Shown here: positions 1 through 64,000 of the stretch, one piece after another
Numbering within the stretch: the first letter of the stretch is position 1
Layout of the letters: each line of letters begins with the position of its first letter
Assembly (NCBI RefSeq): GCF_017357525.1
Contig: NZ_CP036172.1
Coordinates: forward strand, 2,020,561 to 2,084,560
Length of the DNA: 64,000 nt
Direction of reading: 5' to 3'
From: Methanofollis aquaemaris
GTDB lineage: Archaea; Halobacteriota; Methanomicrobia; Methanomicrobiales; Methanofollaceae
Position numbers and translations under genes: made by a program
The notes under the pieces: model-generated
Told to the model about the DNA's origin: nothing
What the model saw: the letters and a program-made list of their open reading frames with translations, nothing else
The model's database searches: none

Positions 1-291
1 GACATCGTCGATGTCAGCCTCTCCACCGACCAGGCCGTAGCGCTCAAGGCGGTTGAGGAGCTGCTGCTTCTTGGCTTCCGACTGTGTGGTGTCGGTGCCC
101 GCAGATTCGAGGGCGAGGATTTCACGGGTGGCCTTACGGTACTTGCGCAGGGCGCTCTGGGCCTTCCAGAGTTCCTTCTTGTTCCTCAGGCCGTACTCAA
201 TAACGAGTTTAACTTCCTCCTCGATGCGGCTCTTCTCGAACCGGCGCTTCGGGGTGGAGTAAGTTTTATGATTCTTGCCTGGATATCCCAT
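1..291 (-). CDS. rps4: 30S ribosomal protein uS4 (partial, 3' end outside window)
   Basis: The N-terminal 97 codons of archaeal uS4 are present; the gene reads leftward off the window edge. The product begins [20 protein letters not shown], which is the usual archaeal uS4 start, followed by basic residues and the segment [20 protein letters not shown]. uS4 is a primary 16S rRNA-binding protein of the small subunit. It lies 16 nt downstream of uS13 on the same strand, the conserved archaeal order uS13-uS4-uS11. The start at 291 is the only ATG that fits the family N-terminus. Confidence 0.95.
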
Positions 292-307
292 ATTTCTGTC
301 TCCTCAA

Positions 308-760
308 TCAGGCCTTCTTTCTGCTCACACCCACGGTCGTGCCGGTCCTGCCGGTGGACTTGGTGCGCTGGCCGCGAACCTTCTGGCCGGTCTCGTGGCG
401 GATCCCGCGGTAGCTGCGGATCTTGCGCATGGTGTTGATGTCCTCTTCGAGGGTGAGCCCGACCTCGCTGGCCATGAGGTGTCTGGGCTTGCCTGAAAGG
501 ATATCAATGGGACGGTTCAGCATCCAGGTAGGAACGCTTGACGTGTAGTTGTCAACAGCGGTACGGATCCGGTCGATCTCGTCATCAGCCATCTTCCCGA
601 GGATCGCGCGTGGGTTGATCTCGGCCTGCTGCGTGATGATCTTTGCAGCATGCCGCCCGATCCCTTTGATCCCGGTCAGGGCGATGAGCGCCATTTTCGT
701 GCCGTCCAGGTCGGTGTCTCTGACCCGGACGAAGTACTTGATTTCTTCTTCTTGATCCAT
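308..760 (-). CDS. rps13: 30S ribosomal protein uS13
   Basis: The 150-residue product is archaeal uS13, a head protein of the small subunit that contacts the P-site tRNA and the large-subunit bridge. It has the family's helix-two-turn-helix segment ([20 protein letters not shown], about residues 26-45) and the basic C-terminal tail with [24 protein letters not shown] that lies near tRNA. The length is normal for archaea. It follows tRNA-Ser by 28 nt and precedes uS4, so the three are probably co-transcribed. Confidence 0.96.
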
Positions 761-788
761 CTGATCGCCTCGTCAGATCTGGTCAAAG

Positions 789-873
789 CGCTGAGGGAGG
801 GATTTGAACCCTCGAGTCCCAGGGGGACACAGGTTTAGCAAACCTGCGCCATACCAGGCTTGGCTACCTCAAC
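789..873 (-). tRNA. tRNA-Ser (GCT anticodon)
   Basis: Read on the minus strand, the 5' acceptor strand GTTGAGG pairs with CCTCAGC at the 3' end (one G-T wobble), and the discriminator base is G. The anticodon arm is CAGGT-TTGCTAA-ACCTG, giving anticodon GCT (codons AGC/AGU). The T arm contains GGTTCAAATCC. A long variable arm, typical of class II tRNA-Ser, lies between the anticodon and T arms. No CCA is encoded and no intron is seen. A tRNA-Ser just upstream of uS13 is a familiar archaeal arrangement. Confidence 0.95.
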
Positions 874-953
874 ATTTGAATTGCGCATCTGTGGACACTC
901 GCAACGCACTTGCGCTGCTCCATGAATGATGTTCAGTAGTATTCGTTCGAATT

Positions 954-962
954 CTTAATAAT
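954..962 (-). promoter_or_regulatory. Candidate TATA box for tRNA-Ser/uS13/uS4
   Basis: On the minus strand the sequence reads ATTATTAAG in an AT-rich patch between deoxyhypusine synthase and the tRNA. A start of transcription about 25 nt downstream would fall near 930, leaving a leader of some 55 nt before the tRNA 5' end. This is inference from base composition and spacing only. Confidence 0.4.
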
Positions 963-970
963 GGTTGTGG

Positions 971-1945
971 TTAGGTCCGACCGGGGCGAGCCCGTTCGAG
1001 CCCGCTCCCGAGAAGGGCTGAAGTGACGATCGGGAGAGCGATGGTGGCGTCGCAGAAACATTGAACACTTCTGGTCTCCGGCGATTCTTTCCCCCATGAG
1101 ATCGCCTCCTCGAAGGTACACCCTGACAGTCCGCCCCAGTGGGGGGCGTCGGAGGTATACTGGACTGCGTAGGCATGGCCGCCAAGTTCGTGCCCGTGCA
1201 TCGAGGCGATCACCTGGGTCTGCTGGATGAAGTTTTTCGGGACGCCACCGCCAACATAGACGACCCCGGTCTTTTGAGCGCCTTCGACGATCCCGGTCAG
1301 TTCGTCGGCATCGGCGATCTGGTCGATCGCAACTTCCGCGCCCCGCCGGCGCGCGACGGTGAGGGCGATGCCGAGCGATGAGTCGCAGAGGGCCGGGACA
1401 AAGATCGGGATCCCGGCCTGTACGGCGGCTGCGGTGAACGACCGACCGTTCGGTGCGAGATCGGTGATATGTCCGACGAGCCGGCGGATGAAGTCTGCTG
1501 AGGAGGCGTGGTACGGGGCGAGGCTCTCGGCGAAGGAGGCAACCCGGTAGTCTACACTTCTGAATTCATTCTCGTACGCAAAGACATCGTAGATCCGGTC
1601 GATACCCTGTTCATACAGTGCTGCGTCATCGACACAATGGTGGCCCAGGTAGTGATTGATGCTGAGGTGTTCGGCGATATCGTGAAAGATATTCGCGCCG
1701 GTTGAGACAATGGCGTCGACGTATCGATGAGCGATCAGTTCGATGAGGCACTCTTGCATCCCGGCGGGGACCATGGCCCCTGAAAGCCCGAGGATGATGG
1801 TGCAGTCGGGATCCTGGATCATCTCTGACCAGACCCTGACTGATTCTCCCAGTTTTCTGCCCTGGAACCCGGTCATGCTCATGGCGTGTACGAGTGATGG
1901 AACGTCGCTGTTTGGGCGGACCGGTCGGCGTGGGTTGAGTTCCAT
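971..1945 (-). CDS. dys: Deoxyhypusine synthase
   Basis: The 324-residue product transfers the aminobutyl group of spermidine to a lysine of translation factor aIF5A, the first step of hypusine formation. The NAD-binding core is visible (LGLSGAMVPAGMQ, residues 53-64; STGANIFHD, 81-89), as is the glycine-rich VVYVGGGVPKNFI segment. The catalytic lysine motif EEAISWGKE has its Lys at residue 286. I chose ATG 1945 because AGGAGA lies just upstream and the longer frame adds a non-homologous N-terminus. It is read toward the ribosomal genes but has its own upstream region. Confidence 0.95.
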   Translation of the reverse strand: MELNPRRPVRPNSDVPSLVHAMSMTGFQGRKLGESVRVWSEMIQDPDCTIILGLSGAMVPAGMQECLIELIAHRYVDAIVSTGANIFHDIAEHLSINHYLGHHCVDDAALYEQGIDRIYDVFAYENEFRSVDYRVASFAESLAPYHASSADFIRRLVGHITDLAPNGRSFTAAAVQAGIPIFVPALCDSSLGIALTVARRRGAEVAIDQIADADELTGIVEGAQKTGVVYVGGGVPKNFIQQTQVIASMHGHELGGHAYAVQYTSDAPHWGGLSGCTFEEAISWGKESPETRSVQCFCDATIALPIVTSALLGSGLERARPGRT

Positions 1946-2074
1946 GGCTCTTCTCCTGGAATATACTCGTATGAAGATAAGAAGAACGCATTGATCTGTT
2001 CCTGGGAAGGGGGACATCCGGAGAGTACCTTATAGGAGTTCTGTAGAGGTTTTCTCTCTGACTGCTGTGGGATC

Positions 2075-2398
2075 GGCTTTGTAGATTGGGCATGAACTCC
2101 GTGCTCAAGCATACGTGATTGAACATTGCTCTGAGCAGCGTTTCAGAGTGTGGTTGGATCCCTCTCCTTGCGACAGGGCATCCGGGAGGATGCTGTTCAA
2201 TCGCCACCCCCCGGCGCGAGCCGGCGGGTTCAGATCGGTCTGGTGGGGCGGCCGGTCTGATCGATGTGCCTTCCCACGCCATACGCGCCGGGGGCGCTGT
2301 TCACAGGGATTGCGATTGGGCCGGGAAGGCAGAGGAGAGATCGTGGAGAAGGTTTTGTCGTCTCCGGTGCTCTCTTGCGCGAGAGAGTACAGAGTATT
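2075..2398 (+). repeat. Dispersed inverted-repeat element, copy A
   Basis: The left end GGCTTTGTAGATTGGG is followed by CATGAACTCC and CTCAAGCATACG, modules shared with copies B, D, E and F. Inside are further shared stretches (GTTCAATCGCC; CTGATCGATGTGCCTTCCC). The right end is degenerate (GTACAGAG near 2390). There is no credible gene between 1946 and 2487. This copy and AT-rich promoter-like sequence upstream of deoxyhypusine synthase are all I see in this 540-bp gap. Confidence 0.6.
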
Positions 2399-2461
2399 TT
2401 TCCATGGCCGGAGTTCTCTCTCGTCCAGATACATTCTACTGACCTGTCACCAGGACACTGT

Positions 2462-2467
2462 AAAAAA
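2462..2467 (-). terminator. Oligo-T terminator of the CBS operon
   Basis: On the minus strand CCCTTTTTTACAG lies about 20 nt after the stop codon of the last CBS gene. Archaeal RNA polymerase commonly terminates at such U-tracts. No strong hairpin precedes it. Confidence 0.4.
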
Positions 2468-2487
2468 GGGTAAGATTATTTTTTTTC

Positions 2488-3276
2488 TCAGAGGGCCCGG
2501 ACCAGCGACGAACGGGTGACGAGTCCGGCGACGCGGTTGTTACCGTCAGAGACCGCCACCGAACTGATCTTCTTCTTGAGCATCAGGTCGATGATCTCAG
2601 AGAGCGAGAGATCGGGGTTGATCGAGATGAGGGGGGCGGACATGATGTCGCGGACCAGGAGATTCCTGATCCGGTGGTCCTGATACTTCCCCTCGACGAG
2701 CTGGCGAAAGGCCTGCATCGACTTCGCCACATCGGTCTCGGTGACGATCCCGATGGGGCTGCCGTTCTCGTCGGTGACGATGAACCTGGAAAGCCCCTCG
2801 TCTACCATCCGGCGGCGGAGATGGACGACTCGTTCCTCGGCGTTGATGGAGAAGGCCGGCTCGGTCACCTCCTTGAGTGTTGCTGAGGGCTGGAGAACCC
2901 GCAGGAGATCGCTGTAACTCACCTGACCGATGAGCCTGTGGTCGGTATCAAAGACCACCACGATCTTTGCGTGCTGCAGGAGGGCGGGAAGGACTTCGAT
3001 GCCCTGGTCCGGGTAGGCAGCGGTGTAATCGGTTGAAACGGTGTTTGCGACGTGGATCTTGGTGGGTGAAATGTCGGAATTCCGTTTTTTCCCGAGTTTG
3101 TCGGCGATTGCCTCCCGTGAGATGATGCCGGCCACCGACCCGTTGTCGGTGACAATGAGGGGATCGACATCTTCGTTCAGCATCTTGTCGAGGGCATCGG
3201 TGATAGGCGCGGACTTGGCGATGGTAACTGGTTTTGTCATCACGTCTTTGATGTAGATGTACATGTCTTCGCTCAT
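2488..3276 (-). CDS. CBS-domain protein, four CBS motifs (fifth gene of the array)
   Basis: The 262-residue protein consists almost wholly of CBS motifs, as two Bateman modules. They begin near residues 10 (IKDVMTKPVTI), 75 (VANTVSTDYTA), 134 (LKEVTEPAFSI) and 207 (LVRDIMSAPLI). Each ends in a GIVT/GLVT-type strand followed by a D-helix. No enzyme or DNA-binding domain is attached. CBS pairs typically bind adenosine nucleotides or S-adenosylmethionine derivatives; the ligand here cannot be read from sequence. The ATG overlaps the stop of the preceding gene by 4 nt, implying translational coupling. Confidence 0.9.
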   Translation of the reverse strand: MSEDMYIYIKDVMTKPVTIAKSAPITDALDKMLNEDVDPLIVTDNGSVAGIISREAIADKLGKKRNSDISPTKIHVANTVSTDYTAAYPDQGIEVLPALLQHAKIVVVFDTDHRLIGQVSYSDLLRVLQPSATLKEVTEPAFSINAEERVVHLRRRMVDEGLSRFIVTDENGSPIGIVTETDVAKSMQAFRQLVEGKYQDHRIRNLLVRDIMSAPLISINPDLSLSEIIDLMLKKKISSVAVSDGNNRVAGLVTRSSLVRAL

Positions 3277-4121
3277 TTTGCCACTTCCTGTAAGATATTG
3301 TCCCGTTTCACGATACCGAGGATTTCGTTTCCTCGTGTAATGACCACGCTGTTGATGCGGTGGTCGACCATCATTCGCACCGCCTCGGCGGCGGTGGTCT
3401 CGGGGGGAGCGGTCAGGACCGGGTGGGTCATGAAGTCCTCCGCGATTGCCGAGACTTCAGTTACATATCTGAATGCTTTTCTTCCACCAGATGCTTCTTT
3501 CCTCAGCATTTTTATATCTTTTTCGGGTATGCCCCCGGACACGTTTGCGTATTCGAAGAATGCAAGATTGGTTTCGGTGATGATGCCGGCGAGTGTCCCA
3601 TTGTTGTTGATGACAACCATCTTTTCATCCCGCTCTGAGAGAAGGTCGATGATGTGATCGAGGGAATGATAACGGTTCACGATCACGGCTTCTTCCATCA
3701 ACCCGGTGACCCCCACTCCGAGATTCCCTGCCGCCTTTGATCTGAGGACATCTGCCTTGGTGATAATACCGAGGAGTTCTCCCTCTTTGATCACCGGCAG
3801 GCCGCTGACCATCCGGTCGATCATGATGGCAGCGATGTCCCTGATGCCGGTCTCCGGGCCGACGGTCATGGGCTCGGACGTCATCAGGATGGAGACCGGG
3901 ATGCGGTCGATCGGTCTTCTCCGCCAGACCGGTTCGGTCTGACGCAGGCGACGGGCAAGATCTTTTTTGGTGATGATCCCCACGACGTGGGCTCCTTCCA
4001 TGACCGGAAGACGAGAGATCTTGTGTTTGATCATCAGGTTCCTCGCATACGCCGCTGTGTCATCAGGCGCGACCACTCTGACCGGTGATGACATCACCTC
4101 CTCCGCCTTCATCATTCTCAC
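3273..4121 (-). CDS. CBS-domain protein, four CBS motifs (fourth gene of the array)
   Basis: The 282-residue protein has four CBS motifs: AEEVMSSPVRVV (about 6), ILMTSEPMTVGP (about 78), GLMEEAVIVNR (about 140) and AEDFMTHPVLTAP (about 225). Each is followed by a GI(I/V)T-D/K helix. A lysine-rich linker (about 195-220) separates the third and fourth motifs. No other domain is present. Its start overlaps the upstream CBS gene by 4 nt and its stop overlaps the downstream one by 4 nt. It is probably a ligand-sensing regulatory subunit acting on an unknown partner. Confidence 0.9.
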   Translation of the reverse strand: MRMMKAEEVMSSPVRVVAPDDTAAYARNLMIKHKISRLPVMEGAHVVGIITKKDLARRLRQTEPVWRRRPIDRIPVSILMTSEPMTVGPETGIRDIAAIMIDRMVSGLPVIKEGELLGIITKADVLRSKAAGNLGVGVTGLMEEAVIVNRYHSLDHIIDLLSERDEKMVVINNNGTLAGIITETNLAFFEYANVSGGIPEKDIKMLRKEASGGRKAFRYVTEVSAIAEDFMTHPVLTAPPETTAAEAVRMMVDHRINSVVITRGNEILGIVKRDNILQEVAK

Positions 4122-5059
4122 TCCTGGGAAAACGCTCTTACAAGATCAAATTCGGTGATCAGGCCGATCAGTTTCCCGTCTTCAATGACCGGGAGAGCAC
4201 CGACCTTTTTCTGCAGCATCTTCAGTGCCGCATCATTGATGTTCCTGTCAGGGACCGTGGTGTACAGATCGCCTGAGACAAGCGTGCGAACCGGCAGGGC
4301 CATCATTTCTCCCACGTCGCCGGTGGAAAGTCTGGTGAAGACCTCGCCGTTTCCGAGATATTTCATGATGTCTGATGCCGTGACAATCCCGAAAAGGACG
4401 TCGTCGGAGACGATGGGCAGACGCCTGAAGCCATGCGCGATCATCTCTCTGGTGACCGTGCCTATGGGCGTGTCGGGGCCGGTGACCCGCAGTCCGGTGC
4501 TCATAACCCCTTCGACCACGACGTCGGTCTCCTCGGTGGCGAGTGCCTTCATGACATCGCGCTCGGTGACGATCCCGACGACAACCTCTTCGTCGTTCAC
4601 GATCGGGAGACCTCCGATCTTCTGGGTGACGATCGTCTCGGTGACCTCGGCGAGCGAGGCCGAGTCGGGGATCGTCCTGACCCGTTGGGTCATGATCGAC
4701 CGCACGCTCTCGTTGATCGCGGCGATGAGGTTGCCGTTGTGTTTGACCCGCACAAGGTTGTAGTGATCCCCGCCGCCGAGGAGGTCGATGATATCGCGGG
4801 CGGTGACGATCCCGCGCAGCCGATGGGTTCCGGCGTCAGTGATCGGGAGCCTTCGGAAACCGCAATCGGTCATCATTTCGACTGCATCGATGATACGAGT
4901 CGTCGGGGGGGCTGAGATGACATCTCTGGTTGCGATACCCATCACTTCGCCCCTGGTCTCGACGACCCGGGACTTGAAGTCGACCGGTCCGCGGTCCAGT
5001 TTCCCGGGCATCTTCAGGAGTTTGTCGCCCTGATTCGTGTTCTGCCAGTTCTGGTACAT
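4118..5059 (-). CDS. CBS-domain protein, four CBS motifs (third gene of the array)
   Basis: The 313-residue product carries four CBS motifs. Motif starts visible are MGIATRDVISAPPTTRI (about 40), VRSIMTQRVRTIPDSAS (about 116), VEGVMSTGLRVTGPDTP (about 184) and VGEMMALPVRTLVSGDL (about 254). The repeated pattern GF/GG-RRLPI-V-GIVTxxD is well conserved, as in nucleotide- or SAM-binding Bateman modules. A polar N-terminal extension of about 35 residues precedes motif 1. The gene starts 4 nt after the stop of the second CBS gene and overlaps the fourth by 4 nt. Confidence 0.9.
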   Translation of the reverse strand: MYQNWQNTNQGDKLLKMPGKLDRGPVDFKSRVVETRGEVMGIATRDVISAPPTTRIIDAVEMMTDCGFRRLPITDAGTHRLRGIVTARDIIDLLGGGDHYNLVRVKHNGNLIAAINESVRSIMTQRVRTIPDSASLAEVTETIVTQKIGGLPIVNDEEVVVGIVTERDVMKALATEETDVVVEGVMSTGLRVTGPDTPIGTVTREMIAHGFRRLPIVSDDVLFGIVTASDIMKYLGNGEVFTRLSTGDVGEMMALPVRTLVSGDLYTTVPDRNINDAALKMLQKKVGALPVIEDGKLIGLITEFDLVRAFSQE

Positions 5060-5063
5060 AGCA

Positions 5064-5822
5064 TCATTCCTTCACATGGAGCCCTTTCAGTACGTCATGC
5101 CTGTCGATCATGCCGACAAGGGTTTCACCCTCCATGACCGGCATCTGTGATAGATCGTGCTCGACCATGCGCTCTGCTGCTGTTCTGATGTCTTCTTCAA
5201 GGTCGACGGTGACGGGTGGCGTCACCATCACGCTCTCGACCGGCACCTTCCCTCCCCGTTCGAGGCTTTTTCTCACTCTGCCGTTATTCAGGATGTCCCT
5301 CCTGGATATGATTCCGGTCAGGGTATTGTTCTTCATCACTGCGAACGCGGTGATGTCTCTGTCAAGCATCTGTGCATAGGCTCTGCTGACGGTGTCGGTG
5401 GTTTCACAGACCGGCGGTGACCGGCGCATGTAGTCCTTGATCTCCCCGTGGAGGTCCTCGCGTGTGCAGAGGATAGGGAAGATCTCCGAGAGCAGCACGC
5501 TGCCAAGCACGTTTCTGTTGTCATCTACGACGGTGGCTGTATCGGTCCCGTTCTCGCGGATCGCTTCCGCGACTCGTATCAGGGGCAGGTCGGACGGGAC
5601 CGTGGTCCCTTCGCGGACAAACCCCTCAATGAGAACGTCGGACTTTGTCTCAGTGATCTTCAGCACGTCGGTGATGTTGATATACCCGACATAACGCCCT
5701 CTGGCATTGGTGATCGGGATCTCGCGGAAGATATCGTCACGCAGCACCTGGCGTGCCCGGGTCATGGGATCGCCTGTGGTGAGGACCGGGGTCTTCACCA
5801 TCAGATCTTCAGCCACTTTCAT
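5064..5822 (-). CDS. CBS-domain protein, four CBS motifs (second gene of the array)
   Basis: The 252-residue product begins MKVAEDLMVKTPVL and contains four CBS units: 1-60, about 62-118, about 124-178 and about 196-250. The strongest are the first and last (VESVMVTPPVTVDLEED to GMIDRHDVLKGL). No catalytic residues or membrane segments are seen. Its ATG overlaps the stop of the first CBS gene by 4 nt. Like its neighbours it is probably a cytosolic sensor of an adenine-containing ligand. The partner protein is unknown. Confidence 0.9.
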   Translation of the reverse strand: MKVAEDLMVKTPVLTTGDPMTRARQVLRDDIFREIPITNARGRYVGYINITDVLKITETKSDVLIEGFVREGTTVPSDLPLIRVAEAIRENGTDTATVVDDNRNVLGSVLLSEIFPILCTREDLHGEIKDYMRRSPPVCETTDTVSRAYAQMLDRDITAFAVMKNNTLTGIISRRDILNNGRVRKSLERGGKVPVESVMVTPPVTVDLEEDIRTAAERMVEHDLSQMPVMEGETLVGMIDRHDVLKGLHVKE

Positions 5823-6382
5823 CTCAAGCGCTCCTCCTCCTGACAGTCTTCACACAGCAGCATTGAGTCCACCCGCATAAGGTTGTCGCTCATATGCCCG
5901 CACCGGTCGCAAACGCCCATGTCGAAACTCTCATCGCGGTTGATGACGATGAGATCGGACATCAGTTCGTTGAGCTCGTTTGCAACGGAAAGAAGATCCC
6001 TGACCGTGACGATGCCGGTCACGTTCCCGCCCTCGACCACGGGCAGTCTTCTCACCCGGTGTTTAATCATCATCTGTGCAGCTTCCCCAACCGTCTGTTC
6101 GGTCTCGATGGTGATCAGAGGAGTGCTCATAATCTCCCTGACATACACTGAACTTGGCTTGAGATCCTTTGCGACGACCTTGCAGTTGATGTCCTGCTCG
6201 GTGACGATTCCGGTGGGAATGTTCCCTGAAAGGACGATGCAACTCCCGACCTCATCACGGCACATGTGGGCTGCGGCTTTTGCGACCGTTGCCTCAGCCT
6301 CGATGGTGGTGGGGTTGACCCTCATTATTTCCTTCAGCGGAACTCTTGTTTCAAAGTACATCGTGTCTTGTGTATTTGACAT
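5819..6382 (-). CDS. CBS-domain protein with C-terminal zinc ribbon (first gene of the array)
   Basis: The 187-residue protein has two CBS motifs (LKEIMRVNPTTIEAEATV, about 16; VREIMSTPLITIETEQTV, about 81). They are followed by a C-terminal zinc-binding segment with CDRC (about 158-161) and CEDC (about 177-180). CBS-plus-zinc-ribbon proteins occur in many methanogens. As first gene of the five-gene run it lies next to the divergent promoter region shared with the arvABC operon. The zinc ribbon is the only non-CBS domain in the array and could be the contact to nucleic acid or to a protein partner (inference). Confidence 0.9.
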   Translation of the reverse strand: MSNTQDTMYFETRVPLKEIMRVNPTTIEAEATVAKAAAHMCRDEVGSCIVLSGNIPTGIVTEQDINCKVVAKDLKPSSVYVREIMSTPLITIETEQTVGEAAQMMIKHRVRRLPVVEGGNVTGIVTVRDLLSVANELNELMSDLIVINRDESFDMGVCDRCGHMSDNLMRVDSMLLCEDCQEEERLR

Positions 6383-6446
6383 GAGTTCACCCCGAGGGTC
6401 GCTGTTCTCTGGATTATTCCAGACAAAACACTACTATGAGATTCCC

Positions 6447-6457
6447 CTATAAAAGAA
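6447..6457 (-). promoter_or_regulatory. Candidate TATA box of the CBS operon
   Basis: The minus strand reads CTTTTATAGGG about 65 nt upstream of the first CBS start codon. A transcription start near 6425 would leave a leader of about 40 nt. Inferred from sequence and position. Confidence 0.5.
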
Positions 6458-6523
6458 TACTGGAGGACATTTTGGAAATCATGCTCGTATGTCCTCGAGT
6501 GATATTCTCGTCAATATAGGGGA

Positions 6524-6532
6524 TTATTTATA
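6524..6532 (+). promoter_or_regulatory. Candidate TATA box of the arvABC operon
   Basis: TTATTTATA preceded by purine-rich GGGGA (a plausible BRE) lies 58 nt before the GTPase start. The predicted start near 6557 leaves a short leader. The 207-bp gap 6383-6589 therefore appears to hold two back-to-back promoters. Confidence 0.5.
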
Positions 6533-6589
6533 CCGAGGAGAGCAATCTTTTAGTGAATAGCTGGTAATTCTCGGATAGGGGATGGAGTA

Positions 6590-7231
6590 ATGAATTTTCT
6601 GTTTCGGGCAAAACTGAAGGCATCTAAATTCTTCCGGGCATTCTTCGGGAAGAAACACTCAAGGATCGGGATTTATGGGCCCCCCAACGCAGGGAAGACC
6701 ACCCTTGCCAATAGGATCGTCAGGGATTGGACCGGTGACGCGGTCGGCCCGGTGAGTGAGGTACCCCACGAAACCAGGCGGGCCCGCCGTAAGGAGGATA
6801 TCACGATCACCGGTACGAACGGGAATTCGGTTGTCATCGATATCGTCGATACCCCCGGTGTGACGACCAAGATCGACTATCATGAGTTTCTGGAGTACGG
6901 TCTGGAGAAGGACGAGGCGGTCAGACGGGCCAGAGAAGCGACCGAGGGTGTCGCCGAGGCGATGCACTGGCTCCGCGGCGATCTTGACGGCGTTATCTAC
7001 ATGCTTGACTCCACGCAGGATCCCTTCATGCAGGTGAACATCATGATGATCGGGATCGTCGAGAGCAGGAAACTCCCGGTCGTGATCGTCGCCAACAAGA
7101 TCGATCTCCCCGACGCTGCGCCGCAGCGGATCAGGTCCGCCTTCCCCCAGCACCCGGTGGTGCAGATCTCAGGGATGGAGGGGAAGAATGTCGAATCGCT
7201 CTATGAAACGATGACTCAAATCTTCGGGTGA
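6590..7231 (+). CDS. arvA: Era/Obg-like small GTPase ArvA (OapA)
   Basis: The 213-residue product is a small GTPase with G1 GPPNAGKTT (residues 30-38), G3 DTPG (87-90) and G4 NKID (169-172). A basic, amphipathic N-terminus (FLFRAKLKASKFFRAFFGKK) precedes the G domain and could touch membrane. The gene order GTPase, DUF2073, zinc ribbon matches the archaeal oapABC cluster. In Haloferax the GTPase was renamed ArvA because it is needed for extracellular vesicle formation. Assignment to that family rests on domain type and synteny. The stop overlaps the GTG start of the next gene. Confidence 0.85.
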   Translation: MNFLFRAKLKASKFFRAFFGKKHSRIGIYGPPNAGKTTLANRIVRDWTGDAVGPVSEVPHETRRARRKEDITITGTNGNSVVIDIVDTPGVTTKIDYHEFLEYGLEKDEAVRRAREATEGVAEAMHWLRGDLDGVIYMLDSTQDPFMQVNIMMIGIVESRKLPVVIVANKIDLPDAAPQRIRSAFPQHPVVQISGMEGKNVESLYETMTQIFG

Positions 7232-7611
7232 TCCAGATGATCCAGGGAGTTCAGATTGATTTCGTCTCTGCGGATAGGATGGAGAGGCTGAGCATGATGG
7301 AGAAGATCAGGCTGATCCTCGACAATGTCAGGGCCGGCCGGATCGTCGTGCTCGAACGTGGGCTTGCTCCTGAAGAGCAGAGCAGGCTCATTGAAGTTAC
7401 GATGATGGAGATCAGTCCGGGAGGTTTTTCCGGGATTGAGATCGAGACCTATCCGACAAAGGATGGGGGTGAGGGGTTCGGAGGCTTTTTATCCCGGTTT
7501 GTAGGGAGGAAGCCTGACGAGTCCAGACTCACGGTGATTGGACCCGCAAACCAGCTCAAAACCTTGAAAAAGGACGAGGGTCTGATCAGTGCATGGGTCT
7601 CCTCACGGTGA
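7228..7611 (+). CDS. arvB: DUF2073 protein, ArvB/OapB family
   Basis: The 127-residue product contains the DUF2073 core: a helical VERLSMMEKIRLILDNVRAG-like region, then LERGLAPEEQSRLIEVTMMEI, and a C-terminal strand DESRLTVIGPANQLKTL. It has no catalytic motif. GTG at 7228 overlaps the upstream stop, while ATG at 7237 is an alternative start. It is the middle gene of the arvABC set and is probably an accessory to the GTPase; its biochemical role is not known to me. Confidence 0.8.
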   Translation: MIQMIQGVQIDFVSADRMERLSMMEKIRLILDNVRAGRIVVLERGLAPEEQSRLIEVTMMEISPGGFSGIEIETYPTKDGGEGFGGFLSRFVGRKPDESRLTVIGPANQLKTLKKDEGLISAWVSSR

Positions 7612-7617
7612 GGTGAA

Positions 7618-8010
7618 ATGCCACATAAGTGTACCAGGTGCGGACGGGAATTTGAAGACGGTTCGACCGAAATCCTGAAGGGCTGCCCGAGTTGTGGGGG
7701 CAAGAAGTTTCTCTACGTCAGGGATGAGCAACGGCACGATGACGTGCTTGAGGAGAAGTCGGTCGAAGAGATTGCTGAGGAAACCGGTGAAGAGACGCTT
7801 GAGGTCATGGAAGGGGTTTCCGGGCCGGTTGACTGCTATGAACGCGTCGAATCGATCCGTATCGTCGGCCCTGGGTCTTATGAATTGAATATTGAGAAAC
7901 TCGCGCAGAGCGAAGACATGGTGGTCGGCCTGGGGAATGAGGGGAAGTATATGGTTGATATCCTCTCTATGGGTCGTCAGCGCCGGAAACGACGTTTTTG
8001 GAAGGATTGA
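7618..8010 (+). CDS. arvC: Zinc-ribbon protein, ArvC/OapC family
   Basis: The 130-residue product starts with a zinc ribbon (CTRC at 5-8, CPSC at 23-26). After it come an acidic linker (EEKSVEEIAEETGEE) and a C-terminal strand-rich part (SIRIVGPGSYELNIEKLAQ). This layout is that of the OapC/ArvC family that accompanies ArvA. It begins 6 nt after the arvB stop, so the three genes form one operon. Function beyond association with the GTPase module is unknown. Confidence 0.8.
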   Translation: MPHKCTRCGREFEDGSTEILKGCPSCGGKKFLYVRDEQRHDDVLEEKSVEEIAEETGEETLEVMEGVSGPVDCYERVESIRIVGPGSYELNIEKLAQSEDMVVGLGNEGKYMVDILSMGRQRRKRRFWKD

Positions 8011-8182
8011 TCTCCCTTCCTGTTTTCTATATCTTTTTATATCTTCGGGTGTATAGGATCTGGTGCTATACCTGGACGGCATGGGCACGGCGTGTCCGGT
8101 GTCGTCCGAGCCCGGTTTTTTCAGTGAAATGTACCTTTTCTGGTAGTTCCAGTACAGATCCGGGTAAACGGAGGTGAACAAG

Positions 8183-9304
8183 ATGAAACCACGATACCTG
8201 ACACGAGTTGACCAGATCGATGCCCTGAATGCTGAAGACAAGGCCCCCCTCAGGAAGGTCGAGGATATGTTTGCTTTCCGCTCAAACGAATATTATCTCT
8301 CTCTCATCGATTGGAATGATCCGACCGATCCGATCCGGAGAATCGCGATTCCCGATCCGATGGAACTGGAGGATCAAGGGGTTCTCGATCCTTCGCAGGA
8401 GAAGAACTATACGGTTGTCAGAGGGATCCAGCACAAGTACCGGGAGACTGCGTTGCTCCTGGTGTCGGATGTATGTGGATCATTCTGTCGGTTCTGCTTC
8501 CGAAAACGCTTGTTCATCGAGAGGGGTGCTGAGGTGACGAGAGATGTGACCGAGGAACTTGCTTATATCAGGGATCATTCCGAGATCACGAATGTCCTCC
8601 TGACCGGCGGAGATCCATTGATCATGTCCACGTCAAAGCTCGAACCGATCGTGCGTGCGGTGCGGGAGATCGAGCATGTCAGGATCATCAGGATCGGGTC
8701 CAAGATGCCTGCCTTCAATCCGTTCCGGATCATCGAGGATCCGGCGCTGCTGGAGATGATCAGGCGTTATTCGACGCCTGAGAAGCGGATTTATATCATG
8801 GCTCAGTTCAACCACCCCCGTGAACTCACTTCCCGGGCATTGGAGGCTCTCTCTCTCCTCATGGAGGCCGGGGCGGTGGTGGTGAACCAGACGCCTTTGT
8901 TGCGCGGGATCAACGACGACCCGGAGGTGCTCGCGAAACTCTTCAAGAAACTCTCTTTCATCGGTGTCCCGCCGTACTATGTCTTCCAGTGCCGTCCGAC
9001 GCGGGGGAACGGGATGTTCCAGGTACCGGTTGAGGAGACGTATGAGATCTTTGAGGAGGCGAAGGCGCAGGTCTCCGGACTTGCAAAGCGTGCGAAACTC
9101 GTGATGTCCCATGTGAGCGGGAAGATCGAGATCGCGGGCTTGACTGATGATTGTATCTATTTCAAGTATCACCAGGCGGCTGATTCGGCAAATATCGGGC
9201 GTTTCATGGCGTTCAAGCGCAACCCGGCCGCACTCTGGTTCGATGACTACACCGAACCGGTGAACGACCGTGCCGATCTGCCGGGGTTGACCTGCCCGAT
9301 CTGA
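8183..9304 (+). CDS. KamA-family radical SAM protein (lysine 2,3-aminomutase-like)
   Basis: The 373-residue product has the radical SAM cluster motif CGSFCRFC (Cys at 98, 102 and 105), the LTGGDPL segment that binds SAM, and a late SGKIEIAG segment that aligns with the PLP-lysine region of lysine 2,3-aminomutase. Methanogens use such an enzyme (AblA) with an acetyltransferase (AblB) to make the osmolyte N-epsilon-acetyl-beta-lysine. No AblB gene is adjacent and the protein is shorter than typical AblA, so the substrate is open. I prefer ATG 8183 to GTG 8174 because GGAGGTG ends 7 nt before it. Confidence 0.8.
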   Translation: MKPRYLTRVDQIDALNAEDKAPLRKVEDMFAFRSNEYYLSLIDWNDPTDPIRRIAIPDPMELEDQGVLDPSQEKNYTVVRGIQHKYRETALLLVSDVCGSFCRFCFRKRLFIERGAEVTRDVTEELAYIRDHSEITNVLLTGGDPLIMSTSKLEPIVRAVREIEHVRIIRIGSKMPAFNPFRIIEDPALLEMIRRYSTPEKRIYIMAQFNHPRELTSRALEALSLLMEAGAVVVNQTPLLRGINDDPEVLAKLFKKLSFIGVPPYYVFQCRPTRGNGMFQVPVEETYEIFEEAKAQVSGLAKRAKLVMSHVSGKIEIAGLTDDCIYFKYHQAADSANIGRFMAFKRNPAALWFDDYTEPVNDRADLPGLTCPI

Positions 9305-9310
9305 TCACGC

Positions 9311-9319
9311 TCTTTTTTT
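9311..9319 (+). terminator. Oligo-T terminator after the KamA-like gene
   Basis: The run TCTTTTTTT lies 7 nt after the stop codon and before the 3' end of the convergent pilin-like operon. It is a typical archaeal U-tract without a strong hairpin. Confidence 0.4.
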
Positions 9320-9467
9320 GCTGTGTAGAAGTCCTCTGCTGGAGTGTGAATCAGGGACTGACCACATCTTTGCCCCTGCGTGACCGATCGGCAGATGTCA
9401 GGATCACTCTTTAAACGATCACCCTCCGCCTTCCTGACCCTATGTATCGTCCATCTCTTCATTATCT

Positions 9468-10694
9468 TCAGACAAGAGCATACCTCTCCGCCCCGCCCTG
9501 ATAGAAGACCTGTTTCTGGATCTGGCCGATGCCGGTGAGGTCGAGGTTCATCACGCCCATGGAGTCGGGCATGAGGGTGGAGAGGACGATGCCGTGTCCG
9601 TCGTCCCAGTCTTCGAGGATGACCCTGCCGTCGACGAGAAGGGAGGTCCATGCGGTTTCCGGCTCGATCGAGAGGGTGAGGGTGGAGACTGGATTGTCAT
9701 ACCTGCTGATCCAGATCTCGCCAAAGCCGATCGCACCCTCTCCGACGATCTCGTCGTTGACTGTGACCTGGACGTCGGGGAACTCGAAACTGGTGATGGT
9801 GTATCCGGTGGCAAAGAGTTTACCTTTCTGGTCGCCTATGAGGGTGAACTCGACCCGATCGCCGGGGGAGAGGGCCAGGTATTTCCCGCCGACCTGGATG
9901 TAGGACCAGGAACCCGTGACAGTGAATGCAAGGGAACTCCTGTCGTTAAGCGTGCCGCCCTTGGGCGGAGCGGTGATCAGGGTGATGTCCAGGGTCTCTG
10001 CGGGGGGGGCCGTGACCGTGATGGTTCGGGATGTGGTGTCGGAACCGGCGCTGTTCCTTGCGGTGAGGGTGACGGTGCAGGTACCGGGTGTGTCGTAGGT
10101 GTGCGCCGGGTGTTGCTCGGTCGATGTCTCGCCGTCCCCGAAGTCCCATGACCAGGAGGTCGGCGACCCGGTGGAGAGGTCGGTGAACCGGACGGTGAGG
10201 GGAGTGGCGCCTGCAGCCGGGTCGGCCGTGAACGCTGCTCTGACCGGTGTGGGGGTGACAGTCGGGCCGGCTGATGTGCTGTCCCTGAGTATGTGAAGGA
10301 GCCATGTGCTCCCATTTTCTCTCACACCGTCGGCGGTGATCCTGATGTCAGCCGGCACCTCCCCCCCTTCAAGATCAAGGAGAAGTACATCTCCGTTTCT
10401 CCAGGCATTCCAATCTCCTGAGCCGTCGAAGGTAGTGAAATCGGCAGTCCGGTCTCTGCCGTCGAGGAGGATCTGGAAGTGCCCCTTCTCCAGGGGATCG
10501 CCACCGTCATGGTACAGCATGATGCGACCGTCGGCCAGGGCGTCGTTGTCGAGGTGCGCAAGCATTGCAGGTGGGGCGCTGCCCGGGTGGCTGGAGAGGA
10601 CGACGAGTCCTATCACTGCAGCCGTTGTGACGAAGATTGCGATGAGCAGAACGACGGCGATCTGTTCTGAGATCGCCTCTTCGGTATTTCCCAT
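9468..10694 (-). CDS. Type IV pilin-like precursor with PKD domain
   Basis: The 408-residue product starts MGNTEEAISEQIAVVLLIAI, an archaeal type IV pilin N-terminus: a short charged leader, then a hydrophobic helix (about 11-33). A single PKD domain spans about 145-225 (ADPAAGATPLTVRFTDLS, WDFGDGETSTEQHPAHTY). After it comes a beta-rich C-terminal domain. It is probably processed by an EppA/PibD-type peptidase and held in or on the envelope. Start 10694 is supported by GGAGGAGAG upstream. It is the last of three pilin-like genes and 25 nt separate it from the second. Confidence 0.75.
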   Translation of the reverse strand: MGNTEEAISEQIAVVLLIAIFVTTAAVIGLVVLSSHPGSAPPAMLAHLDNDALADGRIMLYHDGGDPLEKGHFQILLDGRDRTADFTTFDGSGDWNAWRNGDVLLLDLEGGEVPADIRITADGVRENGSTWLLHILRDSTSAGPTVTPTPVRAAFTADPAAGATPLTVRFTDLSTGSPTSWSWDFGDGETSTEQHPAHTYDTPGTCTVTLTARNSAGSDTTSRTITVTAPPAETLDITLITAPPKGGTLNDRSSLAFTVTGSWSYIQVGGKYLALSPGDRVEFTLIGDQKGKLFATGYTITSFEFPDVQVTVNDEIVGEGAIGFGEIWISRYDNPVSTLTLSIEPETAWTSLLVDGRVILEDWDDGHGIVLSTLMPDSMGVMNLDLTGIGQIQKQVFYQGGAERYALV

Positions 10695-10719
10695 CTCTCT
10701 CTCTCTCCTCCTTTTCAGG

Positions 10720-11526
10720 TCATTCTGCTGCCTGGATCCGTGCCGCCACGCTGTCCCTTGCCACCGCGATGCCGGCGTCGTCATAGGCGACGGCTCTGAT
10801 GGTGACCTCCTGGCCGGTCATCTTCTTGAGTTGTCCGTAGTTGGTGGTAATTTCGGCGTAATATTTCCCGTCCGGGCCACGGTCCGCTGTGTATACTCCT
10901 TCGATCGGGAGTCCGCCCCCGGAAGACTCAAGGATGAATCTCACACTCTCGACCGTCCCCCCGGTAACCGAGGCCCGGACTGTCGAGAAGTACTGCGGAT
11001 GTCCTGAGAAGACCAGCAGACCTCCGTCAGTAGGTGAGTTGATCTTCACCGCGGCATCTCCGGGGCCCGGTCCCGGTCCGGGTCCGGGGGTACTCCCTCC
11101 CTCGTCCACGACTGCGGTGATAACCCCTGATGCCCCGGGTTCGGCGATCACTGTCTCCCCCCCCCCGACGAGGGCGGTGACAATGACGCGGCCGTCCAAC
11201 TCTCCGTCCGTATATTTCATTGCCTCGCCAGGTGACCAGGCACCATCTCCGTCAAGGAGAAACTTGTCGGTCCGGTCAACAGGCCCATCCCCTGCGTCCA
11301 CGTACAGCCGGTAGGTTCCGGCCTCCAGCGGGTCGCCGCCCTCATGGACGAGGACAAAGGTGCCGTCGGCGGTGGTGCCGGGGGTGAGAGAGGCCACCGG
11401 TACCTCCACGGGGTGGGTGCCGGAGAGAAGCAGGGCAACGACGATTGTCACCCCGACGACGGTCAGGGCAATGAGGAGGACGCTCCCGACCACCTCGGAG
11501 ATTCCGTCTTCTCTCTGCATTCCCAT
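10720..11526 (-). CDS. Type IV pilin-like precursor with Gly-Pro linker
   Basis: The 268-residue product begins MGMQREDGISEVVGSVLLIA, the classical archaeal pilin motif with a 20-residue hydrophobic helix. A GPGPGPGPG linker (about residues 155-163) joins an N-terminal domain to a C-terminal, Ig-like strand-rich domain. Its ATG shares one base with the stop of the upstream gene (TGATG), so translation is probably coupled. It is likely an envelope or pilus-associated minor subunit; the exact role is unknown. Confidence 0.72.
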   Translation of the reverse strand: MGMQREDGISEVVGSVLLIALTVVGVTIVVALLLSGTHPVEVPVASLTPGTTADGTFVLVHEGGDPLEAGTYRLYVDAGDGPVDRTDKFLLDGDGAWSPGEAMKYTDGELDGRVIVTALVGGGETVIAEPGASGVITAVVDEGGSTPGPGPGPGPGDAAVKINSPTDGGLLVFSGHPQYFSTVRASVTGGTVESVRFILESSGGGLPIEGVYTADRGPDGKYYAEITTNYGQLKKMTGQEVTIRAVAYDDAGIAVARDSVAARIQAAE

Positions 11527-12428
11527 CACTCGATCCTCGCCGCCGCCCCGTGGAGGGAGGCGTAGAAGTCGGCCCTCTGGACATGGAGAAGCACGTCCTT
11601 CTCGCCGGGGTCGGGCCCGGTGACGGTGATGGAGGCAATATTGCCGTTTCGTGCAACCTGATACCACTCGTCCGGGATCCCTTCCCGCGCCGGTGCTTCC
11701 TTCAGGGCCCGTTCCCAGGCCACCGCTCTCCAGGGATCACTGCTCTTGATGCTGAGCCGCATCCACTCGATCTGGGCGTGGATCCCGTACGGCGGTCTGT
11801 CCTCTGGCATATCCTGCAGTCTCGTCTCCACCCGCACCGGCCCCGTACTGCTGACCGAACCGGATCCCTTGATGGTCACCGGCGTGATGGTCACCGATGC
11901 GGTCGTCAGGTCGAGGTTGGAGACGGCGAAGAGTGGGGCGAGTCTGAGGGTCGTCCCGTCGTCCTGGGAAAGGAAGATCCCTCCCATCTGGTAGGTCCAG
12001 GTCTGGTCCATCCAGTAGTGGTTTTCTGAGGTATACTCAAGGGCGCCGAGTTTGATCTCCCATCCCCCCGGGTGGTCGCTGGTCTCGATGGTGAGGAGAT
12101 CGCCCTCCGTGATGTTCAGCCCTCCCGCGGATGCCGTCGGCGTGAAGAGCGGGAGATGTCCGCCTTGTGCAGTGGCCTGACCGGTGCCCATGTCGAAGGC
12201 GAGGGAGAGTGGGACGCCGGTGGCGTTGTTCAACCAGAGAGAATCGAGAGCGAGTTTATAATCGATAAAACGGTCTTTGACATCGTTCATGTGGCCGATC
12301 TCGTCGTTTCGTCCCTGCGCGGGGACGGTATAGACCTGGTAGACCGAGAGTGCGAGCACGAGGACGCCAAGGAGGAGAACAAAACCCACCACTTCTGAAA
12401 GCCCCTCCTCGTCCTCTGCCCGTATCAT
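11526..12428 (-). CDS. Type IV pilin-like precursor, first gene of pilin operon
   Basis: The 300-residue product begins MIRAEDEEGLSEVVGFVLLL with a hydrophobic helix to about residue 40, as in archaeal pilins, then a long beta-rich extracellular part without recognised domains. ATG 12428 lies about 27 nt from a TATA-like sequence, which suggests a leaderless transcript; an earlier in-frame ATG at 12467 would lie upstream of the predicted transcript start. The length is large for a structural pilin, so a minor or adhesin-type subunit is more likely. Confidence 0.7.
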   Translation of the reverse strand: MIRAEDEEGLSEVVGFVLLLGVLVLALSVYQVYTVPAQGRNDEIGHMNDVKDRFIDYKLALDSLWLNNATGVPLSLAFDMGTGQATAQGGHLPLFTPTASAGGLNITEGDLLTIETSDHPGGWEIKLGALEYTSENHYWMDQTWTYQMGGIFLSQDDGTTLRLAPLFAVSNLDLTTASVTITPVTIKGSGSVSSTGPVRVETRLQDMPEDRPPYGIHAQIEWMRLSIKSSDPWRAVAWERALKEAPAREGIPDEWYQVARNGNIASITVTGPDPGEKDVLLHVQRADFYASLHGAAARIE

Positions 12429-12450
12429 GCTAATAATGTACATCGGTGCG

Positions 12451-12459
12451 ATATTTATG
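12451..12459 (-). promoter_or_regulatory. TATA box of the pilin-like operon
   Basis: The minus strand reads CATAAATAT about 27 nt upstream of ATG 12428, which would place the transcript start at or next to that codon (leaderless). Confidence 0.5.
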
Positions 12460-12535
12460 GTTTTCAAAAGGGCACGCCTGCCGTCTGGGATATGGTTAAG
12501 GACAACCGTACGTACATATACGGTGGACAGGTTCT

Positions 12536-13552
12536 ATGAATAGAGACAAAACGGCTCATGCCGGTGATTGCAGCACACATCTCTCTGAGGGGTGTGTTCT
12601 CTGCTATCAGGGGGCGAAGATGGTTCTTTTCGTGACCGGTGTGTGCGGGAGGGACTGCTGGTACTGCCCACTCTCCGAGACGCGCCGGAATAAGCGCGTT
12701 GTCTATGCGAACGACCGGCTGGTGAAGAGTCCCGACGACATCATCGAGGAGGCCGAGATGATGAGCGCGCTCGGCACCGGCGTCACCGGCGGCGAACCGT
12801 TCCTGGTCCTGGACGATGTTGTCAGGTACTGCCGTCTCCTCAAGGAGCATTTCGGACCCGATCACCATATCCATCTCTATACCGGGATCGCTCCCACAAA
12901 AGCGCAGCTCGAGCCTCTCCGCGGGCTTGTGGACGAGATCCGCCTCCACCCGCCGCAGGAACTCTGGGACGGGATCCTGACCGGCCCATACGCCGCCTCG
13001 GTGCGGACCGCCCGTGACCTCGGGTTTTCCATCGGGATCGAGGTGCCCTCTCTCCCTGGCATCGAGGCCCTCGCCGCGATCCTGCCTGAACTTGATTTTC
13101 TCAACATCAACGAACTCGAGTGGAGCGAGACCAATGCCCAGGCCATGCGGGAACGGAACCTCGACCTTGAGGACGGCCTTCACAATGCCGTCGGTGGGGC
13201 TGAGGCCTGGGCTGCTCCTCTCCTCGACGATCCGAAGGTCCATTTTTGTTCCTCGGACTTCAAGGACTCGGTCCAACTGCGGGAAAGGCTCAAAAGAATC
13301 GCAGCCAACACGGCCAGGGCCTTCGATGAGATCACCGGGGACGGAACGATCATATATGGGATTCTCGAACTGGAAGGCGATGATCTTCCACTGGCCCTCT
13401 CGGAAAATATAAATGACATCGAGATCTCTGGTAATCAGGTTGAGATGGCGTGGTGGATGCTTGCTGAGATGCGGGACCGGCTGCCAGGGCGCAAATATGT
13501 CATTGAGCGGTATCCCAATGAAGGTATAGTCCTGGAGGTGACGCCACTCTGA
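12536..13552 (+). CDS. Radical SAM protein of unknown substrate
   Basis: The 338-residue product has the radical SAM motif CGRDCWYC (Cys 37, 41, 44) near the N-terminus. Extra cysteines lie at 12, 20 and 23, the last two as CVLC. The region TGVTGGEPFLVLDD is the SAM-binding glycine motif. It resembles the archaeal COG2108 group, for which I know no substrate. A TATA-like ACATATACGG some 20 nt upstream suggests a nearly leaderless message. The cis-prenyltransferase follows with overlapping stop and start, so the two are translated together. Confidence 0.8.
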   Translation: MNRDKTAHAGDCSTHLSEGCVLCYQGAKMVLFVTGVCGRDCWYCPLSETRRNKRVVYANDRLVKSPDDIIEEAEMMSALGTGVTGGEPFLVLDDVVRYCRLLKEHFGPDHHIHLYTGIAPTKAQLEPLRGLVDEIRLHPPQELWDGILTGPYAASVRTARDLGFSIGIEVPSLPGIEALAAILPELDFLNINELEWSETNAQAMRERNLDLEDGLHNAVGGAEAWAAPLLDDPKVHFCSSDFKDSVQLRERLKRIAANTARAFDEITGDGTIIYGILELEGDDLPLALSENINDIEISGNQVEMAWWMLAEMRDRLPGRKYVIERYPNEGIVLEVTPL

Positions 13553-14313
13553 GCCTCAGGGGACAGGTCGAGCCGCTTTATGAGCGCTACCTGAGGTGGC
13601 AGTGCAAGCATATCCCTGCCCATATCGCCATCATCCAGGATGGCAACCGGCGATATGCAAGGCTCAACAACGTCGGAACCATAGACGGGCACCGGGCAGG
13701 TGCCGAGACCACCCAGCGTGTCCTTGAGTGGGCCCAGGATCTGGGGATCCGGACGATCACGCTATACTCATTTTCGACCGAGAACTTCAACCGAGACAGT
13801 GTCGAGGTCAACTATCTCTTTGATCTCTTCAAGAAGAAGTTTGCTGAGATCTGTGAAGACGACCGGGTGCACAGGAACCAGATCAGGGTCCAGATGATCG
13901 GCGACCGTTCGATGCTCCCCCCCGATCTCCTCAGGATCGTCGAGGCTGCCGAGGACGCCACCCGTCAATACAGCCGTTATTTCCTCAACATCGCACTGGC
14001 GTACGGCGGGAGAAACGAGATTGTCCATGCCGCCCGGGGAGTCGTTGCGGGGGTGAGGGACGGCACCGTGGATGCCGATGTGATCACGCCAAAGACGGTC
14101 GAGAGTTTCCTGTACGACGGGATCCATCTCCCCCCTGTCGACCTCATCGTGCGGACGGGAAACGAGCGGCGGACCTCGAACTTCCTGCCCTGGATGGCAA
14201 ACGGGAACGAGTGTGCGGTGTACTTCTGCGCCCCATACTGGCCGGTCTTCAGGAGGATCGACCTGTTGCGGGCGATCAGAGTATATGACCAGCGGATGCG
14301 GAGGCGTCGGTAA
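13549..14313 (+). CDS. uppS: Cis-prenyltransferase, catalytic subunit (UppS family), probable CTG start
   Basis: The 254-residue product makes long-chain polyprenyl diphosphate, the lipid carrier for archaeal N-glycosylation. IAIIQDGNRR has the catalytic Asp at residue 31. GHRAGA, YSFSTENFNR and RTGNERRTSNF bind the substrates. No ATG, GTG or TTG exists before this conserved region. The frame opens with CTG at 13549, preceded at 8 nt by GGAGGTG, and CTG overlaps the TGA of the radical SAM gene. The C-terminus ends RMRRRR and lacks the RxG motif that homodimeric enzymes need. The neighbouring convergent gene supplies one. Confidence 0.88.
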   Translation: MSLRGQVEPLYERYLRWQCKHIPAHIAIIQDGNRRYARLNNVGTIDGHRAGAETTQRVLEWAQDLGIRTITLYSFSTENFNRDSVEVNYLFDLFKKKFAEICEDDRVHRNQIRVQMIGDRSMLPPDLLRIVEAAEDATRQYSRYFLNIALAYGGRNEIVHAARGVVAGVRDGTVDADVITPKTVESFLYDGIHLPPVDLIVRTGNERRTSNFLPWMANGNECAVYFCAPYWPVFRRIDLLRAIRVYDQRMRRRR

Positions 14314-14330
14314 CCCGACCGACCGGGGGG

Positions 14331-14921
14331 TCAGGTTCCGAACCGGCGCGCCCGTGACTGGTAGTCCCTGAGTGCCCTGAGAAAGTCCACTTTTCTGAAC
14401 CACTTCCAGTTCACGTCAAGGAAAAAGAGTTCCGAGTAAACGGACTGCCAGATGAGAAAGTCGGTGAGATAGTTGCCGCCGGTCTTGATCACCAGGTCGG
14501 GCATACACCTGAAGGTGAGGTGACGCTCGATCAACTCCTCGTCGATCTCTGTGGGGTCGACCTCTTCTTCGGCGATCTTTCTGATGCACGCAGCGATCTC
14601 CTCCCGTCCACTCATCCCGACGGCAACGGTGACGTCCATACCCTCACCGGCCTTCTCGACGGTGTCGGCATAGTGGAGATCGAGGCTCGCGATGTTCCTG
14701 ATCTTTTTGATCGCCGGCAAGCATGCTCTGATCTCCTCGGGCCGGTCGGTGGAGATATGAAAGGTTGCCCCGCGGAGTCCGACCTCCCGGCACCACTCTG
14801 TCGTCTCATAGATCTTGCCGGGCGCTTCGATCATGTCCTCTCCGGTGATCATGAAACAGACGTGCTGAGGGAGTTTTGTCAGGTTCCTGAGGAGGAGCCG
14901 TTCATAGAACCAGTGGATCAT
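14331..14921 (-). CDS. Cis-prenyltransferase-like accessory subunit (NgBR/Nus1 type)
   Basis: The 196-residue product has the UppS fold pattern but no catalytic Asp. Where the catalytic subunit reads IIQDGNRR this one has FMITGEDM (Thr 26 in the Asp position). The C-terminus carries RFG (193-195), an RxG motif. This matches the non-catalytic subunit of heteromeric cis-prenyltransferases: eukaryotic NgBR/Nus1 and the two-subunit enzyme described from Methanosarcina. The ATG overlaps the PolX stop by 4 nt. The gene is convergent with uppS, 17 nt away. A longer frame from 14984 would run into PolX. Confidence 0.8.
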   Translation of the reverse strand: MIHWFYERLLLRNLTKLPQHVCFMITGEDMIEAPGKIYETTEWCREVGLRGATFHISTDRPEEIRACLPAIKKIRNIASLDLHYADTVEKAGEGMDVTVAVGMSGREEIAACIRKIAEEEVDPTEIDEELIERHLTFRCMPDLVIKTGGNYLTDFLIWQSVYSELFFLDVNWKWFRKVDFLRALRDYQSRARRFGT

Positions 14922-16603
14922 CCGCGCCGCTCCAGCAGGTCTGCAAGAGATCGGGTGTTGAGAATGTCGCCGGGCCCGCACCAACCCCGGCGTGCGAGGG
15001 CGACGCCGTGCCTGAGATACGCGAGTTCAGGGGCGGCATGGGCATCTGTTCCGATTGCAAGTCTCACGCCCCTTTCTTGTGCCTGCTTAATATAAATATC
15101 ATCCAGATCCAGGCGGCCGGGCGAGGCATTGATTTCCAGGGCCGTTTCGTTTTCGGCTGCGGCCCTGATGACCCGCTCCATGTCGATGGCCACCGGCGGC
15201 CGTCGCCCGATGAGCCGTCCTGTCGGGTGGCCGATGATATCGACATCTCTCTTCTCGATGGCAGTGATCACCCGCCTGGTCATCACGTCTTCGTCCTGGC
15301 CGAAGGCCGAGTGGACCGATGCGATGACCAGGTCGCAGTTCTGAAGGCTTTCGTCAGGGAGGGAGAGCTTCCCGTCGGCAAGGATGTCCACCTCCACCCC
15401 GGCAAGGAGGGTGCATCCTGAGGTGCGGTTCACCTGCTCGATCGCCACCTGCTGTCGTGCAAGTCTCGGTGCATCGAGACCATGAGCGATCCCGAGGCTT
15501 GCGGAGTGATCGCTGACGAGCATATACTCATACCCCCTTTCCTCTCCGGCCGCGGCAATTTCCTCCAGGCTCATCGTGCCGTCGCTCCACTCCGAGTGGA
15601 CGTGGAGGTCGCCCCTGATCTCCTGCACGTCCACGAGGGGAGGGATGTTCCCTTCGAGGGCCAGGTCCACTTCTCCGCGGTCTTCGCGCAGTTCAGGCGG
15701 GACCGGACTCATGCCGAGCGCCGCAAAGACCTCGTCTTCGGTCCTGAATTGTCTGAGTTCGCCGGTCTTGTGATCGGTCAGGCCGTACTCGTTCAGACGC
15801 ATTCCAGGGATCCTTGCGACCTCCCTGAGCCTGATGTTGAAGGCCTTCGAACCGGTGAGGTACAGGAGCATTGCCCCGAGATCTTTGGGTGCGGCGAACC
15901 TGACGTCGGCCCGTCTTCCGCTGATCCTGATTGAGATCTTCTTCTCCCCGGCGTCGATCACCTCGTCGGCAACCCTGGCCAGGGAATGTGCGGTCTCTCT
16001 GACCGGTGCGAGGGTGACGATGTCGATGTCCCCAATGGTGGACCGGCCGCGCCGGAGGCTCCCGGCCACCCATGCCTCTCCTGGTATGGCGGCGAGCATC
16101 ACGTCTGCCAGGTGTTCGGCCTCGGTCAGACTCATCCGATCGGTACCTCTTCTGGCGACGCCGACCGCCCTGAGGATCTCATGTTCTTTTTTCTCTCTAA
16201 AGCCCCTGAGCGCCCTGATCCGGTGTGCCCGTGCGGCGGCCTCAAGGTCGTCGAGCCCCACAACCCCGAGTTCTTTCCAGAGTCGTCGGACGGTCTTTGG
16301 ACCTACTCCCTGGAGGTTCAGGAGAGCGGGGAGCCCCTGGGGCGTCGCCTCACGGAGACGCGCCTGTTCTCTGCAGGTGCCGGTTTCCGCGATCTCTCTG
16401 ACCTTCTCCGCGATTGCCTTCCCGATCCCGGGAAGTGCCTCGAGTTCGTCCTCGTTCATTCCGGCAACCGATCGGCCCAGGTGCCCGACCACCTCGGCGG
16501 CCCTGGCATAGGCCCGCACCTTGAATGGGTTCTCCCCATGGATCTCAAGCAGGTCGCTGATCTCTGCAAGCACCCCTGCAACCAGCCGGTTGGTCGCGTC
16601 CAT
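14918..16603 (-). CDS. polX: DNA polymerase X family / PHP 3'-5' exonuclease (PolX)
   Basis: The 561-residue product has an N-terminal helix-hairpin-helix region (LPGIGKAIAEKV; LQGVGPKTVRRLW), then the nucleotidyltransferase motif GSLRRGRSTIGDIDIV with its paired Asp. A C-terminal PHP domain starts at DLHVHSEWSDG and includes HPTGR and a late GTDAHA. Bacterial PolX of the same layout is about 570 residues and acts in base excision repair with manganese-dependent exonuclease. Start 16603 lies about 26 nt from GATATATATC, so the message is probably leaderless. Confidence 0.9.
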   Translation of the reverse strand: MDATNRLVAGVLAEISDLLEIHGENPFKVRAYARAAEVVGHLGRSVAGMNEDELEALPGIGKAIAEKVREIAETGTCREQARLREATPQGLPALLNLQGVGPKTVRRLWKELGVVGLDDLEAAARAHRIRALRGFREKKEHEILRAVGVARRGTDRMSLTEAEHLADVMLAAIPGEAWVAGSLRRGRSTIGDIDIVTLAPVRETAHSLARVADEVIDAGEKKISIRISGRRADVRFAAPKDLGAMLLYLTGSKAFNIRLREVARIPGMRLNEYGLTDHKTGELRQFRTEDEVFAALGMSPVPPELREDRGEVDLALEGNIPPLVDVQEIRGDLHVHSEWSDGTMSLEEIAAAGEERGYEYMLVSDHSASLGIAHGLDAPRLARQQVAIEQVNRTSGCTLLAGVEVDILADGKLSLPDESLQNCDLVIASVHSAFGQDEDVMTRRVITAIEKRDVDIIGHPTGRLIGRRPPVAIDMERVIRAAAENETALEINASPGRLDLDDIYIKQAQERGVRLAIGTDAHAAPELAYLRHGVALARRGWCGPGDILNTRSLADLLERRG

Positions 16604-16624
16604 ACCTGGAGGGGTTGTGTCCAG

Positions 16625-16634
16625 GATATATATC
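16625..16634 (-). promoter_or_regulatory. TATA box of polX
   Basis: The palindromic GATATATATC is centred about 26 nt from ATG 16603 on the minus strand. The 109-bp gap 16604-16712 also serves the divergent dtxR-feoA gene. Confidence 0.5.
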
Positions 16635-16712
16635 GGTGCGGGGGGAGGCCGGATCCGTCGTGATCTGCAGGGAAGCAAATCCATAAGAGCGGAGACTCCA
16701 AACGAAGTAGGT

Positions 16713-17384
16713 ATGAGTTCCTCCGTCCGGGAAGACTGTCTGGAGGCGATCCTCGCCCTGATGCAGGAGCACGACCGTCCGGTCACTGCCGAAGAGATCG
16801 ACGAGGCGGTGGAGGCTGCTTCATCGGAGGTCGCGGCCTCGGTCAGGGCGCTGGTCGAGGAAGGATGTCTTCGGGGTGAGGATGGGGGATATATGCTGAC
16901 ACCTGCCGGAAAAAGTGCGGCTGAGGCGGTTTTCAGGAAGCACCGGGTGCTCGAATGTTTTCTCCATGAGATGCTCGGGATGGACGTGGGCACCGCCTCG
17001 AAAGAGGCCTGTATCCTTGAACATACCGTCTCGGACGAGGCAATCGACCGGCTCTCCAGTTATATGGGGAACCCTCGCGGCCGGACGCGGGGGCGCGGGG
17101 GGCCGCGGAGGCATGGCGGCCTTCCGGTCGACTGCCCGATGGGTGACATCAACAACGGGCACCGTCCTCTCCTGGACTTTTCCGAAGGGGAGACGGTGAG
17201 GGTCGCGATGATCCGGTGCATCGGCCGGAACCGGCGGCTCATCGATCTCGGAATCATCCCCGGCAAAGAGATTACGATCCGGCGCAAACTCCATAACAAT
17301 GCCCTGGTGGTGAGGGTGATGGGCGCCGACATCGCACTCTCTCCTGAGATCGCATCGACAATTCTGGTGGAGAGAACCGGATGA
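16713..17384 (+). CDS. DtxR-type metal regulator fused to FeoA domain
   Basis: The 223-residue product joins a DtxR winged helix (1-65) and dimerisation/metal domain (66-118) to an SH3-like FeoA domain (about 152-223). The metal ligands CILEH are at 100-104. Between them lies an Arg/Gly/His-rich linker (GRTRGRGGPRRHGG). It probably senses Fe(II) and controls iron uptake, while the FeoA part may contact FeoB. Its stop overlaps the feoB start by 4 nt. There is no separate feoA. ATG 16713 was chosen because DtxR homology begins there. Confidence 0.88.
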   Translation: MSSSVREDCLEAILALMQEHDRPVTAEEIDEAVEAASSEVAASVRALVEEGCLRGEDGGYMLTPAGKSAAEAVFRKHRVLECFLHEMLGMDVGTASKEACILEHTVSDEAIDRLSSYMGNPRGRTRGRGGPRRHGGLPVDCPMGDINNGHRPLLDFSEGETVRVAMIRCIGRNRRLIDLGIIPGKEITIRRKLHNNALVVRVMGADIALSPEIASTILVERTG

Positions 17385-19237
17385 GATGTGCGCTTGTCGG
17401 GAATCCGAGTGTTGGCAAGTCGCTCATTTTTAACCAGCTCACCGGCCTCGGGGTCGAGGTGAGCAACTATCCCGGGACAACGGTCGAGTTGATGCAGGGG
17501 ACACTCTGCTATCGCCGCTCCTCGATTGAGGTCATCGACCTTCCTGGCATTTATTCTCTGGACGGGGATTCGGCCGAGGAGGAACTTGTCAGAACCTATC
17601 TGATGACCGAGGCTCCGGAGGTCATCGTTGCGGTCCTCGACGCCACCCGGCTTGAGCGCAACCTCTACCTTCTCCTCCAGGTGGCCGAGTATGGGATCCC
17701 GACCGTCGTCGTCCTGAATATGATCGACGAGGCGGCGGCCCAGGGGATCTCCATCGACTGTGACCATCTCTCCGAACTTCTCGGCCTGCCGGTGATCGAG
17801 ACCGCTGCCTCCCTGGGAAAAAATGTCGGGGAGATCATCCCGGCGGTCCTGGCCGGGGGGAATACCTCGACGCTCTCGATTCCATACAACCCCCAGGTCG
17901 AGGCCGGACTTCGGAGCCTGGAGAAGATCTATGGCGCCTCCAGGCTCCAGGGCCTCCAGGCCCTCCAGGGGATCGGTGATGAGCCCGGGCTCATCGAAGG
18001 GGCACAGACGATCGCGGGAGAACTTGAGGCCCGGAACCATATGGCACCCCACCAGATCATCGCGGCAAACCGGTATCTCTGCGCCCGGCAGATCACCGGG
18101 GCCGTCATCGGGGCCCAGGAACCGGACCGCCGTTTCTCTCTTGACCGCCTCCTGACCCGCACCTTCCCCGGCATCCCGATCCTTGCCCTGGTTCTCCTCT
18201 CGATGTTGCTCACGGTCTTCGTCGCCGGTTCGTTCCTCGAAGAACTGATCGTCGAGAACTTCAACCTCTATGTCATCGAACCGTTCCTGGCCCTCTCTCT
18301 CCATCCGCTTGCGGAGACGCTCGGTCACGCCGCTCTTCTTGCGATCGTGGCAGGGCTCGGGATCGCCTTCCCGTTTGTCTTTATCTTCTATATTCTTCTC
18401 TCGATCATCGAGGACACAGGTTATATGACCCGGGCCGCCTTCCTCGCCGACCGGTCGATGCACCACCTCGGCCTCCATGGCGGCGCCATCATCCCGATGG
18501 TGATGGCGTTTGGGTGTAATGTCCCTGCGGTCATGGCGGCCGGACAGATGCGGAGTGGCAGGGAAAAGACGATCGCAGCCTTTCTCATCACGATGGTCCC
18601 CTGCTCGGCCAGGACCGTGATCATCGCCGGTATCGTCGCTGCGTTTGTAGGGATCGGAGCGGCCCTCTCGGTCTACCTCATCGTCATTGTCCTCATCCTG
18701 CTCACGGGCTATGTCCTCGCGAGGTACATCCCCGGCGGGCAATATGGTATGATCCTTGAGATGGCGCCCCTGCGCCGCCCTGACCCGGTCCTTGTGCTGC
18801 GGAAATCGTGGGAGCGGATCAAGGAGTTCCTCTTCATTGCCATGCCTCTCCTCCTGGTCGGCAGCGTCATCCTCGGTGCGCTGGATTATCTCGGGTATGT
18901 TGAGGCCTTTTCCCGGGCAGTCGCCCCCATCTCGGAAGGGGTGCTCGGTCTCCCGGCCTATGCCTCCACCGCCCTCCTCTTCGGGATACTCAGGAAGGAG
19001 ATGGCCTTCGAGACTCTCGCTGTCCTGTCCGGGACCACGGACCTTGGCTCGGTGATGACCAGCGTTCAACTCTACACCTTCGCTGTGATCAGCGTCCTCT
19101 TTGTCCCCTGCATATCCACGATCGCAGTCCTCCTCAAACAGGTGGGAACGAAGATCACGCTTGCTGTTTCGGCATACACGATCATGCTCGGGTTTTTCAT
19201 TGGTGGGATCATACATCTGATCACAGGTTTGATCTGA
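17381..19237 (+). CDS. feoB: Ferrous iron transporter FeoB
   Basis: The 618-residue membrane GTPase imports Fe(II). The cytosolic G domain has GNPSVGKS (7-14), the switch YPGTTVE, DLPGIYSL and NMID. The membrane part has about eight helices and the FeoB gate motifs TGYMTRAAF, GCNVPA and PCSARTVIIAG. It is slightly shorter than bacterial FeoB. It overlaps the DtxR-FeoA gene and is followed one base after its stop by a RecA-like gene, so it is part of a long co-transcribed run. Confidence 0.93.
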   Translation: MRCALVGNPSVGKSLIFNQLTGLGVEVSNYPGTTVELMQGTLCYRRSSIEVIDLPGIYSLDGDSAEEELVRTYLMTEAPEVIVAVLDATRLERNLYLLLQVAEYGIPTVVVLNMIDEAAAQGISIDCDHLSELLGLPVIETAASLGKNVGEIIPAVLAGGNTSTLSIPYNPQVEAGLRSLEKIYGASRLQGLQALQGIGDEPGLIEGAQTIAGELEARNHMAPHQIIAANRYLCARQITGAVIGAQEPDRRFSLDRLLTRTFPGIPILALVLLSMLLTVFVAGSFLEELIVENFNLYVIEPFLALSLHPLAETLGHAALLAIVAGLGIAFPFVFIFYILLSIIEDTGYMTRAAFLADRSMHHLGLHGGAIIPMVMAFGCNVPAVMAAGQMRSGREKTIAAFLITMVPCSARTVIIAGIVAAFVGIGAALSVYLIVIVLILLTGYVLARYIPGGQYGMILEMAPLRRPDPVLVLRKSWERIKEFLFIAMPLLLVGSVILGALDYLGYVEAFSRAVAPISEGVLGLPAYASTALLFGILRKEMAFETLAVLSGTTDLGSVMTSVQLYTFAVISVLFVPCISTIAVLLKQVGTKITLAVSAYTIMLGFFIGGIIHLITGLI

Positions 19238-19238
19238 T

Positions 19239-19949
19239 ATGGATCCGTTCAAGACAGGCATCCCGGCGATCGACGAGACCACAGGAGGGATCCCACCGGC
19301 TTCTAATCTGCTTCTTCTTGCCCCTCCTTTTGCCGGCGCCGATCGTCTGGCATATTTTCTCGCTCAGCCCGGAGAGAGCGACTATACGATTGTCATCTCG
19401 GCCGACGGCGACGCTCTGGACGTTGAGGACTCATTTGGTCTCCCTGAGGAGGGGCGCCGAAGGCTCTGGATCATCGACTGCATCACCAGGACGATGGAGC
19501 CCACCGCCACCGACAGCGAACAGGTGAAGTACGTGGCAAGCCCGGTGGACCTGACCGGGATGGGGATCAAGTTCACCAGGATCCTGGAGGAGATCGGAGA
19601 GGCGGAAGCGGCCAGGAGCGCCGGCGAGGTGCCGCGGGTGCGGATCTGTATCAATTCTCTCTCGAGTTTTCTCATCTATTCAAAACTTGAGGCGATCTAC
19701 CGGTTCTTCCATATCCTCTCCGCGAGGGTGAGGCGGATGAACGGGGTTGCCATCTATCTTCTCAACCCTGCGGCAGTCGACGAGAAGACCATCTCGACTC
19801 TCGAACAGTTGATGAACGGGGTTGTCGTGATCTCGGCGGAGGACGGTGGGGACGGGGTTCGATCAATGGATCTCAGGACAAAGGGCGGTGTCGTCGTCCG
19901 TGACGTCCGCTACCGCATTGCAGGAAACGAACTTGTGGTGGAGTCATGA
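19239..19949 (+). CDS. Degenerate RecA/KaiC-like ATPase homologue
   Basis: The 236-residue product starts FKTGIPAIDETTGGIPPASNLLLLAPP, which is the KaiC/RAD55-type opening. In place of the Walker A GxxxxGK it has APPFAGADRLAY, without the Lys. Later strands such as RVRICINSLSSFLIY and GVAIYLLNP correspond to the Walker B region and following strands. It probably does not hydrolyse ATP and could be a regulatory or scaffold protein. It starts 1 nt after feoB and overlaps the next gene by 4 nt. Confidence 0.75.
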   Translation: MDPFKTGIPAIDETTGGIPPASNLLLLAPPFAGADRLAYFLAQPGESDYTIVISADGDALDVEDSFGLPEEGRRRLWIIDCITRTMEPTATDSEQVKYVASPVDLTGMGIKFTRILEEIGEAEAARSAGEVPRVRICINSLSSFLIYSKLEAIYRFFHILSARVRRMNGVAIYLLNPAAVDEKTISTLEQLMNGVVVISAEDGGDGVRSMDLRTKGGVVVRDVRYRIAGNELVVES

Positions 19950-21121
19950 TACGGACCGGTATCCTTGCGTTCGACAGGATGATCGGGGGGGGAGTACCAA
20001 AAGGAAAGAGAGCGCTCTTCTCTCTGGGGCTCGGGGTGGAAGGGCAGCAGTTTCTGTTCAGTGCCCTTCAGAGTGCCAGACGGCAGAGACGTCGCTGCCT
20101 GGTCGTGGTTCCGCAGGCTACCAGAGATGCCTTCCTTTCCGGAACGGTCGGGACACCATATCATATCGAGGGAGACGCGGGGCTCTACTTCCTGGACTCT
20201 CCGGTGTTCGAGGAGATCGATGCCAGTCGTGTGGCCACTCCCGAGACCGAGGCCATTGTCTGGGAGAACCGTCTCGACACGGTCATGAGGGAGCATTCCA
20301 TCGATGCAGTCTTCCTGTACTCCAACCGTCTCTGTGATGCACTCGGGACGTCTCGGGCCCTCGGGCTCTTTGCCGACCTCTGTGCGAGGCGGGGGGTGAC
20401 GCTCTTTGTGGAGTACCTCAACCTGTATGGTGGCCGTCACCTCAGGGATATGCTGGCTTCGGTCCCCTTTGACCTGGTGGTGACGGCAGGCGAGGGGTTT
20501 GGGAACCACATGTTCCTGCATAATTTCAGGGTGGAACAGATCTCCTGGATGGATATGCCGCCCCGCCAGCTCCCCTTTGTGGTTCATGAAGATGGACGTC
20601 TCGTCCCGCAGATCCCGAAGATCGTCGTCACCGGTCCGGTGGACGCCGGCAAGACCACCTTCATCAGGACGGTCTCGAAGATGTGGGTTTCTTCTGATCG
20701 GGAGGGGGTGTCAGGCACACCGACGACGGTCGCAATGGACTTTGGAAACCCGTCTGTCACCTGCAGCGGTTTTGAGGTCAATCTCTTCGGCACGCCCGGA
20801 CAGGAACATTTCGGACCGATCATCAGACATCTGCTCACCAACGCAACCGGCGTGGTCTTCATGGTGGACGGGTCCAGGGCCGGGGGCCTTGAAGAGGCGC
20901 ATGGGATGCTGGCGAATGTGCTTGCCCTCGATGTTCCCTTTCTCGTGGCCGTGAACATGAAGGATCTTTCCGGGGAGATCGGTGACGCTGAGGTGCGAGA
21001 GGTGCTTGGTGTTCCTCAAGGGACGCCGGTCATCTCTTTTTCGGCAAAGAAATTGGACGAGGCGACGGCTGTAGTCGACGCCCTTGTAGGACTGATTGTC
21101 CATGGGCAATCTATGGAGTGA
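19946..21121 (+). CDS. RecA/KaiC-like domain fused to a Ras/MglA-like GTPase
   Basis: The 391-residue product has two parts. Residues 1-215 resemble KaiC/RAD55 ([19 protein letters not shown]) but lack a Walker A Lys. Residues 225-391 are a small GTPase with G1 GPVDAGKTT (230-238), G3 GTPGQE (282-287) and a G4-like NMKD (337-340, for the usual NKxD). Such Srprb/MglA-like GTPases act in polarity or membrane-traffic switches in prokaryotes. Together with the preceding RecA-like protein it suggests a two-protein switch. The substrate is unknown. Its ATG overlaps the upstream stop. Confidence 0.8.
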
Positions 21122-21128
21122 ACGAGCG

Positions 21129-21878
21129 ATGCTGACATTTATCGGACTTGGTCTCTTTGATGAGAACGACGTATCGGTCAAGGGGCTGGAGCAGATCCGG
21201 CGGGCCGACTATGTGTTTCTTGAATGCTACACCTCGGTCCTGACCGGGACGACCATTGAACGGATGGAGGAGTTCTTCGGGAAGGAGGTGAAGACGCTTG
21301 GTCGAGACGACGTCGAGGGGCATCCTGAAGATTTTCTCAGGCTGGCACAGGACTCGGACGTGGCGTTCCTCACTGCGGGCGATCCGATGGTCTCGACAAC
21401 TCATATCGACCTGAGGATCCGTGCCGCCGACATGGGGATCAGGACGGCGGTCGTCCACGGGGCCTCGATCGTGAGTGCGGTCTGCGGACTCACTGGATTG
21501 CAGAACTACCGGTTCGGAAAGTCGTGCTCTCTTCCGTTCCCGTATGGGAAATGGGCTCCAAAGACTCCGGTTGAGGTGATCGAGCACAACATGGCCGAGA
21601 ACCTTCATACCCTCGTCTACCTGGACATCCAGCCCGAGAGGTATATGCGGGTTCCTGAGGCGGTGGGGTTCCTCGAGGAGATGGCCGCCGAACGCGGCCT
21701 CTCGATCCCGGTCTATGTGGGGGTGGCCAGGGCGGGTTCGGCCGAACCGATGGTTGCAGCCGGGACCGCCGGTGACCTGGCAAAGGTGGACTTCGGGGAC
21801 CCGCTCCATATCCTTGTTGTCCCTGCCGAACTTCACCACATGGAACGGGAATATCTCGAAACCTTTGCCGGCCTATGA
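21129..21878 (+). CDS. dphB: Diphthine synthase
   Basis: The 249-residue SAM-dependent methyltransferase performs the methylation steps of diphthamide formation on the histidine of elongation factor 2. The tetrapyrrole-methylase-like fold is evident ([60 protein letters not shown]). The length fits archaeal DphB. ATG 21129 was preferred since the family begins at MLTFIGLG. It lies 7 nt after the GTPase fusion and overlaps the DUF357 gene by 4 nt. Confidence 0.94.
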
Positions 21879-22441
21879 CGCTGCCACTCCGCGATGCCCT
21901 GGATGCCGATCTCTCCGCGGTCTCTCCCGCTTCTCCTGAGGGTTCGGCCCTTGCGGAGGTCTGTGCCTGTGTTCTGCGGATGGTCTCTTCGTACCTCTCT
22001 GACGGGACGGTCTTTGCCGGTGAGGGGGATCTGGTCAATGCCCACGCCAGTTTTGCCTATGCCTATGGGTGGCTGGATGCCGGTGCCTTCCTCGGGCTGT
22101 ATCATGGTCGGAGCGTTCCCGGAGACTATGATTTCTCCACCTCGACCGGGCCGGATCTCCGTGCCCACCTGGAGGAGAAGACGGCGCGCTATGAACGACT
22201 TCTTACTGAGGCGGTCGGGTCGATCTCCCCGGCACCCGATGCCGAGACTCCGATGTACCGGACGGCATGTCAGGTCGCCGATGCCGGAAGGGTTGCGCTG
22301 GGACGGGGGCAGGAGTGTGCCGCAGACCTGAGGCTGGAGGAAGCGCTCGGCTGGTATTCGTATGGGTATGGATGGCTTGACGCCGGTGTTCAGGCCGGGA
22401 TTTTTGTAATTCTTGGCAGACGAGATATTTTTACAGTCTGA
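21875..22441 (+). CDS. DUF357 domain protein
   Basis: The 188-residue product shows an internal duplication: [17 protein letters not shown] (about 49-65) and [20 protein letters not shown] (about 158-177), both ending a helical DUF357-type unit. The C-terminus [12 protein letters not shown] is typical of this archaeal family. It is commonly encoded beside diphthine synthase. Its function is unknown to me. It overlaps dphB by 4 nt and ends the long run that began with dtxR-feoA. Confidence 0.8.
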
Positions 22442-22513
22442 AGGGTGGATTTCTCTTATTTTCGTGTGAATTCATTCATATCCCCTCTTCTTTCTATTCC
22501 AAATACTCAAAGG

Positions 22514-22522
22514 GTTTATACT
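22514..22522 (+). promoter_or_regulatory. TATA box before flippase-like gene
   Basis: GTTTATACT follows an AT-rich stretch. The predicted start near 22545 lies just upstream of a perfect stem-loop in the leader. Confidence 0.5.
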
Positions 22523-22550
22523 ATGGTCCATAACCTTAGTGGAACAGAGT

Positions 22551-22573
22551 GCACCCGGTGCTCCTCCGGGTGC
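22551..22573 (+). promoter_or_regulatory. Perfect stem-loop in the 5' leader of the flippase-like gene
   Basis: GCACCCGG (22551-22558) pairs with CCGGGTGC (22566-22573) around a 7-nt loop and ends 11 nt before ATG 22585. It may control access to the start. No known riboswitch is recognised. Confidence 0.4.
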
Positions 22574-22584
22574 GATGGTGCCAG

Positions 22585-23610
22585 ATGAAGAGATCGCAGT
22601 GGAAGTGGCTTGCCGTTTCGCTTGGGTTCAGCAGTATCGTACTTGTCCTTGTCCTTTACTTCACCTTTGACGAGAGGACGCTGACCTATCTCTCCAGGCT
22701 CAACCCCTGGTATCTCGCCCTTGCTCTGATCGCTCACATTGTCGCCCTCGGGATCTGGGCGCTCAGGATGAAGGTTCTCTCCCGTTCGCTCGGGTACCGC
22801 GTGGGGTTGTCCGGGTGTCTCAACGCGGTCTTTGCAAACTTGCTCATCGCGGGGATTACTCCCTCGCAGGCCGGGGGGGAACCGGTGCGTGTCCACGAAC
22901 TCTACCGTTCCGGCGTCAAACTCGGTGACGCCACGGCGGTGGTGATCATGGAACGGATCCTGGACGCTGTGGTGCTGGTCGCCATCAGCATCATCTCGAT
23001 GCTCCTGCTGGGCCAGCAGTGGCAGAGCATCGGATCAGGACAGTCCGGTCTGATCTACGGGTCCTGGGCGATCATTGCCACCTTTGTGCTGCTCTTGCTC
23101 TATCTGTTCAAAAATCCCCATGTGCTGAAGGGATGGCTCAGGAGAATATCGCTCTGGCTGGACAAGAGGAAGAGAAAGCGGAATGCGGAAAAACTGACTG
23201 CGCTCCTCACCAGGATCGACAGCGAGGTCGACAACTTCCATGGGAGTCTGGGCATGTTTGTCAGCCGCGGGAGGTTCGGTCTCTTTCTGGGGATGGTCTG
23301 CACCGCACTCTTCTGGTTCATCGAGTTTGTCATAGCCTCAGTCATCCTGGTGGGTCTGGGGGAGCAGCCACACTTTGTGGAGTCGTTCATCGCCCAGATC
23401 CTCATCGCTCTCCTGATGATGATCCCGCTCACGCCCGGCGGGTCGGGGATCGCAGAGGTGAGCGCCATCTCGATCTATAGTATTTTTGTGGACTCTGCGA
23501 TTGTCGGCGTCTTTGTCCTCCTCTGGCGGATGATATTCTATTATTTCAACATCTTCGCGGGTCTTGTGGCGAGCATCGGCATCCTCAAGCGTGAGGTCAA
23601 GAGGCTCTAA
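22585..23610 (+). CDS. Flippase-like integral membrane protein (UPF0104/AglD-type domain)
   Basis: The 341-residue product has about eight membrane helices and belongs to the lysylphosphatidylglycerol synthase transmembrane/UPF0104 group. The conserved NLLIAGITPSQAGGEPVRVHEL segment and the late IPLTPGGSGIAEV motif are present. Members are thought to move or modify lipid-linked molecules. In archaea some relatives (AglD) act in glycosylation, which would fit the polyprenyl-carrier genes nearby (inference). ATG 22585 is used; a GTG at 22549 falls inside the leader hairpin region. Confidence 0.78.
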   Translation: MKRSQWKWLAVSLGFSSIVLVLVLYFTFDERTLTYLSRLNPWYLALALIAHIVALGIWALRMKVLSRSLGYRVGLSGCLNAVFANLLIAGITPSQAGGEPVRVHELYRSGVKLGDATAVVIMERILDAVVLVAISIISMLLLGQQWQSIGSGQSGLIYGSWAIIATFVLLLLYLFKNPHVLKGWLRRISLWLDKRKRKRNAEKLTALLTRIDSEVDNFHGSLGMFVSRGRFGLFLGMVCTALFWFIEFVIASVILVGLGEQPHFVESFIAQILIALLMMIPLTPGGSGIAEVSAISIYSIFVDSAIVGVFVLLWRMIFYYFNIFAGLVASIGILKREVKRL

Positions 23611-23652
23611 CCCGCCGCAACCCTTAACTGGGGGGAGATGATCTCGTAGCTC

Positions 23653-24102
23653 ATGGGAGCCGTGGACGCGACTGTACGGGGGGTGTTCTTCACTGCCAGT
23701 GCCGGGGGGGCGGTGCCTGCTGTCCTGCTCGGACTCCCCTCAGGGAAGGCGCTGCCGATCTATATCGGGTTGTGGGAGGCGATCTCGATCAACAATGCAC
23801 TCAATGACGATCTTCTTCCCCGGCCAGGAACACATGACCTTTTTGTGGCGATGCTGGAGTCGTACGGGATCAGGGTGACCGGGCTCACGATCGACGACCT
23901 GCGGGACGGAGTATTTTATGCCAGACTCGTCTCGGTGCGCGAAGAGGGGGAGGAGAGTCTGGACTGCCGTCCAAGTGACGGGATCGCGATCGCCATCCGG
24001 TCCGGGGCACCGATCGCTATCGAGGAGGTGGTGGCCGAGAAGGCGGGAGTCGAAGAAGAGGATCTGCCGAGTTTTGTTGATCTTTCCACGTACCTTTCCT
24101 GA
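23653..24102 (+). CDS. DUF151 bifunctional nuclease-family protein
   Basis: The 149-residue protein has the DUF151 core: LLGLPSGKALPIYIGLWEAISI (about 25-46), PGTHDLFVAMLESYGIRV, FYARLV and the late SLDCRPSDGIAIAIRSGAPI. Plant and Thermotoga relatives are described as DNase/RNase. It stands alone 42 nt after the flippase-like gene, with GGGGAGATG some 12 nt before the start. Confidence 0.85.
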   Translation: MGAVDATVRGVFFTASAGGAVPAVLLGLPSGKALPIYIGLWEAISINNALNDDLLPRPGTHDLFVAMLESYGIRVTGLTIDDLRDGVFYARLVSVREEGEESLDCRPSDGIAIAIRSGAPIAIEEVVAEKAGVEEEDLPSFVDLSTYLS

Positions 24103-24135
24103 AGTCGGGGATCTCGTGGAGGCAAAAGAGGGAGG

Positions 24136-24429
24136 TTATTTCCTCCGTGCAGCGAGTTCTCCGAGGACGTCCTCGATGTCGATCTCCGCTGCTTTGAGGG
24201 CGACGAGGAAGTGGAAGAGAAGATCGGCGCCTTCCTCGATGGTTCGATCGTTTTCCCCGTTCTTGACGGCAAGGATGAACTCGGTCGCCTCTTCGCCGAC
24301 CTTTTCCAGGGGTTTGTCGATCCCTTTGCGGTGCGTCAGGATCGAACTGACATAGGAGTCAGGGGAAGGGTGCTCGGCCCGTTCGTTGATGACGGTCCAG
24401 AGTTCTTCAAGGACTTCCAGGTTTTTCAT
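24136..24429 (-). CDS. hisE: Phosphoribosyl-ATP diphosphatase
   Basis: The 97-residue product catalyses the second step of histidine synthesis. It has the MazG-like helical core: HRKGIDKPLEKVGEEATEFI and EEGADLLFHFLVAL with the acidic magnesium ligands EE..E and D. Length and end are typical for stand-alone HisE. ATG 24429 overlaps the stop of the NusA-like gene, so it is translated from the same message and no other his gene is near. Confidence 0.93.
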   Translation of the reverse strand: MKNLEVLEELWTVINERAEHPSPDSYVSSILTHRKGIDKPLEKVGEEATEFILAVKNGENDRTIEEGADLLFHFLVALKAAEIDIEDVLGELAARRK

Positions 24430-24881
24430 GCTTTTTCCCACTCCTCTTCGGCTGGCGGGACGATTTCGCCGACTTCATCGCCGAAAAAGCGCCTGACCAG
24501 GAGTCTTGCTTTTTCTACGGTGCTGCCGCCCTTCCCGATCGCGATCCCGAGTTCGCTCTTTTTTCGTATGACGATCTCCAGTTTGCCGCTGATTTCATCG
24601 GTTCTTACGTCTTCCACTTCGGCGGGTCTAAGGATATTTGCGATGAATGCTTCCTTCTCTTCTGCGTATTCGACCATCTCGATCCGCTTTCCGAGGACTT
24701 TCTGCATTTTTCTGATGTTTTCACCCTTTTTACCGATGGCAAGTCCCATGTCCCCGGGTTTGATGACGTAGATCACCCGGTCGAACCGGTCGTCGATGAT
24801 GCAGTCGACGGCCACCGATTTGGTGAGAATGCGGAGTTCCTCGATGTATCGTCTCTCTTTAAAGCCAATACTCCGTTCCAT
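24426..24881 (-). CDS. nusA: Archaeal NusA-like transcription factor
   Basis: The 151-residue protein is two KH domains with GXXG loops: AIGKKGENIRKMQKVLG (about 48-64) and GIAIGKGGSTVEKARLLV (about 111-128). This is the archaeal NusA-like form lacking the bacterial N-terminal and S1 domains. It is usually next to RNA polymerase subunits, but here it is followed by hisE. A TATA-like AAATATGC about 25 nt upstream suggests a leaderless start. Confidence 0.92.
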   Translation of the reverse strand: MERSIGFKERRYIEELRILTKSVAVDCIIDDRFDRVIYVIKPGDMGLAIGKKGENIRKMQKVLGKRIEMVEYAEEKEAFIANILRPAEVEDVRTDEISGKLEIVIRKKSELGIAIGKGGSTVEKARLLVRRFFGDEVGEIVPPAEEEWEKA

Positions 24882-24981
24882 TTTTAAAATCCCTGATATT
24901 GCATATTTTCAACATTTCTTTCCGATTTTTGCGATTCGTGGAAAAATCTGTCTGGTGTTCATATATAGTTTGTGCGGGAGC

Positions 24982-25120
24982 AAAAAAAGAGTTGGCAGGT
25001 CTGACACACCGGCCAACACGCACCGACATGGTGCTCGGTCTCGGATTCATAGAGGGTTTGAGTGGAATGAAGATGTCTGGTCGTCCCCCCGGGCGGGATG
25101 TCCGGCCACCCGCGGATGGA
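24982..25120 (-). ncRNA. Candidate structured non-coding RNA
   Basis: Between the MBL hydrolase stop (25173) and the NusA start lies about 290 bp with no gene. On the minus strand a strong TATA box (25144-25155) would start a transcript near 25120. Three hairpins follow: GCGGG/CCCGC (25093-25113), GCACC/GGTGC (25020-25034) and an imperfect 11-bp arm pair ending TTGGC/GCCAA (24992-25016). A run of seven T (24982-24988) then marks a likely 3' end. No match to tRNA, SRP or RNase P RNA is seen. Family unknown. Confidence 0.35.
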
Positions 25121-25143
25121 CCACCCTCTCATCTCTACAATCT

Positions 25144-25155
25144 TATATATATAAT
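25144..25155 (-). promoter_or_regulatory. Strong TATA box upstream of the candidate RNA
   Basis: ATTATATATATA on the minus strand, followed about 25 nt later by the structured stretch. No protein gene begins within 250 bp downstream on this strand. Confidence 0.45.
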
Positions 25156-25172
25156 TTCTCCATGCCCTATGA

Positions 25173-25838
25173 TCAGGAGAACTGGTGTTGCCGGCCTGCG
25201 CCCCCTTGATTGAATGCTCCGGAGTTTTTCTCTCTTATTGTCTCTATTCCTTCTGTACAGTGTGATGGAGAGAGATAGGCGAGTTTCTTGAGGGCATCAA
25301 GGTCTTCTTCAGAGACTGAATGGAATCCCCCAATCGCGCCCATGATCTGGCCATGTCTCGCGACGGTCCCGATGATCTCGCTGATGTGGGGATGGGCGCA
25401 TCCGGTGATGATCAGGTACCCGCGCTCTGTTCTGAGGGCGAGTGCCTGTTCGGGGGGATTGTCCCCACATGGGCCGGTGGAGAAGAGGCCCGGGGCCAAC
25501 TCCTGCCAGCCTTCGATGATCTCGGTCCTGCCGCCCTCTGCCGCGGCTGTCTTTGTCTTTTCAGAGAAGGTGTCGAGGATGCAGACGGTGAGGTCGGGGT
25601 TCTGGCCGAGCACGGCCTGAAGGCCACCCACATGGTCCCAGTGGTCATGGGAGAGGACGAGCGTCCGGATCCTGGCGGGGTCGATCCCGAGTGTCTGCAG
25701 GTTGGCCGAGAGGATGGCCGGATCGCCGCCGGTATCGAAGAGGAGATCCGCCTCCTTGATGTGGCATGAAAAACCCTTTGCTGTCCTGAGCGCCGGGTCG
25801 AAGGGGATGTTGTTGTAAACTTCGGTAACGGTGTACAT
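25173..25838 (-). CDS. MBL-fold metallohydrolase (COG1237-like)
   Basis: The 221-residue protein has the metal site motif SHDHWDHVGG (63-72), DTGG before it and GCAHPHISEI later. It resembles the archaeal subgroup that includes proteins annotated as ribofuranosylaminobenzene-5'-phosphate (methanopterin pathway) enzymes. That activity is not certain from sequence. The C-terminus (FNQGGAGRQHQFS) is low in complexity. It stands alone, with its 3' end toward the candidate RNA. Confidence 0.82.
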   Translation of the reverse strand: MYTVTEVYNNIPFDPALRTAKGFSCHIKEADLLFDTGGDPAILSANLQTLGIDPARIRTLVLSHDHWDHVGGLQAVLGQNPDLTVCILDTFSEKTKTAAAEGGRTEIIEGWQELAPGLFSTGPCGDNPPEQALALRTERGYLIITGCAHPHISEIIGTVARHGQIMGAIGGFHSVSEEDLDALKKLAYLSPSHCTEGIETIREKNSGAFNQGGAGRQHQFS

Positions 25839-25901
25839 CGAAGAAGAGATGTTTTCTTCTTCTATAGGTCTTGTCTTTGAGGAAAAAAGGGGGTGAGTTT
25901 T

Positions 25902-26636
25902 TCAGGCGCAGAGATATGAGATGGAGACCGACGCGGTGACTTTCGCCTCGCCTGCTTCGATAGGGGTCGGCATCCCGGCGGCGGTGTCCATCGCCATCGG
26001 TGCGTTGAAACTGCGCTCATAGTACGGGACATAGGTGCCGCCGATGGTGATCTCTTTGGTTCCTGTGATGGTCACGCCTGCGGCGGCCGCAACGGCATCG
26101 GCGTCGGCGCGTGCATGGTTAACGGCCTGGGTAAGCGCCTCGGCTCTGAGTTCCTGTTCCTTCTCGGGGCTGAGGGTGAAGTACAGTCCGTTGACGCGGT
26201 TGACGTCGTTCGAGACGGCGATGTCGATCACCTCGCCCGCACGGTCAACATCCTTGAGGGTGACCTGGAGGGTGTTGGTGACATGGTAGATCGTTGCCTG
26301 GGTCCTGAAGGGCTTGTCGTTGTCGGGCTTTTCGTGCCAGATGTTGTACCCGGTGGTCTTGAGGTCTTCAGAGGCGATACCCGCGGCTTTGAGGGCGTTG
26401 ATCACCTTGTTCATCGCCTGGCTGTTTGCCGCCTGGGCGGCTTTCGGGTCGGTGTTCTCGGTCTCGACACCGAAGGAGATGACCGCACGGTCAGGGGTCG
26501 TCGTCACCTCGCCGGTGCCGGAGGCATGGATGAGCCGCTCCTCGGTGGTGTCGGTGGCTGCTGCGCTGGCGCTCCAGACGCCGGCGGCCATGAGCACCAT
26601 GAGAGCGGTGCAGAGGATGAGTGTGTGCGTACGCAT
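25902..26636 (-). CDS. Secreted SIMPL-domain (DUF541) protein
   Basis: The 244-residue product has a signal peptide (residues 1-26, ending ASAAA) and then a SIMPL domain: IHASGTGEVTTTPDRAVISFGVE, a VTNTLQVTLKDVDRAGEVID segment and a closing TASVSISY strand. SIMPL proteins are periplasmic or surface proteins; in bacteria some affect oxidative stress and biofilms. Start 26636 was chosen because the signal peptide begins there. It is not in an obvious operon. Confidence 0.85.
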   Translation of the reverse strand: MRTHTLILCTALMVLMAAGVWSASAAATDTTEERLIHASGTGEVTTTPDRAVISFGVETENTDPKAAQAANSQAMNKVINALKAAGIASEDLKTTGYNIWHEKPDNDKPFRTQATIYHVTNTLQVTLKDVDRAGEVIDIAVSNDVNRVNGLYFTLSPEKEQELRAEALTQAVNHARADADAVAAAAGVTITGTKEITIGGTYVPYYERSFNAPMAMDTAAGMPTPIEAGEAKVTASVSISYLCA

Positions 26637-26719
26637 GGTTATCAGGCTACTATCGAACCAGAAAATAAAAATACCTTCCCAAAACTCCGAAAAATTTCGC
26701 ACTTATCGCGTGAGATCTT

Positions 26720-26945
26720 GGCTCTGTTGAATCGAGCATGAACTCCTGGCTCAAGCATACGGGATGAAAATGCTCAGAGCAGCGTTTCAAGATGTGGAAG
26801 TATTCACCGCCCTTGCGCCGGTACACCCGAGAGGATCTCGTTCAATCGCCACCCTTTGGCTATCCTCTGTCCGTGGGGGGTTTCGGGATGAAAACTCCCG
26901 GCCCCCCCACGATGAAGATAGCCAAGGGGCGGATCCGCGTTCATC
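26720..26945 (+). repeat. Dispersed inverted-repeat element, copy B, with long internal foldback
   Basis: It begins GGCTCTGTTGAATC and then carries CATGAACTCC, CTCAAGCATACGGG and GATGAAAATG, as in copies A, D, E and F. An internal foldback pairs about 26848-26880 with 26906-26940; its core reads GGCTATC and GATAGCC on opposite arms. No clear right terminus is visible. The gap 26637-27030 holds this element and the leader of the Cys-rich gene, with no other gene. Confidence 0.6.
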
Positions 26946-27030
26946 CACGCACCTGTTGACCGGAGACTCCTCGCTCCGCCCCTTTCGCCCCCAAAAGTTA
27001 AAATCGGGGAAAATTCGAGAAGTACATAAG

Positions 27031-27354
27031 ATGGGAAAAAAAGATGGTGAATTTTCCTGTGGACTCTCTGCTGTAGAGGTTCCTGACGGTGCAGATGTTT
27101 TGACTCCTGAGCGTGCGTGCTGCGATCTCTGTGGGGAGTGGTTTATCCCGCATTCCCGGGAAGAGGAAGAGAGGGGGCTCTGTCCAGTCTGCAGGAGGGC
27201 ATACATCCGGATATGTCCGTACTGCGAGCGTCCCTTCAGGACCGATACGTGGCCGCATGAAGTCTGTCCTGAATGTTATGAGGACGATCTCTGGCGGGGT
27301 GATGGTCCTGTCGACGAATATGAGGATGAATTGGACTGTCTTGAGGATTACTAG
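27031..27354 (+). CDS. Small Cys-rich zinc-binding protein, unknown function
   Basis: The 107-residue protein has four CxxC knuckles: CDLC, CPVC, CPYC and CPEC, all within about residues 31-80. That suggests two zinc ribbons, with a very acidic tail (DEYEDELDCLEDY). I do not recognise a named family. ATG 27031 is preferred because the longer frame would be made of repeat element sequence. It is flanked on both sides by members of the dispersed repeat family (copies B and C). Confidence 0.7.
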   Translation: MGKKDGEFSCGLSAVEVPDGADVLTPERACCDLCGEWFIPHSREEEERGLCPVCRRAYIRICPYCERPFRTDTWPHEVCPECYEDDLWRGDGPVDEYEDELDCLEDY

Positions 27355-27402
27355 TGGCGAGTCAAGAACACAAGGTCGCCAGGAGAATATAATTGAACGA
27401 CA

Positions 27403-27657
27403 GGCTCTGTTGAATCAGGTATGAAGCGAAAGCACGCCTCAGGCATAGCCCCTGAAAAAGTTTCATAGCAGATCTTCCGGGTGATTTTCATGGTAAACCC
27501 TCAATTCCTCTTCTCCCGTCCTTGAGGGTGACGGGAGCCGAGCACTTCGCCGCCCCTCGGCTCTCTTCGTCGTGGGGGGGTCCGGGGGGCAGCGAGGTGC
27601 TCTGTTCTCACCCGCCGCCATGTTGTGAGGAGCCTGATCGAGGCTTTCTACAGAGCC
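27403..27657 (+). repeat. MITE-like element with terminal inverted repeats, copy C
   Basis: The left end GGCTCTGTTGAA (27403-27414) and right end TTCTACAGAGCC (27646-27657) are inverted with 11 of 12 matches. The 255-bp interior has the shared module CGCCCCTCGGCT and GTCGTGGGGGGG and the segment CCATGTTGTGAGGAG that recurs in copy H. No coding capacity is seen. The right end directly follows the stop codon of the membrane protein gene. No target duplication is obvious. Confidence 0.7.
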
Positions 27658-28776
27658 CTAAGAGCTCTCTTCCTCTTTCTTCTTTTTTCCGGTGAGGATG
27701 ATCCCGATATTGGGGACGATGGTATAGACGGTGAAGTGGCCGCCAAGACAGTGGCGTTCAGGGCCGTAGGCACTCATCTGTATCAGAGTTTTTCTGATTG
27801 CAGATAGTTCTTCTATGATCCTGGAATCGTCCTCTCCTTCTGCTGCTGCCCGGTCGGCCAGGTTCTCTGCGGCCGGGAGGAGGTGCTCCTTCATCTCCTG
27901 GATCTCAGTCTTGTTCACCTCCAGGAGGAGCGACCTGGAGTACCTTCCCTGGAAGGAGCGGAGAAACACGAACTGCGCGAGGAGGAGCGGGACGACCGGC
28001 AGAAATGTTCTGAGCCTGGTGACCGCCTCAACATCCAGGAGTCTGTCGAGGGTCATGCCAGGGAGGAGCATCGCCGAGACGATCAGGATGCCGGCGACGG
28101 CGGCGACGCCGCCGATCACGAGGAGGGCGACGAAACCTGACCTGACGCCCCCGGCGATCCCGGTCTTGAGGTCATGGCGCATGCCGAGGACTCTCCCGAA
28201 GAAGCCCGGGGAATAGGGTTTCATGCGCCAGATGGCGACGTAAAAGGCGATGATAGCGATCGACTGCACCCCAACGATCGTCGCCACCTGCCAGCCCGTC
28301 TCTCCGGTTGCGGTGAGGATGAGGACGAAGAGTATGTCCAGTGAGTAGATGAGCCAGAACCCCGGTGCCAGGGGCTGACTGTTGATGAAGAAGAGGTTCC
28401 AGAAAACCTCGGCGACCGCACCCCGTCTGGTGGTGACGGTCTCCTTGATCGCACCGACGTCGCGGAGATATCTGGTGTATTTGATAAGATCCTCTTTGCT
28501 CAGTTTGGGCTTTTCGGCCCCGCCGGACGGGACGAACATGGCCAGCGGGTGGAACATATAGAGGTAGAAACTGGCCACGATCCAGAAGAGGAGAGTACCG
28601 TCGATGAAGAGAAAGAGCGCTGCGGTGTTGATGACGGCAAGGAAGAGAACAATACTCTCGGGCCAGGTCCGTCCTGGGGCCGCTTGCATGCCCCGGTTGT
28701 ATTCTTCGGCCTTCCTGACCGCGTCACGCACCTCATCTCTGAGGGCCGCGGCCTCGCCGGCGTACATGCTTCCCAT
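27658..28776 (-). CDS. Integral membrane protein, unknown function
   Basis: The 372-residue product has a soluble, charged N-terminus (1-35), about seven hydrophobic helices (approximately 41-85, 128-185, 210-235 and 255-275), then a cytosolic helical tail (about 280-340). The C-terminus ends in a Lys/Glu stretch GKKKKEEESS. I do not recognise a family. It may start at 28776 or at an ATG three codons later. MsrB lies upstream on the same strand, 49 nt away. A repeat element begins at the base after its stop codon. Confidence 0.75.
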   Translation of the reverse strand: MGSMYAGEAAALRDEVRDAVRKAEEYNRGMQAAPGRTWPESIVLFLAVINTAALFLFIDGTLLFWIVASFYLYMFHPLAMFVPSGGAEKPKLSKEDLIKYTRYLRDVGAIKETVTTRRGAVAEVFWNLFFINSQPLAPGFWLIYSLDILFVLILTATGETGWQVATIVGVQSIAIIAFYVAIWRMKPYSPGFFGRVLGMRHDLKTGIAGGVRSGFVALLVIGGVAAVAGILIVSAMLLPGMTLDRLLDVEAVTRLRTFLPVVPLLLAQFVFLRSFQGRYSRSLLLEVNKTEIQEMKEHLLPAAENLADRAAAEGEDDSRIIEELSAIRKTLIQMSAYGPERHCLGGHFTVYTIVPNIGIILTGKKKKEEESS

Positions 28777-28825
28777 AAGAGAATAAGTACCTTATTTTGA
28801 ATAAGCGTTTTCATCAGTTTTCTGC

Positions 28826-29266
28826 TTATTTCTCGGAGAAGACGAGGGATGCGGAGTTGATGCAGTAGCGCAGACCTGTCGGCGGTGGTCCGTCCTCGAA
28901 TACATGGCCGAGATGTGCGTCGCACCGGGCACAGAGCACTTCGGTTCTGTTCATCCCGAAACGTCTGTCGGAAAGTGTCCTGATATTCAGTTCGGAGGCC
29001 GGCGCCCTGAAACTCGGCCACCCGGTGCCTGAGTCGAATTTTGCCTCAGAGAGGAAGAGGTCGGTGCTGCAACAGACGCAACGGTAAATCCCCGCCGCCT
29101 TCCAGGCATGGTACCTCCCGGTGAAGGGGGGTTCGGTACCTCCTTCTCTCGCCACCCTGAAGGCCTCGGGTGTGAGTCTCTGTCGCCACTCCTCCTCGGA
29201 AAGCCTGCACCGCGCCACGGGCCTCACCGTTCCCGAGGCGTCGTCGTAGATCATGACCGTATCCAT
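28826..29266 (-). CDS. msrB: Peptide-methionine (R)-S-oxide reductase
   Basis: The 146-residue enzyme repairs methionine-R-sulfoxide. The catalytic Cys is at 135 ([10 protein letters not shown]). Zinc is bound by CVCC (63-66) and CARC (112-115), and DSGTGWPSF and [10 protein letters not shown] are the substrate-site motifs. A 30-residue N-terminal segment precedes the core. It lies between an unknown membrane protein and an FKBP on the same strand. Confidence 0.95.
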
Positions 29267-29310
29267 CGCCCACCCTCACGTGGGTGGTGATGATAAGAGT
29301 GTCGATACCT

Positions 29311-29742
29311 TCAGGCTAGATTGCGGATCTCTTTGAGGGTGAGGCAGAACGTGAGATCTTTGCCGGCGAGCGGGTGATTGGCGTCCACGACCACCCAGTG
29401 TTTGCTCACTTCCTTGACGGTGACGAGCGAACTCTTCCCGTTCTTGAGACTGACTCTCGCCATCCCGCCCGGAACCGGATCTTCGGGCAGGTTGAGTTTC
29501 TTGCGCCGGATCCTGAAGACCAGTCTCATTTTGTACGGACCATAGGCCTTCTTTGCCGGGAGGAAGATTGTCTTTGTCTCGCCGGGGGCCATCCCGATCA
29601 GTGCTTCCTCGAAGGCCGGGTTGATCGTTCCTTCGCCGATGGTCACCTCTTGCGGTTCATCCGAGCGGTCGAAGACGGTGCCGTCTTCAAGGGTGCCGGT
29701 GTATTCGACGAGGACGACATCGCCCTCCGCTGCCCTCTCCAT
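29311..29742 (-). CDS. FKBP-type peptidyl-prolyl isomerase, SlyD-like
   Basis: The 143-residue product has the FKBP start EGDVVLVEYTGTLEDGTVFDRS, the IGEGTINPAFEEALIGMAPGE core with the insert-in-flap region in the middle, and the closing DANHPLAGKDLTFCLTL that is diagnostic of the archaeal/SlyD group. It acts as a folding catalyst and chaperone. A weak spot is the absence of the His-rich tail of bacterial SlyD. The gene is divergent from the secreted-protein gene at 29875. Confidence 0.92.
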   Translation of the reverse strand: MERAAEGDVVLVEYTGTLEDGTVFDRSDEPQEVTIGEGTINPAFEEALIGMAPGETKTIFLPAKKAYGPYKMRLVFRIRRKKLNLPEDPVPGGMARVSLKNGKSSLVTVKEVSKHWVVVDANHPLAGKDLTFCLTLKEIRNLA

Positions 29743-29874
29743 GCCTCTCTGGTGCGGCGGGCAGGGGCATAAAGGTGCGGCACCGCAAAAGTTTATTCCC
29801 CCTGAAGATGAATGACCACCAGTCTCTCCGGTTCCGGGATGGGGCCCGGCCGGAGGAGGAATGGTGAAAATATC

Positions 29875-30693
29875 ATGTATAAGAAAATGCTTCTTCTTGC
29901 CATGGCTCTGTGTCTCATCTGTTCTGTGCCTGCCGCGTCGGCAGTGCTCCTTGAGGTCACAGAGAAAGGAACCGTCACGGCACTTGACGCCGAGAATGGA
30001 ACGATGACCATTCTGCCTGATGCCAGGTACGCCTGCAACTATTCGATGACACCGCCATGCGGATGGGCCGCGATGAACGAGAGTATCGAGGTCAATGGCA
30101 CGGTACCTGACCCTGCCGTCTTTTCGATCTTCGAGGTCGGCGATGTTGTCGAGGTCACCTCGGTCGGCGGCGAGGGCGGCCGCTGGATCGCCGTCGGGAA
30201 ACTGGTGGCCTCAGAGGGGGTCTGGTATGCGACTGATATCGTCGGCGACCCGGCCACCCTGCCTGCGCCGCTGGTCGGCAATTATTCGCTGACCTATGAG
30301 GCGGTCCCTGACTGCGCCAACTGCACCGGATCGGTCTGCCCGGCCGTCGAGATGAATATCACCGTCCTGAGCGAGGGGAAGACAGTCTTTGAAGATGTCA
30401 TCAAGCCCGGCGAAGACCTCATGTACAACGGGAGAAACGACAACTCGAGTGTCCTGGTTACTTTTATCCGGGGGGAGGCCTCGTCCTTGAACTGTCCTGA
30501 CCAGCCCATGGTGGCCGGACCTCAACCGATCTCGGTCTTCCTGGTCCATGTGAACCCGCCGATCGGCTTTGAGCCTGAGGGAACCGCGGTCCCGACGACC
30601 GTCGCCACAACCGCCCCGACCTCGTCGGGCGCCCTGCTGGTGCCGCTCGTCGCCGGTATCCTCGGTTGTGTCGCCGCCCTCAGGCGGCGCTAA
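29875..30693 (+). CDS. Secreted protein with C-terminal membrane anchor
   Basis: The 272-residue product has a signal peptide (1-23, MYKKMLLLAMALCLICSVPAAS), a beta-rich extracellular domain with several N-glycosylation sequons, a Thr/Ala-rich linker (VPTTVATTAPTSSG) and a C-terminal hydrophobic helix ending RRR. That tail is the common archaeal surface-anchoring arrangement. No enzyme motif is visible. GGAGGAGGA lies upstream with loose spacing. The gene ends inside a terminator hairpin. Confidence 0.78.
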   Translation: MYKKMLLLAMALCLICSVPAASAVLLEVTEKGTVTALDAENGTMTILPDARYACNYSMTPPCGWAAMNESIEVNGTVPDPAVFSIFEVGDVVEVTSVGGEGGRWIAVGKLVASEGVWYATDIVGDPATLPAPLVGNYSLTYEAVPDCANCTGSVCPAVEMNITVLSEGKTVFEDVIKPGEDLMYNGRNDNSSVLVTFIRGEASSLNCPDQPMVAGPQPISVFLVHVNPPIGFEPEGTAVPTTVATTAPTSSGALLVPLVAGILGCVAALRRR

Positions 30694-30702
30694 TCTTTTT
30701 TT
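30672..30702 (+). terminator. Stem-loop plus T-run terminator
   Basis: CGCCGCC (30672-30678) and GGCGGCG (30683-30689) form a perfect 7-bp stem with loop CTCA, coding for the last residues of the secreted protein. TTTTTTT follows at 30696-30702. It resembles a bacterial intrinsic terminator and separates convergent genes. Confidence 0.6.
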
Positions 30703-30710
30703 GTTCAGGA

Positions 30711-31208
30711 TCACAGCCTGACCAGGTGCGCCTCTTTAGTCCTGGTATCGAGGACGGCGAGGGTCGGTGTCCCGGTGAGATATCCGCAGATCTCGCCAGG
30801 GTTGATCATCAGCGTCCTCCCATGCCTGCCGATGAGGGGATGGTGGGTGTGGCCGGAGACGAGGACATCGAGATCGCCGCTCTCCATGAAGGTGGTGAGC
30901 AGGTCGGTGTCATGACCATGAACAAGCCCGATGGAGAGGTCTCCGTCCTCGATCCTGGCGCCGTCGCCGCGCAGGTCGACTATGTCGCCCTCAGATGCGG
31001 TTTTTCTGAGCAGTTCCCGGTCGCCGTCATTGTTCCCGAAGACTCCGATCACCGGCGCGTCCAGTCCTTCAAGCACCCTCAGGGTGAAAGGGGCGACATA
31101 GTCCCCGGCATGGAGGACAAGCCCGACGCCCTCCCTGTTCAGCACCTCGACCGCCCGCTCCACCAGGGGAAGACAGTCATGGGTATCCGCCATGATCCCG
31201 ATGCGCAT
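30711..31208 (-). CDS. Metallophosphoesterase, YfcE/MJ0936 family
   Basis: The 165-residue product has all calcineurin-like metal motifs: MADTHD (Asp 8, His 10), HAGDYV, GNNDGDRE, GLVHGHD and SGHTHHP. MJ0936-type enzymes hydrolyse phosphodiesters in vitro; the natural substrate is not known. Length is typical. It is convergent with the secreted-protein gene and not in an operon. Confidence 0.93.
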   Translation of the reverse strand: MRIGIMADTHDCLPLVERAVEVLNREGVGLVLHAGDYVAPFTLRVLEGLDAPVIGVFGNNDGDRELLRKTASEGDIVDLRGDGARIEDGDLSIGLVHGHDTDLLTTFMESGDLDVLVSGHTHHPLIGRHGRTLMINPGEICGYLTGTPTLAVLDTRTKEAHLVRL

Positions 31209-31350
31209 AGATCCCGATGGGAGCCGATCGCCATAGCGCTTTTGGCATGCGAGGGGGTGTGCGGGCCGTCCTCTTCTGGCCGATCAGAACTCCTTAACTT
31301 GCGCTGATTTTGGTTAACATGCGCCTGTGGACGTTCCTATTTCACAAGGA

Positions 31351-31359
31351 CTATATATT
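31351..31359 (+). promoter_or_regulatory. TATA box of the first ABC operon
   Basis: CTATATATT lies 22-30 nt upstream of ATG 31381, so the binding-protein message is probably leaderless or nearly so. Confidence 0.55.
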
Positions 31360-31380
31360 GTCGTGAGTCGATCATATTTT

Positions 31381-32283
31381 ATGGACAAAAGGATCCTGAC
31401 CGCTTTTGTTGCAGCGATCGTCGTTCTGGCGGTCGCTCTCTGCGGCTGCACTGGTACATCCCCCGATGTGCCGGAAACCACTCCTGCAGTCACCCCTGTT
31501 GCCACAGGTGACGCAGGTACGCCTGCTCCTGAGACGAATGTCACTGAGACCACTCCTGAGACAAACGTCACTGAGACCTCCCCTGCTGCTCAGACCGGCG
31601 AGAAGACCAGGTACATCGTGGGCATCGACGGCGACTACAAGCCGTACTCCTGGATGACCCTCGATGGGAAGGCTACCGGCTTTGACGTCGAGTCGATCCA
31701 GTGGATCGCCGACGAAATGGGCTTTGAAGTCGAGATCAAACCCATGGCCTGGGACGGCATCATCCCCGCGCTCCAGCAGGGCAAGATCGACATGGTCTAT
31801 TCGGGCATGACCATCTCCCCCGAACGTCTCCAGAATGTGAACTTCTCCAAGCCCTACTGGATCGTCAACCAGGCCGTCGCCGTCCGCGAGGGCTCCGACC
31901 TGACCATTGAGGATGTCAAGGAGGGCAAGGTCGTGATGGGTGTCCAGCGCGGTTGCACCGCCCACACCTGGATCGACCAGCACCTGATCCAGACCGGGAA
32001 CCTCTCCTCGGACGACTGCAAACTCTACAAGAACGTCCAGCTCGCCCTGACCGACCTCCAGAACAAGCGGGTCGACGCCGTGATGTACGACGTTCCGGTG
32101 ATCAAAGACGCCATCCAGGGCAAACCCCTGGTGATGCTCGGCGAGATCCAGACCGATGAGGAGTACGGCGTGGCCGTCCGCAAGGACGACAACGACCTGC
32201 GTGCCACCATCAACGAGGGCCTGGACAAACTGATGACCTCCCCGAAGTGGGACGAACTCAAGCAGAAGTACGAGATGGCGTGA
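31381..32283 (+). CDS. Amino-acid ABC transporter substrate-binding lipoprotein (operon 1)
   Basis: The 300-residue product has a signal peptide with a lipobox ending at Cys 23. A Thr/Pro-rich linker with the near repeat ETNVTETTP follows, then a family 3 solute-binding domain (YIVGIDGDYKPYSWMTLDGKATGFDVES; VYSGMTISPERLQNVNFSKPY). The family binds polar amino acids; Asp, Arg and ring residues would set specificity, which I cannot decide. It is 40-50% similar by eye to the second binding protein at 36725. The permease follows after 124 nt. Confidence 0.9.
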   Translation: MDKRILTAFVAAIVVLAVALCGCTGTSPDVPETTPAVTPVATGDAGTPAPETNVTETTPETNVTETSPAAQTGEKTRYIVGIDGDYKPYSWMTLDGKATGFDVESIQWIADEMGFEVEIKPMAWDGIIPALQQGKIDMVYSGMTISPERLQNVNFSKPYWIVNQAVAVREGSDLTIEDVKEGKVVMGVQRGCTAHTWIDQHLIQTGNLSSDDCKLYKNVQLALTDLQNKRVDAVMYDVPVIKDAIQGKPLVMLGEIQTDEEYGVAVRKDDNDLRATINEGLDKLMTSPKWDELKQKYEMA

Positions 32284-32407
32284 GCGCTTTCTTGCGCTTC
32301 TTCATCCCCTCTACATTTTTCAATGATGGTGCTCAATTCATATCAAACGTGATTCGAGCCCCCATGTTCTGGACAGGACAGGGTCCCCTGTGGTGTGGTG
32401 AGTTCAG

Positions 32408-33085
32408 GTGACCGGTGTCCTTGAGGTGATCGCCCAGTCGCTCCCCTATCTTTTAGAAGGGATAGTGGTCACGCTCGCCCTCGTTCTTGCCGCCCTCGGT
32501 GTGGGCCTCCTGATGGGGGTGCCGATGGCCGTCGCCCATGTCTACGGATCCAGGGCGGTCAAAGGGCTCATCTCGATCTATGTCTGGTTCTTCAGGGCCC
32601 TCCCGAACCTGGTGCTGCTCTTTCTCTTCTTCTTCGGGATCTTCCCGCTCATCGGTCTGGGCGAGATCTCGCCTTTCGTTGTGGCCGTCGTCGTCCTGGG
32701 GTTGAGGTCTGGAGCATACCAGTCCCAGATCTTTCGGGGTGCGATCCAGTCCCTGGGCGAGGGGCAGATGACCGCCGCACGGTCACTGGGGATGAGCAGG
32801 CGGCAGGCGATCAAGAGCATCATCCTTCCTCAGGCGATGCGGATCGCCCTGCCCGGATGGTCGAACGAGTACCCGATCCTCCTCACCGATTCGGCGGTCT
32901 GCTATGCGATCGGGGTGATGGAGATCCTGTTCAGGGCCGACCAGATCGTCTCGGTGACCTATGAACCGATGACTGTCTATGTGGGGGCAGCGGTTGTGTA
33001 CATCCTTCTCAATTATGGCGGGATGTGGCTCCTGGATCGGGTCGAGAAGAAGATCACCATCCCGGGATTTGGAAAAGGAGCATAA
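32408..33085 (+). CDS. Amino-acid ABC transporter permease, HisM/GlnP type (operon 1)
   Basis: The 225-residue permease has about five helices and the EAA loop GEGQMTAARSLGMSRRQAIKS that docks to the ATPase. It starts with GTG at 32408; no better ATG exists in the conserved N-terminus (LEVIAQSLPYLLEGIVVTLALV). It is one of two different permeases in the operon, so the channel is probably a heterodimer. The ATPase begins 3 nt after its stop. Confidence 0.9.
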   Translation: MTGVLEVIAQSLPYLLEGIVVTLALVLAALGVGLLMGVPMAVAHVYGSRAVKGLISIYVWFFRALPNLVLLFLFFFGIFPLIGLGEISPFVVAVVVLGLRSGAYQSQIFRGAIQSLGEGQMTAARSLGMSRRQAIKSIILPQAMRIALPGWSNEYPILLTDSAVCYAIGVMEILFRADQIVSVTYEPMTVYVGAAVVYILLNYGGMWLLDRVEKKITIPGFGKGA

Positions 33086-33088
33086 GAG

Positions 33089-33856
33089 ATGGTTTCAGAT
33101 GTTTGCATCCTCCGGGTCGAGGATATTCATAAGAAATATGGTGAGCGGGAGGTGCTCCGGGGTGTCTCCTTCGATGTGAAGAAAGGTGAGACAAAAGTCT
33201 TCATCGGCCCTTCAGGTACGGGCAAGAGCACCTTGCTGCGGTGCATCAACCAGTTGACCGATCCCGACGAGGGACGTGTGTTCCTGCACGATGAGGAAGT
33301 GACGCACTCTGGTGCACGTATCAATTATTTCCGGCAGAAGATCGGGATGGTGTTCCAGAACTTCTACCTCTTCGACCACCTGACGGCTGTACGGAATGTC
33401 GAGATCGCACTGCTGAAGGTGAAGAAGATGGATCCCGCCGCGGCCCGCGAGAAGGCGCTTGCCGAACTGCGCCGGGTGGGGATGGAGGATTGGGCCGAGA
33501 ACTATCCTGCCGAACTCTCGGGGGGTCAGGCGCAGCGCGTCTCGATCGCGCGTGCGCTGGCGATGGACCCCGACGTGATCCTCTTCGACGAACCGACCTC
33601 TGCCCTCGACCCCGAACTGACCCGCGAGGTGCTTGAGGTGATGAAGTCGCTTGCCCGACAGGGGATGACGATGCTCGTGGTGACGCACGAGATGAGTTTT
33701 GCCCGCTCGGTCGCCAACGAGATCATCTTCATGGAACACGGGAAGATCCAGGAACAGGGCTCCCCCGACGACCTCATGACAGGTCCTGCATTCACCCGGA
33801 CAAGAGAGTTCATAGGATCATTTACTGAAACCATTACCGGAAAGCAGGATGACTGA
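33089..33856 (+). CDS. Amino-acid ABC transporter ATPase (operon 1)
   Basis: The 255-residue ATPase has Walker [11 protein letters not shown]-loop VFQNFYLF, signature LSGGQAQR, Walker B VILFDEP and the switch His in VVTHEM. It drives import through the two permeases on either side. DNA and protein are almost identical to the ATPase of operon 2 at 38357 (about 98% over the first 735 bp). They differ only after GSF, where this one ends [10 protein letters not shown]. The stop overlaps the next permease start. Confidence 0.94.
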
Positions 33857-34517
33857 AGCAGATTTTTTCCTTGAGATCCTCCTCCCCGCCCTCCTGAGCG
33901 GGACGATCATCTCCCTGCAGTTGATCATCCTCTCAGCCCCGTTCGGTTTCCTGTTAGGCACCGGTATCGCCGTCGGTCGGACCTATGGGGGGAGACTCCT
34001 CTCTTTCCTCTGCAAACTCTATATCATCTTTTTCAAGGGAACCCCCCTTCTTCTCCTTCTCTTTATCCTGTACTTCGGTCTGCCGTCGGTCGGGATCGTT
34101 TTTGAACCCTTTGTGGCGGCCTTGATCGGGTTTGTACTCTGTAATGGGGCCTATAACTCGGAGTACATCCGTGGCGCCCTTCTCTCAGTGAAGGAAGGGC
34201 AGATCACCGCTGCCCAGGCCCTCGGGATGACGCGTCTCCAGGCGATCAGAAGTATTGTTCTTCCCCAGGCACTCCGTCGGGCGATCCCTGGAGTTTCAAA
34301 CGAGTTCATCTATCTGATCAAATATTCATCCCTCGCCTACCTGATCACGGTACCTGAACTGACCGGTGCGGGCGCCAACATTGCGTCCAAATATTTCGCA
34401 TTCTTCGAGGCCTTTGCCATGGTTGGGGTCTTCTACCTTGTCATGGTTACGGTGGCCACCATCGCCGTCAACTGGTTGGAGAAGCGGACCGCCATCCCTG
34501 GCATGGTTGCGTCGTGA
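33849..34517 (+). CDS. Amino-acid ABC transporter permease, second subunit (operon 1)
   Basis: The 222-residue permease has the docking loop [22 protein letters not shown] and the usual five-helix pattern. It differs from the upstream permease, matching HisQ/HisM-type heterodimers. It overlaps the ATPase gene by 8 nt. The closest relative in this window is the permease at 39125. A 184-bp gap then separates it from the NSS symporter, so the operon probably ends here. Confidence 0.9.
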
Positions 34518-34701
34518 GGGCATCCGGCGCTCTCTCCCTATTCCTGGTCAGAATGAGTCAATTATACAAATTCAACTATAATACTGGGTGGGGCGGGGTA
34601 TACCCAGTAAATCCAGATTGATCTTCTCTTCTACAAGAATTCTCTGATAACCTGTGACCAAATCATTAATCTGAACTCTCAGGAAACGTTTTTTCAGTAT
34701 T

Positions 34702-36201
34702 ATGGCAGAAGATCAGCGTTGGAGTTCTCGAAAAATGTTCATTCTCGCCGTTGTCAGTTCGGCGATCGGCCTGGGAAATCTCTGGCGTTTCCCGTATGTC
34801 GCCTATGACAACGGTGGTGGTGCGTTCCTCATTCCCTATCTGCTTGCGCTGTTTACCGTCGGTATCCCCCTCCTCATCCTGGAGACCGGGGTCGGGTATA
34901 AGACCCATTCGGGTCCGCCGCTGGCATTCAAACGTCTCCTGGGCAAGTGGTCCAGCGTGATCGGGTGGGCCGCCGTCCTGGTCGCCTTCCTGATCGTCAC
35001 GTACTATTCGGTGATCGTGGCATGGAGCTTTGACTATCTGGGCTTTTCCTTTAATCTTGCCTGGGGCAATGACCCGAGTGCGTTCTTCTACGACGACTTT
35101 CTCCAGATCTCTGATGGGTTCTTCTCCATCAGCGGCCTGAATCTCGTGGTCCTCGCCGGTGCGATCCTTGCCTGGATCTGGATCTATCTTTCCATCTTCA
35201 AAGGGGTCAGGTCGGTCGAGAAGATGGTCTGGGTCACCGTCGTCGTCCCCTGGCTTCTGATCATCATCTTTGTGCTCAGAGGGATCACCCTTCCGGGCGC
35301 GATGGACGGGCTTGCCTACTATCTGACCCCCGACTTCTCGGCCCTCCTCGATCCCGGTGTCTGGATCGCCGCCTACGGCCAGGTCTTCTACTCGATGTCG
35401 ATCGGGATGGCGATCATCATCGCGTACTCCAGATTCCTTGGCGAAAAGTCCGACGTGGTGAAGAACGCAGTGGTCATCGCCATCGCCGACTGTTTCACTT
35501 CCATCTTTGCCGGAATCGCTGTCTTCTCCACTCTCGGTTATCTTGCCTATACCCATGGCGTCTCGGTGACCGAGGTGGTCCGGAGCGGGATCGAACTGGC
35601 GTTCGTGACCTACCCTGCGGTCATCAGTGCACTCCCGGTCCTTCCGCAACTCTTCGGCATCCTCTTCTTTGCGATGCTCATCACCCTTGGGGTCGGTTCC
35701 GCCTTCTCCCTGGTACAGGCGGTGAGCGCCAGTCTCACAGATTATATCAGGACCGAACGCTGGATCCTCACTGGTGTGATCTGCGTCGCTGCCTTTGCTG
35801 TCAGTCTCATCTACATGACCGATGCCGGTCTCCTCTGGCTCGATGTCATCGACCACTATGTCAACAACTTCCTGGTCCTCATGGTCGGGCTTGCCGAGGC
35901 GGTCGTCATCGGGTATGGCTATGGCGCTCCGAAGCTGCGCGAGTTTGTCAATAAATATTCTGACTGGAAGGTCGGGCGCTGGTGGGACGTCTGCATCTGG
36001 GTCGTCATCCCGCTTTTCCTGGGCCTGGCCCTGATCATCAACGTCATCGACGGGATCGCGGATCCCTATGGCGACTACCCGCTCGCGGCCAACCTGATCG
36101 GGTGGGCCGAGGTCATCGTCCTCCCGCTTCTTGCAGTGGTCCTCGCCTATGTCTACCGGAACCATGAAGGCGTTGGGGTGGACGAAAAGGCCTCGAAATA
36201 A
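34702..36201 (+). CDS. Sodium-dependent symporter, NSS (SNF) family
   Basis: The 499-residue protein has the NSS signature SSAIGLGNLWRFPYVAYDNGG at about residues 14-34, in the unwound part of helix 1 where Na+ and substrate bind. About 12 helices follow. Prokaryotic relatives import amino acids with sodium. A short cytosolic tail (EGVGVDEKASK) ends it. It lies between two ABC amino-acid operons, so all three may serve the same type of substrate (inference). Confidence 0.93.
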   Translation: MAEDQRWSSRKMFILAVVSSAIGLGNLWRFPYVAYDNGGGAFLIPYLLALFTVGIPLLILETGVGYKTHSGPPLAFKRLLGKWSSVIGWAAVLVAFLIVTYYSVIVAWSFDYLGFSFNLAWGNDPSAFFYDDFLQISDGFFSISGLNLVVLAGAILAWIWIYLSIFKGVRSVEKMVWVTVVVPWLLIIIFVLRGITLPGAMDGLAYYLTPDFSALLDPGVWIAAYGQVFYSMSIGMAIIIAYSRFLGEKSDVVKNAVVIAIADCFTSIFAGIAVFSTLGYLAYTHGVSVTEVVRSGIELAFVTYPAVISALPVLPQLFGILFFAMLITLGVGSAFSLVQAVSASLTDYIRTERWILTGVICVAAFAVSLIYMTDAGLLWLDVIDHYVNNFLVLMVGLAEAVVIGYGYGAPKLREFVNKYSDWKVGRWWDVCIWVVIPLFLGLALIINVIDGIADPYGDYPLAANLIGWAEVIVLPLLAVVLAYVYRNHEGVGVDEKASK

Positions 36202-36208
36202 TTTTTTT
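36202..36208 (+). terminator. Oligo-T terminator after the NSS symporter
   Basis: TTTTTTT begins at the base after the stop codon region. Repeat copy D starts about 37 nt downstream. Confidence 0.4.
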
Positions 36209-36244
36209 GGCTCTGGTGAAACCCCGGTACTTCTCTTATTTTTC

Positions 36245-36623
36245 GGCTCCGTAGAATGGGCATGAACCTGGGGCTCGAGCATACGCGATGAAAATTTCTC
36301 TGAGCAGTGCCTCAAAGTGTGGAGGGATTCCTTTCTTCACGACAGGGCAACAGAGAGTCTCCCGTTCAATCGCCGCCCCTCGGCTATCTTCGCCGTGGGG
36401 GGTCCGGGGCTCTCCCCCGGTGCGAGAGAACCGGGTAAAGTTTCTCGTTCTTCTGGTGGGGCGCCCCTTCGGATCGCCCACCTTTTCCCCTATCAAATCG
36501 CGCCGGGAAGGCGAAGGAGGGAATCTTTGGAAGGGTGATCCCGTCCTCTGCCGATCCGTCGTGCGGGGGCAAGGGGGTGGTCGACCCCTGATGTTCACGC
36601 CAGAAGATGGATACAACAAAGCC
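36245..36623 (+). repeat. Dispersed inverted-repeat element, copy D
   Basis: The left end is GGCTCCGTAGAATGGG, followed by CATGAACC, GCTCGAGCATACGCG and GATGAAAATTTC. The right end, read in reverse, is GGCTTTGTTGTATCC followed by CTGGCGTGAACATC, which is the left-end type of copies G and H. The 379-bp interior includes CCCCTCGGCTATCTTCG and CGTGGGGGGTCCGGGG. There is no gene from 36202 to 36724. The rest of the gap is the promoter region of the second ABC operon. Confidence 0.65.
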
Positions 36624-36724
36624 CATTTTCCTATTTCCATCCGATGCTCCTGGTCTCTTTTCTCCTGGCCCCGGTTTCGACAATTCATAAAAGATATATC
36701 AAGGCCGACCCCATTTTTTTATGA

Positions 36725-37528
36725 ATGAACATGAAGTTGGGTGGTGGTCTGCTGGTCCTTATACTCGCCTTTACCGTCTGCTTTGCAGGGTGTACAGGGA
36801 GTGAGGCGCCGGCTGACCAGGGTCAGGAAACTGGCGGTGCTGACGATGTCCCCACATACATTGTCGGTGTCGACTCAGCGTATCCTCCATATGCCTATAT
36901 GGAGAAGGACGGAACGATCACCGGGCTTGACGTCGAGTCGGTTCAGTGGATCGCCGAGAAGAAAGGGTTCAAGGTTGAGATCAAAGGCATGGACTGGGAC
37001 GGCATCATCCCTGCGCTCCAGCAGCGCAAGATCGATATGGTCTACTCAGGGATGACCATTACGCCCGAGCGTCTTGAGGAAGTGAACTTCTCCAATCCAT
37101 ACCTGACGATCAACCAGTCCTTTGCTGTCCATGATGACTCCGGGCTCACGATGGATGACATCATGGCAGGCAAGGCCGTGATCGGTGCCCAGCGCGGGAC
37201 GACCGGTGCGTACTGGGTGGAGCAAAACCTCATCGCAAACGGCACGATACCCAAAGAGAACCTGAAGTACTTTGACAGTTTCCCGATTGCCATCACCGCC
37301 CTGAACAACCGGCAGGTCGATGCGACGATCTACGACAAGCCTCCGCATATGAACTCGATCCAGGGCCAGCCCCTCCATATCGTGGGTGAGATCTACACCG
37401 GCGAGAACTATGGTGTGGCTATCCGCAAGGAGGATAACAAACTCCTCAAGACCGTCAACGAAGGTCTCGACGAGTTGATGGCCTCCCCGAAGTGGGAGGA
37501 ACTTCTCAAGAAGTACGAGATGCTCTGA
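36725..37528 (+). CDS. Amino-acid ABC transporter substrate-binding lipoprotein (operon 2)
   Basis: The 267-residue product has a lipoprotein signal peptide ending FAGC (Cys 23), a short polar linker and a family 3 binding domain (YIVGVDSAYPPYAYMEKDGTITG; VYSGMTITPERLEEVNFSNPY). The N-terminal linker is shorter than in the operon 1 homologue, and ligand-facing segments differ (for example GAQRGTTGAYW against GVQRGCTAHTW). The two transporters may therefore prefer different amino acids. ATG 36731 is an alternative start. Confidence 0.9.
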   Translation: MNMKLGGGLLVLILAFTVCFAGCTGSEAPADQGQETGGADDVPTYIVGVDSAYPPYAYMEKDGTITGLDVESVQWIAEKKGFKVEIKGMDWDGIIPALQQRKIDMVYSGMTITPERLEEVNFSNPYLTINQSFAVHDDSGLTMDDIMAGKAVIGAQRGTTGAYWVEQNLIANGTIPKENLKYFDSFPIAITALNNRQVDATIYDKPPHMNSIQGQPLHIVGEIYTGENYGVAIRKEDNKLLKTVNEGLDELMASPKWEELLKKYEML

Positions 37529-37677
37529 ACCGGCTCTCTGCCCCGGTTGCTATGCATCGGCAGGGTGAGGGGTTAAACCCCAAACCTTTTCTTAAATGCA
37601 GGATAACCATAAAACACTGTATTCCTGGTGAACACATAGAACATGGCCGCTCCTTCGTGTGGCTATAGGGACTGAAC

Positions 37678-38352
37678 ATGGGTGTTATAACTATCCTGGT
37701 GGATTGGATCCCGTACCTCTTTGAGGGGGTCATCCTGACCCTCGCTCTGGTGCTTTCCTCCCTTGGTCTGGGGTTGCTCTTCGGTCTCCCTATGGCCCTC
37801 GGCCAGATCTATGGGAATCGGATCCTCAAGAGTATAATATCGGTATATGTCTGGTTCTTCAGGGGTCTGCCTGTCCTTGTGCTCCTGTTCCTCTTCTATT
37901 TCGGGATTTTTCTCTCGCTGAACCCCGGGATAGACCCATTTTATGTTGCTATCGTCGTACTTGGGCTCAGGGGTGCGGCGTACCAGTCTCAGATCTTCCG
38001 TGGTGCTATCCTCTCGATCAGCGAGGGACAGATGATCGCCGCGAGGTCGCTGGGGATGAGCAGGTGGCAGGCGATCAAGAGTATTATCCTCCCACAGGCA
38101 GTGCGGATCGCCCTGCCCGGGTGGTCAAACGAGTACCCGACGGTGCTGACCGATACCTCGGTCTGCTATGCAATCGGAGTGGCCGAGATCCTGACACGGA
38201 CGACGCAGATTGTAGCCCAGACCTACATCGCGATGCCGATCTATCTGGCTGCAGCCGGGATCTATATTCTTCTCAATTATGCGGGGATGAAGGGCCTGCA
38301 CATACTGGAGAAGAGGATCAGTATCCCCGGGTTTGGACAAGGAGGCGTGTAG
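37678..38352 (+). CDS. Amino-acid ABC transporter permease, HisM/GlnP type (operon 2)
   Basis: The 224-residue permease parallels the first permease of operon 1, with EAA loop SEGQMIAARSLGMSRWQAIKS. The two are clearly paralogous but much more diverged than the ATPases that follow them. It lies 149 nt after the binding protein gene, a gap with AT-rich sequence and no gene. The ATPase starts 4 nt after the stop. Confidence 0.9.
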   Translation: MGVITILVDWIPYLFEGVILTLALVLSSLGLGLLFGLPMALGQIYGNRILKSIISVYVWFFRGLPVLVLLFLFYFGIFLSLNPGIDPFYVAIVVLGLRGAAYQSQIFRGAILSISEGQMIAARSLGMSRWQAIKSIILPQAVRIALPGWSNEYPTVLTDTSVCYAIGVAEILTRTTQIVAQTYIAMPIYLAAAGIYILLNYAGMKGLHILEKRISIPGFGQGGV

Positions 38353-38356
38353 AGAG

Positions 38357-39112
38357 ATGGTTTCAGATGGTTGCATCCTCCGGGTCGAGGATATTCATAA
38401 GAAATATGGTGAGCGGGAGGTGCTCCGGGGTGTCTCCTTCGATGTGAAGAAAGGTGAGACAAAAGTCTTCATCGGTCCTTCGGGTACGGGCAAGAGCACC
38501 TTGCTGCGGTGCATCAACCAGTTGACCGATCCCGACGAGGGGCGTGTGTTCCTGCACGATGAGGAAGTGACGCACTCTGGCGCACGTATCAATTATTTCC
38601 GGCAGAAGATCGGGATGGTGTTCCAGAACTTCTACCTCTTCGACCACCTGACGGCTGTACGGAATGTCGAGATCGCACTGCTGAAGGTGAAGAAGATGGA
38701 TCCCGCCGCGGCCCGCGAGAAGGCGCTTGCCGAACTGCGCCGGGTGGGGATGGAGGATTGGGCCGAGAACTATCCTGCCGAACTCTCGGGGGGTCAGGCG
38801 CAGCGCGTCTCGATCGCGCGTGCGCTGGCGATGGATCCCGACGTGATCCTCTTTGACGAACCTACCTCTGCTCTCGACCCCGAATTGACCCGCGAGGTGC
38901 TCGAGGTGATGAAGACGCTCGCCCGGCAGGGGATGACGATGCTCGTGGTGACGCACGAGATGAGTTTTGCCCGCTCGGTTGCGAACGAGATCATCTTCAT
39001 GGAACACGGGAAGATCCAGGAACAGGGCTCCCCCGACGACCTCATGACAGGTCCTGCATTCACCCGGACAAGAGAGTTCATAGGATCATTCCAGGACTTC
39101 GGCGAGCAGTGA
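38357..39112 (+). CDS. Amino-acid ABC transporter ATPase (operon 2)
   Basis: The 251-residue ATPase has the same Walker A, Q-loop, LSGGQ signature, Walker B and His switch as the copy at 33089. By eye I count about 16 base changes in 735 aligned bases, most in the last third; a block of over 300 bases in the middle is identical. Protein changes are confined to VC/GC at residue 5, MKS/MKT and the tail (QDFGEQ). An upstream in-frame ATG at 38333 lies within the permease gene and is less likely. Confidence 0.94.
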   Translation: MVSDGCILRVEDIHKKYGEREVLRGVSFDVKKGETKVFIGPSGTGKSTLLRCINQLTDPDEGRVFLHDEEVTHSGARINYFRQKIGMVFQNFYLFDHLTAVRNVEIALLKVKKMDPAAAREKALAELRRVGMEDWAENYPAELSGGQAQRVSIARALAMDPDVILFDEPTSALDPELTREVLEVMKTLARQGMTMLVVTHEMSFARSVANEIIFMEHGKIQEQGSPDDLMTGPAFTRTREFIGSFQDFGEQ

Positions 39113-39124
39113 CGTGGCGAGACG

Positions 39125-39784
39125 ATGGACGATATAGTATTCCTGACGACAATTCTTCTCCCGGCTCTCTGGGACGGTGTCCTGATCACCCTCCTTCTCA
39201 TCGCAGCGGCAGCCCCCTTCGGTTTTCTCCTGGGGATCGGTCTTGCGATCGGCAGAACATATGGCAACCGCTGGGTTTCGTTTCCCTGCAAAGCTTTTGT
39301 CACCTTTGTCAAGGGGACGCCCCTTCTTCTCCTCCTCTTCATCCTGTACTTCGGTATGCCTTCGATCGGGATCAGGTTCCCGTCGGCCGAGTGGGCGGCG
39401 GTGGTCGGGTTTATCTTCTGTAATGGGGCGTATAGTTCAGAGTATATCCGGGGTGCGCTTCTCTCGGTGAAGGAAGGGCAGATCACCGCTGCCCAGGCGC
39501 TCGGAATGACCAGATTCCAGGGGATTCGGTACATCGTCCTCCCACAGGCGCTCCGCCGTGCCATCCCCGGGCTGACCAATGAGTTCATCTATCTCATCAA
39601 GTATTCGTCCCTCGCCTACATGATCACGGTCATCGAACTGACCGGTGCGGGCAAGTTGGTGGCAACGAAGTACTTCACCTTCAATGAGACCTTCATCGTG
39701 GTCGGGATCGTCTATCTCTTCCTGGTCACAGTCACCACCCTGGTCGCAAACGGGCTTGAGAAGAAGTACGCCGTCCCGGTGTGA
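39125..39784 (+). CDS. Amino-acid ABC transporter permease, second subunit (operon 2)
   Basis: The 219-residue permease has docking loop [22 protein letters not shown] and five predicted helices. It is paralogous to 33849 with moderate divergence. It begins 12 nt after the ATPase stop and closes the second operon. A T-run follows at 39797. Confidence 0.9.
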   Translation: MDDIVFLTTILLPALWDGVLITLLLIAAAAPFGFLLGIGLAIGRTYGNRWVSFPCKAFVTFVKGTPLLLLLFILYFGMPSIGIRFPSAEWAAVVGFIFCNGAYSSEYIRGALLSVKEGQITAAQALGMTRFQGIRYIVLPQALRRAIPGLTNEFIYLIKYSSLAYMITVIELTGAGKLVATKYFTFNETFIVVGIVYLFLVTVTTLVANGLEKKYAVPV

Positions 39785-39796
39785 GGGACTCACACT

Positions 39797-39803
39797 CTTT
39801 TTT
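39797..39803 (+). terminator. Oligo-T terminator of ABC operon 2
   Basis: CTTTTTTC lies 13 nt after the permease stop codon. Confidence 0.4.
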
Positions 39804-39829
39804 CAGAACGATCTGTCAGGCGCGAGGGA

Positions 39830-39895
39830 TCCCGTTCACTCATTTCTCGCCGCCCCCCGATGCGAGACGGCAGGGTAGAATCCGTCGGGTGTGGA
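39830..39895 (+). repeat. Short fragment of the dispersed repeat
   Basis: The segment around CGCCGCCCCCCGATGCGAGACGGCAGG resembles the interior of copies E and F (CCGCCCC, GAGAC-GGCAGGG). Both ends are missing. The gap 39785-40029 otherwise holds the leader of the sulfur-carrier operon. Confidence 0.35.
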
Positions 39896-40029
39896 GGCTC
39901 TTCCGATCATCCCGCCGCCGCGCTCCCCATTTGAGTTAGGTTTATCCACCGTGGTGACCTATGCCCCCCGAACCGGGGGGGACCGGACTGAGATGATTTC
40001 AGGGTATTTCTCTCTGAGGAGCGGGTGCG

Positions 40030-40272
40030 ATGGCTGAGGAGAAGGGCCCGGCACGGGAACTGGACTGCGTCGGACTCTTCTGCCCGGAACCGATTGCGAG
40101 AACGAAAGAGGAGATCGAGAAGGTCGCCGTCGGTGAGGTGCTGAAGGTCGAGGCCGACGACCCGGCGGCCGAAGAGGACATCACCCGCTGGGCGAAGCGG
40201 ACCGGGCATGAGATTATTGGTCTTGAGAAGGAAGAGGGGATCCTGACCTTCTATATCAGGAGGACGAAGTGA
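40030..40272 (+). CDS. TusA-family sulfur carrier protein
   Basis: The 80-residue protein has the TusA motif DCVGLFCPEPIARTKEEI with the persulfide-carrying Cys (residue 18, in CPEP). It relays sulfane sulfur between proteins. It is the first gene of a run with a DsrE-like protein, an IscS homologue and IscU, so it probably supplies or diverts sulfur in Fe-S or thiolation chemistry. GAGGAG stands upstream of ATG 40030. Confidence 0.9.
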   Translation: MAEEKGPARELDCVGLFCPEPIARTKEEIEKVAVGEVLKVEADDPAAEEDITRWAKRTGHEIIGLEKEEGILTFYIRRTK

Positions 40273-40281
40273 GGTGGTTGG

Positions 40282-40641
40282 ATGGAAAAAATATTGTATG
40301 TCCAGACGAGCGGACCCGATACTCCGGAACGGTTGTACGCCCCGTTCATTCTCGGGGCGACGGCGGTGAGCATGGGGGTCGAGGCGGCGATCTTCTTTAT
40401 GATCAAGGGGGTGATGGTCGTCAAGCAGGGTGAGGCCGAGCAGGTCAGGGTCGGGGCCTTCCCGCCCCTGGTCGAGGCGATGCAGCAGGCGCTCGACGTT
40501 GGGGTGAAGATCTATATCTGCGAGCAGAGCACGCAACTGCTCGGGATTCCCCGTGGTGAGTTCATCCCCGAGGGAGTGATCGCCGGCGGGGCGACGCTCA
40601 ACGACCTGGCCCTGGAGGCCGACGCGGTCCTGACCTTCTGA
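40282..40641 (+). CDS. DsrE-family protein
   Basis: The 119-residue protein has the DsrE/YchN fold features ILYVQTSGPDTPERLYAPFILGATAVSMGVEA and the conserved Cys in VKIYICEQST. DsrE-like proteins receive sulfur from TusA-like carriers. It starts 9 nt after the TusA-like gene and ends 15 nt before the IscS homologue. Confidence 0.88.
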   Translation: MEKILYVQTSGPDTPERLYAPFILGATAVSMGVEAAIFFMIKGVMVVKQGEAEQVRVGAFPPLVEAMQQALDVGVKIYICEQSTQLLGIPRGEFIPEGVIAGGATLNDLALEADAVLTF

Positions 40642-40656
40642 GTGGTGAGGTGGAGA

Positions 40657-41805
40657 ATGGTCTACCTGGATCATGCATCGGCGGTGCCGGTGGACCCGCG
40701 TGTCCTGGCCTTTGCCAGGCACTATCTGGAGGAGGAGTTTGGCAACCCCTCTTCCCTGTATGACCGCGGGCTCTCGGCGCGGCGTGCGGTGGAGGCAGCG
40801 AGGGAGCAGGTCGCGGCCCTGGTCAATGCCGGGAGCCCGCGGAGCATCGTCTTCACCGGGAGCGCGACCGAGTCGAACAACCTGGGGATCAGGGGGACGG
40901 CGCTGCGGAACCGGAAGAAGGGGAAGAAGATCCTTGTCAGTGCGGTCGAGCACATCTCAGTGATGAACCCGGCAAAAGATCTCCAGAAACAGGGGTTTGA
41001 GCTGGATTTCATCCCGGTGGACCGGTATGGGACGGTCGACCTGGCCAATCTGGAGGCAGAGCTCACGCCTGAGACCGTGCTGGTCTCGGTCAATTATGCG
41101 AACGACGAGATCGGGACGGTCGAGCCGGTGCGTGAGGTGAGCAGGCTGGTGCATGAGCACGGGGCGTATCTCCATGTGAACGCCACCGCCGCGGCCGGGC
41201 GGGTGCCGATCGATGTGCAGGGGGACGGGATCGATCTCCTGACCCTTTCGGGAAACGATCTCGGGGGGCCGCGGGGCGCGGCCGCCCTGTACGTCGGGCC
41301 GGGGGTGAAGGTCCAGTCGGTGATGCCGGGCGGCGGGCAGGAGCGCGGGCTGCGTTCAGGGACCGAGAATGTCTTTGCCATTGCCGGGATGGGTGAGGCG
41401 GCGCGGCTTGCGGCAGAAGAGATGGAAGAGGAGATGGCGCGGGAGCAGGCGATCCGCGACCGTCTCGTCAGGGCGGTTCTGGAGATCGAGGAGGCCGCAC
41501 TCACCGGCCACCCGACCGACCGACTCCCTCATCACGCAAGTTTCAGGTTCAGCAGGATCGAGGGGGAGAGCATTCTCCTGAATCTGGATACGTTCTTTGG
41601 CATCCAGGTGGCGACCGGGTCGGCGTGCAGTTCCAGGACGCTGGAGCCTTCCCATGTCCTGCTTGCGATCGGGTTGACCCATGAGCAGGCGCATGGCTCG
41701 GTGGTGATGACCCTGGGACGGTCGAACACCGTCGCCGATGTCAGGGTCGTCGTCGATGCGATGCAGGAGACGGTAGGGCGTCTCAGGGGGATCTCCCCGT
41801 TATAA
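40657..41805 (+). CDS. IscS/NifS homologue lacking PLP-binding lysine (probable Fe-S assembly partner)
   Basis: The 382-residue protein has the cysteine desulfurase fold. The PLP lysine position reads LSGNDLGGPRG, so Asp 201 replaces Lys and Asn 200 replaces His. Other cofactor residues are also changed: HVNATAAAG has Asn 175 and Ala 178 for the usual Asp and Gln. The catalytic Cys loop is intact (GSACSS, Cys 324), as are EH (98-99) and QERGLRSGTENV. Archaeoglobus fulgidus IscS has the same Lys-to-Asp change and is reported to lack desulfurase activity but to give a Cys ligand to the IscU cluster. IscU follows. Confidence 0.9.
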   Translation: MVYLDHASAVPVDPRVLAFARHYLEEEFGNPSSLYDRGLSARRAVEAAREQVAALVNAGSPRSIVFTGSATESNNLGIRGTALRNRKKGKKILVSAVEHISVMNPAKDLQKQGFELDFIPVDRYGTVDLANLEAELTPETVLVSVNYANDEIGTVEPVREVSRLVHEHGAYLHVNATAAAGRVPIDVQGDGIDLLTLSGNDLGGPRGAAALYVGPGVKVQSVMPGGGQERGLRSGTENVFAIAGMGEAARLAAEEMEEEMAREQAIRDRLVRAVLEIEEAALTGHPTDRLPHHASFRFSRIEGESILLNLDTFFGIQVATGSACSSRTLEPSHVLLAIGLTHEQAHGSVVMTLGRSNTVADVRVVVDAMQETVGRLRGISPL

Positions 41806-41819
41806 GAGGAGGTGAAGAT

Positions 41820-42233
41820 ATGGAAGATAGGCCACAGATTGGCTACTCGAAGCGGGTCATGGACCATTTCATGAACCCGAGGAATGTGGGCGAGGTCGAG
41901 GACGCGGACGGCGTCGGGTTGGTGGGCAACCCGGTCTGCGGCGACCTGATGCAGGTCACTATCAGGGTCGAGGAGGACGTGATCACCGATATCAAGTTCA
42001 AGACTTTTGGGTGTGGTTCTGCGATCGCGACGGCAAGCATGGTCACCGAACTGGCGATGGGCAAGCACCTGGACGAGGCGCTGGCGATCACCCGTCAGGA
42101 CGTGGCAGACGAACTGGAGGGACTGCCGCCGGTGAAGATGCACTGTTCCAACCTCGCGGCAGACGCCCTGCACGAGGCGATCACGGATTATCGGGAGAAG
42201 AGAAAGAAGAAAGAGGCTGAAATGACGGCTTGA
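41820..42233 (+). CDS. iscU: Fe-S cluster scaffold protein IscU
   Basis: The 137-residue scaffold has the three cluster Cys: NPVCGD (Cys 40, with Asp 42), FGCGSAIA (Cys 65) and MHCSNLA (Cys 109). It holds nascent [2Fe-2S] clusters. The C-terminus is Lys-rich. It follows the IscS homologue by 14 nt with GAGGTG before the start; the two probably form a complex. Confidence 0.94.
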   Translation: MEDRPQIGYSKRVMDHFMNPRNVGEVEDADGVGLVGNPVCGDLMQVTIRVEEDVITDIKFKTFGCGSAIATASMVTELAMGKHLDEALAITRQDVADELEGLPPVKMHCSNLAADALHEAITDYREKRKKKEAEMTA

Positions 42234-42278
42234 ACCTGCCGGGTATCTGGTGCGGCTGTCCGGGATCAGACCGACAGG

Positions 42279-42926
42279 ATGATGTACCGTTATGTTCCAA
42301 GTTCTCACATGGTAGAGGAGTGCTACAGCATCGTCGACCTGATGCTCCTGACGTCTGAGAAGGTTGCGGAGACAGCACGCGGCCTGGACCAGGAGCAGGC
42401 GGCGGGGCTCATCGACCACCTCCTTGCGGCGCGCCGGGTCTATGTGGTCGGGGCGGGTCGCTCGGGGCTTGTGGCCAGGGCGTTTGCGATGCGGCTCTGC
42501 CATCTTGGGGTGGAAGCCTATGTGGTCGGGGAGACGATCACCCCGGCCCTGGGAGAAGGGGACACGCTTGTCGCTTTTTCGGGTTCGGGGGAAACGACGT
42601 CGGTCGTTGACTTCTGCGAGACGGCCCAGGAACTCAATGGCCGGATCTGTCTCATCACGGCCACCCCGGATTCGCAGCTCGGCCGAATGGCCGACTGTGT
42701 GGTGGACCTGGGCGCCTCGGCCCCACCGATCCGGACCTCTTCGGGGCAGTATGAGATTCGCCAGCTCACCGGGGAGTATCGATCGGTCTCTCCGTCGTTT
42801 GCTCCGTTCGGGACACTGTACGAGACTGCCGCCTTGATCTTTTCAGATGCCGTCCTCTCGGCCCTGATGGAGTTGAAGCATTGCAGTCTTGAGGATGTGA
42901 AGGGGCGGCTCGCCAATATCCAGTGA
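42279..42926 (+). CDS. hxlB: SIS-domain isomerase, probable 6-phospho-3-hexuloisomerase
   Basis: The 215-residue product has the SIS core VYVVGAGRSGLVARAFAMRLCHLG, the sugar-phosphate loop FSGSGETTSVVDF and the late FGTLYETAALIFSDAVLSALM, as in hexulose-6-phosphate isomerases of the archaeal ribulose monophosphate route. The partner HPS is not in the window. An ATG at 42309 (MVEEC) is a good alternative start. It is the last gene before a repeat-rich region. Confidence 0.85.
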   Translation: MMYRYVPSSHMVEECYSIVDLMLLTSEKVAETARGLDQEQAAGLIDHLLAARRVYVVGAGRSGLVARAFAMRLCHLGVEAYVVGETITPALGEGDTLVAFSGSGETTSVVDFCETAQELNGRICLITATPDSQLGRMADCVVDLGASAPPIRTSSGQYEIRQLTGEYRSVSPSFAPFGTLYETAALIFSDAVLSALMELKHCSLEDVKGRLANIQ

Positions 42927-43027
42927 ACCGCTCTGAAGATTGATATCTTTGTGAAGGGTTGACCACTCGGAGACCTGTGGTCTTCTCATGCTTTTTTTGG
43001 TCGCATCTCGAAAATCAAAGGTTTTTT

Positions 43028-43157
43028 GGCTTTGTGGAATTCCGTTTCCGGCGTGAGCATCGGGGGCAAGGGTGTGAACTCAAAAGATCTCTGATGAACA
43101 ATTTTCATGTGGTGTGCCTGAGGCGTGCTCTCTGCTCATCCCTGATTTTACGCAGCC
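43028..43157 (+). repeat. Short inverted-repeat element, copy G
   Basis: The left end GGCTTTGTGGAATTCC continues into TTTCCGGCGTGAGCATCGGG, nearly the same as copy H. The right end, read in reverse, is GGCTGCGTAAAA then GAGCACGCCTCAGGC and CATGAAAATTG, the other arm type seen in copies E and F. At 130 bp it is the shortest copy. It fills most of the gap between hxlB and the small membrane protein gene, with no gene inside. Confidence 0.6.
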
Positions 43158-43169
43158 CCATGAGCCTTT

Positions 43170-43502
43170 TCATTCGGTTCCGTCGTCGGGGCGTCCCTCG
43201 ATCATCTCGACTTTTTTTCTGATCTCGTCGACTGAGCGCTTCAGGTCGGCGAACTCCCTGTTCATCCCGATCCTCTCGCGGTGGCGACGGTCCAGCCAGG
43301 CCTTGAGCCTGAAGAGGGTGTAGAGCAGGAGGGTGAAGCCCGCCAGGAGGAGGATGACCACCGAGAGGGCGTGCAGATGGTCCAGGTATCGGGGGATATT
43401 GCCGGTGAGTGCGTACCCGGCCCCACCTACCACGAAGAGCCCACCGGCAGCGGCCCAGGCGGAGAGGACAGCCAGTTTCAGAGGATCCCTGCCCATATGC
43501 AT
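43170..43502 (-). CDS. Small membrane protein, two helices, unknown function
   Basis: The 110-residue product has two hydrophobic helices (about 12-33 and 44-66) and a basic, helical C-terminal tail (KAWLDRRHRERIGMNREFADLKRSVDEIRKKVEMIEG) likely to form a coiled coil in the cytosol. The start may be ATG 43502 or 43496; the longer frame adds a non-membrane N-terminus without a better start. No family recognised. Confidence 0.6.
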   Translation of the reverse strand: MHMGRDPLKLAVLSAWAAAGGLFVVGGAGYALTGNIPRYLDHLHALSVVILLLAGFTLLLYTLFRLKAWLDRRHRERIGMNREFADLKRSVDEIRKKVEMIEGRPDDGTE

Positions 43503-43880
43503 ATCACCGGATGGTACGGCCGGGGGTGGGGCGCTGAAGAAGTTTTTGTCCAGATGAGCGTTAATCTCAGGTGTCTGGTTGAACATGTCGAGGGGGCTAC
43601 CGCCGGCGGCGTACCGTTTTATGGGATATGTACATATTCATATTGTTATATTTTTTGTAGATTTTGTGGATCGTCAGGGGGTTATATGCATTTTTTTCAG
43701 GAACTGTTTCTATCTGACGGGGTATTCAGCGATTCAGTCCTGCAATATAATTCTGAACAGCAGACGTATCTTTTTCCGGCCTGAGAGGGTGTTGTCCTGG
43801 ACTTCGGTTCCTGTGTCGCGTGTAAATATATAGCCGCCGCCTATGCTGCCGTCTCCGTCCTTCTCCTCATTACATCGTGA
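43503..43880. other. AT-rich divergent intergenic region
   Basis: This 378-bp gap has much lower GC than its surroundings, with many T-runs between 43640 and 43780. A plus-strand TATA-like GTAAATATATA lies at 43822-43832, about 50 nt before the next gene. I see no RNA gene, conserved frame or repeat module in it. Confidence 0.5.
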
Positions 43881-44198
43881 GTGATCGGGTTCTTTTTCGA
43901 GACGATCGCATATTTGCCGGGGGCCCTCTTAGAGTATTTTGCCTCAATTTCGCGCTCCTCGTCCCCTTATCCCCTCTTCGCATCACATCTGCGAATCACG
44001 CATCCCTCCCTGGCAATTCTTGCCGCCGGTCTCCTGATACCCTCCGGTGTCCCTGATGTCGTGATGCAGGCGCTCTATCTCTCCCTGATCGATGTCTTCG
44101 CCGCGGTCGTGTATGCACTTGCGGTCCTTGCGACCAGCAGCCCAGGAAGAGTATTATCCCTCAGGCGTAGAAAAGATCTATTCAATGACTCAGAATGA
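43881..44198 (+). CDS. Possible small membrane protein
   Basis: The 105-residue frame begins with GTG and holds two hydrophobic stretches (about 1-20, and 43-88 with a break at PSGVPDV). The basic end is LSLRRRKDLF. No family is recognised. Support comes from the upstream TATA box and membrane-like composition. It overlaps the next gene by 14 nt. The start codon and even coding status are uncertain. Confidence 0.45.
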   Translation: MIGFFFETIAYLPGALLEYFASISRSSSPYPLFASHLRITHPSLAILAAGLLIPSGVPDVVMQALYLSLIDVFAAVVYALAVLATSSPGRVLSLRRRKDLFNDSE

Positions 44199-44478
44199 AG
44201 GACACTTTGAGAAGGGGCGGTGGGTCGAGTATGAGGAACCGGCGCCTGAAACATCGTCAGAACCCTCAGCACCTTCGTTGGATGACCTCGTCGACGAGGC
44301 CTCGAAGTCGGTACGCAGGGCGGTCGGGGACGTGACCGCACTCGGCCGCCACCTTTTCCTCACTGAGGAGGGACGCGGTCACCTGGAGAAGAAGGCACGG
44401 GACGCCGGGGCGGCGCTGGAACGTGCCGTCACCGAGGTGGCCGAGAAGGCGCGGAAGGGTCACGAAAAGAAGGAATAA
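44185..44478 (+). CDS. Small charged helical protein, unknown function
   Basis: The 97-residue product starts MTQNEGHFEKGRWVEY, has a Ser/Pro/Glu-rich middle and then a long helix (DLVDEASKSVRRAVGDVTAL to EKARKGHEKKE) rich in Ala, Lys and Glu, which could be a coiled coil. No membrane segment or known domain. It overlaps the preceding small membrane frame, which would fit a membrane/cytosol pair (inference). Confidence 0.6.
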   Translation: MTQNEGHFEKGRWVEYEEPAPETSSEPSAPSLDDLVDEASKSVRRAVGDVTALGRHLFLTEEGRGHLEKKARDAGAALERAVTEVAEKARKGHEKKE

Positions 44479-44506
44479 GCAGGCGGTGGTCTGCTGGCCT
44501 CATATC

Positions 44507-44514
44507 TTTTTTTT
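44507..44514 (+). terminator. Oligo-T terminator next to repeat copy E
   Basis: TTTTTTTT lies 28 nt after the stop of the small helical protein. The repeat element starts 2 nt downstream. Confidence 0.4.
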
Positions 44515-44515
44515 A

Positions 44516-44893
44516 GGCTCTGTAGAATTTTTCATGAGCGCCGGGCTCACGCATACGGGATGAAAATTTCTTGTCACGTGCTGTCTCATTTCAAGACGCA
44601 AGAATCGATGGAGACCTCACTCTATTGCCGCCCCCCGGCTATCTTCGTCTGTGGGGGTCCGGGGGCACGGCCCCCGGTGCGAGACGGCAGGGAAGTTTCT
44701 GCAATTGAGGGCGGCATGCCTGATCATTCCATCACGCCTTCCCAAACATCGGTGCCGGGGGGAGATTTCTGGCTGTTCACCGATCGCAAGGAGGGGATCA
44801 CAAACTCTTCCACATCCTGGACGACTGCAATATGAAATTTTCATCCAATATGCCTGTGGTGTGCTTTCGCTTTATGGGCTATTCTAAAAAGCC
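44516..44893 (+). repeat. MITE-like element with ~58-bp terminal inverted repeats, copy E
   Basis: The left arm starts GGCTCTGTAGAATTTTTCAT and includes GGCTCACGCATACGGGATG and AAAATTTC. The right arm, in reverse, reads GGCTTTTTAGAATAG, then GCGAAAGCAC, then GGATGAAAATTTC. Together they give about 58 bp of imperfect inverted repeat. The interior has CCCCGGCTATCTTCGTC and GTGGGGGTCCGGGGGC. It has no coding capacity and fills the gap 44479-44883. Its right end runs into the DUF3795 gene and supplies that gene's stop codon. Confidence 0.7.
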
Positions 44894-45195
44894 TGATCTT
44901 CTTCAGTTTTCCTGGTGAGGAGTCGATCTGTCATCGCTTCAAGTGCAGTGGTGGCCTCTTCATCGGTTATATTGGGGTCTCTGAAACGGGTAAACCGCTC
45001 ACATACAAGTTCCTGGCACTGCCCACAGTGGTCGAGGTGCCGTTCGCCCACACAGCATTCATGGATCGGGCACTCCTCGGCTCCGACATATGCCGTCCAG
45101 AACGGCCTGCCCCGGACCGCTTCGCACCCTCCACATTCAGAAAAGTAGTCGCAGTCTTTACAGACAATTCCACAGACCTCGATATTTTGTTCCAT
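44884..45195 (-). CDS. DUF3795 cysteine-rich protein
   Basis: The 103-residue product has eleven cysteines in the DUF3795 pattern: ICKDCDYFSECGGCEAV-type N-terminus, CPIHECC and HCGQCQELVCERF. It probably binds zinc or an Fe-S cluster; function unknown. The last codons (GCT TTT TAG) fall inside the right terminal repeat of copy E. The natural C-terminus may therefore have been altered by the insertion. It is a common small protein in methanogens. Confidence 0.82.
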   Translation of the reverse strand: MEQNIEVCGIVCKDCDYFSECGGCEAVRGRPFWTAYVGAEECPIHECCVGERHLDHCGQCQELVCERFTRFRDPNITDEEATTALEAMTDRLLTRKTEEDQAF

Positions 45196-45292
45196 ATGAT
45201 CGCACTCTGACTGATCGATATATATCTCTGTGCCCTGTATGGTGAAAGTAAATAAGGGAATATATGGGTTCTGTTGAATCGCATGTTTTTAA

Positions 45293-45608
45293 GGCTTTGT
45301 AGAATTTTTCATGAGGCGAAAGCACGCCTCAAGCATATGGGATGAAAATTTCTTGTCACTTGCTCTCTCTCTTTTCAAGAGAGGAGAATCGGTGGGGATC
45401 GTGTTCCATCGCCGCCCCTCGGCTATCTTTGGTCCGTGGGGGGTCCGGGGGGTGCAACCCCCCGGCGTGAGACAGCGGGGAAGATTCTGCGATTGAGGGC
45501 GGCACATCAGATCGACGTGCCTTCCTCCACGGTTGGTAATGGATCGTGACCAGAACGCGGCGATCAATATTATGAGATTGGGGCTGCAATCTCAGGGGTA
45601 ACATCCCA
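45293..45608 (+). repeat. Dispersed repeat element, copy F, joined to a tnpB relic
   Basis: It starts GGCTTTGTAGAATTTTTCAT and continues with GGCGAAAGCACGCCTCAAGC and GGGATGAAAATTTC. The middle has CCCCTCGGCTATCTTTG and GTGGGGGGTCCGGGGGG. Just upstream (45267) is a nested partial start TTCTGTTGAATCGCATG. Instead of a normal right arm it passes into the tnpB 3' relic near 45525. No intact gene lies in 45196-45661. Confidence 0.6.
45525..45601 (+). pseudogene. tnpB: 3' relic of an IS200/IS605-type tnpB
   Basis: One frame reads LVMDRDQNAAINIMRLGLQS followed by QG and a stop at 45601. DRDxNAAxNI is the conserved C-terminal RuvC-III motif region of TnpB. Everything upstream of it is repeat sequence out of frame, so only about 24 codons remain. 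The right-end hairpin of the element follows. The remainder of the transposon, including any tnpA, is gone. Confidence 0.8.
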
Positions 45609-45613
45609 GGATG

Positions 45614-45633
45614 CCCCCGACTTCAGTCGGGGG
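45614..45633 (+). mobile_element. IS200/IS605-type right-end hairpin
   Basis: CCCCCGAC and GTCGGGGG form a perfect 8-bp stem around TTCA, 12 nt after the tnpB relic's stop. This is the familiar right-end structure of archaeal IS605-group elements and the 3' scaffold part of TnpB guide RNA in intact copies. Confidence 0.75.
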
Positions 45634-45661
45634 AGCAGTCACCATTATTTCACGTTCTGTC

Positions 45662-45925
45662 TTACAACGGCACTCCCATGAGGTGAAGGATCACCACGAT
45701 AACCACGCCGACGATCCCGCCGAGTGCACAGATGAGTACGGTGATAATGTCGATCGGGATGTCGGGTTGTCCGAAAAGGCTCATCACGTTGAAGAGGTTG
45801 ATCAGGTAGAGGACGACGACGCCGATGATGGCGTTGATCACGAGTGCAATCCCTTTTCTCACAAAATAAAACAGGAGCAGCGCTATGAGAAGTGCGAGCA
45901 GGATTCCGATGATTGGTCCGAGCAT
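45662..45925 (-). CDS. BofA-like small membrane protein (pro-sigmaK processing inhibitor family)
   Basis: The 87-residue product has two or three hydrophobic helices and the family's central ALVINAIIGVVVLYLINLF segment. In Bacillus, BofA inhibits the site-2 protease SpoIVFB; archaeal members have no known role. It is notable that a predicted site-2 protease gene lies 1.5 kb away (47373), although not in the same operon. Confidence 0.78.
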   Translation of the reverse strand: MLGPIIGILLALLIALLLFYFVRKGIALVINAIIGVVVLYLINLFNVMSLFGQPDIPIDIITVLICALGGIVGVVIVVILHLMGVPL

Positions 45926-45961
45926 GCCTGTAACTCAGCATGCGGAATAAATAGGTTGCGG

Positions 45962-46762
45962 TCACTTCGCCCTGACCCGCCAGACCCCCGCGGCGAGGAC
46001 GGCGGCCCAGAGGGGGGCGACCGCTCCGAAACTCCAGGGGAGGGCGGCGAGTGCCGTCGCGAGGGCAAGGGCCTGCGCCGCCCTCACTCTCCCGGGTTCC
46101 AGTGTTCCTCCTCCGCTGTCGCCTGATGACCGGATAGTCGATGCCGCGGCGATCGCCCGGAGGAAGAGCACCGTCGCGACGGCGACGATGATGCCGATCG
46201 GGAGGAGAGGTGTCGTGATCGCGGTGCCCCGTCCGGCGAAGAGGGCCGCCGCCGCGGCGGTGAGGGCGAGGGCCGCGGCGGGGATGCGGTGGGGGGCGGG
46301 CTTCCTCAATGTTTTGTCGAGGAGGAGCGCCGCGGCCGTGAGCGGCCCTGCCATGAGAAACCCCTGCCAGAGGGGCCAGAGGGTAAGGGCGAGCACCAGC
46401 GCGACGTCCACGCCCGTTGCCGTAAGCCCGGACGTCCGGTTCACGATCCGCAGGACGAGAAGGAGCCAGAGGAGGGTGAGGATGTCGGAGGCAGGCAGGA
46501 CGAGGAGAGCGGCGGCCGTGAGCGCCGCCGCCAGCAGCGCGGAAGGGTCGTGGTCGGGGTCGACCTCCCGGCCGAGCGCCCAGGCAAGGAAGACTGCCAT
46601 GCCGGCGGCGACGCCCAGGATGACGGGCCCGACGATCCCGGTGCCGGTGAGGGCTGTCGCCGCCGTTTTGATGAAGAAGATCACGAGAGAAAAGATGGCA
46701 ATTGCACGGTTTGTCGGGTAGGAGAAGTCAAGGGGCCGGACGATCCCGCTCACAGGTTGCAT
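45962..46762 (-). CDS. Polytopic membrane protein, unknown function
   Basis: The 266-residue product is almost all hydrophobic, with about eight helices rich in Ala, Leu and Gly. It has few charged residues apart from short loops such as GREVDPDHDPS and DKTLRKPAPHR. I recognise no family. ATG 46762 was taken because the sequence upstream in frame is polar and reads through the neighbouring gene. The LEA-type lipoprotein lies just upstream on the same strand. Confidence 0.7.
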   Translation of the reverse strand: MQPVSGIVRPLDFSYPTNRAIAIFSLVIFFIKTAATALTGTGIVGPVILGVAAGMAVFLAWALGREVDPDHDPSALLAAALTAAALLVLPASDILTLLWLLLVLRIVNRTSGLTATGVDVALVLALTLWPLWQGFLMAGPLTAAALLLDKTLRKPAPHRIPAAALALTAAAAALFAGRGTAITTPLLPIGIIVAVATVLFLRAIAAASTIRSSGDSGGGTLEPGRVRAAQALALATALAALPWSFGAVAPLWAAVLAAGVWRVRAK

Positions 46763-46817
46763 GATGGCAGGGCGGCGTGCGCGTAAAAAAGGTTTGGTGC
46801 CGGTGCGCGGCCCTTGT

Positions 46818-47282
46818 TCATTCACGCACCGATACTTTCTCTGTCTTCTCGAATGGCACGTCGAACGAGGCGATGCCTGCATCGATGGTCATCGTGCCTT
46901 CCACTTTCACCTCAAGTTCTCCGGAGAGGAGCAGAACCGCGGCCGCAGAGAGCATGGCCGCATTGTCCATGGTGATCGGGACCGTGACTTCGGTCCGGTT
47001 GGATGCCGGGACGGTGATCGCTCCTTTGGTTCCTGAGCCGAGCAGCACCTCGGCTCTGTCTTTCGAGTAGGAGACGTCCATCTCCACCCTGCTGATCGTC
47101 ACCTCGATCGGGTTCGGGTTGTCCACGGCAAGGAAGACCACCAGGTCCATGCTCTCCAGGCTGAGGTCACTGACGGCTACGCCGGTGACGGTGACCTCCG
47201 GCGGCCCGACTGGCGGTTCTGAGGTGCATCCGGCGATGAAGACCGCGATCGCGAGAATGGCCAGGATTGGAGTGAGTTTCAT
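46818..47282 (-). CDS. Lipoprotein with LEA type 2 (WHy) domain
   Basis: The 154-residue product has a lipoprotein signal (LAIAVFIAGC, Cys 19) and a LEA14/WHy domain: LSLESMDLVVFLAVDNPNPIEVTISRVEMDVSY and a later VPITMDN strand. NPNP is the hallmark turn. Such domains occur in surface or stress-related archaeal proteins. Start 47282 begins the signal peptide. It is probably co-transcribed with the membrane protein downstream. Confidence 0.85.
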   Translation of the reverse strand: MKLTPILAILAIAVFIAGCTSEPPVGPPEVTVTGVAVSDLSLESMDLVVFLAVDNPNPIEVTISRVEMDVSYSKDRAEVLLGSGTKGAITVPASNRTEVTVPITMDNAAMLSAAAVLLLSGELEVKVEGTMTIDAGIASFDVPFEKTEKVSVRE

Positions 47283-47372
47283 AATCCTCCTCTGTCGGTG
47301 AAGGGGTGTCACGGTATTTATGGTGCTCGGCACCGCAGGGGGACCGATGGAAAAAAGAGGTGAAGGCCCTGC

Positions 47373-50300
47373 TCACATCAAGTAGAGGGCCAGATAGACC
47401 ACGAAGACCGGGACAAAGGCCACTGCCCAGTTCACTCTGTTCCACGTGTACACCGAACTCCCGTCCATGGGGGTGAAGGGCACGAGGGAGTAGACGGCCT
47501 CGATGAGGTTGACCGAGAGACCGGTGGTGCCCATGAGGGTCCAGATGCCGCCGAAGGGGATGAGGAGGGCGAATCCCACGGCGAAGATAAAGGAGACAAG
47601 CGGCCCTGCGATCATGGTGATGCCGGTCGCCCGCTTCTCGGCGGCCGGGACTGCGGTCATCAGGGGCTGGGCAAAGACATTGCCGAAGAACCAGGCGGTG
47701 AGGAAGGTGGTGACGATGCCGCTCGCGTTGAACCTGACCCTGGAGGGCATTGCAAAACGACGGGCGATGAGATGGTGCGTCGCCTCATGCACTGCGACCA
47801 CCACTCCGCAGACGAGGATGTACACCCCGATGACCCCGGGTACCAGGCCGATCCTTTCGGCAAGGACGAAGGCGAGGCCGTAGATGACCGCACCTGTGCT
47901 GAGGATGAGGATCTCGCGGTGGCGGTTTTTTCCTGTCGTATCCCCGAATTTGTTGGCGGCGATCTCTGCCTCTTTCTCCCCCAGTTTCTCGGCGATGTGT
48001 TCGCCGAAGAACTCGGCGAGGTTGCCGAGGAGATCCCTGAGGGTGTCGCCGATGCGCCTGAAGACCGAACCGGTCGCACTGCCCGCTATACCGGTTGCAA
48101 CGAGTGCCCCCGCGACGACCCCGAGGACGACGGCGCCGAGGGGCTCGGTCCCTTCAGGCATCAGGGCCGCGGCCGGTACCGGTCCCTTCACACCAGCGAC
48201 CGCGCCCGAGGCCCGTGCGCCACCTTCCTGCACGGCCCTGGCCGCTCCGCTGAGGGTATTCATGATCGTCCGGGAGGGGCTTTCGGGAGGCTTTACGTCG
48301 TTTGATCCTTCAGGTTGTGCTTCTGAGAGAACTGATGCGCTTTCCCCGGATTTGACCTCTGCTTCTTCGGCGGCCCTTCCATCCGCCTCAGGGACGGCAG
48401 GCTGGGCCGGGGGGGTGTCCCGTTCCTCTGTACATGGTGCGCTCGCGTCGCTGCTTCCAGAATGCCAACTGTCTGATCCGCCGTCGTTCGAAGGCGTCGG
48501 TGTCGTTGGCGTGACTGTCGGCGGCGTAAGCGGGGCGAGTGCCCCCGCGGCGAAAGTTGAGAAACCGGGGGTCCATACCCTGAAGACGGTGTGAGTGACG
48601 TTCTCGGAGACGAAGGCGGCCGGAAGGACGGTGACATTCCCGGTATCGTCCCGCCTGAAGAGCCTGATGTTCTCGTTCCCATACGCCCCGACCCACTCCT
48701 TCGGGACGGTCAGGGTGATGAAGGCACCGTTCAGGGCGGAGAGGGTGTGATCGACGAGCATGGTGAGACAGATCTCATCGAGAGACCTGCCTTCAGCCAA
48801 TGCGGCTTCGGAGAATGCAGCGAGGTCGCTCCCGCTGCACCCGTCTGAGACGAGGAGGTCGAAGGAGGCGGCCTGGTCGTACCGGGAACCGTTGATCTCC
48901 ACCGCGATCGAGGCCGTCCCGCCTCCTGGGAGGATGATGCTCACCGGGACACCATTCATCAGCACATAATCGAGATCGCCGGTGACATTGCCGCCTGCCT
49001 CTGTGAGGGAGGAGAAGATGAAGCGTATCCGGGTGAATGAGGGGTTCGGCCCCTCCACGACCGTCGTGTTTCCGGAGACGTTCAGGGGGGCGGCAAGGGC
49101 CGTCCTGTTCAGGGTGACGGTCTGCCCCCCGCCGACAAGGACTCCGTTCAGAGAGAAGGGATAGGAATGCCCTGCCTGGAAGACCGCGATGTAATCTGGC
49201 TCTTCTGCCGTGTCCGCGGCATCCCGGTTCTGCACCGTCAGGTTCACGGCGTACCAGCCGTGTACGGCGTACTCGTGGGTCGGGTGCTGGTCTATCGAGA
49301 GCGCGGTGTCGTCGCCGAAGTCCCAGCGCCAGGTGTTGGGGAAGCCTGTGGAGGTGTCGTTGAACCGGACGGTTAAGGGTGCGACGCCTGCCGAGGTGTC
49401 CGCGGTGAATCCTGCTCTCGGCGGGAGGTTGACCGCATACCAGAGGGTGCCTGCGGTGGTGTTCGTGTCCACGGTCCCGTAGCAGGTATGTGCGATATCG
49501 CTCCTGTCGAGGGCCAGGGCGGCGGCGGTGATGAAGGTGTCCGGGGCCGACGCCTCCAGGGTCGTCTGCGACCAGTGCGGTCCTTCGTACCAGAGATGGA
49601 CCAACCCTTCGGGCGCGACATAGCAGATGTGGGGGTTGCCCGCACTGTCGAGGGCGAGTGAGACGGTATCATAGTCGACCGTACCGAGGAAGGTGATCTT
49701 CCAGTCGGTTCCGTCGAAATGGGTATACTTTAGCATCGGGTTGATGGCCGCGGCGTTCGCCCCCTCCGGGCTGTTAACGGTGTAGGCGATGTGAGGATTG
49801 CCGTTCCGGTCTATCGCCAGGGAGGTATCGAAGACTTCCACCTTTTCGAGGGTTCTGTTCTCGAAGGAGGACGATCCCTGAGGCAGCCAGGCATGTACCA
49901 GTTCTTTGGTATCGCCGCTCTGGCGATAATAACTGAGGTGCGGCCGTCCGGCCGGGTCGAATGCAAGGGAGATGCCGTCGGCATCGGTCCTTTCTTTCGT
50001 CTCCACCGCGACCGAATTCCAGGACGCCCCGTCGTGGCGGGCATATATGACGGCTGTCCCCATATTATCGGGAAGTTCGGTCGTGTATGCGATACAGGGA
50101 GATCCGGTGCCGTCCACGGCGCAGGCACTCTCTCTGGTCGAGAACCTATAGACGTGATATTCTGTATCCGGCCGACCGAGCACGCCGTCGATGTCATAGT
50201 AGTAAAGGCCCTCCTCACTTCCGTCATAATAGACGGTGTGACTCACGCCGGCGAGGCCTTCGCCGTCCAGCGCAACGGAGATGCTGTCCCGTAGGTCTGT

Positions 50301-52001
50301 CCCGTTCGCGAGGCTCCGCGTCTCCCAGGTCGTCCGGTTCAGGACGGCGTACATCACCTCGACGAGGGTCGGGGAGGAGGACGCCTTCTGGAAGGAGAGA
50401 TGGGGTCGCCCCTGCCTGTCCACCGCAAGAGAGCACGGACTGCCCGTCCATCTCTCGCCGGTTGAGACGTCGTCGAATGTCCAGTTCACAAGAGGCTCCA
50501 CCGCGATGACGGTGATGAGATCTGTTTTTTTTGCCGTCCCTGCCTGTCCGTCTCCGTCCCTCACGGTCAGGCCGACCGTGTAGGTGCCGGGGGTTTTATA
50601 GGTGTGATCGATGTTCCTGCCGGTTCCCTTCGACCCGTCCCCGAAGTCCCATTCCCACTGAACCAGGGGAGCGGTGTCCGGCGGGGTGAATGAATGGTCG
50701 GAGAACTGTACGGTGAGGGGAGCGGGGCCTGCTGGCGGTGCGGCAGAGAAGTCGGCGCTGATCCCCATCAAAGGCACCGCATACTTAAGGGCGGTGTTTG
50801 TCTCGTCATAGAAGACGATCCCGGGGTTTCCGTCGCTGTCCACTGCGAGGGCGGGCAACCCGAACCCCTCGACGGTTGCGACGGTGACCGTCTGCCACAT
50901 GTCCCCGTCGTACCGGGCGTACTGCAGGTTCTTCTCCTCCCCTCCACCGACCATATAACAGATCTGGGGCCTGCCCTCCCCGTCGAGGACGAGGGGGGTG
51001 GCGAACCCGATCCTGTCCGCGTCGATGACGTTCTTCTGCCACTGCCCTGCCTCGAGCCAGGCATGGTACAGCGTCGCGGTCTCGCCTTCGAAGCCCACAT
51101 AACTGATCATGGGCCTGTCCTGAATGTCGAAGAGGAAGGAGGAATCATAGGGAAGAAAACCCGAGGCGACGACTGAGGTCTGCCATTGCCCTTCTTCAAA
51201 CCGGGCATAGGTCAGTTGGTCCTCTCCGGTCCCGGGTTCGGTTGCCATGAAGCAGATCCCCGGCCTGTCGTGGCTGTCGAAGAGGAGAGTGGCGTCCTGG
51301 ACCGGGCCTATGGCGACCCGCGCCGTTTCCCATTCTTCCTCACCGACCCTGGCATAGCAGAGGGCGTTTCCTGCATTGTGGTAGCAGATCCCCGGCTTCC
51401 CCTGGCTGTCGGTCGCTACCGAGAGGGGTGTCCCTCCGGCTGGATCGGCGGCCTCCGTCTTCCAGGTCGTGCCGTTCCTGAAGGTGCAGAGGAGAGGACC
51501 TCCCATGGCGGTGTACGTGATGCAGGGATCACCGTCGGGACCGAGGGTCAGGACCAGGTTCTCAGGCCGTGCTTCCTGGCCGGTCGCAATAGTCTTGGTG
51601 ACCCAGTTCTCCTCTCTGTGGATGTACCGGAGGGAGGTGTCTTCTGCGACCGAACAGACAAGGTGCGGCCTGCCCTGGCTGTCATGGACGATCTTCGACA
51701 TCCCGCGGATCTCGCCGCCCGGCGGGGGGACCGCCTCGGTATGCCAGGAAGATCCTTCCCGCCAGGTATGGTTCATCCCATCGTAGGAGGGAGTTCCGAT
51801 CTCATAGCAAAAGTGCGGATGGCCCTCATCGTCGACAGCAAAGGACCGAAGATAACAGATTGAATTATCCGGAAAATCTGCGGCTACGACGACGTTCCAG
51901 GAGGATGTCGCGGAGGCTGCCGGGATGAGAAGAAGAGCGATGAAAAAAACAGCGGTCATGAGGCCTCGCCTGCTGCTGGAGAGGGTAGATGGTGTCATCA
52001 T
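47373..52001 (-). CDS. Giant surface sensor-like protein fused to an M50 site-2 protease
   Basis: The 1542-residue product has a signal peptide (about 15-32). Repeats of the form DxxGxPxIxY follow at about 57-408 and 526-855 (beta-propeller-like). PKD domains lie at 415-498 (WDFGDG) and 862-940. A PGF-pre-PGF-like domain ends near TPGFSTFA (1144-1151). After a polar linker and helices the C-terminus is a site-2 protease: HEATH with His 1405, Glu 1406 and His 1409, then VPFTPMDG with Asp 1513. It would sense outside and cut membrane substrates. It starts 12 nt after marker 14; GGAGGA precedes the ATG. Confidence 0.85.
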   Translation of the reverse strand: MMTPSTLSSSRRGLMTAVFFIALLLIPAASATSSWNVVVAADFPDNSICYLRSFAVDDEGHPHFCYEIGTPSYDGMNHTWREGSSWHTEAVPPPGGEIRGMSKIVHDSQGRPHLVCSVAEDTSLRYIHREENWVTKTIATGQEARPENLVLTLGPDGDPCITYTAMGGPLLCTFRNGTTWKTEAADPAGGTPLSVATDSQGKPGICYHNAGNALCYARVGEEEWETARVAIGPVQDATLLFDSHDRPGICFMATEPGTGEDQLTYARFEEGQWQTSVVASGFLPYDSSFLFDIQDRPMISYVGFEGETATLYHAWLEAGQWQKNVIDADRIGFATPLVLDGEGRPQICYMVGGGEEKNLQYARYDGDMWQTVTVATVEGFGLPALAVDSDGNPGIVFYDETNTALKYAVPLMGISADFSAAPPAGPAPLTVQFSDHSFTPPDTAPLVQWEWDFGDGSKGTGRNIDHTYKTPGTYTVGLTVRDGDGQAGTAKKTDLITVIAVEPLVNWTFDDVSTGERWTGSPCSLAVDRQGRPHLSFQKASSSPTLVEVMYAVLNRTTWETRSLANGTDLRDSISVALDGEGLAGVSHTVYYDGSEEGLYYYDIDGVLGRPDTEYHVYRFSTRESACAVDGTGSPCIAYTTELPDNMGTAVIYARHDGASWNSVAVETKERTDADGISLAFDPAGRPHLSYYRQSGDTKELVHAWLPQGSSSFENRTLEKVEVFDTSLAIDRNGNPHIAYTVNSPEGANAAAINPMLKYTHFDGTDWKITFLGTVDYDTVSLALDSAGNPHICYVAPEGLVHLWYEGPHWSQTTLEASAPDTFITAAALALDRSDIAHTCYGTVDTNTTAGTLWYAVNLPPRAGFTADTSAGVAPLTVRFNDTSTGFPNTWRWDFGDDTALSIDQHPTHEYAVHGWYAVNLTVQNRDAADTAEEPDYIAVFQAGHSYPFSLNGVLVGGGQTVTLNRTALAAPLNVSGNTTVVEGPNPSFTRIRFIFSSLTEAGGNVTGDLDYVLMNGVPVSIILPGGGTASIAVEINGSRYDQAASFDLLVSDGCSGSDLAAFSEAALAEGRSLDEICLTMLVDHTLSALNGAFITLTVPKEWVGAYGNENIRLFRRDDTGNVTVLPAAFVSENVTHTVFRVWTPGFSTFAAGALAPLTPPTVTPTTPTPSNDGGSDSWHSGSSDASAPCTEERDTPPAQPAVPEADGRAAEEAEVKSGESASVLSEAQPEGSNDVKPPESPSRTIMNTLSGAARAVQEGGARASGAVAGVKGPVPAAALMPEGTEPLGAVVLGVVAGALVATGIAGSATGSVFRRIGDTLRDLLGNLAEFFGEHIAEKLGEKEAEIAANKFGDTTGKNRHREILILSTGAVIYGLAFVLAERIGLVPGVIGVYILVCGVVVAVHEATHHLIARRFAMPSRVRFNASGIVTTFLTAWFFGNVFAQPLMTAVPAAEKRATGITMIAGPLVSFIFAVGFALLIPFGGIWTLMGTTGLSVNLIEAVYSLVPFTPMDGSSVYTWNRVNWAVAFVPVFVVYLALYLM

Positions 52002-52013
52002 GGTTCCTCCAGG

Positions 52014-53510
52014 TCAGCGCTCCGCCTTCTTTCTCAGGCCGAGGATGCACGGCCCGCCGCGGCACCCGCCGATCGGGTTCTGGGGACGGCCGAGCGAGCA
52101 CATGCACCGGGCCATCAGGGAGGCGCCGCGGGCGAGGGCGTCCTCGACAAAGATAACGTGGTCGTAGGGGGTGGTGTAGAGACTCCGGTCCTTGATGTCC
52201 ATGAAGATGTACTCGGGTTTTCTCCCTGAGGTCGCCGCCCGCCCGGAGAAACCGATCGCCGTCTTCTCCGGGAGCAGCAGCCTCTCCTCGACCGCGACGT
52301 CGATGAAGCGCAGGGCCATGCGTGCACAGACGCGGTCGATGACCTCGGCCATCTTCTTTGCGCCGTGCTTCTCGTAGATGTCCGCCCCGATCGCTTTGAG
52401 TCTGGGGGCGTCGGAGAAGTTGGTCCCGCAGTCGCAACCGATGAGCGTGATCCCCTGTTCGGTCGCGCCCTTCGGGTCGACCGGGACGGTGCCGAAGTGC
52501 GTCGCCCCTTCGGGGACGACGCCGATGGTGAGCAGGTCGTGAACCTCGTCGGTGTACTCCTTGACGACCGAACGCTCTCGCAGGGTGAGGACCGTCGGCA
52601 CGAACTCGTCGCCGAGAAGGTCGAGTGCGGTGCCGTTGTCGTCGTCGACGTCTGGCGTACCCCGTGCAAGGGCATCCGGGACGGCACCTCCGAGGCCGAG
52701 GATCGTCCCGATCGTTCGGGCAAAGGGAGTTTTATGGTCATGGGGGACGTCGCCGGTGATGCACCCGTCCACCGTGGTGCCGAAGTCCATCGCGATGCAG
52801 GGGTTGCGGAAGTCGATGGGGGAGAGGAGGGCACCGTCCTTGATCCCGGCCATGGCGAGCACGCCCTCCATCTCGTTGGCCACCAGGCGGTCCTCGCCGG
52901 CGAGGTCAGAGGGGGGGATCACCCCGGCGACCGTCTCGCGGAGGGTGACTTTGTCCATCAGAGAGAAGGGCTGCAACTTCTTGGGGAGATGTTCTCTGGA
53001 CATCGGAGGCGTCATCTTTCTCGGATGGACACCCGCCTGGACGCAGCCGGTGGCGATCGCCCCGATAAACCCGGCGACCTCCTGGGGGGAGTGCCAGGTC
53101 GCCGCCATCCCGGTGCTTCGCACCACAAAGTCGAGGTCGTGCTCGATCGAGAGTCCGGCCTCTTCGTGGCACTGTTTGAGCACATCCCTGGCGATTTCGG
53201 CCACTCCTTCCATGGAGACCGGGTGACCGACAAGGGAGGTTGCGATCACCTCCTCGCCCTCCTTCGGGAGGCGGGCGTCGCGGGTGAACATCACCGTCTT
53301 GTTGATGATGTACGTGGCACCGGTCTCGAGATTGGTCCCGGTGAGCACGCACTTCGTAGTGGTGTTGCCCATCTCGACCGATGCAACGATGAAGTAGGGC
53401 TTTTCCCGATATTCAGGAATGGTTGTACCTGCCCCGTTGTTGCGGAAAGGCGGCGGACGGCTCTCCATGAAGTGGGGGAGCGGGTGTTTGAGAGAATCGA
53501 TGAAACCCAT
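52014..53510 (-). CDS. Methanogenesis marker protein 14
   Basis: The 498-residue product matches the methanogenesis marker 14 family. It contains the ASKHA-like segment SVEMGNTTTKCVLTGTNL (about 44-61), the middle MDFGTTVDGCITGD, and a Cys-rich C-terminus (MARCMCSLGRPQNPIGGCRGGPC). The family is found in methanogens and has been linked to cofactor or corrinoid-protein activation, but I know of no proven function. It is the upstream partner of the sensor/S2P gene, 12 nt apart. Confidence 0.85.
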   Translation of the reverse strand: MGFIDSLKHPLPHFMESRPPPFRNNGAGTTIPEYREKPYFIVASVEMGNTTTKCVLTGTNLETGATYIINKTVMFTRDARLPKEGEEVIATSLVGHPVSMEGVAEIARDVLKQCHEEAGLSIEHDLDFVVRSTGMAATWHSPQEVAGFIGAIATGCVQAGVHPRKMTPPMSREHLPKKLQPFSLMDKVTLRETVAGVIPPSDLAGEDRLVANEMEGVLAMAGIKDGALLSPIDFRNPCIAMDFGTTVDGCITGDVPHDHKTPFARTIGTILGLGGAVPDALARGTPDVDDDNGTALDLLGDEFVPTVLTLRERSVVKEYTDEVHDLLTIGVVPEGATHFGTVPVDPKGATEQGITLIGCDCGTNFSDAPRLKAIGADIYEKHGAKKMAEVIDRVCARMALRFIDVAVEERLLLPEKTAIGFSGRAATSGRKPEYIFMDIKDRSLYTTPYDHVIFVEDALARGASLMARCMCSLGRPQNPIGGCRGGPCILGLRKKAER

Positions 53511-53701
53511 GCATCAAAATCCATAGATTGCTGATTAATGGTATGCGATGCAACAATGCCCGGCATATTATAATTATTGAAATTGGTCGCAATTTGTGGT
53601 ATGATTTGATTTTTGAAATCTTTTGAGACTTTATTTTACGTCGATGCAAATCCCTGTAATTTATTTAGGATATTTTCCATTCATCTCTTTAGGAGTGGTG
53701 C

Positions 53702-55720
53702 ATGTCCGAAACCCTCGAACATCAGATCGCAGACGCCGAGATCACCGACAGGATCCTCGGGATCCTCAGGTTCAGAAAAAAGGGTGCCACAATATCGGAA
53801 ATATCCCGGGAAACACACCTGAACCGGAATTCGGTCGCGAAATATCTTGAGGTTCTCCTCGCGTCCGGGCAGGTGGAGATGAAACGGATCGGCAAGGCAA
53901 AGGCCTACTCTCTCTCCAGGCGGGTGCCGGTCTCCGTGTTGATCGACACCATATCCGAATATATCGTGATCCTGGATGAACACACCCGGATCCTCGAGAT
54001 CAACGAGCCGTACCTCTCCTTTTGTGGGAGAGGAAAAGACGAACTCGTGGGATGCCCCCTTTTCGCGGCTGCCCTTCCTGGACTCACCGATGATCTCGCT
54101 CCCCTGGTGAAAGAGGCGCTCGCCGGCGACCCCTTTGCAGAGGAGGTCTGCCTGGAGAGGGATGGTCTGGCCCGACATTTCAGAGTGAACTTTGTTCCCA
54201 CCGTGCTCGCCTCCGGGGAGGACGGGCTGATGATCCTGATGGCCGACACGACTGAGAAGACAAACGTGGAGGCGGGTCTCAGGGAATCGGAAAAATTTTA
54301 CCGGACCGTTTTCAACAACATCAATGCCGCCGTTTTTCTCCTGGATGTGGAAGAGGGCAGCAGACCCGGCAGTTTCATTGCGGCCAACGACCATGCCTGC
54401 GATTTCTTCGATTCCCCCCGCGATGAGTTGATCGGGACGGCCTTCGCGCGTTTCACGCTTCCCGAATGCCCCAGGGTCGGGGAAGATTCCGTTTTCCTGG
54501 CATTCGGGCAGGGGGAGTATGCGAACGCCGAAATGGCCCTGGCGAACCGGCGCGGGGAGCGGATGGTGGTGCGGATCAGGTCGCATTCTTTTCTCTACGA
54601 TGATTCGCCGGTGATTCTGTCCGTCGTCCGGGATATCACCGAGGAGCGTAAGAAAGAGGAACAGGATCGGAAATATGTCATTTCTCTCGAATACCTCACC
54701 GGTACCGCCGCGGAGTTCTCTTGTTTCCCGCCCGATCGGGATATCTATGACTATATCGCCGACGAGATCTGCGGGCTTGTCCCTGATGCCATCGTGGCCG
54801 TCAATGCTCCGCTGGAGGATGGGTCGGGGTGGGTGAACCGTGCCTTCCGCGGCTGGGAACGGCACCGCCAGAACTTTGACGCTGTAATGGGAGGAAGCCC
54901 GGAGGGAAGACCCGTCACCATGAACGGGAAGCAGATGCGGTTCTTTAAGTCGGGGATCTTCTTTCACCACAGGGTCACCGATGACGACATCTCCCTCGCC
55001 GACGAGGTCAAGCAGAACTGCATGATGCTCGCAGAACACCTCGGATACGGCGAGTACTACATTAAGGGCCTGGTGGCTGACAGCGTCCTCTATGGCATGG
55101 TCATCCTCAGTTTGCCGATAGGGAAGATGCTTGCGGACCAGATGACGGTGGAGGCCTTCATCGACCAGGCCGCCGCGGCCCTCCGGAGGCGACAGGCTGA
55201 ACGGAGACTTGAGGAAGCAAACGAAGAACTGCGCTTCGCCCTCTCAGACCATGAATCAGACCTCCGCGTCCTCCAGAAAGCGCTTGGGGACCAGAGATAT
55301 GAGCGTGAACAGACCGAAAAGGCCATTCGCGATCTCGCCGACCTTGCTCTCCGGTGCATCTCCCTCGGGAATATGGCAGTCGTTGGCCTTTCACGAGGTG
55401 GAGACGTGATCCACATCAGTCCGGCGATGTCCTCAGTAATCGGCTGCAGCGTAGAGGATGCAGTCGGAAGGCACTGGTACTCCTCGTTTGTCCCGGCGTC
55501 CGTGCGGGAGAAAGCGATGGAACTGCATCGTCTTCTCCTTGCCGGGGTGATCGGCACCGGCGAGACGGTCTGTCCCCTCCTGACCGGAGACGGGGAGGAG
55601 CGGACGATGGTCTGGGCCGTCAGGCGGGTTGCCGGGGGTCAGGACGACGGCCTCGCCGTCCTCTGGTTCGGAGAGGAACCGCCCGGAAAAAAGGTCATGG
55701 CGTTGTCTTTCCCGGGCTGA
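53702..55720 (+). CDS. wHTH-PAS-PAS-GAF-PAS sensory regulator, no kinase domain
   Basis: The 672-residue protein starts with a winged helix (about 10-75: ILGILRFRKKGATISEISRE, THLNRNSVAKYLEVLLASGQ). PAS domains follow at about 80-190 and 195-320, then a GAF-like domain at about 330-500, a coiled coil (RRRQAERRLEEANEELRFAL) and a last PAS at about 560-665. No H-box or ATPase is present. It is probably a cytosolic one-component regulator that senses redox or small ligands and binds DNA directly. It is divergent from marker 14, with a shared AT-rich gap of 191 bp. Confidence 0.82.
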   Translation: MSETLEHQIADAEITDRILGILRFRKKGATISEISRETHLNRNSVAKYLEVLLASGQVEMKRIGKAKAYSLSRRVPVSVLIDTISEYIVILDEHTRILEINEPYLSFCGRGKDELVGCPLFAAALPGLTDDLAPLVKEALAGDPFAEEVCLERDGLARHFRVNFVPTVLASGEDGLMILMADTTEKTNVEAGLRESEKFYRTVFNNINAAVFLLDVEEGSRPGSFIAANDHACDFFDSPRDELIGTAFARFTLPECPRVGEDSVFLAFGQGEYANAEMALANRRGERMVVRIRSHSFLYDDSPVILSVVRDITEERKKEEQDRKYVISLEYLTGTAAEFSCFPPDRDIYDYIADEICGLVPDAIVAVNAPLEDGSGWVNRAFRGWERHRQNFDAVMGGSPEGRPVTMNGKQMRFFKSGIFFHHRVTDDDISLADEVKQNCMMLAEHLGYGEYYIKGLVADSVLYGMVILSLPIGKMLADQMTVEAFIDQAAAALRRRQAERRLEEANEELRFALSDHESDLRVLQKALGDQRYEREQTEKAIRDLADLALRCISLGNMAVVGLSRGGDVIHISPAMSSVIGCSVEDAVGRHWYSSFVPASVREKAMELHRLLLAGVIGTGETVCPLLTGDGEERTMVWAVRRVAGGQDDGLAVLWFGEEPPGKKVMALSFPG

Positions 55721-56810
55721 GGCCGTTCCCGTCGTCCCTGATGTGGATATCGATCTGGCTGAACGGGATCTCGATCCCCTCCTCCCTGAAGCGCCGGTCG
55801 ATCTCGCGGTTGATGGTGCTTCTCGTCGTCCGCTCCATTCTGAAATCGTTCGTCCAGACCCTGAGCATGAAGTTGAGGCTTGAGGCCCCGAACTCGTCGA
55901 AGAAAACGACCGGTTTGGGGTCGGTGAGGATGTAGTCTTCCTCTGCCGCGGCCTCCTCGACGACCCTGTTCAGGATGCTCATCACCTGCTCGACGTCGCT
56001 CCCATAGGCCACCGGAACCTGGATGTTCACCACGATCTTCGGCTCGGGCCTGGCATAGTTGGTGATGACGCTCTGGGTGACGACAGTGTTCGGGATGGTA
56101 ATGATCAGATCGTCGATCGTCTTGATCTGGGTGCTTCTCGGTCCGACCCGTACCACATCCCCGAAATGATCCAGAATCCGCACCCGGTCGTTCACCCTGA
56201 GCGGCTGGTCGACCATGATCACGCTCCCTGCAAAGATGTTGCCGATGATCTCCTGGGCTGCGAGGGCGACGGCGATCCCGGCGACGCCTGCGCCCGCGAC
56301 GAGGGGGGTGATGTCCACGTTGAGGGTGCAGAGCACCATCAGGATTCCTATGAACCAGATGATGTAGTGCGCCGTTTTCTCGAGGGTGCCAAGGATGTGG
56401 TCGTCCAGGTCGGTGTCGGTCTTCTCTGCGATCTCTCTTCCATACTCGCGGAAGGCGAACTCCACGAAACTGGCGGCCGCCCATGTCCCGAGAAAGACGA
56501 GGAAGGCCGAAGCGGTGGTGGTGCCGACCACCCAGGCCTGCTCACCGGGCAGGGTGATCTCGTAGGTGAAGGCGTACCAGACGGCGGCGGCGAGCACAAA
56601 GACGATGAGCGGTTTGCCCAGTGAGATGAGGAAGAGGTCGTCGAGTTTTGATGCTGTCCTCTCAGCCCGTTGGATCCCGCGGTGATACAGCGCATAGATG
56701 ACCACCGAGGCGAGCGCTCCTCCGAGAATGACGACTATACCAAGAATAGAATGATAAATGTCCACCAGGTGGTGGTTCAGGCCCGCAGGAAAAATAGATA
56801 TGCCATGCAA
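55695..56810 (-). CDS. Mechanosensitive channel, MscS family
   Basis: The 371-residue product has N-terminal membrane helices and the MscS pore/beta region GAGVAGIAVALAAQEIIGNIFAGSVIMVDQPLRVNDRV (about 175-212), followed by the cytosolic vestibule with STQIKTIDDLIITIPNTVV. It releases solutes during osmotic downshock. Its 3' end overlaps that of the PAS regulator by 26 nt in a tail-to-tail arrangement. Confidence 0.93.
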   Translation of the reverse strand: MHGISIFPAGLNHHLVDIYHSILGIVVILGGALASVVIYALYHRGIQRAERTASKLDDLFLISLGKPLIVFVLAAAVWYAFTYEITLPGEQAWVVGTTTASAFLVFLGTWAAASFVEFAFREYGREIAEKTDTDLDDHILGTLEKTAHYIIWFIGILMVLCTLNVDITPLVAGAGVAGIAVALAAQEIIGNIFAGSVIMVDQPLRVNDRVRILDHFGDVVRVGPRSTQIKTIDDLIITIPNTVVTQSVITNYARPEPKIVVNIQVPVAYGSDVEQVMSILNRVVEEAAAEEDYILTDPKPVVFFDEFGASSLNFMLRVWTNDFRMERTTRSTINREIDRRFREEGIEIPFSQIDIHIRDDGNGLSPGKTTP

Positions 56811-56865
56811 CGATGCGTTGCGTCGGCGGCAGGCTTATCCGCTCTGCCGCCGTGAGCCTCCACCG

Positions 56866-57390
56866 ATGGAGGGGAGTGACGACGAGACCCGCCGGGTGCT
56901 CGCCTTTCTCGGTGCCGAGCGGAGGCTTGCCGGCCGTTTTTCTCTCCCGGCCGAAGCCTTCCTTCCGGTCTTTTTCTCGCTGCGCTTCGGGGGTGCGTGG
57001 AGTTATGCGACGGAAGGGTTCAGGGCGGTCTCGGTCGTGAAGAAGACGACCGTCTATGAGGACGAAGGGAGGGGGACCACCATCGAAGAGGTCTATCTCC
57101 TCGTCGACCCGGTGGTTCTCAGCGAGGAGGGGGCGGTCGCCAGGCTTGAGAAGTGCGGGGAAGAGCCCGAACGCCTCCTGGTCGTCCGCCCCTCTCGTGT
57201 GCGTCTCAAGTTCCGCCGGGGAGTGCGGGTGCGGGTCGATCCGGCCAGAAGAGAAATCTCGGCTGAGGAGGTGGCCGGGAACGTCCTCGTCTTCGAGGGT
57301 TCGGCGGCGTTCACTTTTGCCCATGAGATGGAGCACCTCGAAGAGCGCGAGGTCTCGGGGAGGAGGTTGTGGGAGTTCAGGTTTGTCTGA
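56866..57390 (+). CDS. Hypothetical protein
   Basis: The 174-residue product is soluble, rich in Arg, Glu and Val, with no signal peptide or membrane helix. Strand-like segments include VRLKFRRGVRVRVDPARREIS, and the end FAHEMEHLEEREVSGRRLWEFRFV has an HExxH-like order broken as HEMEH (about 152-156). I would not call it a protease on that alone. ATG 56866 has GCCTCCACCG upstream and no clear ribosome site. It overlaps the methyltransferase tail to tail by 14 nt. Confidence 0.6.
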   Translation: MEGSDDETRRVLAFLGAERRLAGRFSLPAEAFLPVFFSLRFGGAWSYATEGFRAVSVVKKTTVYEDEGRGTTIEEVYLLVDPVVLSEEGAVARLEKCGEEPERLLVVRPSRVRLKFRRGVRVRVDPARREISAEEVAGNVLVFEGSAAFTFAHEMEHLEEREVSGRRLWEFRFV

Positions 57391-60187
57391 AAAACCGCGC
57401 CCGCCCGGTCCGCTCCAGGACCATTTCGCAGAGGGCGAAGTAGACCTCCTCCTGCTCGTCGGGGGTCAGGCCGAAGGCTTCGAAGACCATGGCGTCCAGA
57501 TGTGTCCGGTCAGGGAGAGGCCTGGGGCGCTGTTCTCGTATCGGTCGGCCGGGATCGATCCCGCACTCTTCAAAGATCGAACCAAGTTCCCGGTCCTCAA
57601 GGAGCAATTCCCCGGAGAGCCCGTCGATCCCGGCGGGGATCAGCATTCGGTTGACCTCGTAGACCATCAGCGACCTGGCACCCTGGCCGAGGCTGCTGCG
57701 CGAGAGGGTCTCGGCCAGGAAGAGAGCCAGGGTGCTGTTGACAGCGTTCTGAACCGCCATCGGGGCGCTGACACAGTAGAAGCGGCAGTCGCAGAGGAGG
57801 TCGCGCTCTGAGACGAAACATCCGAGCCGTTCGTAGGTCTCCTTCATCCAGAAGAGGTTGCCGCCCCTCGCGTCGAGAGAATACCATTGCTTCTTCGTCT
57901 CAAAGGAGCGGAGGCGGTGGTATCCCCTGACCGCCCCGCCTCGCTCCCCCCCGCCCCGCACCCTGACCTGTTGTTCCTCGCCCATCTCGATATAGCGGCC
58001 GGCACCGGTGCCGGCAAGGGTGTCTCTACTCCTGGTGCAGACGAAGGCCCGATGCTGCAGGGCGGCCGGGTCGACCCTGGTCGTCAGGCACTCGCGCGGG
58101 CTCTTGATCACCGGGACGAGGAACTCGCCCTCGATTTTCCACTGTTCCCGCGTTGCCGTGTCGAGGTAGAAGAACTTGTTCGCCCCGGTGGTCATCCCGC
58201 GCCTGAACGGTGCCACCTCGCCGATCCTGACGAGCCGGTCCTGGCCCTTTCTGAGCACCGTGTAGAAGATCTCCGGCGCCCTGAGAAATTTCCCGGTCCA
58301 GGCACTCCCGGCGTACCGGCCGTCCCGCGTGTCCCGGCCCTCTTCAAGGAGGTCTGCCTGGAGGGCCGGGAAGGCCCGGCACCTCCCGACCTTTACGAGG
58401 TTTCCGGCCATCGTTGCGAGGTTCCCGCCCCGGGCCGCGGCCCCGTCCCTCTCGACCGCCGCCAGATCACCGGCGAGGTTCCGGTCGCCGGGGGGTGCGG
58501 CGACCCGCACGAACCTGGCCTGATGGTCGAGGCACCTGTCTGGTTCTTCTGTGGGGGGGCCGAGGAGGGTGATGACCGTGTTCACATCGGCGCAGGAGAA
58601 TGTACGTCCCGGGAAGTCATAGACCGCGATGATAGGGACGTTTCTGAGGAGAAATTCCTGCAGCCCGTTGCCGTAGGCGGTGTCGAGCCAGGTGGTCGGG
58701 GTGATGAAGCAGAGGACGCCGCCGGAACGCCTGAGCATCGCCAGTCCGCAGAGGAAGAAGTAGATGTAGAGGTCGGACCGGCGGTCCGGGCGCCCGAGGG
58801 CCGGGAAGACCGTCCCGGCCTTCTGGATCAGGGTGTCTTTGTAGACCTGCCGCTCGCGCTTCCCGACCCCTTCCTCGCCCGGAGGAGCGATCAACTCCTG
58901 CCTGACATAGGGTGGGTTGCCGATGACGATATCAAAGCAGCCTTCCCAGGGGGCGGCGAGGGTGTCCCCAACGCGGAGATTCTGCCAGGGACTGACCGAT
59001 CCCGCCCCCCCTCCGGCAAGGAGCCTGAGGAGGAGGCGCAGGCCCGCGGCCCTGACGGCGGCCGGCATCACGTCGGTCCCGTGAAGCCCCTCCCCGACGG
59101 CCCGCACCATCGTCCTGGTCCCGGACCCCCCGAGGGCCCGCGCCGTCGCCTCGAACACCCCCAGCATCCCGACGAGGAAGGAGCCCGACCCGCAGGCCGG
59201 GTCGATGACCGTGATCTCGTCGAGGGCGGCGAGTGCGCGGCCACGGTCCGGCAAACCTGCTGCAGACTGCGAAAAGACGAGGGCGTAGAGCGCCTCGGTC
59301 CCGACCTCAGGGAAGCGGGCACCCAGCGCCTCGACCAGGGCCCGGCGGCACATGAACCAGACCTCAGTTACGGGAGTATAGAAGACCCCGGTGAGATCGT
59401 GGTCGCCTGCCGGGGCGAGACTCTCGGTGAGGAGAGCAATCGCCTCGGGTCCGACTGCGGCCTCCTGCTCTTCGGGTGTCTCTTCGCGGCAGGTGAAACG
59501 GTATCGCTCTATGATCTCCAGAATATTCTTGCAGAAGCGGTCCGGGACATGGAGGAGGTCGGACGGCGGGCACCCCTGCAACGCCCCCGCGAGGGACGGG
59601 CCCGCCACCTCGGAGGCGAACCGGTCGGTGCCGTACCTCCCTTCGGCACGGTACCTCTCCCAGAGATCGCCCGGACCTTCACCTTCAGCACCAAGGATGG
59701 AGAGCACGACGAGGTCGACGAAGACGTCGAGGGTGCCCTCCCGGTCGCCGGTCGCCCGCGAGATCGACTCGAAGAGGGGGATGCACTCCTCCGTGAACCG
59801 GCGGGAGGTGGCCGCCTGTCCGTATGCTTCGCCGTCCCGCAGGGCGAGCAAGGCGCGGCGGTCGCTCTCCCGCACGTCTGCCGGGTCGAGGACGATCCTG
59901 GTGTGCCCCTCTCCCGCCGGGCAGAGCAGCACGCCCTTCTCGCCCACACTGACGATCACGAGGGGCCCGTCCGGCACCTCGTCGTCGTTCCCGGTCCAGA
60001 GGGCGAGCGGCACCTCCGTGGTCCCGGCCAGGAGGAAGACGCCGGCGGTCTCCAGAGGGAGGGGACGGGGGAGAGGCGAGATGCCGAGAGTGATGCAGAA
60101 GGCGGCGGCACCTTCCGGTGATCCGAGCGCGTTGGTCATCACATCGAGCCAGTCTGGCGGCCAGGCCCTCGGGTCGCCGGCGGACAT
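57377..60187 (-). CDS. Solitary Eco57I-like N6-adenine DNA methyltransferase
   Basis: The 936-residue protein has the adenine methylase core: GVFYTP (268-272), motif I DPACGSGSFLVG (329-340), a GTDVMPAAVRAAG segment and the catalytic NPPY (424-427) followed by YVRQ. The C-terminal third resembles a target-recognition region (GMTTGANKFFYL, MVYEVNRMLIP). The N-terminal 250 residues show no endonuclease motif I can point to. It could be a type IIG enzyme, an orphan methylase or a PglX-like protein, but no BREX or R-M partner gene adjoins it. A repeat copy lies just upstream. Confidence 0.8.
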   Translation of the reverse strand: MSAGDPRAWPPDWLDVMTNALGSPEGAAAFCITLGISPLPRPLPLETAGVFLLAGTTEVPLALWTGNDDEVPDGPLVIVSVGEKGVLLCPAGEGHTRIVLDPADVRESDRRALLALRDGEAYGQAATSRRFTEECIPLFESISRATGDREGTLDVFVDLVVLSILGAEGEGPGDLWERYRAEGRYGTDRFASEVAGPSLAGALQGCPPSDLLHVPDRFCKNILEIIERYRFTCREETPEEQEAAVGPEAIALLTESLAPAGDHDLTGVFYTPVTEVWFMCRRALVEALGARFPEVGTEALYALVFSQSAAGLPDRGRALAALDEITVIDPACGSGSFLVGMLGVFEATARALGGSGTRTMVRAVGEGLHGTDVMPAAVRAAGLRLLLRLLAGGGAGSVSPWQNLRVGDTLAAPWEGCFDIVIGNPPYVRQELIAPPGEEGVGKRERQVYKDTLIQKAGTVFPALGRPDRRSDLYIYFFLCGLAMLRRSGGVLCFITPTTWLDTAYGNGLQEFLLRNVPIIAVYDFPGRTFSCADVNTVITLLGPPTEEPDRCLDHQARFVRVAAPPGDRNLAGDLAAVERDGAAARGGNLATMAGNLVKVGRCRAFPALQADLLEEGRDTRDGRYAGSAWTGKFLRAPEIFYTVLRKGQDRLVRIGEVAPFRRGMTTGANKFFYLDTATREQWKIEGEFLVPVIKSPRECLTTRVDPAALQHRAFVCTRSRDTLAGTGAGRYIEMGEEQQVRVRGGGERGGAVRGYHRLRSFETKKQWYSLDARGGNLFWMKETYERLGCFVSERDLLCDCRFYCVSAPMAVQNAVNSTLALFLAETLSRSSLGQGARSLMVYEVNRMLIPAGIDGLSGELLLEDRELGSIFEECGIDPGRPIREQRPRPLPDRTHLDAMVFEAFGLTPDEQEEVYFALCEMVLERTGRARFFRQT

Positions 60188-60305
60188 CCCTCTCCTCTGT
60201 TCTGAGGAGTGTCTTCAGGGGAAGGGATGATGAAGGTTCCGACATGTTCCCAGGACTGAAGGCGGCCTCCTGTCATGGCCGTCGTAGACAAATTTGTGTC
60301 AGATC

Positions 60306-60523
60306 GGCTTTGTAGAATTCCTTTTCTGGCGTGAACATCGGGGGCCCGGAGGCAGCGCCCCCGGCGCGATTCATGGAGTAAGGCGGGCGATCCGAAGGGC
60401 TGCCCCACCAGAAGGACGAGAAATGCTAAGTTGATCTCTCGCGCCGGGGGGGGGGCGGTGAGGGCTTGTGTTTTCCCTCGCTGCCATGTTGTGAGGGGAG
60501 TGATCGAGGTTTACTACAGAGCC
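60306..60523 (+). repeat. MITE-like element with terminal inverted repeats, copy H
   Basis: The left end GGCTTTGTAGAA (60306-60317) and right end CTACAGAGCC (60514-60523) are inverted. The left part matches copy G (CTGGCGTGAACATCGGGGGC) and the right part matches copy C (CTGCCATGTTGTGAGG). CAGAT lies just outside both ends, 0-2 nt off, which may be a target duplication. The gap 60188-60625 holds only this element and the leader of cardiolipin synthase. Confidence 0.7.
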
Positions 60524-60625
60524 GCCAGATCAGAATTACTTCCATGAGTCTGAATCACTCTCCCCATCCCCGGCAAAAGACTGATGACGTACCGGCATGC
60601 ATGGAGGGACGAGGAGGTCGGCGAT

Positions 60626-62068
60626 ATGGGAGGGCCTGAGATCATCTGTCCCGGACTGCTCGTCCTCAACGCCGTCTGTGCCCTCCTGATCATTTTGTTC
60701 GAGCGGAAAAACCCGGGTGCCGCCCTCGCCTGGATCGTCGTCCTGGTCTTCATCCCGGTGCTGGGGTTCGTCTTCTACCTCCTCCTCGGCCAGAACATCT
60801 ACAAAGAACGGCTCTTCATCCTCAAAAAGAAGGACGACGAGATGCTGAAGGGGATTCTCAAGGAGCAGGAGGAGTGGATGACGGCCGGCGGCCCTCCTCT
60901 CGACACCCGCCTCGGAGCCTTCCGGCCCCTGGCCTCCATGTTGCTGCGCCACGACATGGCGGTCCTCTGCCCTGACAACGAGGTGGAGGTCTACACCGCA
61001 GGAGATGAAAAGTTCTCGGCCCTCTTCGATGCAATCCTCGCGGCCCGCGACCATATCCATCTCCAGTATTATATCATCAGGGACGACCACCTGGGCCGGC
61101 GGCTGGTCTCGGTGCTTGCCGGGAAGGCGGCCGAAGGGTGCGAGGTGCGACTGCTGTACGACGCCGTCGGGTGCCGGCGGCTCCCGAACGATTTTTTTAG
61201 ACCCCTGACCGATGCGGGCGGGGCGGTGGCGAGTTTCTTCCCGTCGCGCTACCTCCCCTTCAACCTCAGGGTGAACTACCGCAACCACCGAAAGATCGCC
61301 GTCGTCGACGGGACAGTCGGATTCATCGGCGGCTTCAATGTCGGCATCGAATACCTGGGCGAGGACCGGCATCTTGGCCCCTGGCGGGACACCCACCTGA
61401 AGGTCACCGGGAGCGCCGCCTCCTTCATGCAACTCAGGTTTTTTCTGGACTGGAACTATGCCGCCGGCGACGACCTCGGGTTTGAGGAGTGCTACTTTCC
61501 GGTCCGCGACTTCACCGGCGACGCCGTTGTCCAGATCGTCTCAAGCGGCCCCGACTCGCTCGGGGAAGAGATCAAGAAGGGATACCTCAAACTCATCTCC
61601 TCGGCGCACGAGTCGGTCTACATCCAGTCGCCGTACTTTGTTCCTGACGGGAGCGTGCTCGACGCCCTGACCATCGCCGCGCTCTCGGGCGTTGACGTGC
61701 GGGTGATGATCCCCTGCAAGCCCGACCACCCCTTCGTCTACTGGGCGACGTACTCGTACATCGGCGACCTCCTCGCCGCCGGGGTGCGGGCCTACACCTA
61801 TGACGCCGGGTTTCTCCATGCCAAGACCGTCGTCGTCGACGGCGCCGCGGCCTCGGTGGGGAGCGCTAACTGGGATATCCGGAGTTTTTGCCTGAACTTC
61901 GAGGCCAACGCCTTCATCTACGACGCAGAGGTGGCCGGGCGGCTGAAGGCGGTCTTCGAAGTCGACCTGGCTGCCTGTACCGAGGTGACGCCGGCGGTCT
62001 ATGCGGCGCGGTCACGCAGGGTGAAGGTGAAAGAGGCGGTCTTCCGTCTCTTTTCAGGGGTGATGTAG
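60626..62068 (+). CDS. cls: Cardiolipin synthase-type phospholipase D family protein
   Basis: The 480-residue product has two N-terminal membrane helices, then two HKD catalytic motifs: NHRKIAVVDGTVGFIGGFN and LHAKTVVVDGAAASVGSANWD. The family condenses or transfers phosphatidyl groups; in archaea it makes archaeal cardiolipin analogues. ATG 60626 is used because GAGGAGGTC ends 7 nt before it and gives the usual length; an ATG at 60584 has no ribosome site. The 3' end overlaps the PHP gene by 15 nt. Confidence 0.92.
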   Translation: MGGPEIICPGLLVLNAVCALLIILFERKNPGAALAWIVVLVFIPVLGFVFYLLLGQNIYKERLFILKKKDDEMLKGILKEQEEWMTAGGPPLDTRLGAFRPLASMLLRHDMAVLCPDNEVEVYTAGDEKFSALFDAILAARDHIHLQYYIIRDDHLGRRLVSVLAGKAAEGCEVRLLYDAVGCRRLPNDFFRPLTDAGGAVASFFPSRYLPFNLRVNYRNHRKIAVVDGTVGFIGGFNVGIEYLGEDRHLGPWRDTHLKVTGSAASFMQLRFFLDWNYAAGDDLGFEECYFPVRDFTGDAVVQIVSSGPDSLGEEIKKGYLKLISSAHESVYIQSPYFVPDGSVLDALTIAALSGVDVRVMIPCKPDHPFVYWATYSYIGDLLAAGVRAYTYDAGFLHAKTVVVDGAAASVGSANWDIRSFCLNFEANAFIYDAEVAGRLKAVFEVDLAACTEVTPAVYAARSRRVKVKEAVFRLFSGVM

Positions 62069-62926
62069 CCCGTCTCTCAACCGCTCGGGGATGCGGAGGA
62101 GGCGGGGGAGGTTCTGGTGCCAGTGGACTGCGAGGGAGGGGCCGAGGTACGGGAGGTACTGCGGGACGACCCCGACGGCCATGGCGCACTTCTCAAGGAC
62201 ATTCTTCTCAAGCCCGACGACCGTCGTCTCCCGCCTGACGACGGCGTCGAGGAACGCTCCTGTGTCCGCGGCGTCGGCACAGGTGACCACATTGCCGAGG
62301 TCTGAGAGGAGGTGACCGTCTGTCCCGCCGGTGACCCCGAGTTCCCCATCCCTGGCGAGGCGGGCGGCCTTCTCGTTCTGCCCTCTGCCCATCCCCCCGC
62401 AGACCGCTTCGACGGCGTCGAACTCGAAGAGGATCTCGGGTTCGAGATACTCGCGGTCGATGCACTTCTGCACCCCCTTGTTGAAGAGGAGGTAGCCGTA
62501 TGGGTGGGCGGCCGAGACGACGCAGGAGTACCCGGCGGCCCACTCCAGGACCTCGGGGGTGGTGAGACGGGTGGCAAGGTACGGGCTTTTGCTCCGTGCA
62601 TCCCTGATATGAGACCGGTAAAAATCCTCCAGGTCGTGGGTGTCGTAAAAATAGACGAGGATGTGCGGGCCGTCCCAGGCGCTCACCTCGATCCCGGGGA
62701 CGACCATCGCGTGAGTGCCCAGGCGCCGCGCCTCCAGGACGCCGCCGATACCGTTGTGGTCGGTGATCGCAAGTCCGAAACCGCGGTCTTCGGCCTTGCG
62801 GAGGGCGTCTTTTACGCGTGTCGGGGCGTCTGAGTGGTTCGTGTGGGTGTGCATGTCCACCGGCATGAACCCTCTCTCCCTGAGGGCGGCGAAGTCGGGG
62901 CGGGCAAAGGTGACTGTCTGACGCAT
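62054..62926 (-). CDS. PHP-domain phosphoesterase
   Basis: The 290-residue product has the PHP metal motifs DMHTHTNHSDAPTRV (His 26 and 28), ITDHNGIGG, PGIEVSAWDG, SAAHPYGYL and TGGTDGHLLSDLGN. Substrates of this archaeal group (nucleotides or phosphorylated histidinol-like compounds) are not determined. Start 62926 begins the conserved part; the longer frame is low-complexity. It overlaps cardiolipin synthase tail to tail and follows the MATE gene on the same strand. Confidence 0.88.
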   Translation of the reverse strand: MRQTVTFARPDFAALRERGFMPVDMHTHTNHSDAPTRVKDALRKAEDRGFGLAITDHNGIGGVLEARRLGTHAMVVPGIEVSAWDGPHILVYFYDTHDLEDFYRSHIRDARSKSPYLATRLTTPEVLEWAAGYSCVVSAAHPYGYLLFNKGVQKCIDREYLEPEILFEFDAVEAVCGGMGRGQNEKAARLARDGELGVTGGTDGHLLSDLGNVVTCADAADTGAFLDAVVRRETTVVGLEKNVLEKCAMAVGVVPQYLPYLGPSLAVHWHQNLPRLLRIPERLRDGLHHP

Positions 62927-62988
62927 GGGTGTATCTCTCTGATCTCCTCTGCCCCGGGCGGTGATGAAGGTCGCGGTCGGTGCACCCT

Positions 62989-64000
62989 TCAGACGGCCGC
63001 CCCCCCTCCCTTCTCGCTTACCCTGAGGAGGTGGGCGATGTAGATCCTGGCCCATCCGTATCCGACGATCCCGCCGAGGATGTTGCCGATGACGATCCCC
63101 CACCAGACCCCTGCCTCGCCAAGGCCGAGGGGAATGGCGAGGAGGTAGGCGAAGACGGCGATGAAGACAAGGTTGCGCAGCAGACTGAGGACCAGCGAGT
63201 ACATCCCCTTCCCGGTCCCCTGGAAGACCGAACCCGACATGATGCCAGGCGGGACGAAGGGGTAGAAGAAGCAGATCGTCTGGAGGAAGGCGACGATCGT
63301 CGGGGCGAGGTGGGCGCTCTCCGGGGAGTAGGTGAAGACGAGGGCGATCGCCGGGGCGAAGACCCAGGTGACGATGCTGATGGCGATGGCGATCGCCACC
63401 CCCAGGCCGACCGAGAAGGTGTGGGCGGTCTTGAGATTTTCAAAGAGCCGCGCACCATAGGACGCACCGACGACCGAGACGACCGAGGTGCCGATGGCGA
63501 TGAAGGGGATGAGCGCAAACATCACGACCCGCCACCCTGAGGTATAGACGGCGACGGCTTCGGTGCCGGCGACATGGACGAGGAGGCCGTTGATGACGAT
63601 GACGACGATCGACATCAGGAAGAACTCCATGCTTGCCGGGAGCCCGACCCTGAGGATGTCTTTGAAGATCGCCCGGTCAGGGGAGAAACCCTGCCAGGAG
63701 AGGGTGACATAGGTGTCCCTTCTGACGAGGAACCAGTAGAGCAGGATGACCGAGACCAGAGCGACGGCGATGATCGTGGCCCAGGCCGCACCGGCGATGC
63801 CCATCCCTGCCCAGTAGATGAGGACGGGATCGAGGAGCATGTTGACGACTGCGGACACGCCCATGGCATACATCGTCCGTCTGGTGTCACCTTCGGCCCT
63901 GAGCACGGCATAGGCGATGTTGGTGAAGAGGATGAAGATCGTCCCCGAGAAGACAATGCTCCCATAGGTCGCCGCAAGGTCTGCGGTCTCGCCGGCACCG
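62989..64000 (-). CDS. MATE family efflux transporter (partial, 5' end outside window)
   Basis: At least 337 residues are present with about eight or nine hydrophobic helices. The motif VLRAEGDTRRTMYAMGVSAVVNMLLDPVLIY is the usual MATE segment after helix 4, and a second-half copy (IPGxM-like PGIMSGSVFQGTGKGMYSLVLSLLRN) appears later. The frame is open to the window edge, reading AGETADLAATYGSIVFSGT before the first Met, so the true start is beyond 64000. It probably exports cationic compounds with Na+ or H+. Confidence 0.9.
   Translation of the reverse strand, partial: GAGETADLAATYGSIVFSGTIFILFTNIAYAVLRAEGDTRRTMYAMGVSAVVNMLLDPVLIYWAGMGIAGAAWATIIAVALVSVILLYWFLVRRDTYVTLSWQGFSPDRAIFKDILRVGLPASMEFFLMSIVVIVINGLLVHVAGTEAVAVYTSGWRVVMFALIPFIAIGTSVVSVVGASYGARLFENLKTAHTFSVGLGVAIAIAISIVTWVFAPAIALVFTYSPESAHLAPTIVAFLQTICFFYPFVPPGIMSGSVFQGTGKGMYSLVLSLLRNLVFIAVFAYLLAIPLGLGEAGVWWGIVIGNILGGIVGYGWARIYIAHLLRVSEKGGGAAV

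Follow-up and report, generated by a model that had tools for sequence, protein, structure and literature searches.

The small GTPases of MglA groups 2-5 share the GTPGQ motif and are encoded by genes coupled to MglB Roadblock genes, and the survey that defined these groups took proteins of 150-240 aa as its small GTPases (PMC4316618). Archaeal KaiC-family RecA ATPases and their inactivated relatives (iKaiC) include dead ATPase variants and have a predicted signalling role. Makarova and colleagues are said to have described iKaiC hubs in which signalling modules are joined to a KaiC domain that has become inactive. Inactive KaiC-like proteins have been proposed as archaeal signalling hubs (Makarova et al. 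2017, cited in PMC5847659, of which part of the text was available), and the gene module described below may be mentioned in the former paper. The GTPase genes of Asgard MK-D1 generally do not share operons with those for Roadblock, longin or TRAPPC3 proteins (Tran et al., PMC10933270), and the V4R domain is a homologue of the TRAPP component Bet3 (PMC2253512), both statements being taken from portions of these papers.

The locus compared with these systems consists of two genes, P1 and P2 (Table 1), in the window, which is the whole stretch of 64,000 nucleotides of Methanofollis aquaemaris DNA that was analysed, from a host genome of 2.75 Mb in one contig. P1 is a member of Pfam DUF7504, which like DUF7090 is a family with no functional description, and the name DUF7504 was not found in the literature searched. 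P1 and P2 have in common with the KaiC family the fold, the dead ATPase variants and the predicted signalling role, but they differ from iKaiC, compared here by description only and from partial sources, in the fusion to a Ras-like GTPase and in the Roadblock partner. P2 shares with MglA/MglB (groups 2-5, including the Streptomyces conservons) the GTPGQ form of G3 and, in most lineages, the coupling to Roadblock; it differs in combining a RecA and a GTPase domain in one protein of about 390 aa, and in Methanomicrobiales the Roadblock gene does not adjoin P2. Given the limit of 150-240 aa (PMC4316618), P2 would fall outside the main classes of that survey as its available portions present them, and those portions of the MglA descriptions hold no counterpart of P1. 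The likeness to the Asgard GTPase/Roadblock/TRAPPC3-V4R systems and to eukaryotic TRAPP and Ragulator lies in the presence of a GTPase, Roadblock and V4R in one Archaeoglobaceae cluster; RecA parts are not mentioned in the excerpts of those descriptions that were available. Archaeal KaiC-like proteins and Ras-like GTPases are treated apart in the available portions of the literature, and here they are fused and tightly clustered with the class of regulator that is usual for such GTPases. No description of a P1-P2-Roadblock module was found in the literature searched, part of which was available as excerpts.

Locus layout and sequence sets

The two overlapping genes of the earlier note, and their placement between feoB and the gene for diphthine synthase, were recovered exactly as it had given them (Table 1). 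The overlap is 4 nt, with ATGA common to both genes. In three congeneric genomes dN/dS was 0.14-0.17 for P1, 0.15-0.19 for the N-terminal half of P2 and 0.13-0.25 for its C-terminal half, with FeoB as the comparison value (0.09-0.10). Because purifying selection acts on both P1 and P2 in these three close species, the two are not chance frames.

Table 1. Coordinates of the P1-P2 locus and its features in the window
Feature	Position	Strand	Evidence or remark
feoB, ferrous iron transport protein B	17381..19237	+	TIGR00437 E=2e-131; upstream of P1, 1 nt gap
P1, RecA/KaiC-fold protein, Pfam DUF7504, 236 aa	19239..19949	+	DUF7504 E=4e-28
P1 degenerate Walker A, APPFAGAD, residues 28-35, Lys replaced by Ala	19320..19343	+	
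P2, RecA/KaiC-like pseudo-ATPase domain and MglA/Arf-type GTPase fusion, 391 aa	19946..21121	+	
P2 RecA/KaiC-like domain, residues 1-222	19946..20611	+	KaiC match, VIA Z 23.9 over 1-223
P2 degenerate Walker A, GLGVEGQQ, residues 28-35, without Lys	20027..20050	+	
P2 GTPase domain, residues 223-391	20612..21118	+	Arf E=2e-9 (above cut-off); TIGR00231 E=1e-12
P2 G1 motif GPVDAGKT	20633..20656	+	
P2 G3 motif GTPGQ, residues 282-286	20789..20803	+	type of MglA groups 2-5
P2 G4 motif NMKD, deviates from NKxD	20954..20965	+	
dph5/dphB, diphthine synthase	21129..21878	+	TIGR00522 E=8e-87; downstream of P2, 7 nt gap

The P2 sequence alone as query returned no relatives, and a query built from the family alignment returned at least 583 relatives among 591 matching stretches. 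Locus counts outside the order Methanomicrobiales were taken from the best 80 of these at least 583 relatives (named genomes), a sample that is biased to closer relatives and is called the best 80 below. Of the 80 loci, 74 went into the alignment of P1 (A5) and 79 into that of P2 (A6), each with the window added; loci in which P1 or P2 was missing or not of the set span were left out. Alignment A3 held 17 of the 22 P2s then collected and alignment A4 held 26 chosen sequences. The nearest named relatives of P2 are from Methanofollis, with 56% identity, in a search that may omit records very near the window.

RecA folds and nucleotide-binding motifs

AlphaFold models were produced for P1 (pLDDT 92.8) and P2 (pLDDT 88.7) and compared with known structures using VIA. 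The best among the matches listed for P1 was 2dr3_A (Z 22.3, 214 residues, rmsd 2.7 Å), and residues 1-223 of P2 matched KaiC over 209 residues with an rmsd of 2.5 Å (Table 1). As modelled, both P1 and the N-terminal half of P2 have the RecA/KaiC fold, with Z of 22-24 against KaiC-type structures. The GTPase half of P2 is hardly sampled by the structure matches, and its assignment rests on profiles and motifs. At the sequence level, P1 scores 99.6 bits against a DUF7504 cut-off of 27, and DUF7504 is matched at E<=1e-3 by 75 of 75 P1 homologues (best 80). The N-terminal half of P2 alone has no Pfam match in the window copy; PF06745 (KaiC) matches 71 of 80 P2 homologues (best 80). A link of P1 to Elongator was considered from a match to PAXNEB (Elp4) that fell slightly short of the Pfam cut-off (E=2.5e-6), and was dropped as probably general RecA similarity. 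PAXNEB is matched at E<=1e-3 by 27 of 75 P1 homologues (best 80), and Elp4/5/6 structures are absent among the 50 VIA matches listed for P1, which are filled by KaiC-, RAD51- and related RecA-type structures.

The earlier note had described the N-termini as KaiC/RAD55-like and without a Walker A lysine. The RecA folds were confirmed, and GK[ST] is absent from both degenerate motifs of the window; in P1 it was looked for as the sign of a functional ATPase site. The window P1 is predicted to lack conventional ATP binding. Across the P1 alignment, the Walker A lysine was found in 0 of 26 Methanomicrobiales rows vs all 49 others, comprising 35/35 Methanosarcinia-like, 8/8 Archaeoglobaceae and 6/6 other-group rows (best 80). 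The Ser/Thr position after the lysine is Ser in 7 of 8 Archaeoglobaceae and acidic in 34 of 35 Methanosarcinia-like rows (best 80), so Archaeoglobaceae apparently keep a complete site, Methanosarcinia have a partly degraded one and Methanomicrobiales have lost it. The RecA half of P2 lacks the lysine throughout (0 of 80 homologues, best 80). Loss of the ATPase site looks like an old event for P2 and a late one for P1, since the site looks complete in most Archaeoglobaceae P1s. This stepwise loss in P1 offers a clean natural series on what a pseudo-ATPase scaffold contributes.

The GTPase that had been reported as appended to the second protein is present, with both GPVDAGKTT and GTPGQE. The G1 Lys, the G3 Gly and Gln and the G4 Asn occur in 80 of 80 P2 sequences of the best 80, as does the whole G3 motif GTPGQ, whose residues are invariant in the P2 alignment; in the same set the G2 Thr occurs in 78 and 79 of 80, the G4 Asp in 78 and the G4 Lys in 79, the sole exception to the last being the window copy. 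Judged against MglA groups 2-5, the window P2 has G1 GxxxxGK[ST], G2 Thr and G3 GTPGQ; it departs from them in G4, which is NMKD and not NKxD, and in architecture, the groups having a single domain of at most 240 aa and P2 having an N-terminal RecA domain before the GTPase. Two close congeners have NVKD and NRKD at G4. GTP binding could be weak in the window copy, given its altered G4. The switch I linker of P2 has 7 residues in 24 of 25 Methanomicrobiales rows and 2 residues in all 55 rows outside the order (best 80), a length change that fits a swap of regulator.

Distribution of the module and its Roadblock partners

Judged by sequence, P1 and P2 belong to a widespread archaeal gene module, usually with a Roadblock/LC7 gene. 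Full-length P2 was found in 22 of the 61 Methanomicrobiales genomes searched, the window genome included, and there P1 and P2 are kept together; close P1 (E<=1e-46) was found in 28 of the 61. With a P1 profile at E<=1e-15, related proteins were found in 209 of 392 genomes of the phylum, paralogues being counted with orthologues, and relatives found with a profile of the P2 N-terminal half adjoin P1 in many families. Among the best 80, the 25 Methanomicrobiales loci comprise 24 with P1 and P2 and one in which P2 is cut by the contig end after P1, and 49 of the 55 loci outside the order have all three genes, P1, P2 and Roadblock. A further three of the 55 have P2 and Roadblock, one has P1 and P2 and two have P2 only. 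In 69 loci of the best 80 P1 lies ahead of P2, overlapping it in 48 and within 30 nt of it in 21. The usual order, P1-P2-Roadblock, was seen in 45 outside loci of this set, and other orders occur in its Thermoplasmata, Altiarchaeota and Freyarchaeota loci.

The fused module was found in Methanomicrobiales (without Roadblock), Methanosarcinia, Archaeoglobi, Thermoplasmata, Altiarchaeota, Undinarchaeales and one contig of Freyarchaeota, a member of Promethearchaeati. We take Promethearchaeati to be the Asgard group, and the Freyarchaeota contig to be Asgard. P1 occurs without P2 in families f4 and f8 and in haloarchaea-like families, so P1 has a role in those lineages that does not need P2. Haloarchaea-like P1 homologues have no P2 beside them in L165-L169, and in at least one of these loci, L167, the next gene (8173-8580) encodes a CoA_binding_2 protein. 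In two Alkanophaga-type loci with P2 and Roadblock (L267 5373-5984 and L297 812-1438), the gene before P2 encodes a protein of 203-208 aa with a weak P1 match, which is possibly a fast-evolving P1.

A Roadblock/LC7 gene adjoins P2 in 52 of 55 loci outside Methanomicrobiales (best 80); it was not found in L289, L309 and L312, nor adjoining P2 within the stretch examined in any of the 25 Methanomicrobiales loci of that set. One representative module Roadblock matched Pfam Robl_LC7 with E=8e-17. Two near-identical Roadblock genes (L164 2367-2744 and 4044-4424) flank small genes beside a single P1-P2 pair. Within Methanomicrobiales, Roadblock domains of two classes occur in 55 of 61 genomes, and in the window genome the gene of one class overlaps that of a response regulator whose output domain is MetOD2 (L221, C1:969500-978000 of that genome, 4132-5216), an arrangement that recurs in other Methanomicrobiales genomes. 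The genes downstream of it are presumably RNA polymerase genes. The window genome also has two Roadblock-domain genes for proteins of 117 and 251 aa (L232, C1:889500-898000, 3423-5934), directly upstream of which lies a gene that, as we read it, carries [NiFe]-hydrogenase large-subunit motifs.

In a Roadblock tree built on 120 columns, where a long branch leads to the Methanomicrobiales group, the response-regulator-linked Methanomicrobiales Roadblocks cluster with nearly all module Roadblocks (98/83 support); the second class stands apart from the module clade, and the module Roadblock of L307 falls with that other class. The tree makes it possible that Roadblock moved from the module to a response regulator in Methanomicrobiales, a move stated as possible only because of the few columns and the long branch. 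All four genomes of genus g6 (family f6) have P1, P2 and one Roadblock with no other GTPase match, and all five of genus g16 of the same family lack P1, P2 and Roadblock; this pattern speaks for the module, but as two genera these amount to about one independent event. Response-regulator-linked Roadblocks that occur without P2, in G050, G044 and G054 (L236, L235 and L238), count against an in-trans partnership.

V4R genes were found in 15 of 84 loci outside the order. Of 9 named Archaeoglobaceae loci, 8 have V4R and Roadblock genes that share 4-41 nt; in L271 (7510-8106) and L306 (7473-8105), for example, the V4R gene overlaps the end of the module Roadblock gene; Pfam V4R was confirmed on 7 proteins, and a search of the window genome for V4R gave no match. 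Since MK-D1 GTPases, according to the available portions of that work, generally lie outside such operons, the Archaeoglobaceae cluster is notable. If the V4R link is true, it provides part of the TRAPP machinery with an archaeal counterpart that is open to testing.

Candidate switch module and alternative readings

P1 and P2 are best explained, with fair confidence, as the genes that have stayed linked from an ancient archaeal switch module with Roadblock, a Roadblock-gated GTPase on a pseudo-RecA scaffold. The pairing, the predicted folds, the loss of both Walker A sites, the GTPase motifs kept intact in the family, the purifying selection and the adjoining Roadblock elsewhere are read from the sequences; from them we infer the assembly of P1 with P2, the action of Roadblock and the output of the module, which may be linked to polarity, pili, the membrane or translation. 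The RecA halves of P1 and P2 would assemble together, as KaiC/RecA folds do, to form the scaffold, and Roadblock would set the nucleotide state of the P2 GTPase as MglB does for MglA. In Archaeoglobaceae-like lineages ATP on P1 would gate the complex. In Methanomicrobiales, including Methanofollis, P1 has lost its ATP site and P2 has gained about 5 residues in switch I, and Roadblock control, if retained, would act in trans, perhaps via the Roadblock beside the response regulator. The Archaeoglobus system would allow a test of a Roadblock-gated GTPase in non-Asgard archaea.

The signalling pair proposed earlier stands in part. A RecA protein whose site is dead and a fusion of RecA with a GTPase are conserved together (69 of 69 loci with P1 before P2 overlap or lie within 30 nt, best 80), and the GTPase belongs to the MglA type, which works with Roadblock regulators, but the adjoining Roadblock, and its separation in Methanomicrobiales, had been missed. 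The dead ATPase site holds for P2, but most Archaeoglobaceae P1s of the best 80 keep a complete Walker A.

A more elaborate form of the switch, rather unlikely as a whole, would place an ATP-responsive P1 and P2 in one ring or stack, a widespread, operon-encoded KaiC-Ras hybrid of archaea in which a Roadblock dimer sets the GTP state and which V4R joins in Archaeoglobaceae; Methanomicrobiales would then have dropped the ATP input and moved Roadblock to the response regulator. If true, it would be a non-Asgard assembly with three TRAPP parts, namely a Ras-like GTPase, a Roadblock/longin-type fold and a Bet3 fold.

A part in controlling type IV pili or archaella, which has been put forward for several KaiC-like ATPases and Roadblock proteins of archaea, would suit the parts of the module, as KaiC-family ATPases and Roadblock arCOG02603 occur in many archaeal pilus loci (PMC4858521) and MglA stimulates type IV pili in Myxococcus (PMC9481161), each according to the portion of the paper available. 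It is considered unlikely, as pilus genes were not seen among the recurrent neighbours named by Pfam, which were a selection, in the 84 loci outside the order.

Slightly less likely still is a translation-linked role, in which the module would help ribosome or EF-2 function with P2 as a translation accessory. Gene order was compared in 27 other Methanomicrobiales loci, 21 with P2 and six with P1 only. The gene for diphthine synthase, for which dphB is the archaeal name, is downstream in all 27, and YhbY (23), ribosomal S19e (22) and a PDCD5-type dsDNA_bind protein (17) recur near the module in the 84 loci outside the order. Such neighbours are, however, found in related clades alone, and the other genes of each block are kept to about the same degree: the LPG-synthase-like and BFN genes further downstream, which are unrelated, are each kept in 26 of the 27. 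The whole block being syntenic, the diphthine synthase neighbour has little functional weight, and plain synteny leaves the suggested link to EF-2 modification weak. Diphthine synthase is absent from the recurrent neighbours found in the 84 outside loci, Archaeoglobaceae and others have different neighbours, and the MglA-type GTPGQ motif and the adjoining Roadblock also speak against this role.

That the pair is a decaying remnant without switch function in the window lineage is improbable. The lost ATP site of P1, the lack of an adjoining Roadblock and the altered G4 of three close species would fit decay, but dN/dS is 0.13-0.25 for P1 and P2 in the same three species and the two genes are retained together in 22 of 61 genomes, the window genome among them.

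Regulation of FeoB iron uptake by the pair, which the earlier note had suggested as a possibility, is very improbable. The feoB gene ends 1 nt before P1 in the window, but P1 stays in the six of 27 loci where feoB was not found (five; L079-L082 and L093) or is inverted (one; L088), and the 14 neighbours that recur most often outside Methanomicrobiales do not include FeoB. Of the order feoB-RecA-GTPase-dphB, whose conservation the earlier note had proposed to check, the diphthine synthase end holds in every one of the 27 Methanomicrobiales loci, but feoB lies upstream on the same strand in only 21, with L084 carrying a divergent copy.

Follow-up and report, generated by a model that had tools for sequence, protein, structure and literature searches.

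The window analysed here, a 64,000-nucleotide stretch of the Methanofollis aquaemaris genome, holds a gene for a 1542-residue protein in which a long secreted array is followed by a polar linker, a transmembrane helix (TM1) and a membrane core resembling the site-2 proteases (S2P) of family M50 (Table 1). That this is one uninterrupted frame, as the original prediction had claimed, is borne out: the frame has no internal stop, GC3 lies at 0.69-0.83 across all 150-codon blocks, the codon-position GC pattern is constant from end to end, and a GGAGG ahead of the ATG makes a good ribosome site. The gene forms a four-gene island together with a copy of methanogenesis marker 14, a probable regulator of HTH-PAS type and an MscS-type mechanosensitive channel.

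Table 1. Features of the fusion gene and its island, in positions of the window.
Feature	Position	Strand	Basis or remark
Four-gene island: fusion, marker-14 copy, HTH-PAS, MscS	47332-56834		left end uncertain by ~50 bp
Fusion gene	47373-52001	-	single open frame, 1542 residues
Signal peptide, ~residues 1-31	51909-52001	-	RR, hydrophobic core, AxA site
Beta-propeller 1, residues 33-408, DxxGxP repeats	50778-51905	-	model pLDDT ~85; Foldseek
PKD domain 1, residues 411-500	50502-50771	-	Pfam
Beta-propeller 2, residues 505-857	49431-50489	-	BNR_4 match; internal duplicate of propeller 1
PKD domain 2, residues 858-943	49173-49430	-	Pfam and internal duplication
PGF-pre-PGF-like region, residues 960-1155	48537-49124	-	E 0.18, below cut-off
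Polar linker, residues 1156-1275	48177-48536	-	read from the sequence
TM1, ~residues 1286-1308	48078-48146	-	hydropathy; family LP..IP motif just before
Amphipathic stretch, residues 1309-1361, between TM1 and M50 core	47919-48077	-	probably cytosolic (predicted membrane side)
M50/S2P-like membrane core, residues 1362-1542	47376-47918	-	Pfam, profile, fold and tree comparisons
HEATH zinc motif, residues 1405-1409	47775-47789	-	motif reading
MDG motif, residues 1512-1514, third ligand Asp1513	47460-47468	-	alignment with 3b4r
Second methanogenesis marker 14 copy (paralogue)	52014-53510	-	profile 520.7 bits
HTH-PAS protein, probable regulator	53702-55720	+	divergent from marker-14 copy
MscS-type mechanosensitive channel	55695-56810	-	sequence match and MscS tree

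The extracellular part had been described as two DxxGxP repeat regions with two PKD domains, and both were recovered. Pfam places PKD on two stretches (113.9 bits, cut-off 27) and BNR_4 above its cut-off (55.9 bits), and the two repeat sets are duplicates of one another, each duplicated along with its own PKD domain. Hydropathy of the signal peptide peaks at residues 13-31, its cleavage site being assigned by eye. Given an alignment of the two repeat regions alone, AlphaFold returned a confident propeller (mean pLDDT 79, ~85 within the propeller), and the nearest solved folds to the model of propeller 1 are lectin-like propellers (Foldseek E 2.5e-12). The matches also include an archaeal surface-layer protein (PDB 1l0q) which, like the fusion, is secreted and carries a propeller followed by PKD, although it has no protease domain and its propeller repeat differs. 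The PGF-pre-PGF-like domain keeps its suffix because the TIGR04213 profile gives only 11.8 bits on the fusion protein, against a cut-off of 28, and because the C-terminus is the M50 core, where the PGF-CTERM signal was not found; the related protein L042 matches PGF-pre-PGF more strongly (E 0.0026).

For the membrane part, hydropathy indicates one transmembrane helix before the core and several within it. HEATH and MDG lie where they had been reported. The former lies at the end of the hydrophobic segment 1386-1404, which sets the HExxH in a membrane helix as in M50 proteins, and the latter, within PMDG, precedes the last helix and supplies the Asp of a DG pair that the family profile aligns with the PMDG of 3b4r. 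Together with the GP motif, these predicted ligands sit in hydrophobic segments. The M50-like assignment stands on such motifs and on comparison with mjS2P (MJ0392, PDB 3b4r, family M50), the top match when a 25-sequence profile was compared with all solved structures (E 0.01; HExxH, AGP and PMDG in register), but the Pfam match of the window protein (Peptidase_M50, residues 1394-1481, E 1.6e-4) scores 21.5 bits, under the cut-off of 27.2. A member of the same branch, L054, passes that cut-off with 38.6 bits. Structure prediction, confident for the propeller, was weak to moderate for the C-terminal part (mean pLDDT 64, core mostly 72-90), and its best plausible fold match was again 3b4r_A (Foldseek probability 0.90, E 0.55). 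In mjS2P the three motifs occur within transmembrane helices in the same order as in the window core; it differs in its length of ~220 residues, in its lack of an ectodomain and in having the Asn of NLIP, preceding PMDG, where the window core has Ser. Haloarchaeal S2Ps have been described with CBS or PDZ domains, not with large secreted arrays (PMC9263693). The S2P-like core of the window protein keeps its predicted metal ligands, and proteolysis by it is plausible.

The original prediction had asked for a survey of the same fusion elsewhere, and many genomes proved to carry it. Within the order, 218 of 232 genomes hold an M50 match, mostly as a sole match to a standalone protein of ~200 residues. 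Such standalone proteins (L059, for example, with HELAH and LDG) belong to the same protein family as the window core but have no ectodomain, share 26% identity with the fusion and form a separate branch. The second branch comprises the fusions (E mostly <1e-17, open frames mostly of 300-2007 residues); it is patchily distributed and richest in Methanoregula, and among the 232 genomes no other species of the window's genus yielded it. A phylum-wide profile search added fusions in a second family (f14) and two outlying members in another (f10). In all, 57 related genes in other archaeal genomes share the transmembrane helix and core under differing ectodomains, among them NosD/beta-helix with PKD (2007 residues), Kelch with PKD (1178 residues), PEGA, paired PKD domains and a short domain matching S-layer proteins weakly. 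TM1 and the preceding LP..IP motif are retained in most members. A tree of 65 cores splits the fusions from the standalone proteins (support 98/94), with the exception of the two f10 members, which cluster with the latter, and groups the window protein with those of G191, G100, G121, G122 and G019 (99/97); in G191 the frame is interrupted upstream of the core. In one branch of fusions (TPCDG; L047, L048, L049, L123), a gene with a phosphatidylglycerol lysyltransferase C-terminal domain lies convergently 79-124 bp downstream of the fusion.

These genes also settle whether the fusion arose by two genes being joined in error during assembly or annotation, as the great length of the chain and an M50 score under cut-off might have suggested. 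The genome is a single contig with uniform coding signal, the same join is present in dozens of independent assemblies, including Methanocalculus taiwanensis P2F9704a, and the helix and core are shared by 57 genes under different ectodomains; for the fusion family, an artefact is already refuted.

Whether the core cuts is a different matter. Among 58 fusion-type members, the zinc motif reads HExxH in 18, HDxxH in 32 and neither in 8. The metal site is thus mostly kept, while full catalysis is by its sequence not a constant of the family, and proteolysis, plausible for the window protein, should not be generalised. A core that is non-proteolytic throughout the family, a pseudoprotease serving as membrane anchor or partner-binding scaffold that ties a surface protein to a channel or regulator, is doubtful as a complete account but a serious rival for most of the fusions. 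It would explain a core that is otherwise still conserved where the motif is altered or lost, and the strongest linkage to mechanosensitive channels falls in the HDxxH branch. It sits oddly with the window's branch, in which HExxH and the Asp are kept in all six members, as would be expected only under selection for metal binding or catalysis; moreover, Asp in place of Glu may leave some activity. The motif-less fusions recall, by analogy only, the iRhoms, members of a membrane-protease family which have lost their catalytic residues and kept the fold (PMC3149277), although rhomboids are serine proteases of an unrelated fold. In one clade of beta-helix fusions (L068, L069, L070, L071), HExxH has changed to PK/PR..Q and the zinc motif is wholly lost.

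The constancy of TM1 raises a second rival, namely self-cleavage at this helix by the core, which would shed the ectodomain and make the fusion a release device rather than a signal transducer. In nearly all members, a near-fixed distance of ~63-83 residues separates TM1 and LP..IP from the core, and the TM1 of the window protein is rich in Gly and Ala; S2P substrates often have transmembrane segments of this composition. Yet TM1 is kept equally in members without the zinc motif, and we consider self-cleavage improbable. The Gly content of TM1 was discarded as a sign of self-cleavage, for it tracks phylogeny and not the state of the motif, Methanocella-like HDxxH members being Gly-rich.

The genomic setting bears on the partners of the fusion. 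The island is one 9.5-kb insertion carrying exactly four genes. Four sister species (G090, G087, G094 and G085; L258, L259, L260 and L261) lack it at the orthologous site; there the left flank (to ~47331) continues at ~56835, separated by no more than an ordinary intergenic gap. DNA around the site is ~76-92% identical to the window in G090 and G087. The island is most economically read as gained once, in the lineage of the window. We dismissed a clean duplication of the target site at its ends, the ~4 bp shared there being unconvincing. We also excluded the downstream LEA_2 lipoprotein gene (46818-47333) as part of the system, since it is present in sister species without the island; it adjoins a 306-residue membrane frame without Pfam match, and DNA conservation in G090 and G087 extends over the two. 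On the other side, an adenine-specific DNA methyltransferase-like gene (57377-60187), weakly matched by PglX/BREX and Alw26, occurs in G087 but is missing there in G090; it is a second strain-variable insertion beside the island.

The marker-14 copy, 12 nt upstream of the fusion gene, had been taken as a hint of a methanogen-specific pathway. The spacing is as reported, but the argument needs revision because the neighbour is a divergent paralogue within a lineage-specific island and not the main copy of the genome, which lies ~660 kb away (genome positions 2730442-2731920). In a marker-14 tree, the latter groups with its genus, and the island copy with the paralogues of G101 (73% identity) and G100 (68%). 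Across the family loci examined, no conserved placement beside the core marker-14 gene was found, and such linkage is rejected; a marker-14 gene adjoins the fusion at one other locus only (L043), and there too it is a paralogue. In G100, where contigs end between paralogue and fusion, the two may be adjacent.

That the fusion acts in a methanogen-specific process by way of marker 14 or marker 8, for instance in maturing or regulating an energy-metabolism complex, is accordingly a distinctly improbable reading, although a link with the paralogue itself is conceivable. Full second copies occur in ~10 of 232 genomes and in four of the six whose fusions belong to the window's branch (P 2.6e-5, uncorrected for kinship), and these, with the 12-nt spacing, the L043 locus and marker 8 farther upstream in several Methanoregula and PKD-branch loci, speak for it. 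Most members have no marker-14 neighbour, and the closest paralogue, in G101, adjoins a CO dehydrogenase-like gene, with no fusion there. On a reading of the translations, that paralogue (L209, 8834-12560) is divergent both from the CO dehydrogenase-like gene and from a CooC-like ATPase. Paralogues of G126, G122 and G019 (L207, L208, L043) make up another deep clade, 46-49% identical to the window copy.

An association absent from the original prediction and brought out here is that with mechanosensitive channels, which were found beside fusions from three of the order's families. Of the 20 PKD-branch loci with enough sequence, 18 have MscS and/or MscL on the same strand, no more than 2 kb upstream of the fusion, against ~0.04 expected from the 1-6 MscS and 0-2 MscL held by the genomes checked; as these loci share descent, the count reflects persistence of one gene order and not 18 independent events. 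The linkage holds for two of six members of the window's own branch, with MscS adjoining the fusion in G100 and lying within the island of the window, and in Methanocella-like members no channel neighbour was found within 5-6 kb. Fusion-linked MscS form a supported clade of their own, albeit with limited sampling of unlinked MscS. The window MscS pairs with that beside the G100 fusion; an equally close MscS is present in G101, beside a masked stretch that may or may not carry a fusion. PAS-type proteins are also frequent neighbours, varying from locus to locus.

The explanation we favour, tentatively and at a probability of about 0.45, is that the fusion is an envelope sensor in one chain, whose output is S2P-like and which works together with mechanosensitive channels. 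It is supported by the reuse of one helix and core under swapped ectodomains, by a fusion branch separate from the standalone M50 proteins that these genomes also encode, by the metal ligands and GP motif with mjS2P as closest solved relative, and by the four-gene island lacking at the orthologous site in four relatives. The tie to channels draws on the PKD-branch linkage, the distinct MscS clade and the MscS of G100 and of the island; it is weakened by the confinement of strong linkage to one branch of shared descent and by the Methanocella-like members.

A sensory role would fit a variable ectodomain on a constant membrane part. The propeller/PKD array may lie within or upon the surface layer, sensing a ligand or strain, and a change in it would be passed through TM1 to the core. 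In the window copy, with its HExxH, the core may then cut a transmembrane partner; S2Ps normally act after another protease has trimmed the outer part of such a partner. HDxxH and motif-less copies may bind or hold the partner instead of cutting it, and the partner or downstream effect may concern the mechanosensitive channel and the envelope stress answered by that channel. Proteolytic signalling by the fusion protein is something we infer from its sequence. The proposal that a single chain converts an external signal into cleavage thus retains its intact chain, extracellular array and S2P-like end, but catalysis is doubtful family-wide, and with most relatives HDxxH or motif-less, a protease output is not the conserved function.

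A bolder version, which we think unlikely, is an archaeal mechanotransduction module in which a surface-layer-coupled receptor with an S2P-like core would control MscS/MscL, cutting in some lineages and acting as a pseudoprotease elsewhere, and would travel between species as a small cassette. A literature search, leaving aside most subscription papers, returned no description of the fusion or of S2P-MscS linkage, and the fusion family of these methane-making archaea is apparently undescribed. If the sensor reading is true, a family of S2P-like proteins with the sensor in the chain, repeated motif loss and channel neighbours would represent an undescribed archaeal route of signalling from surface to membrane.
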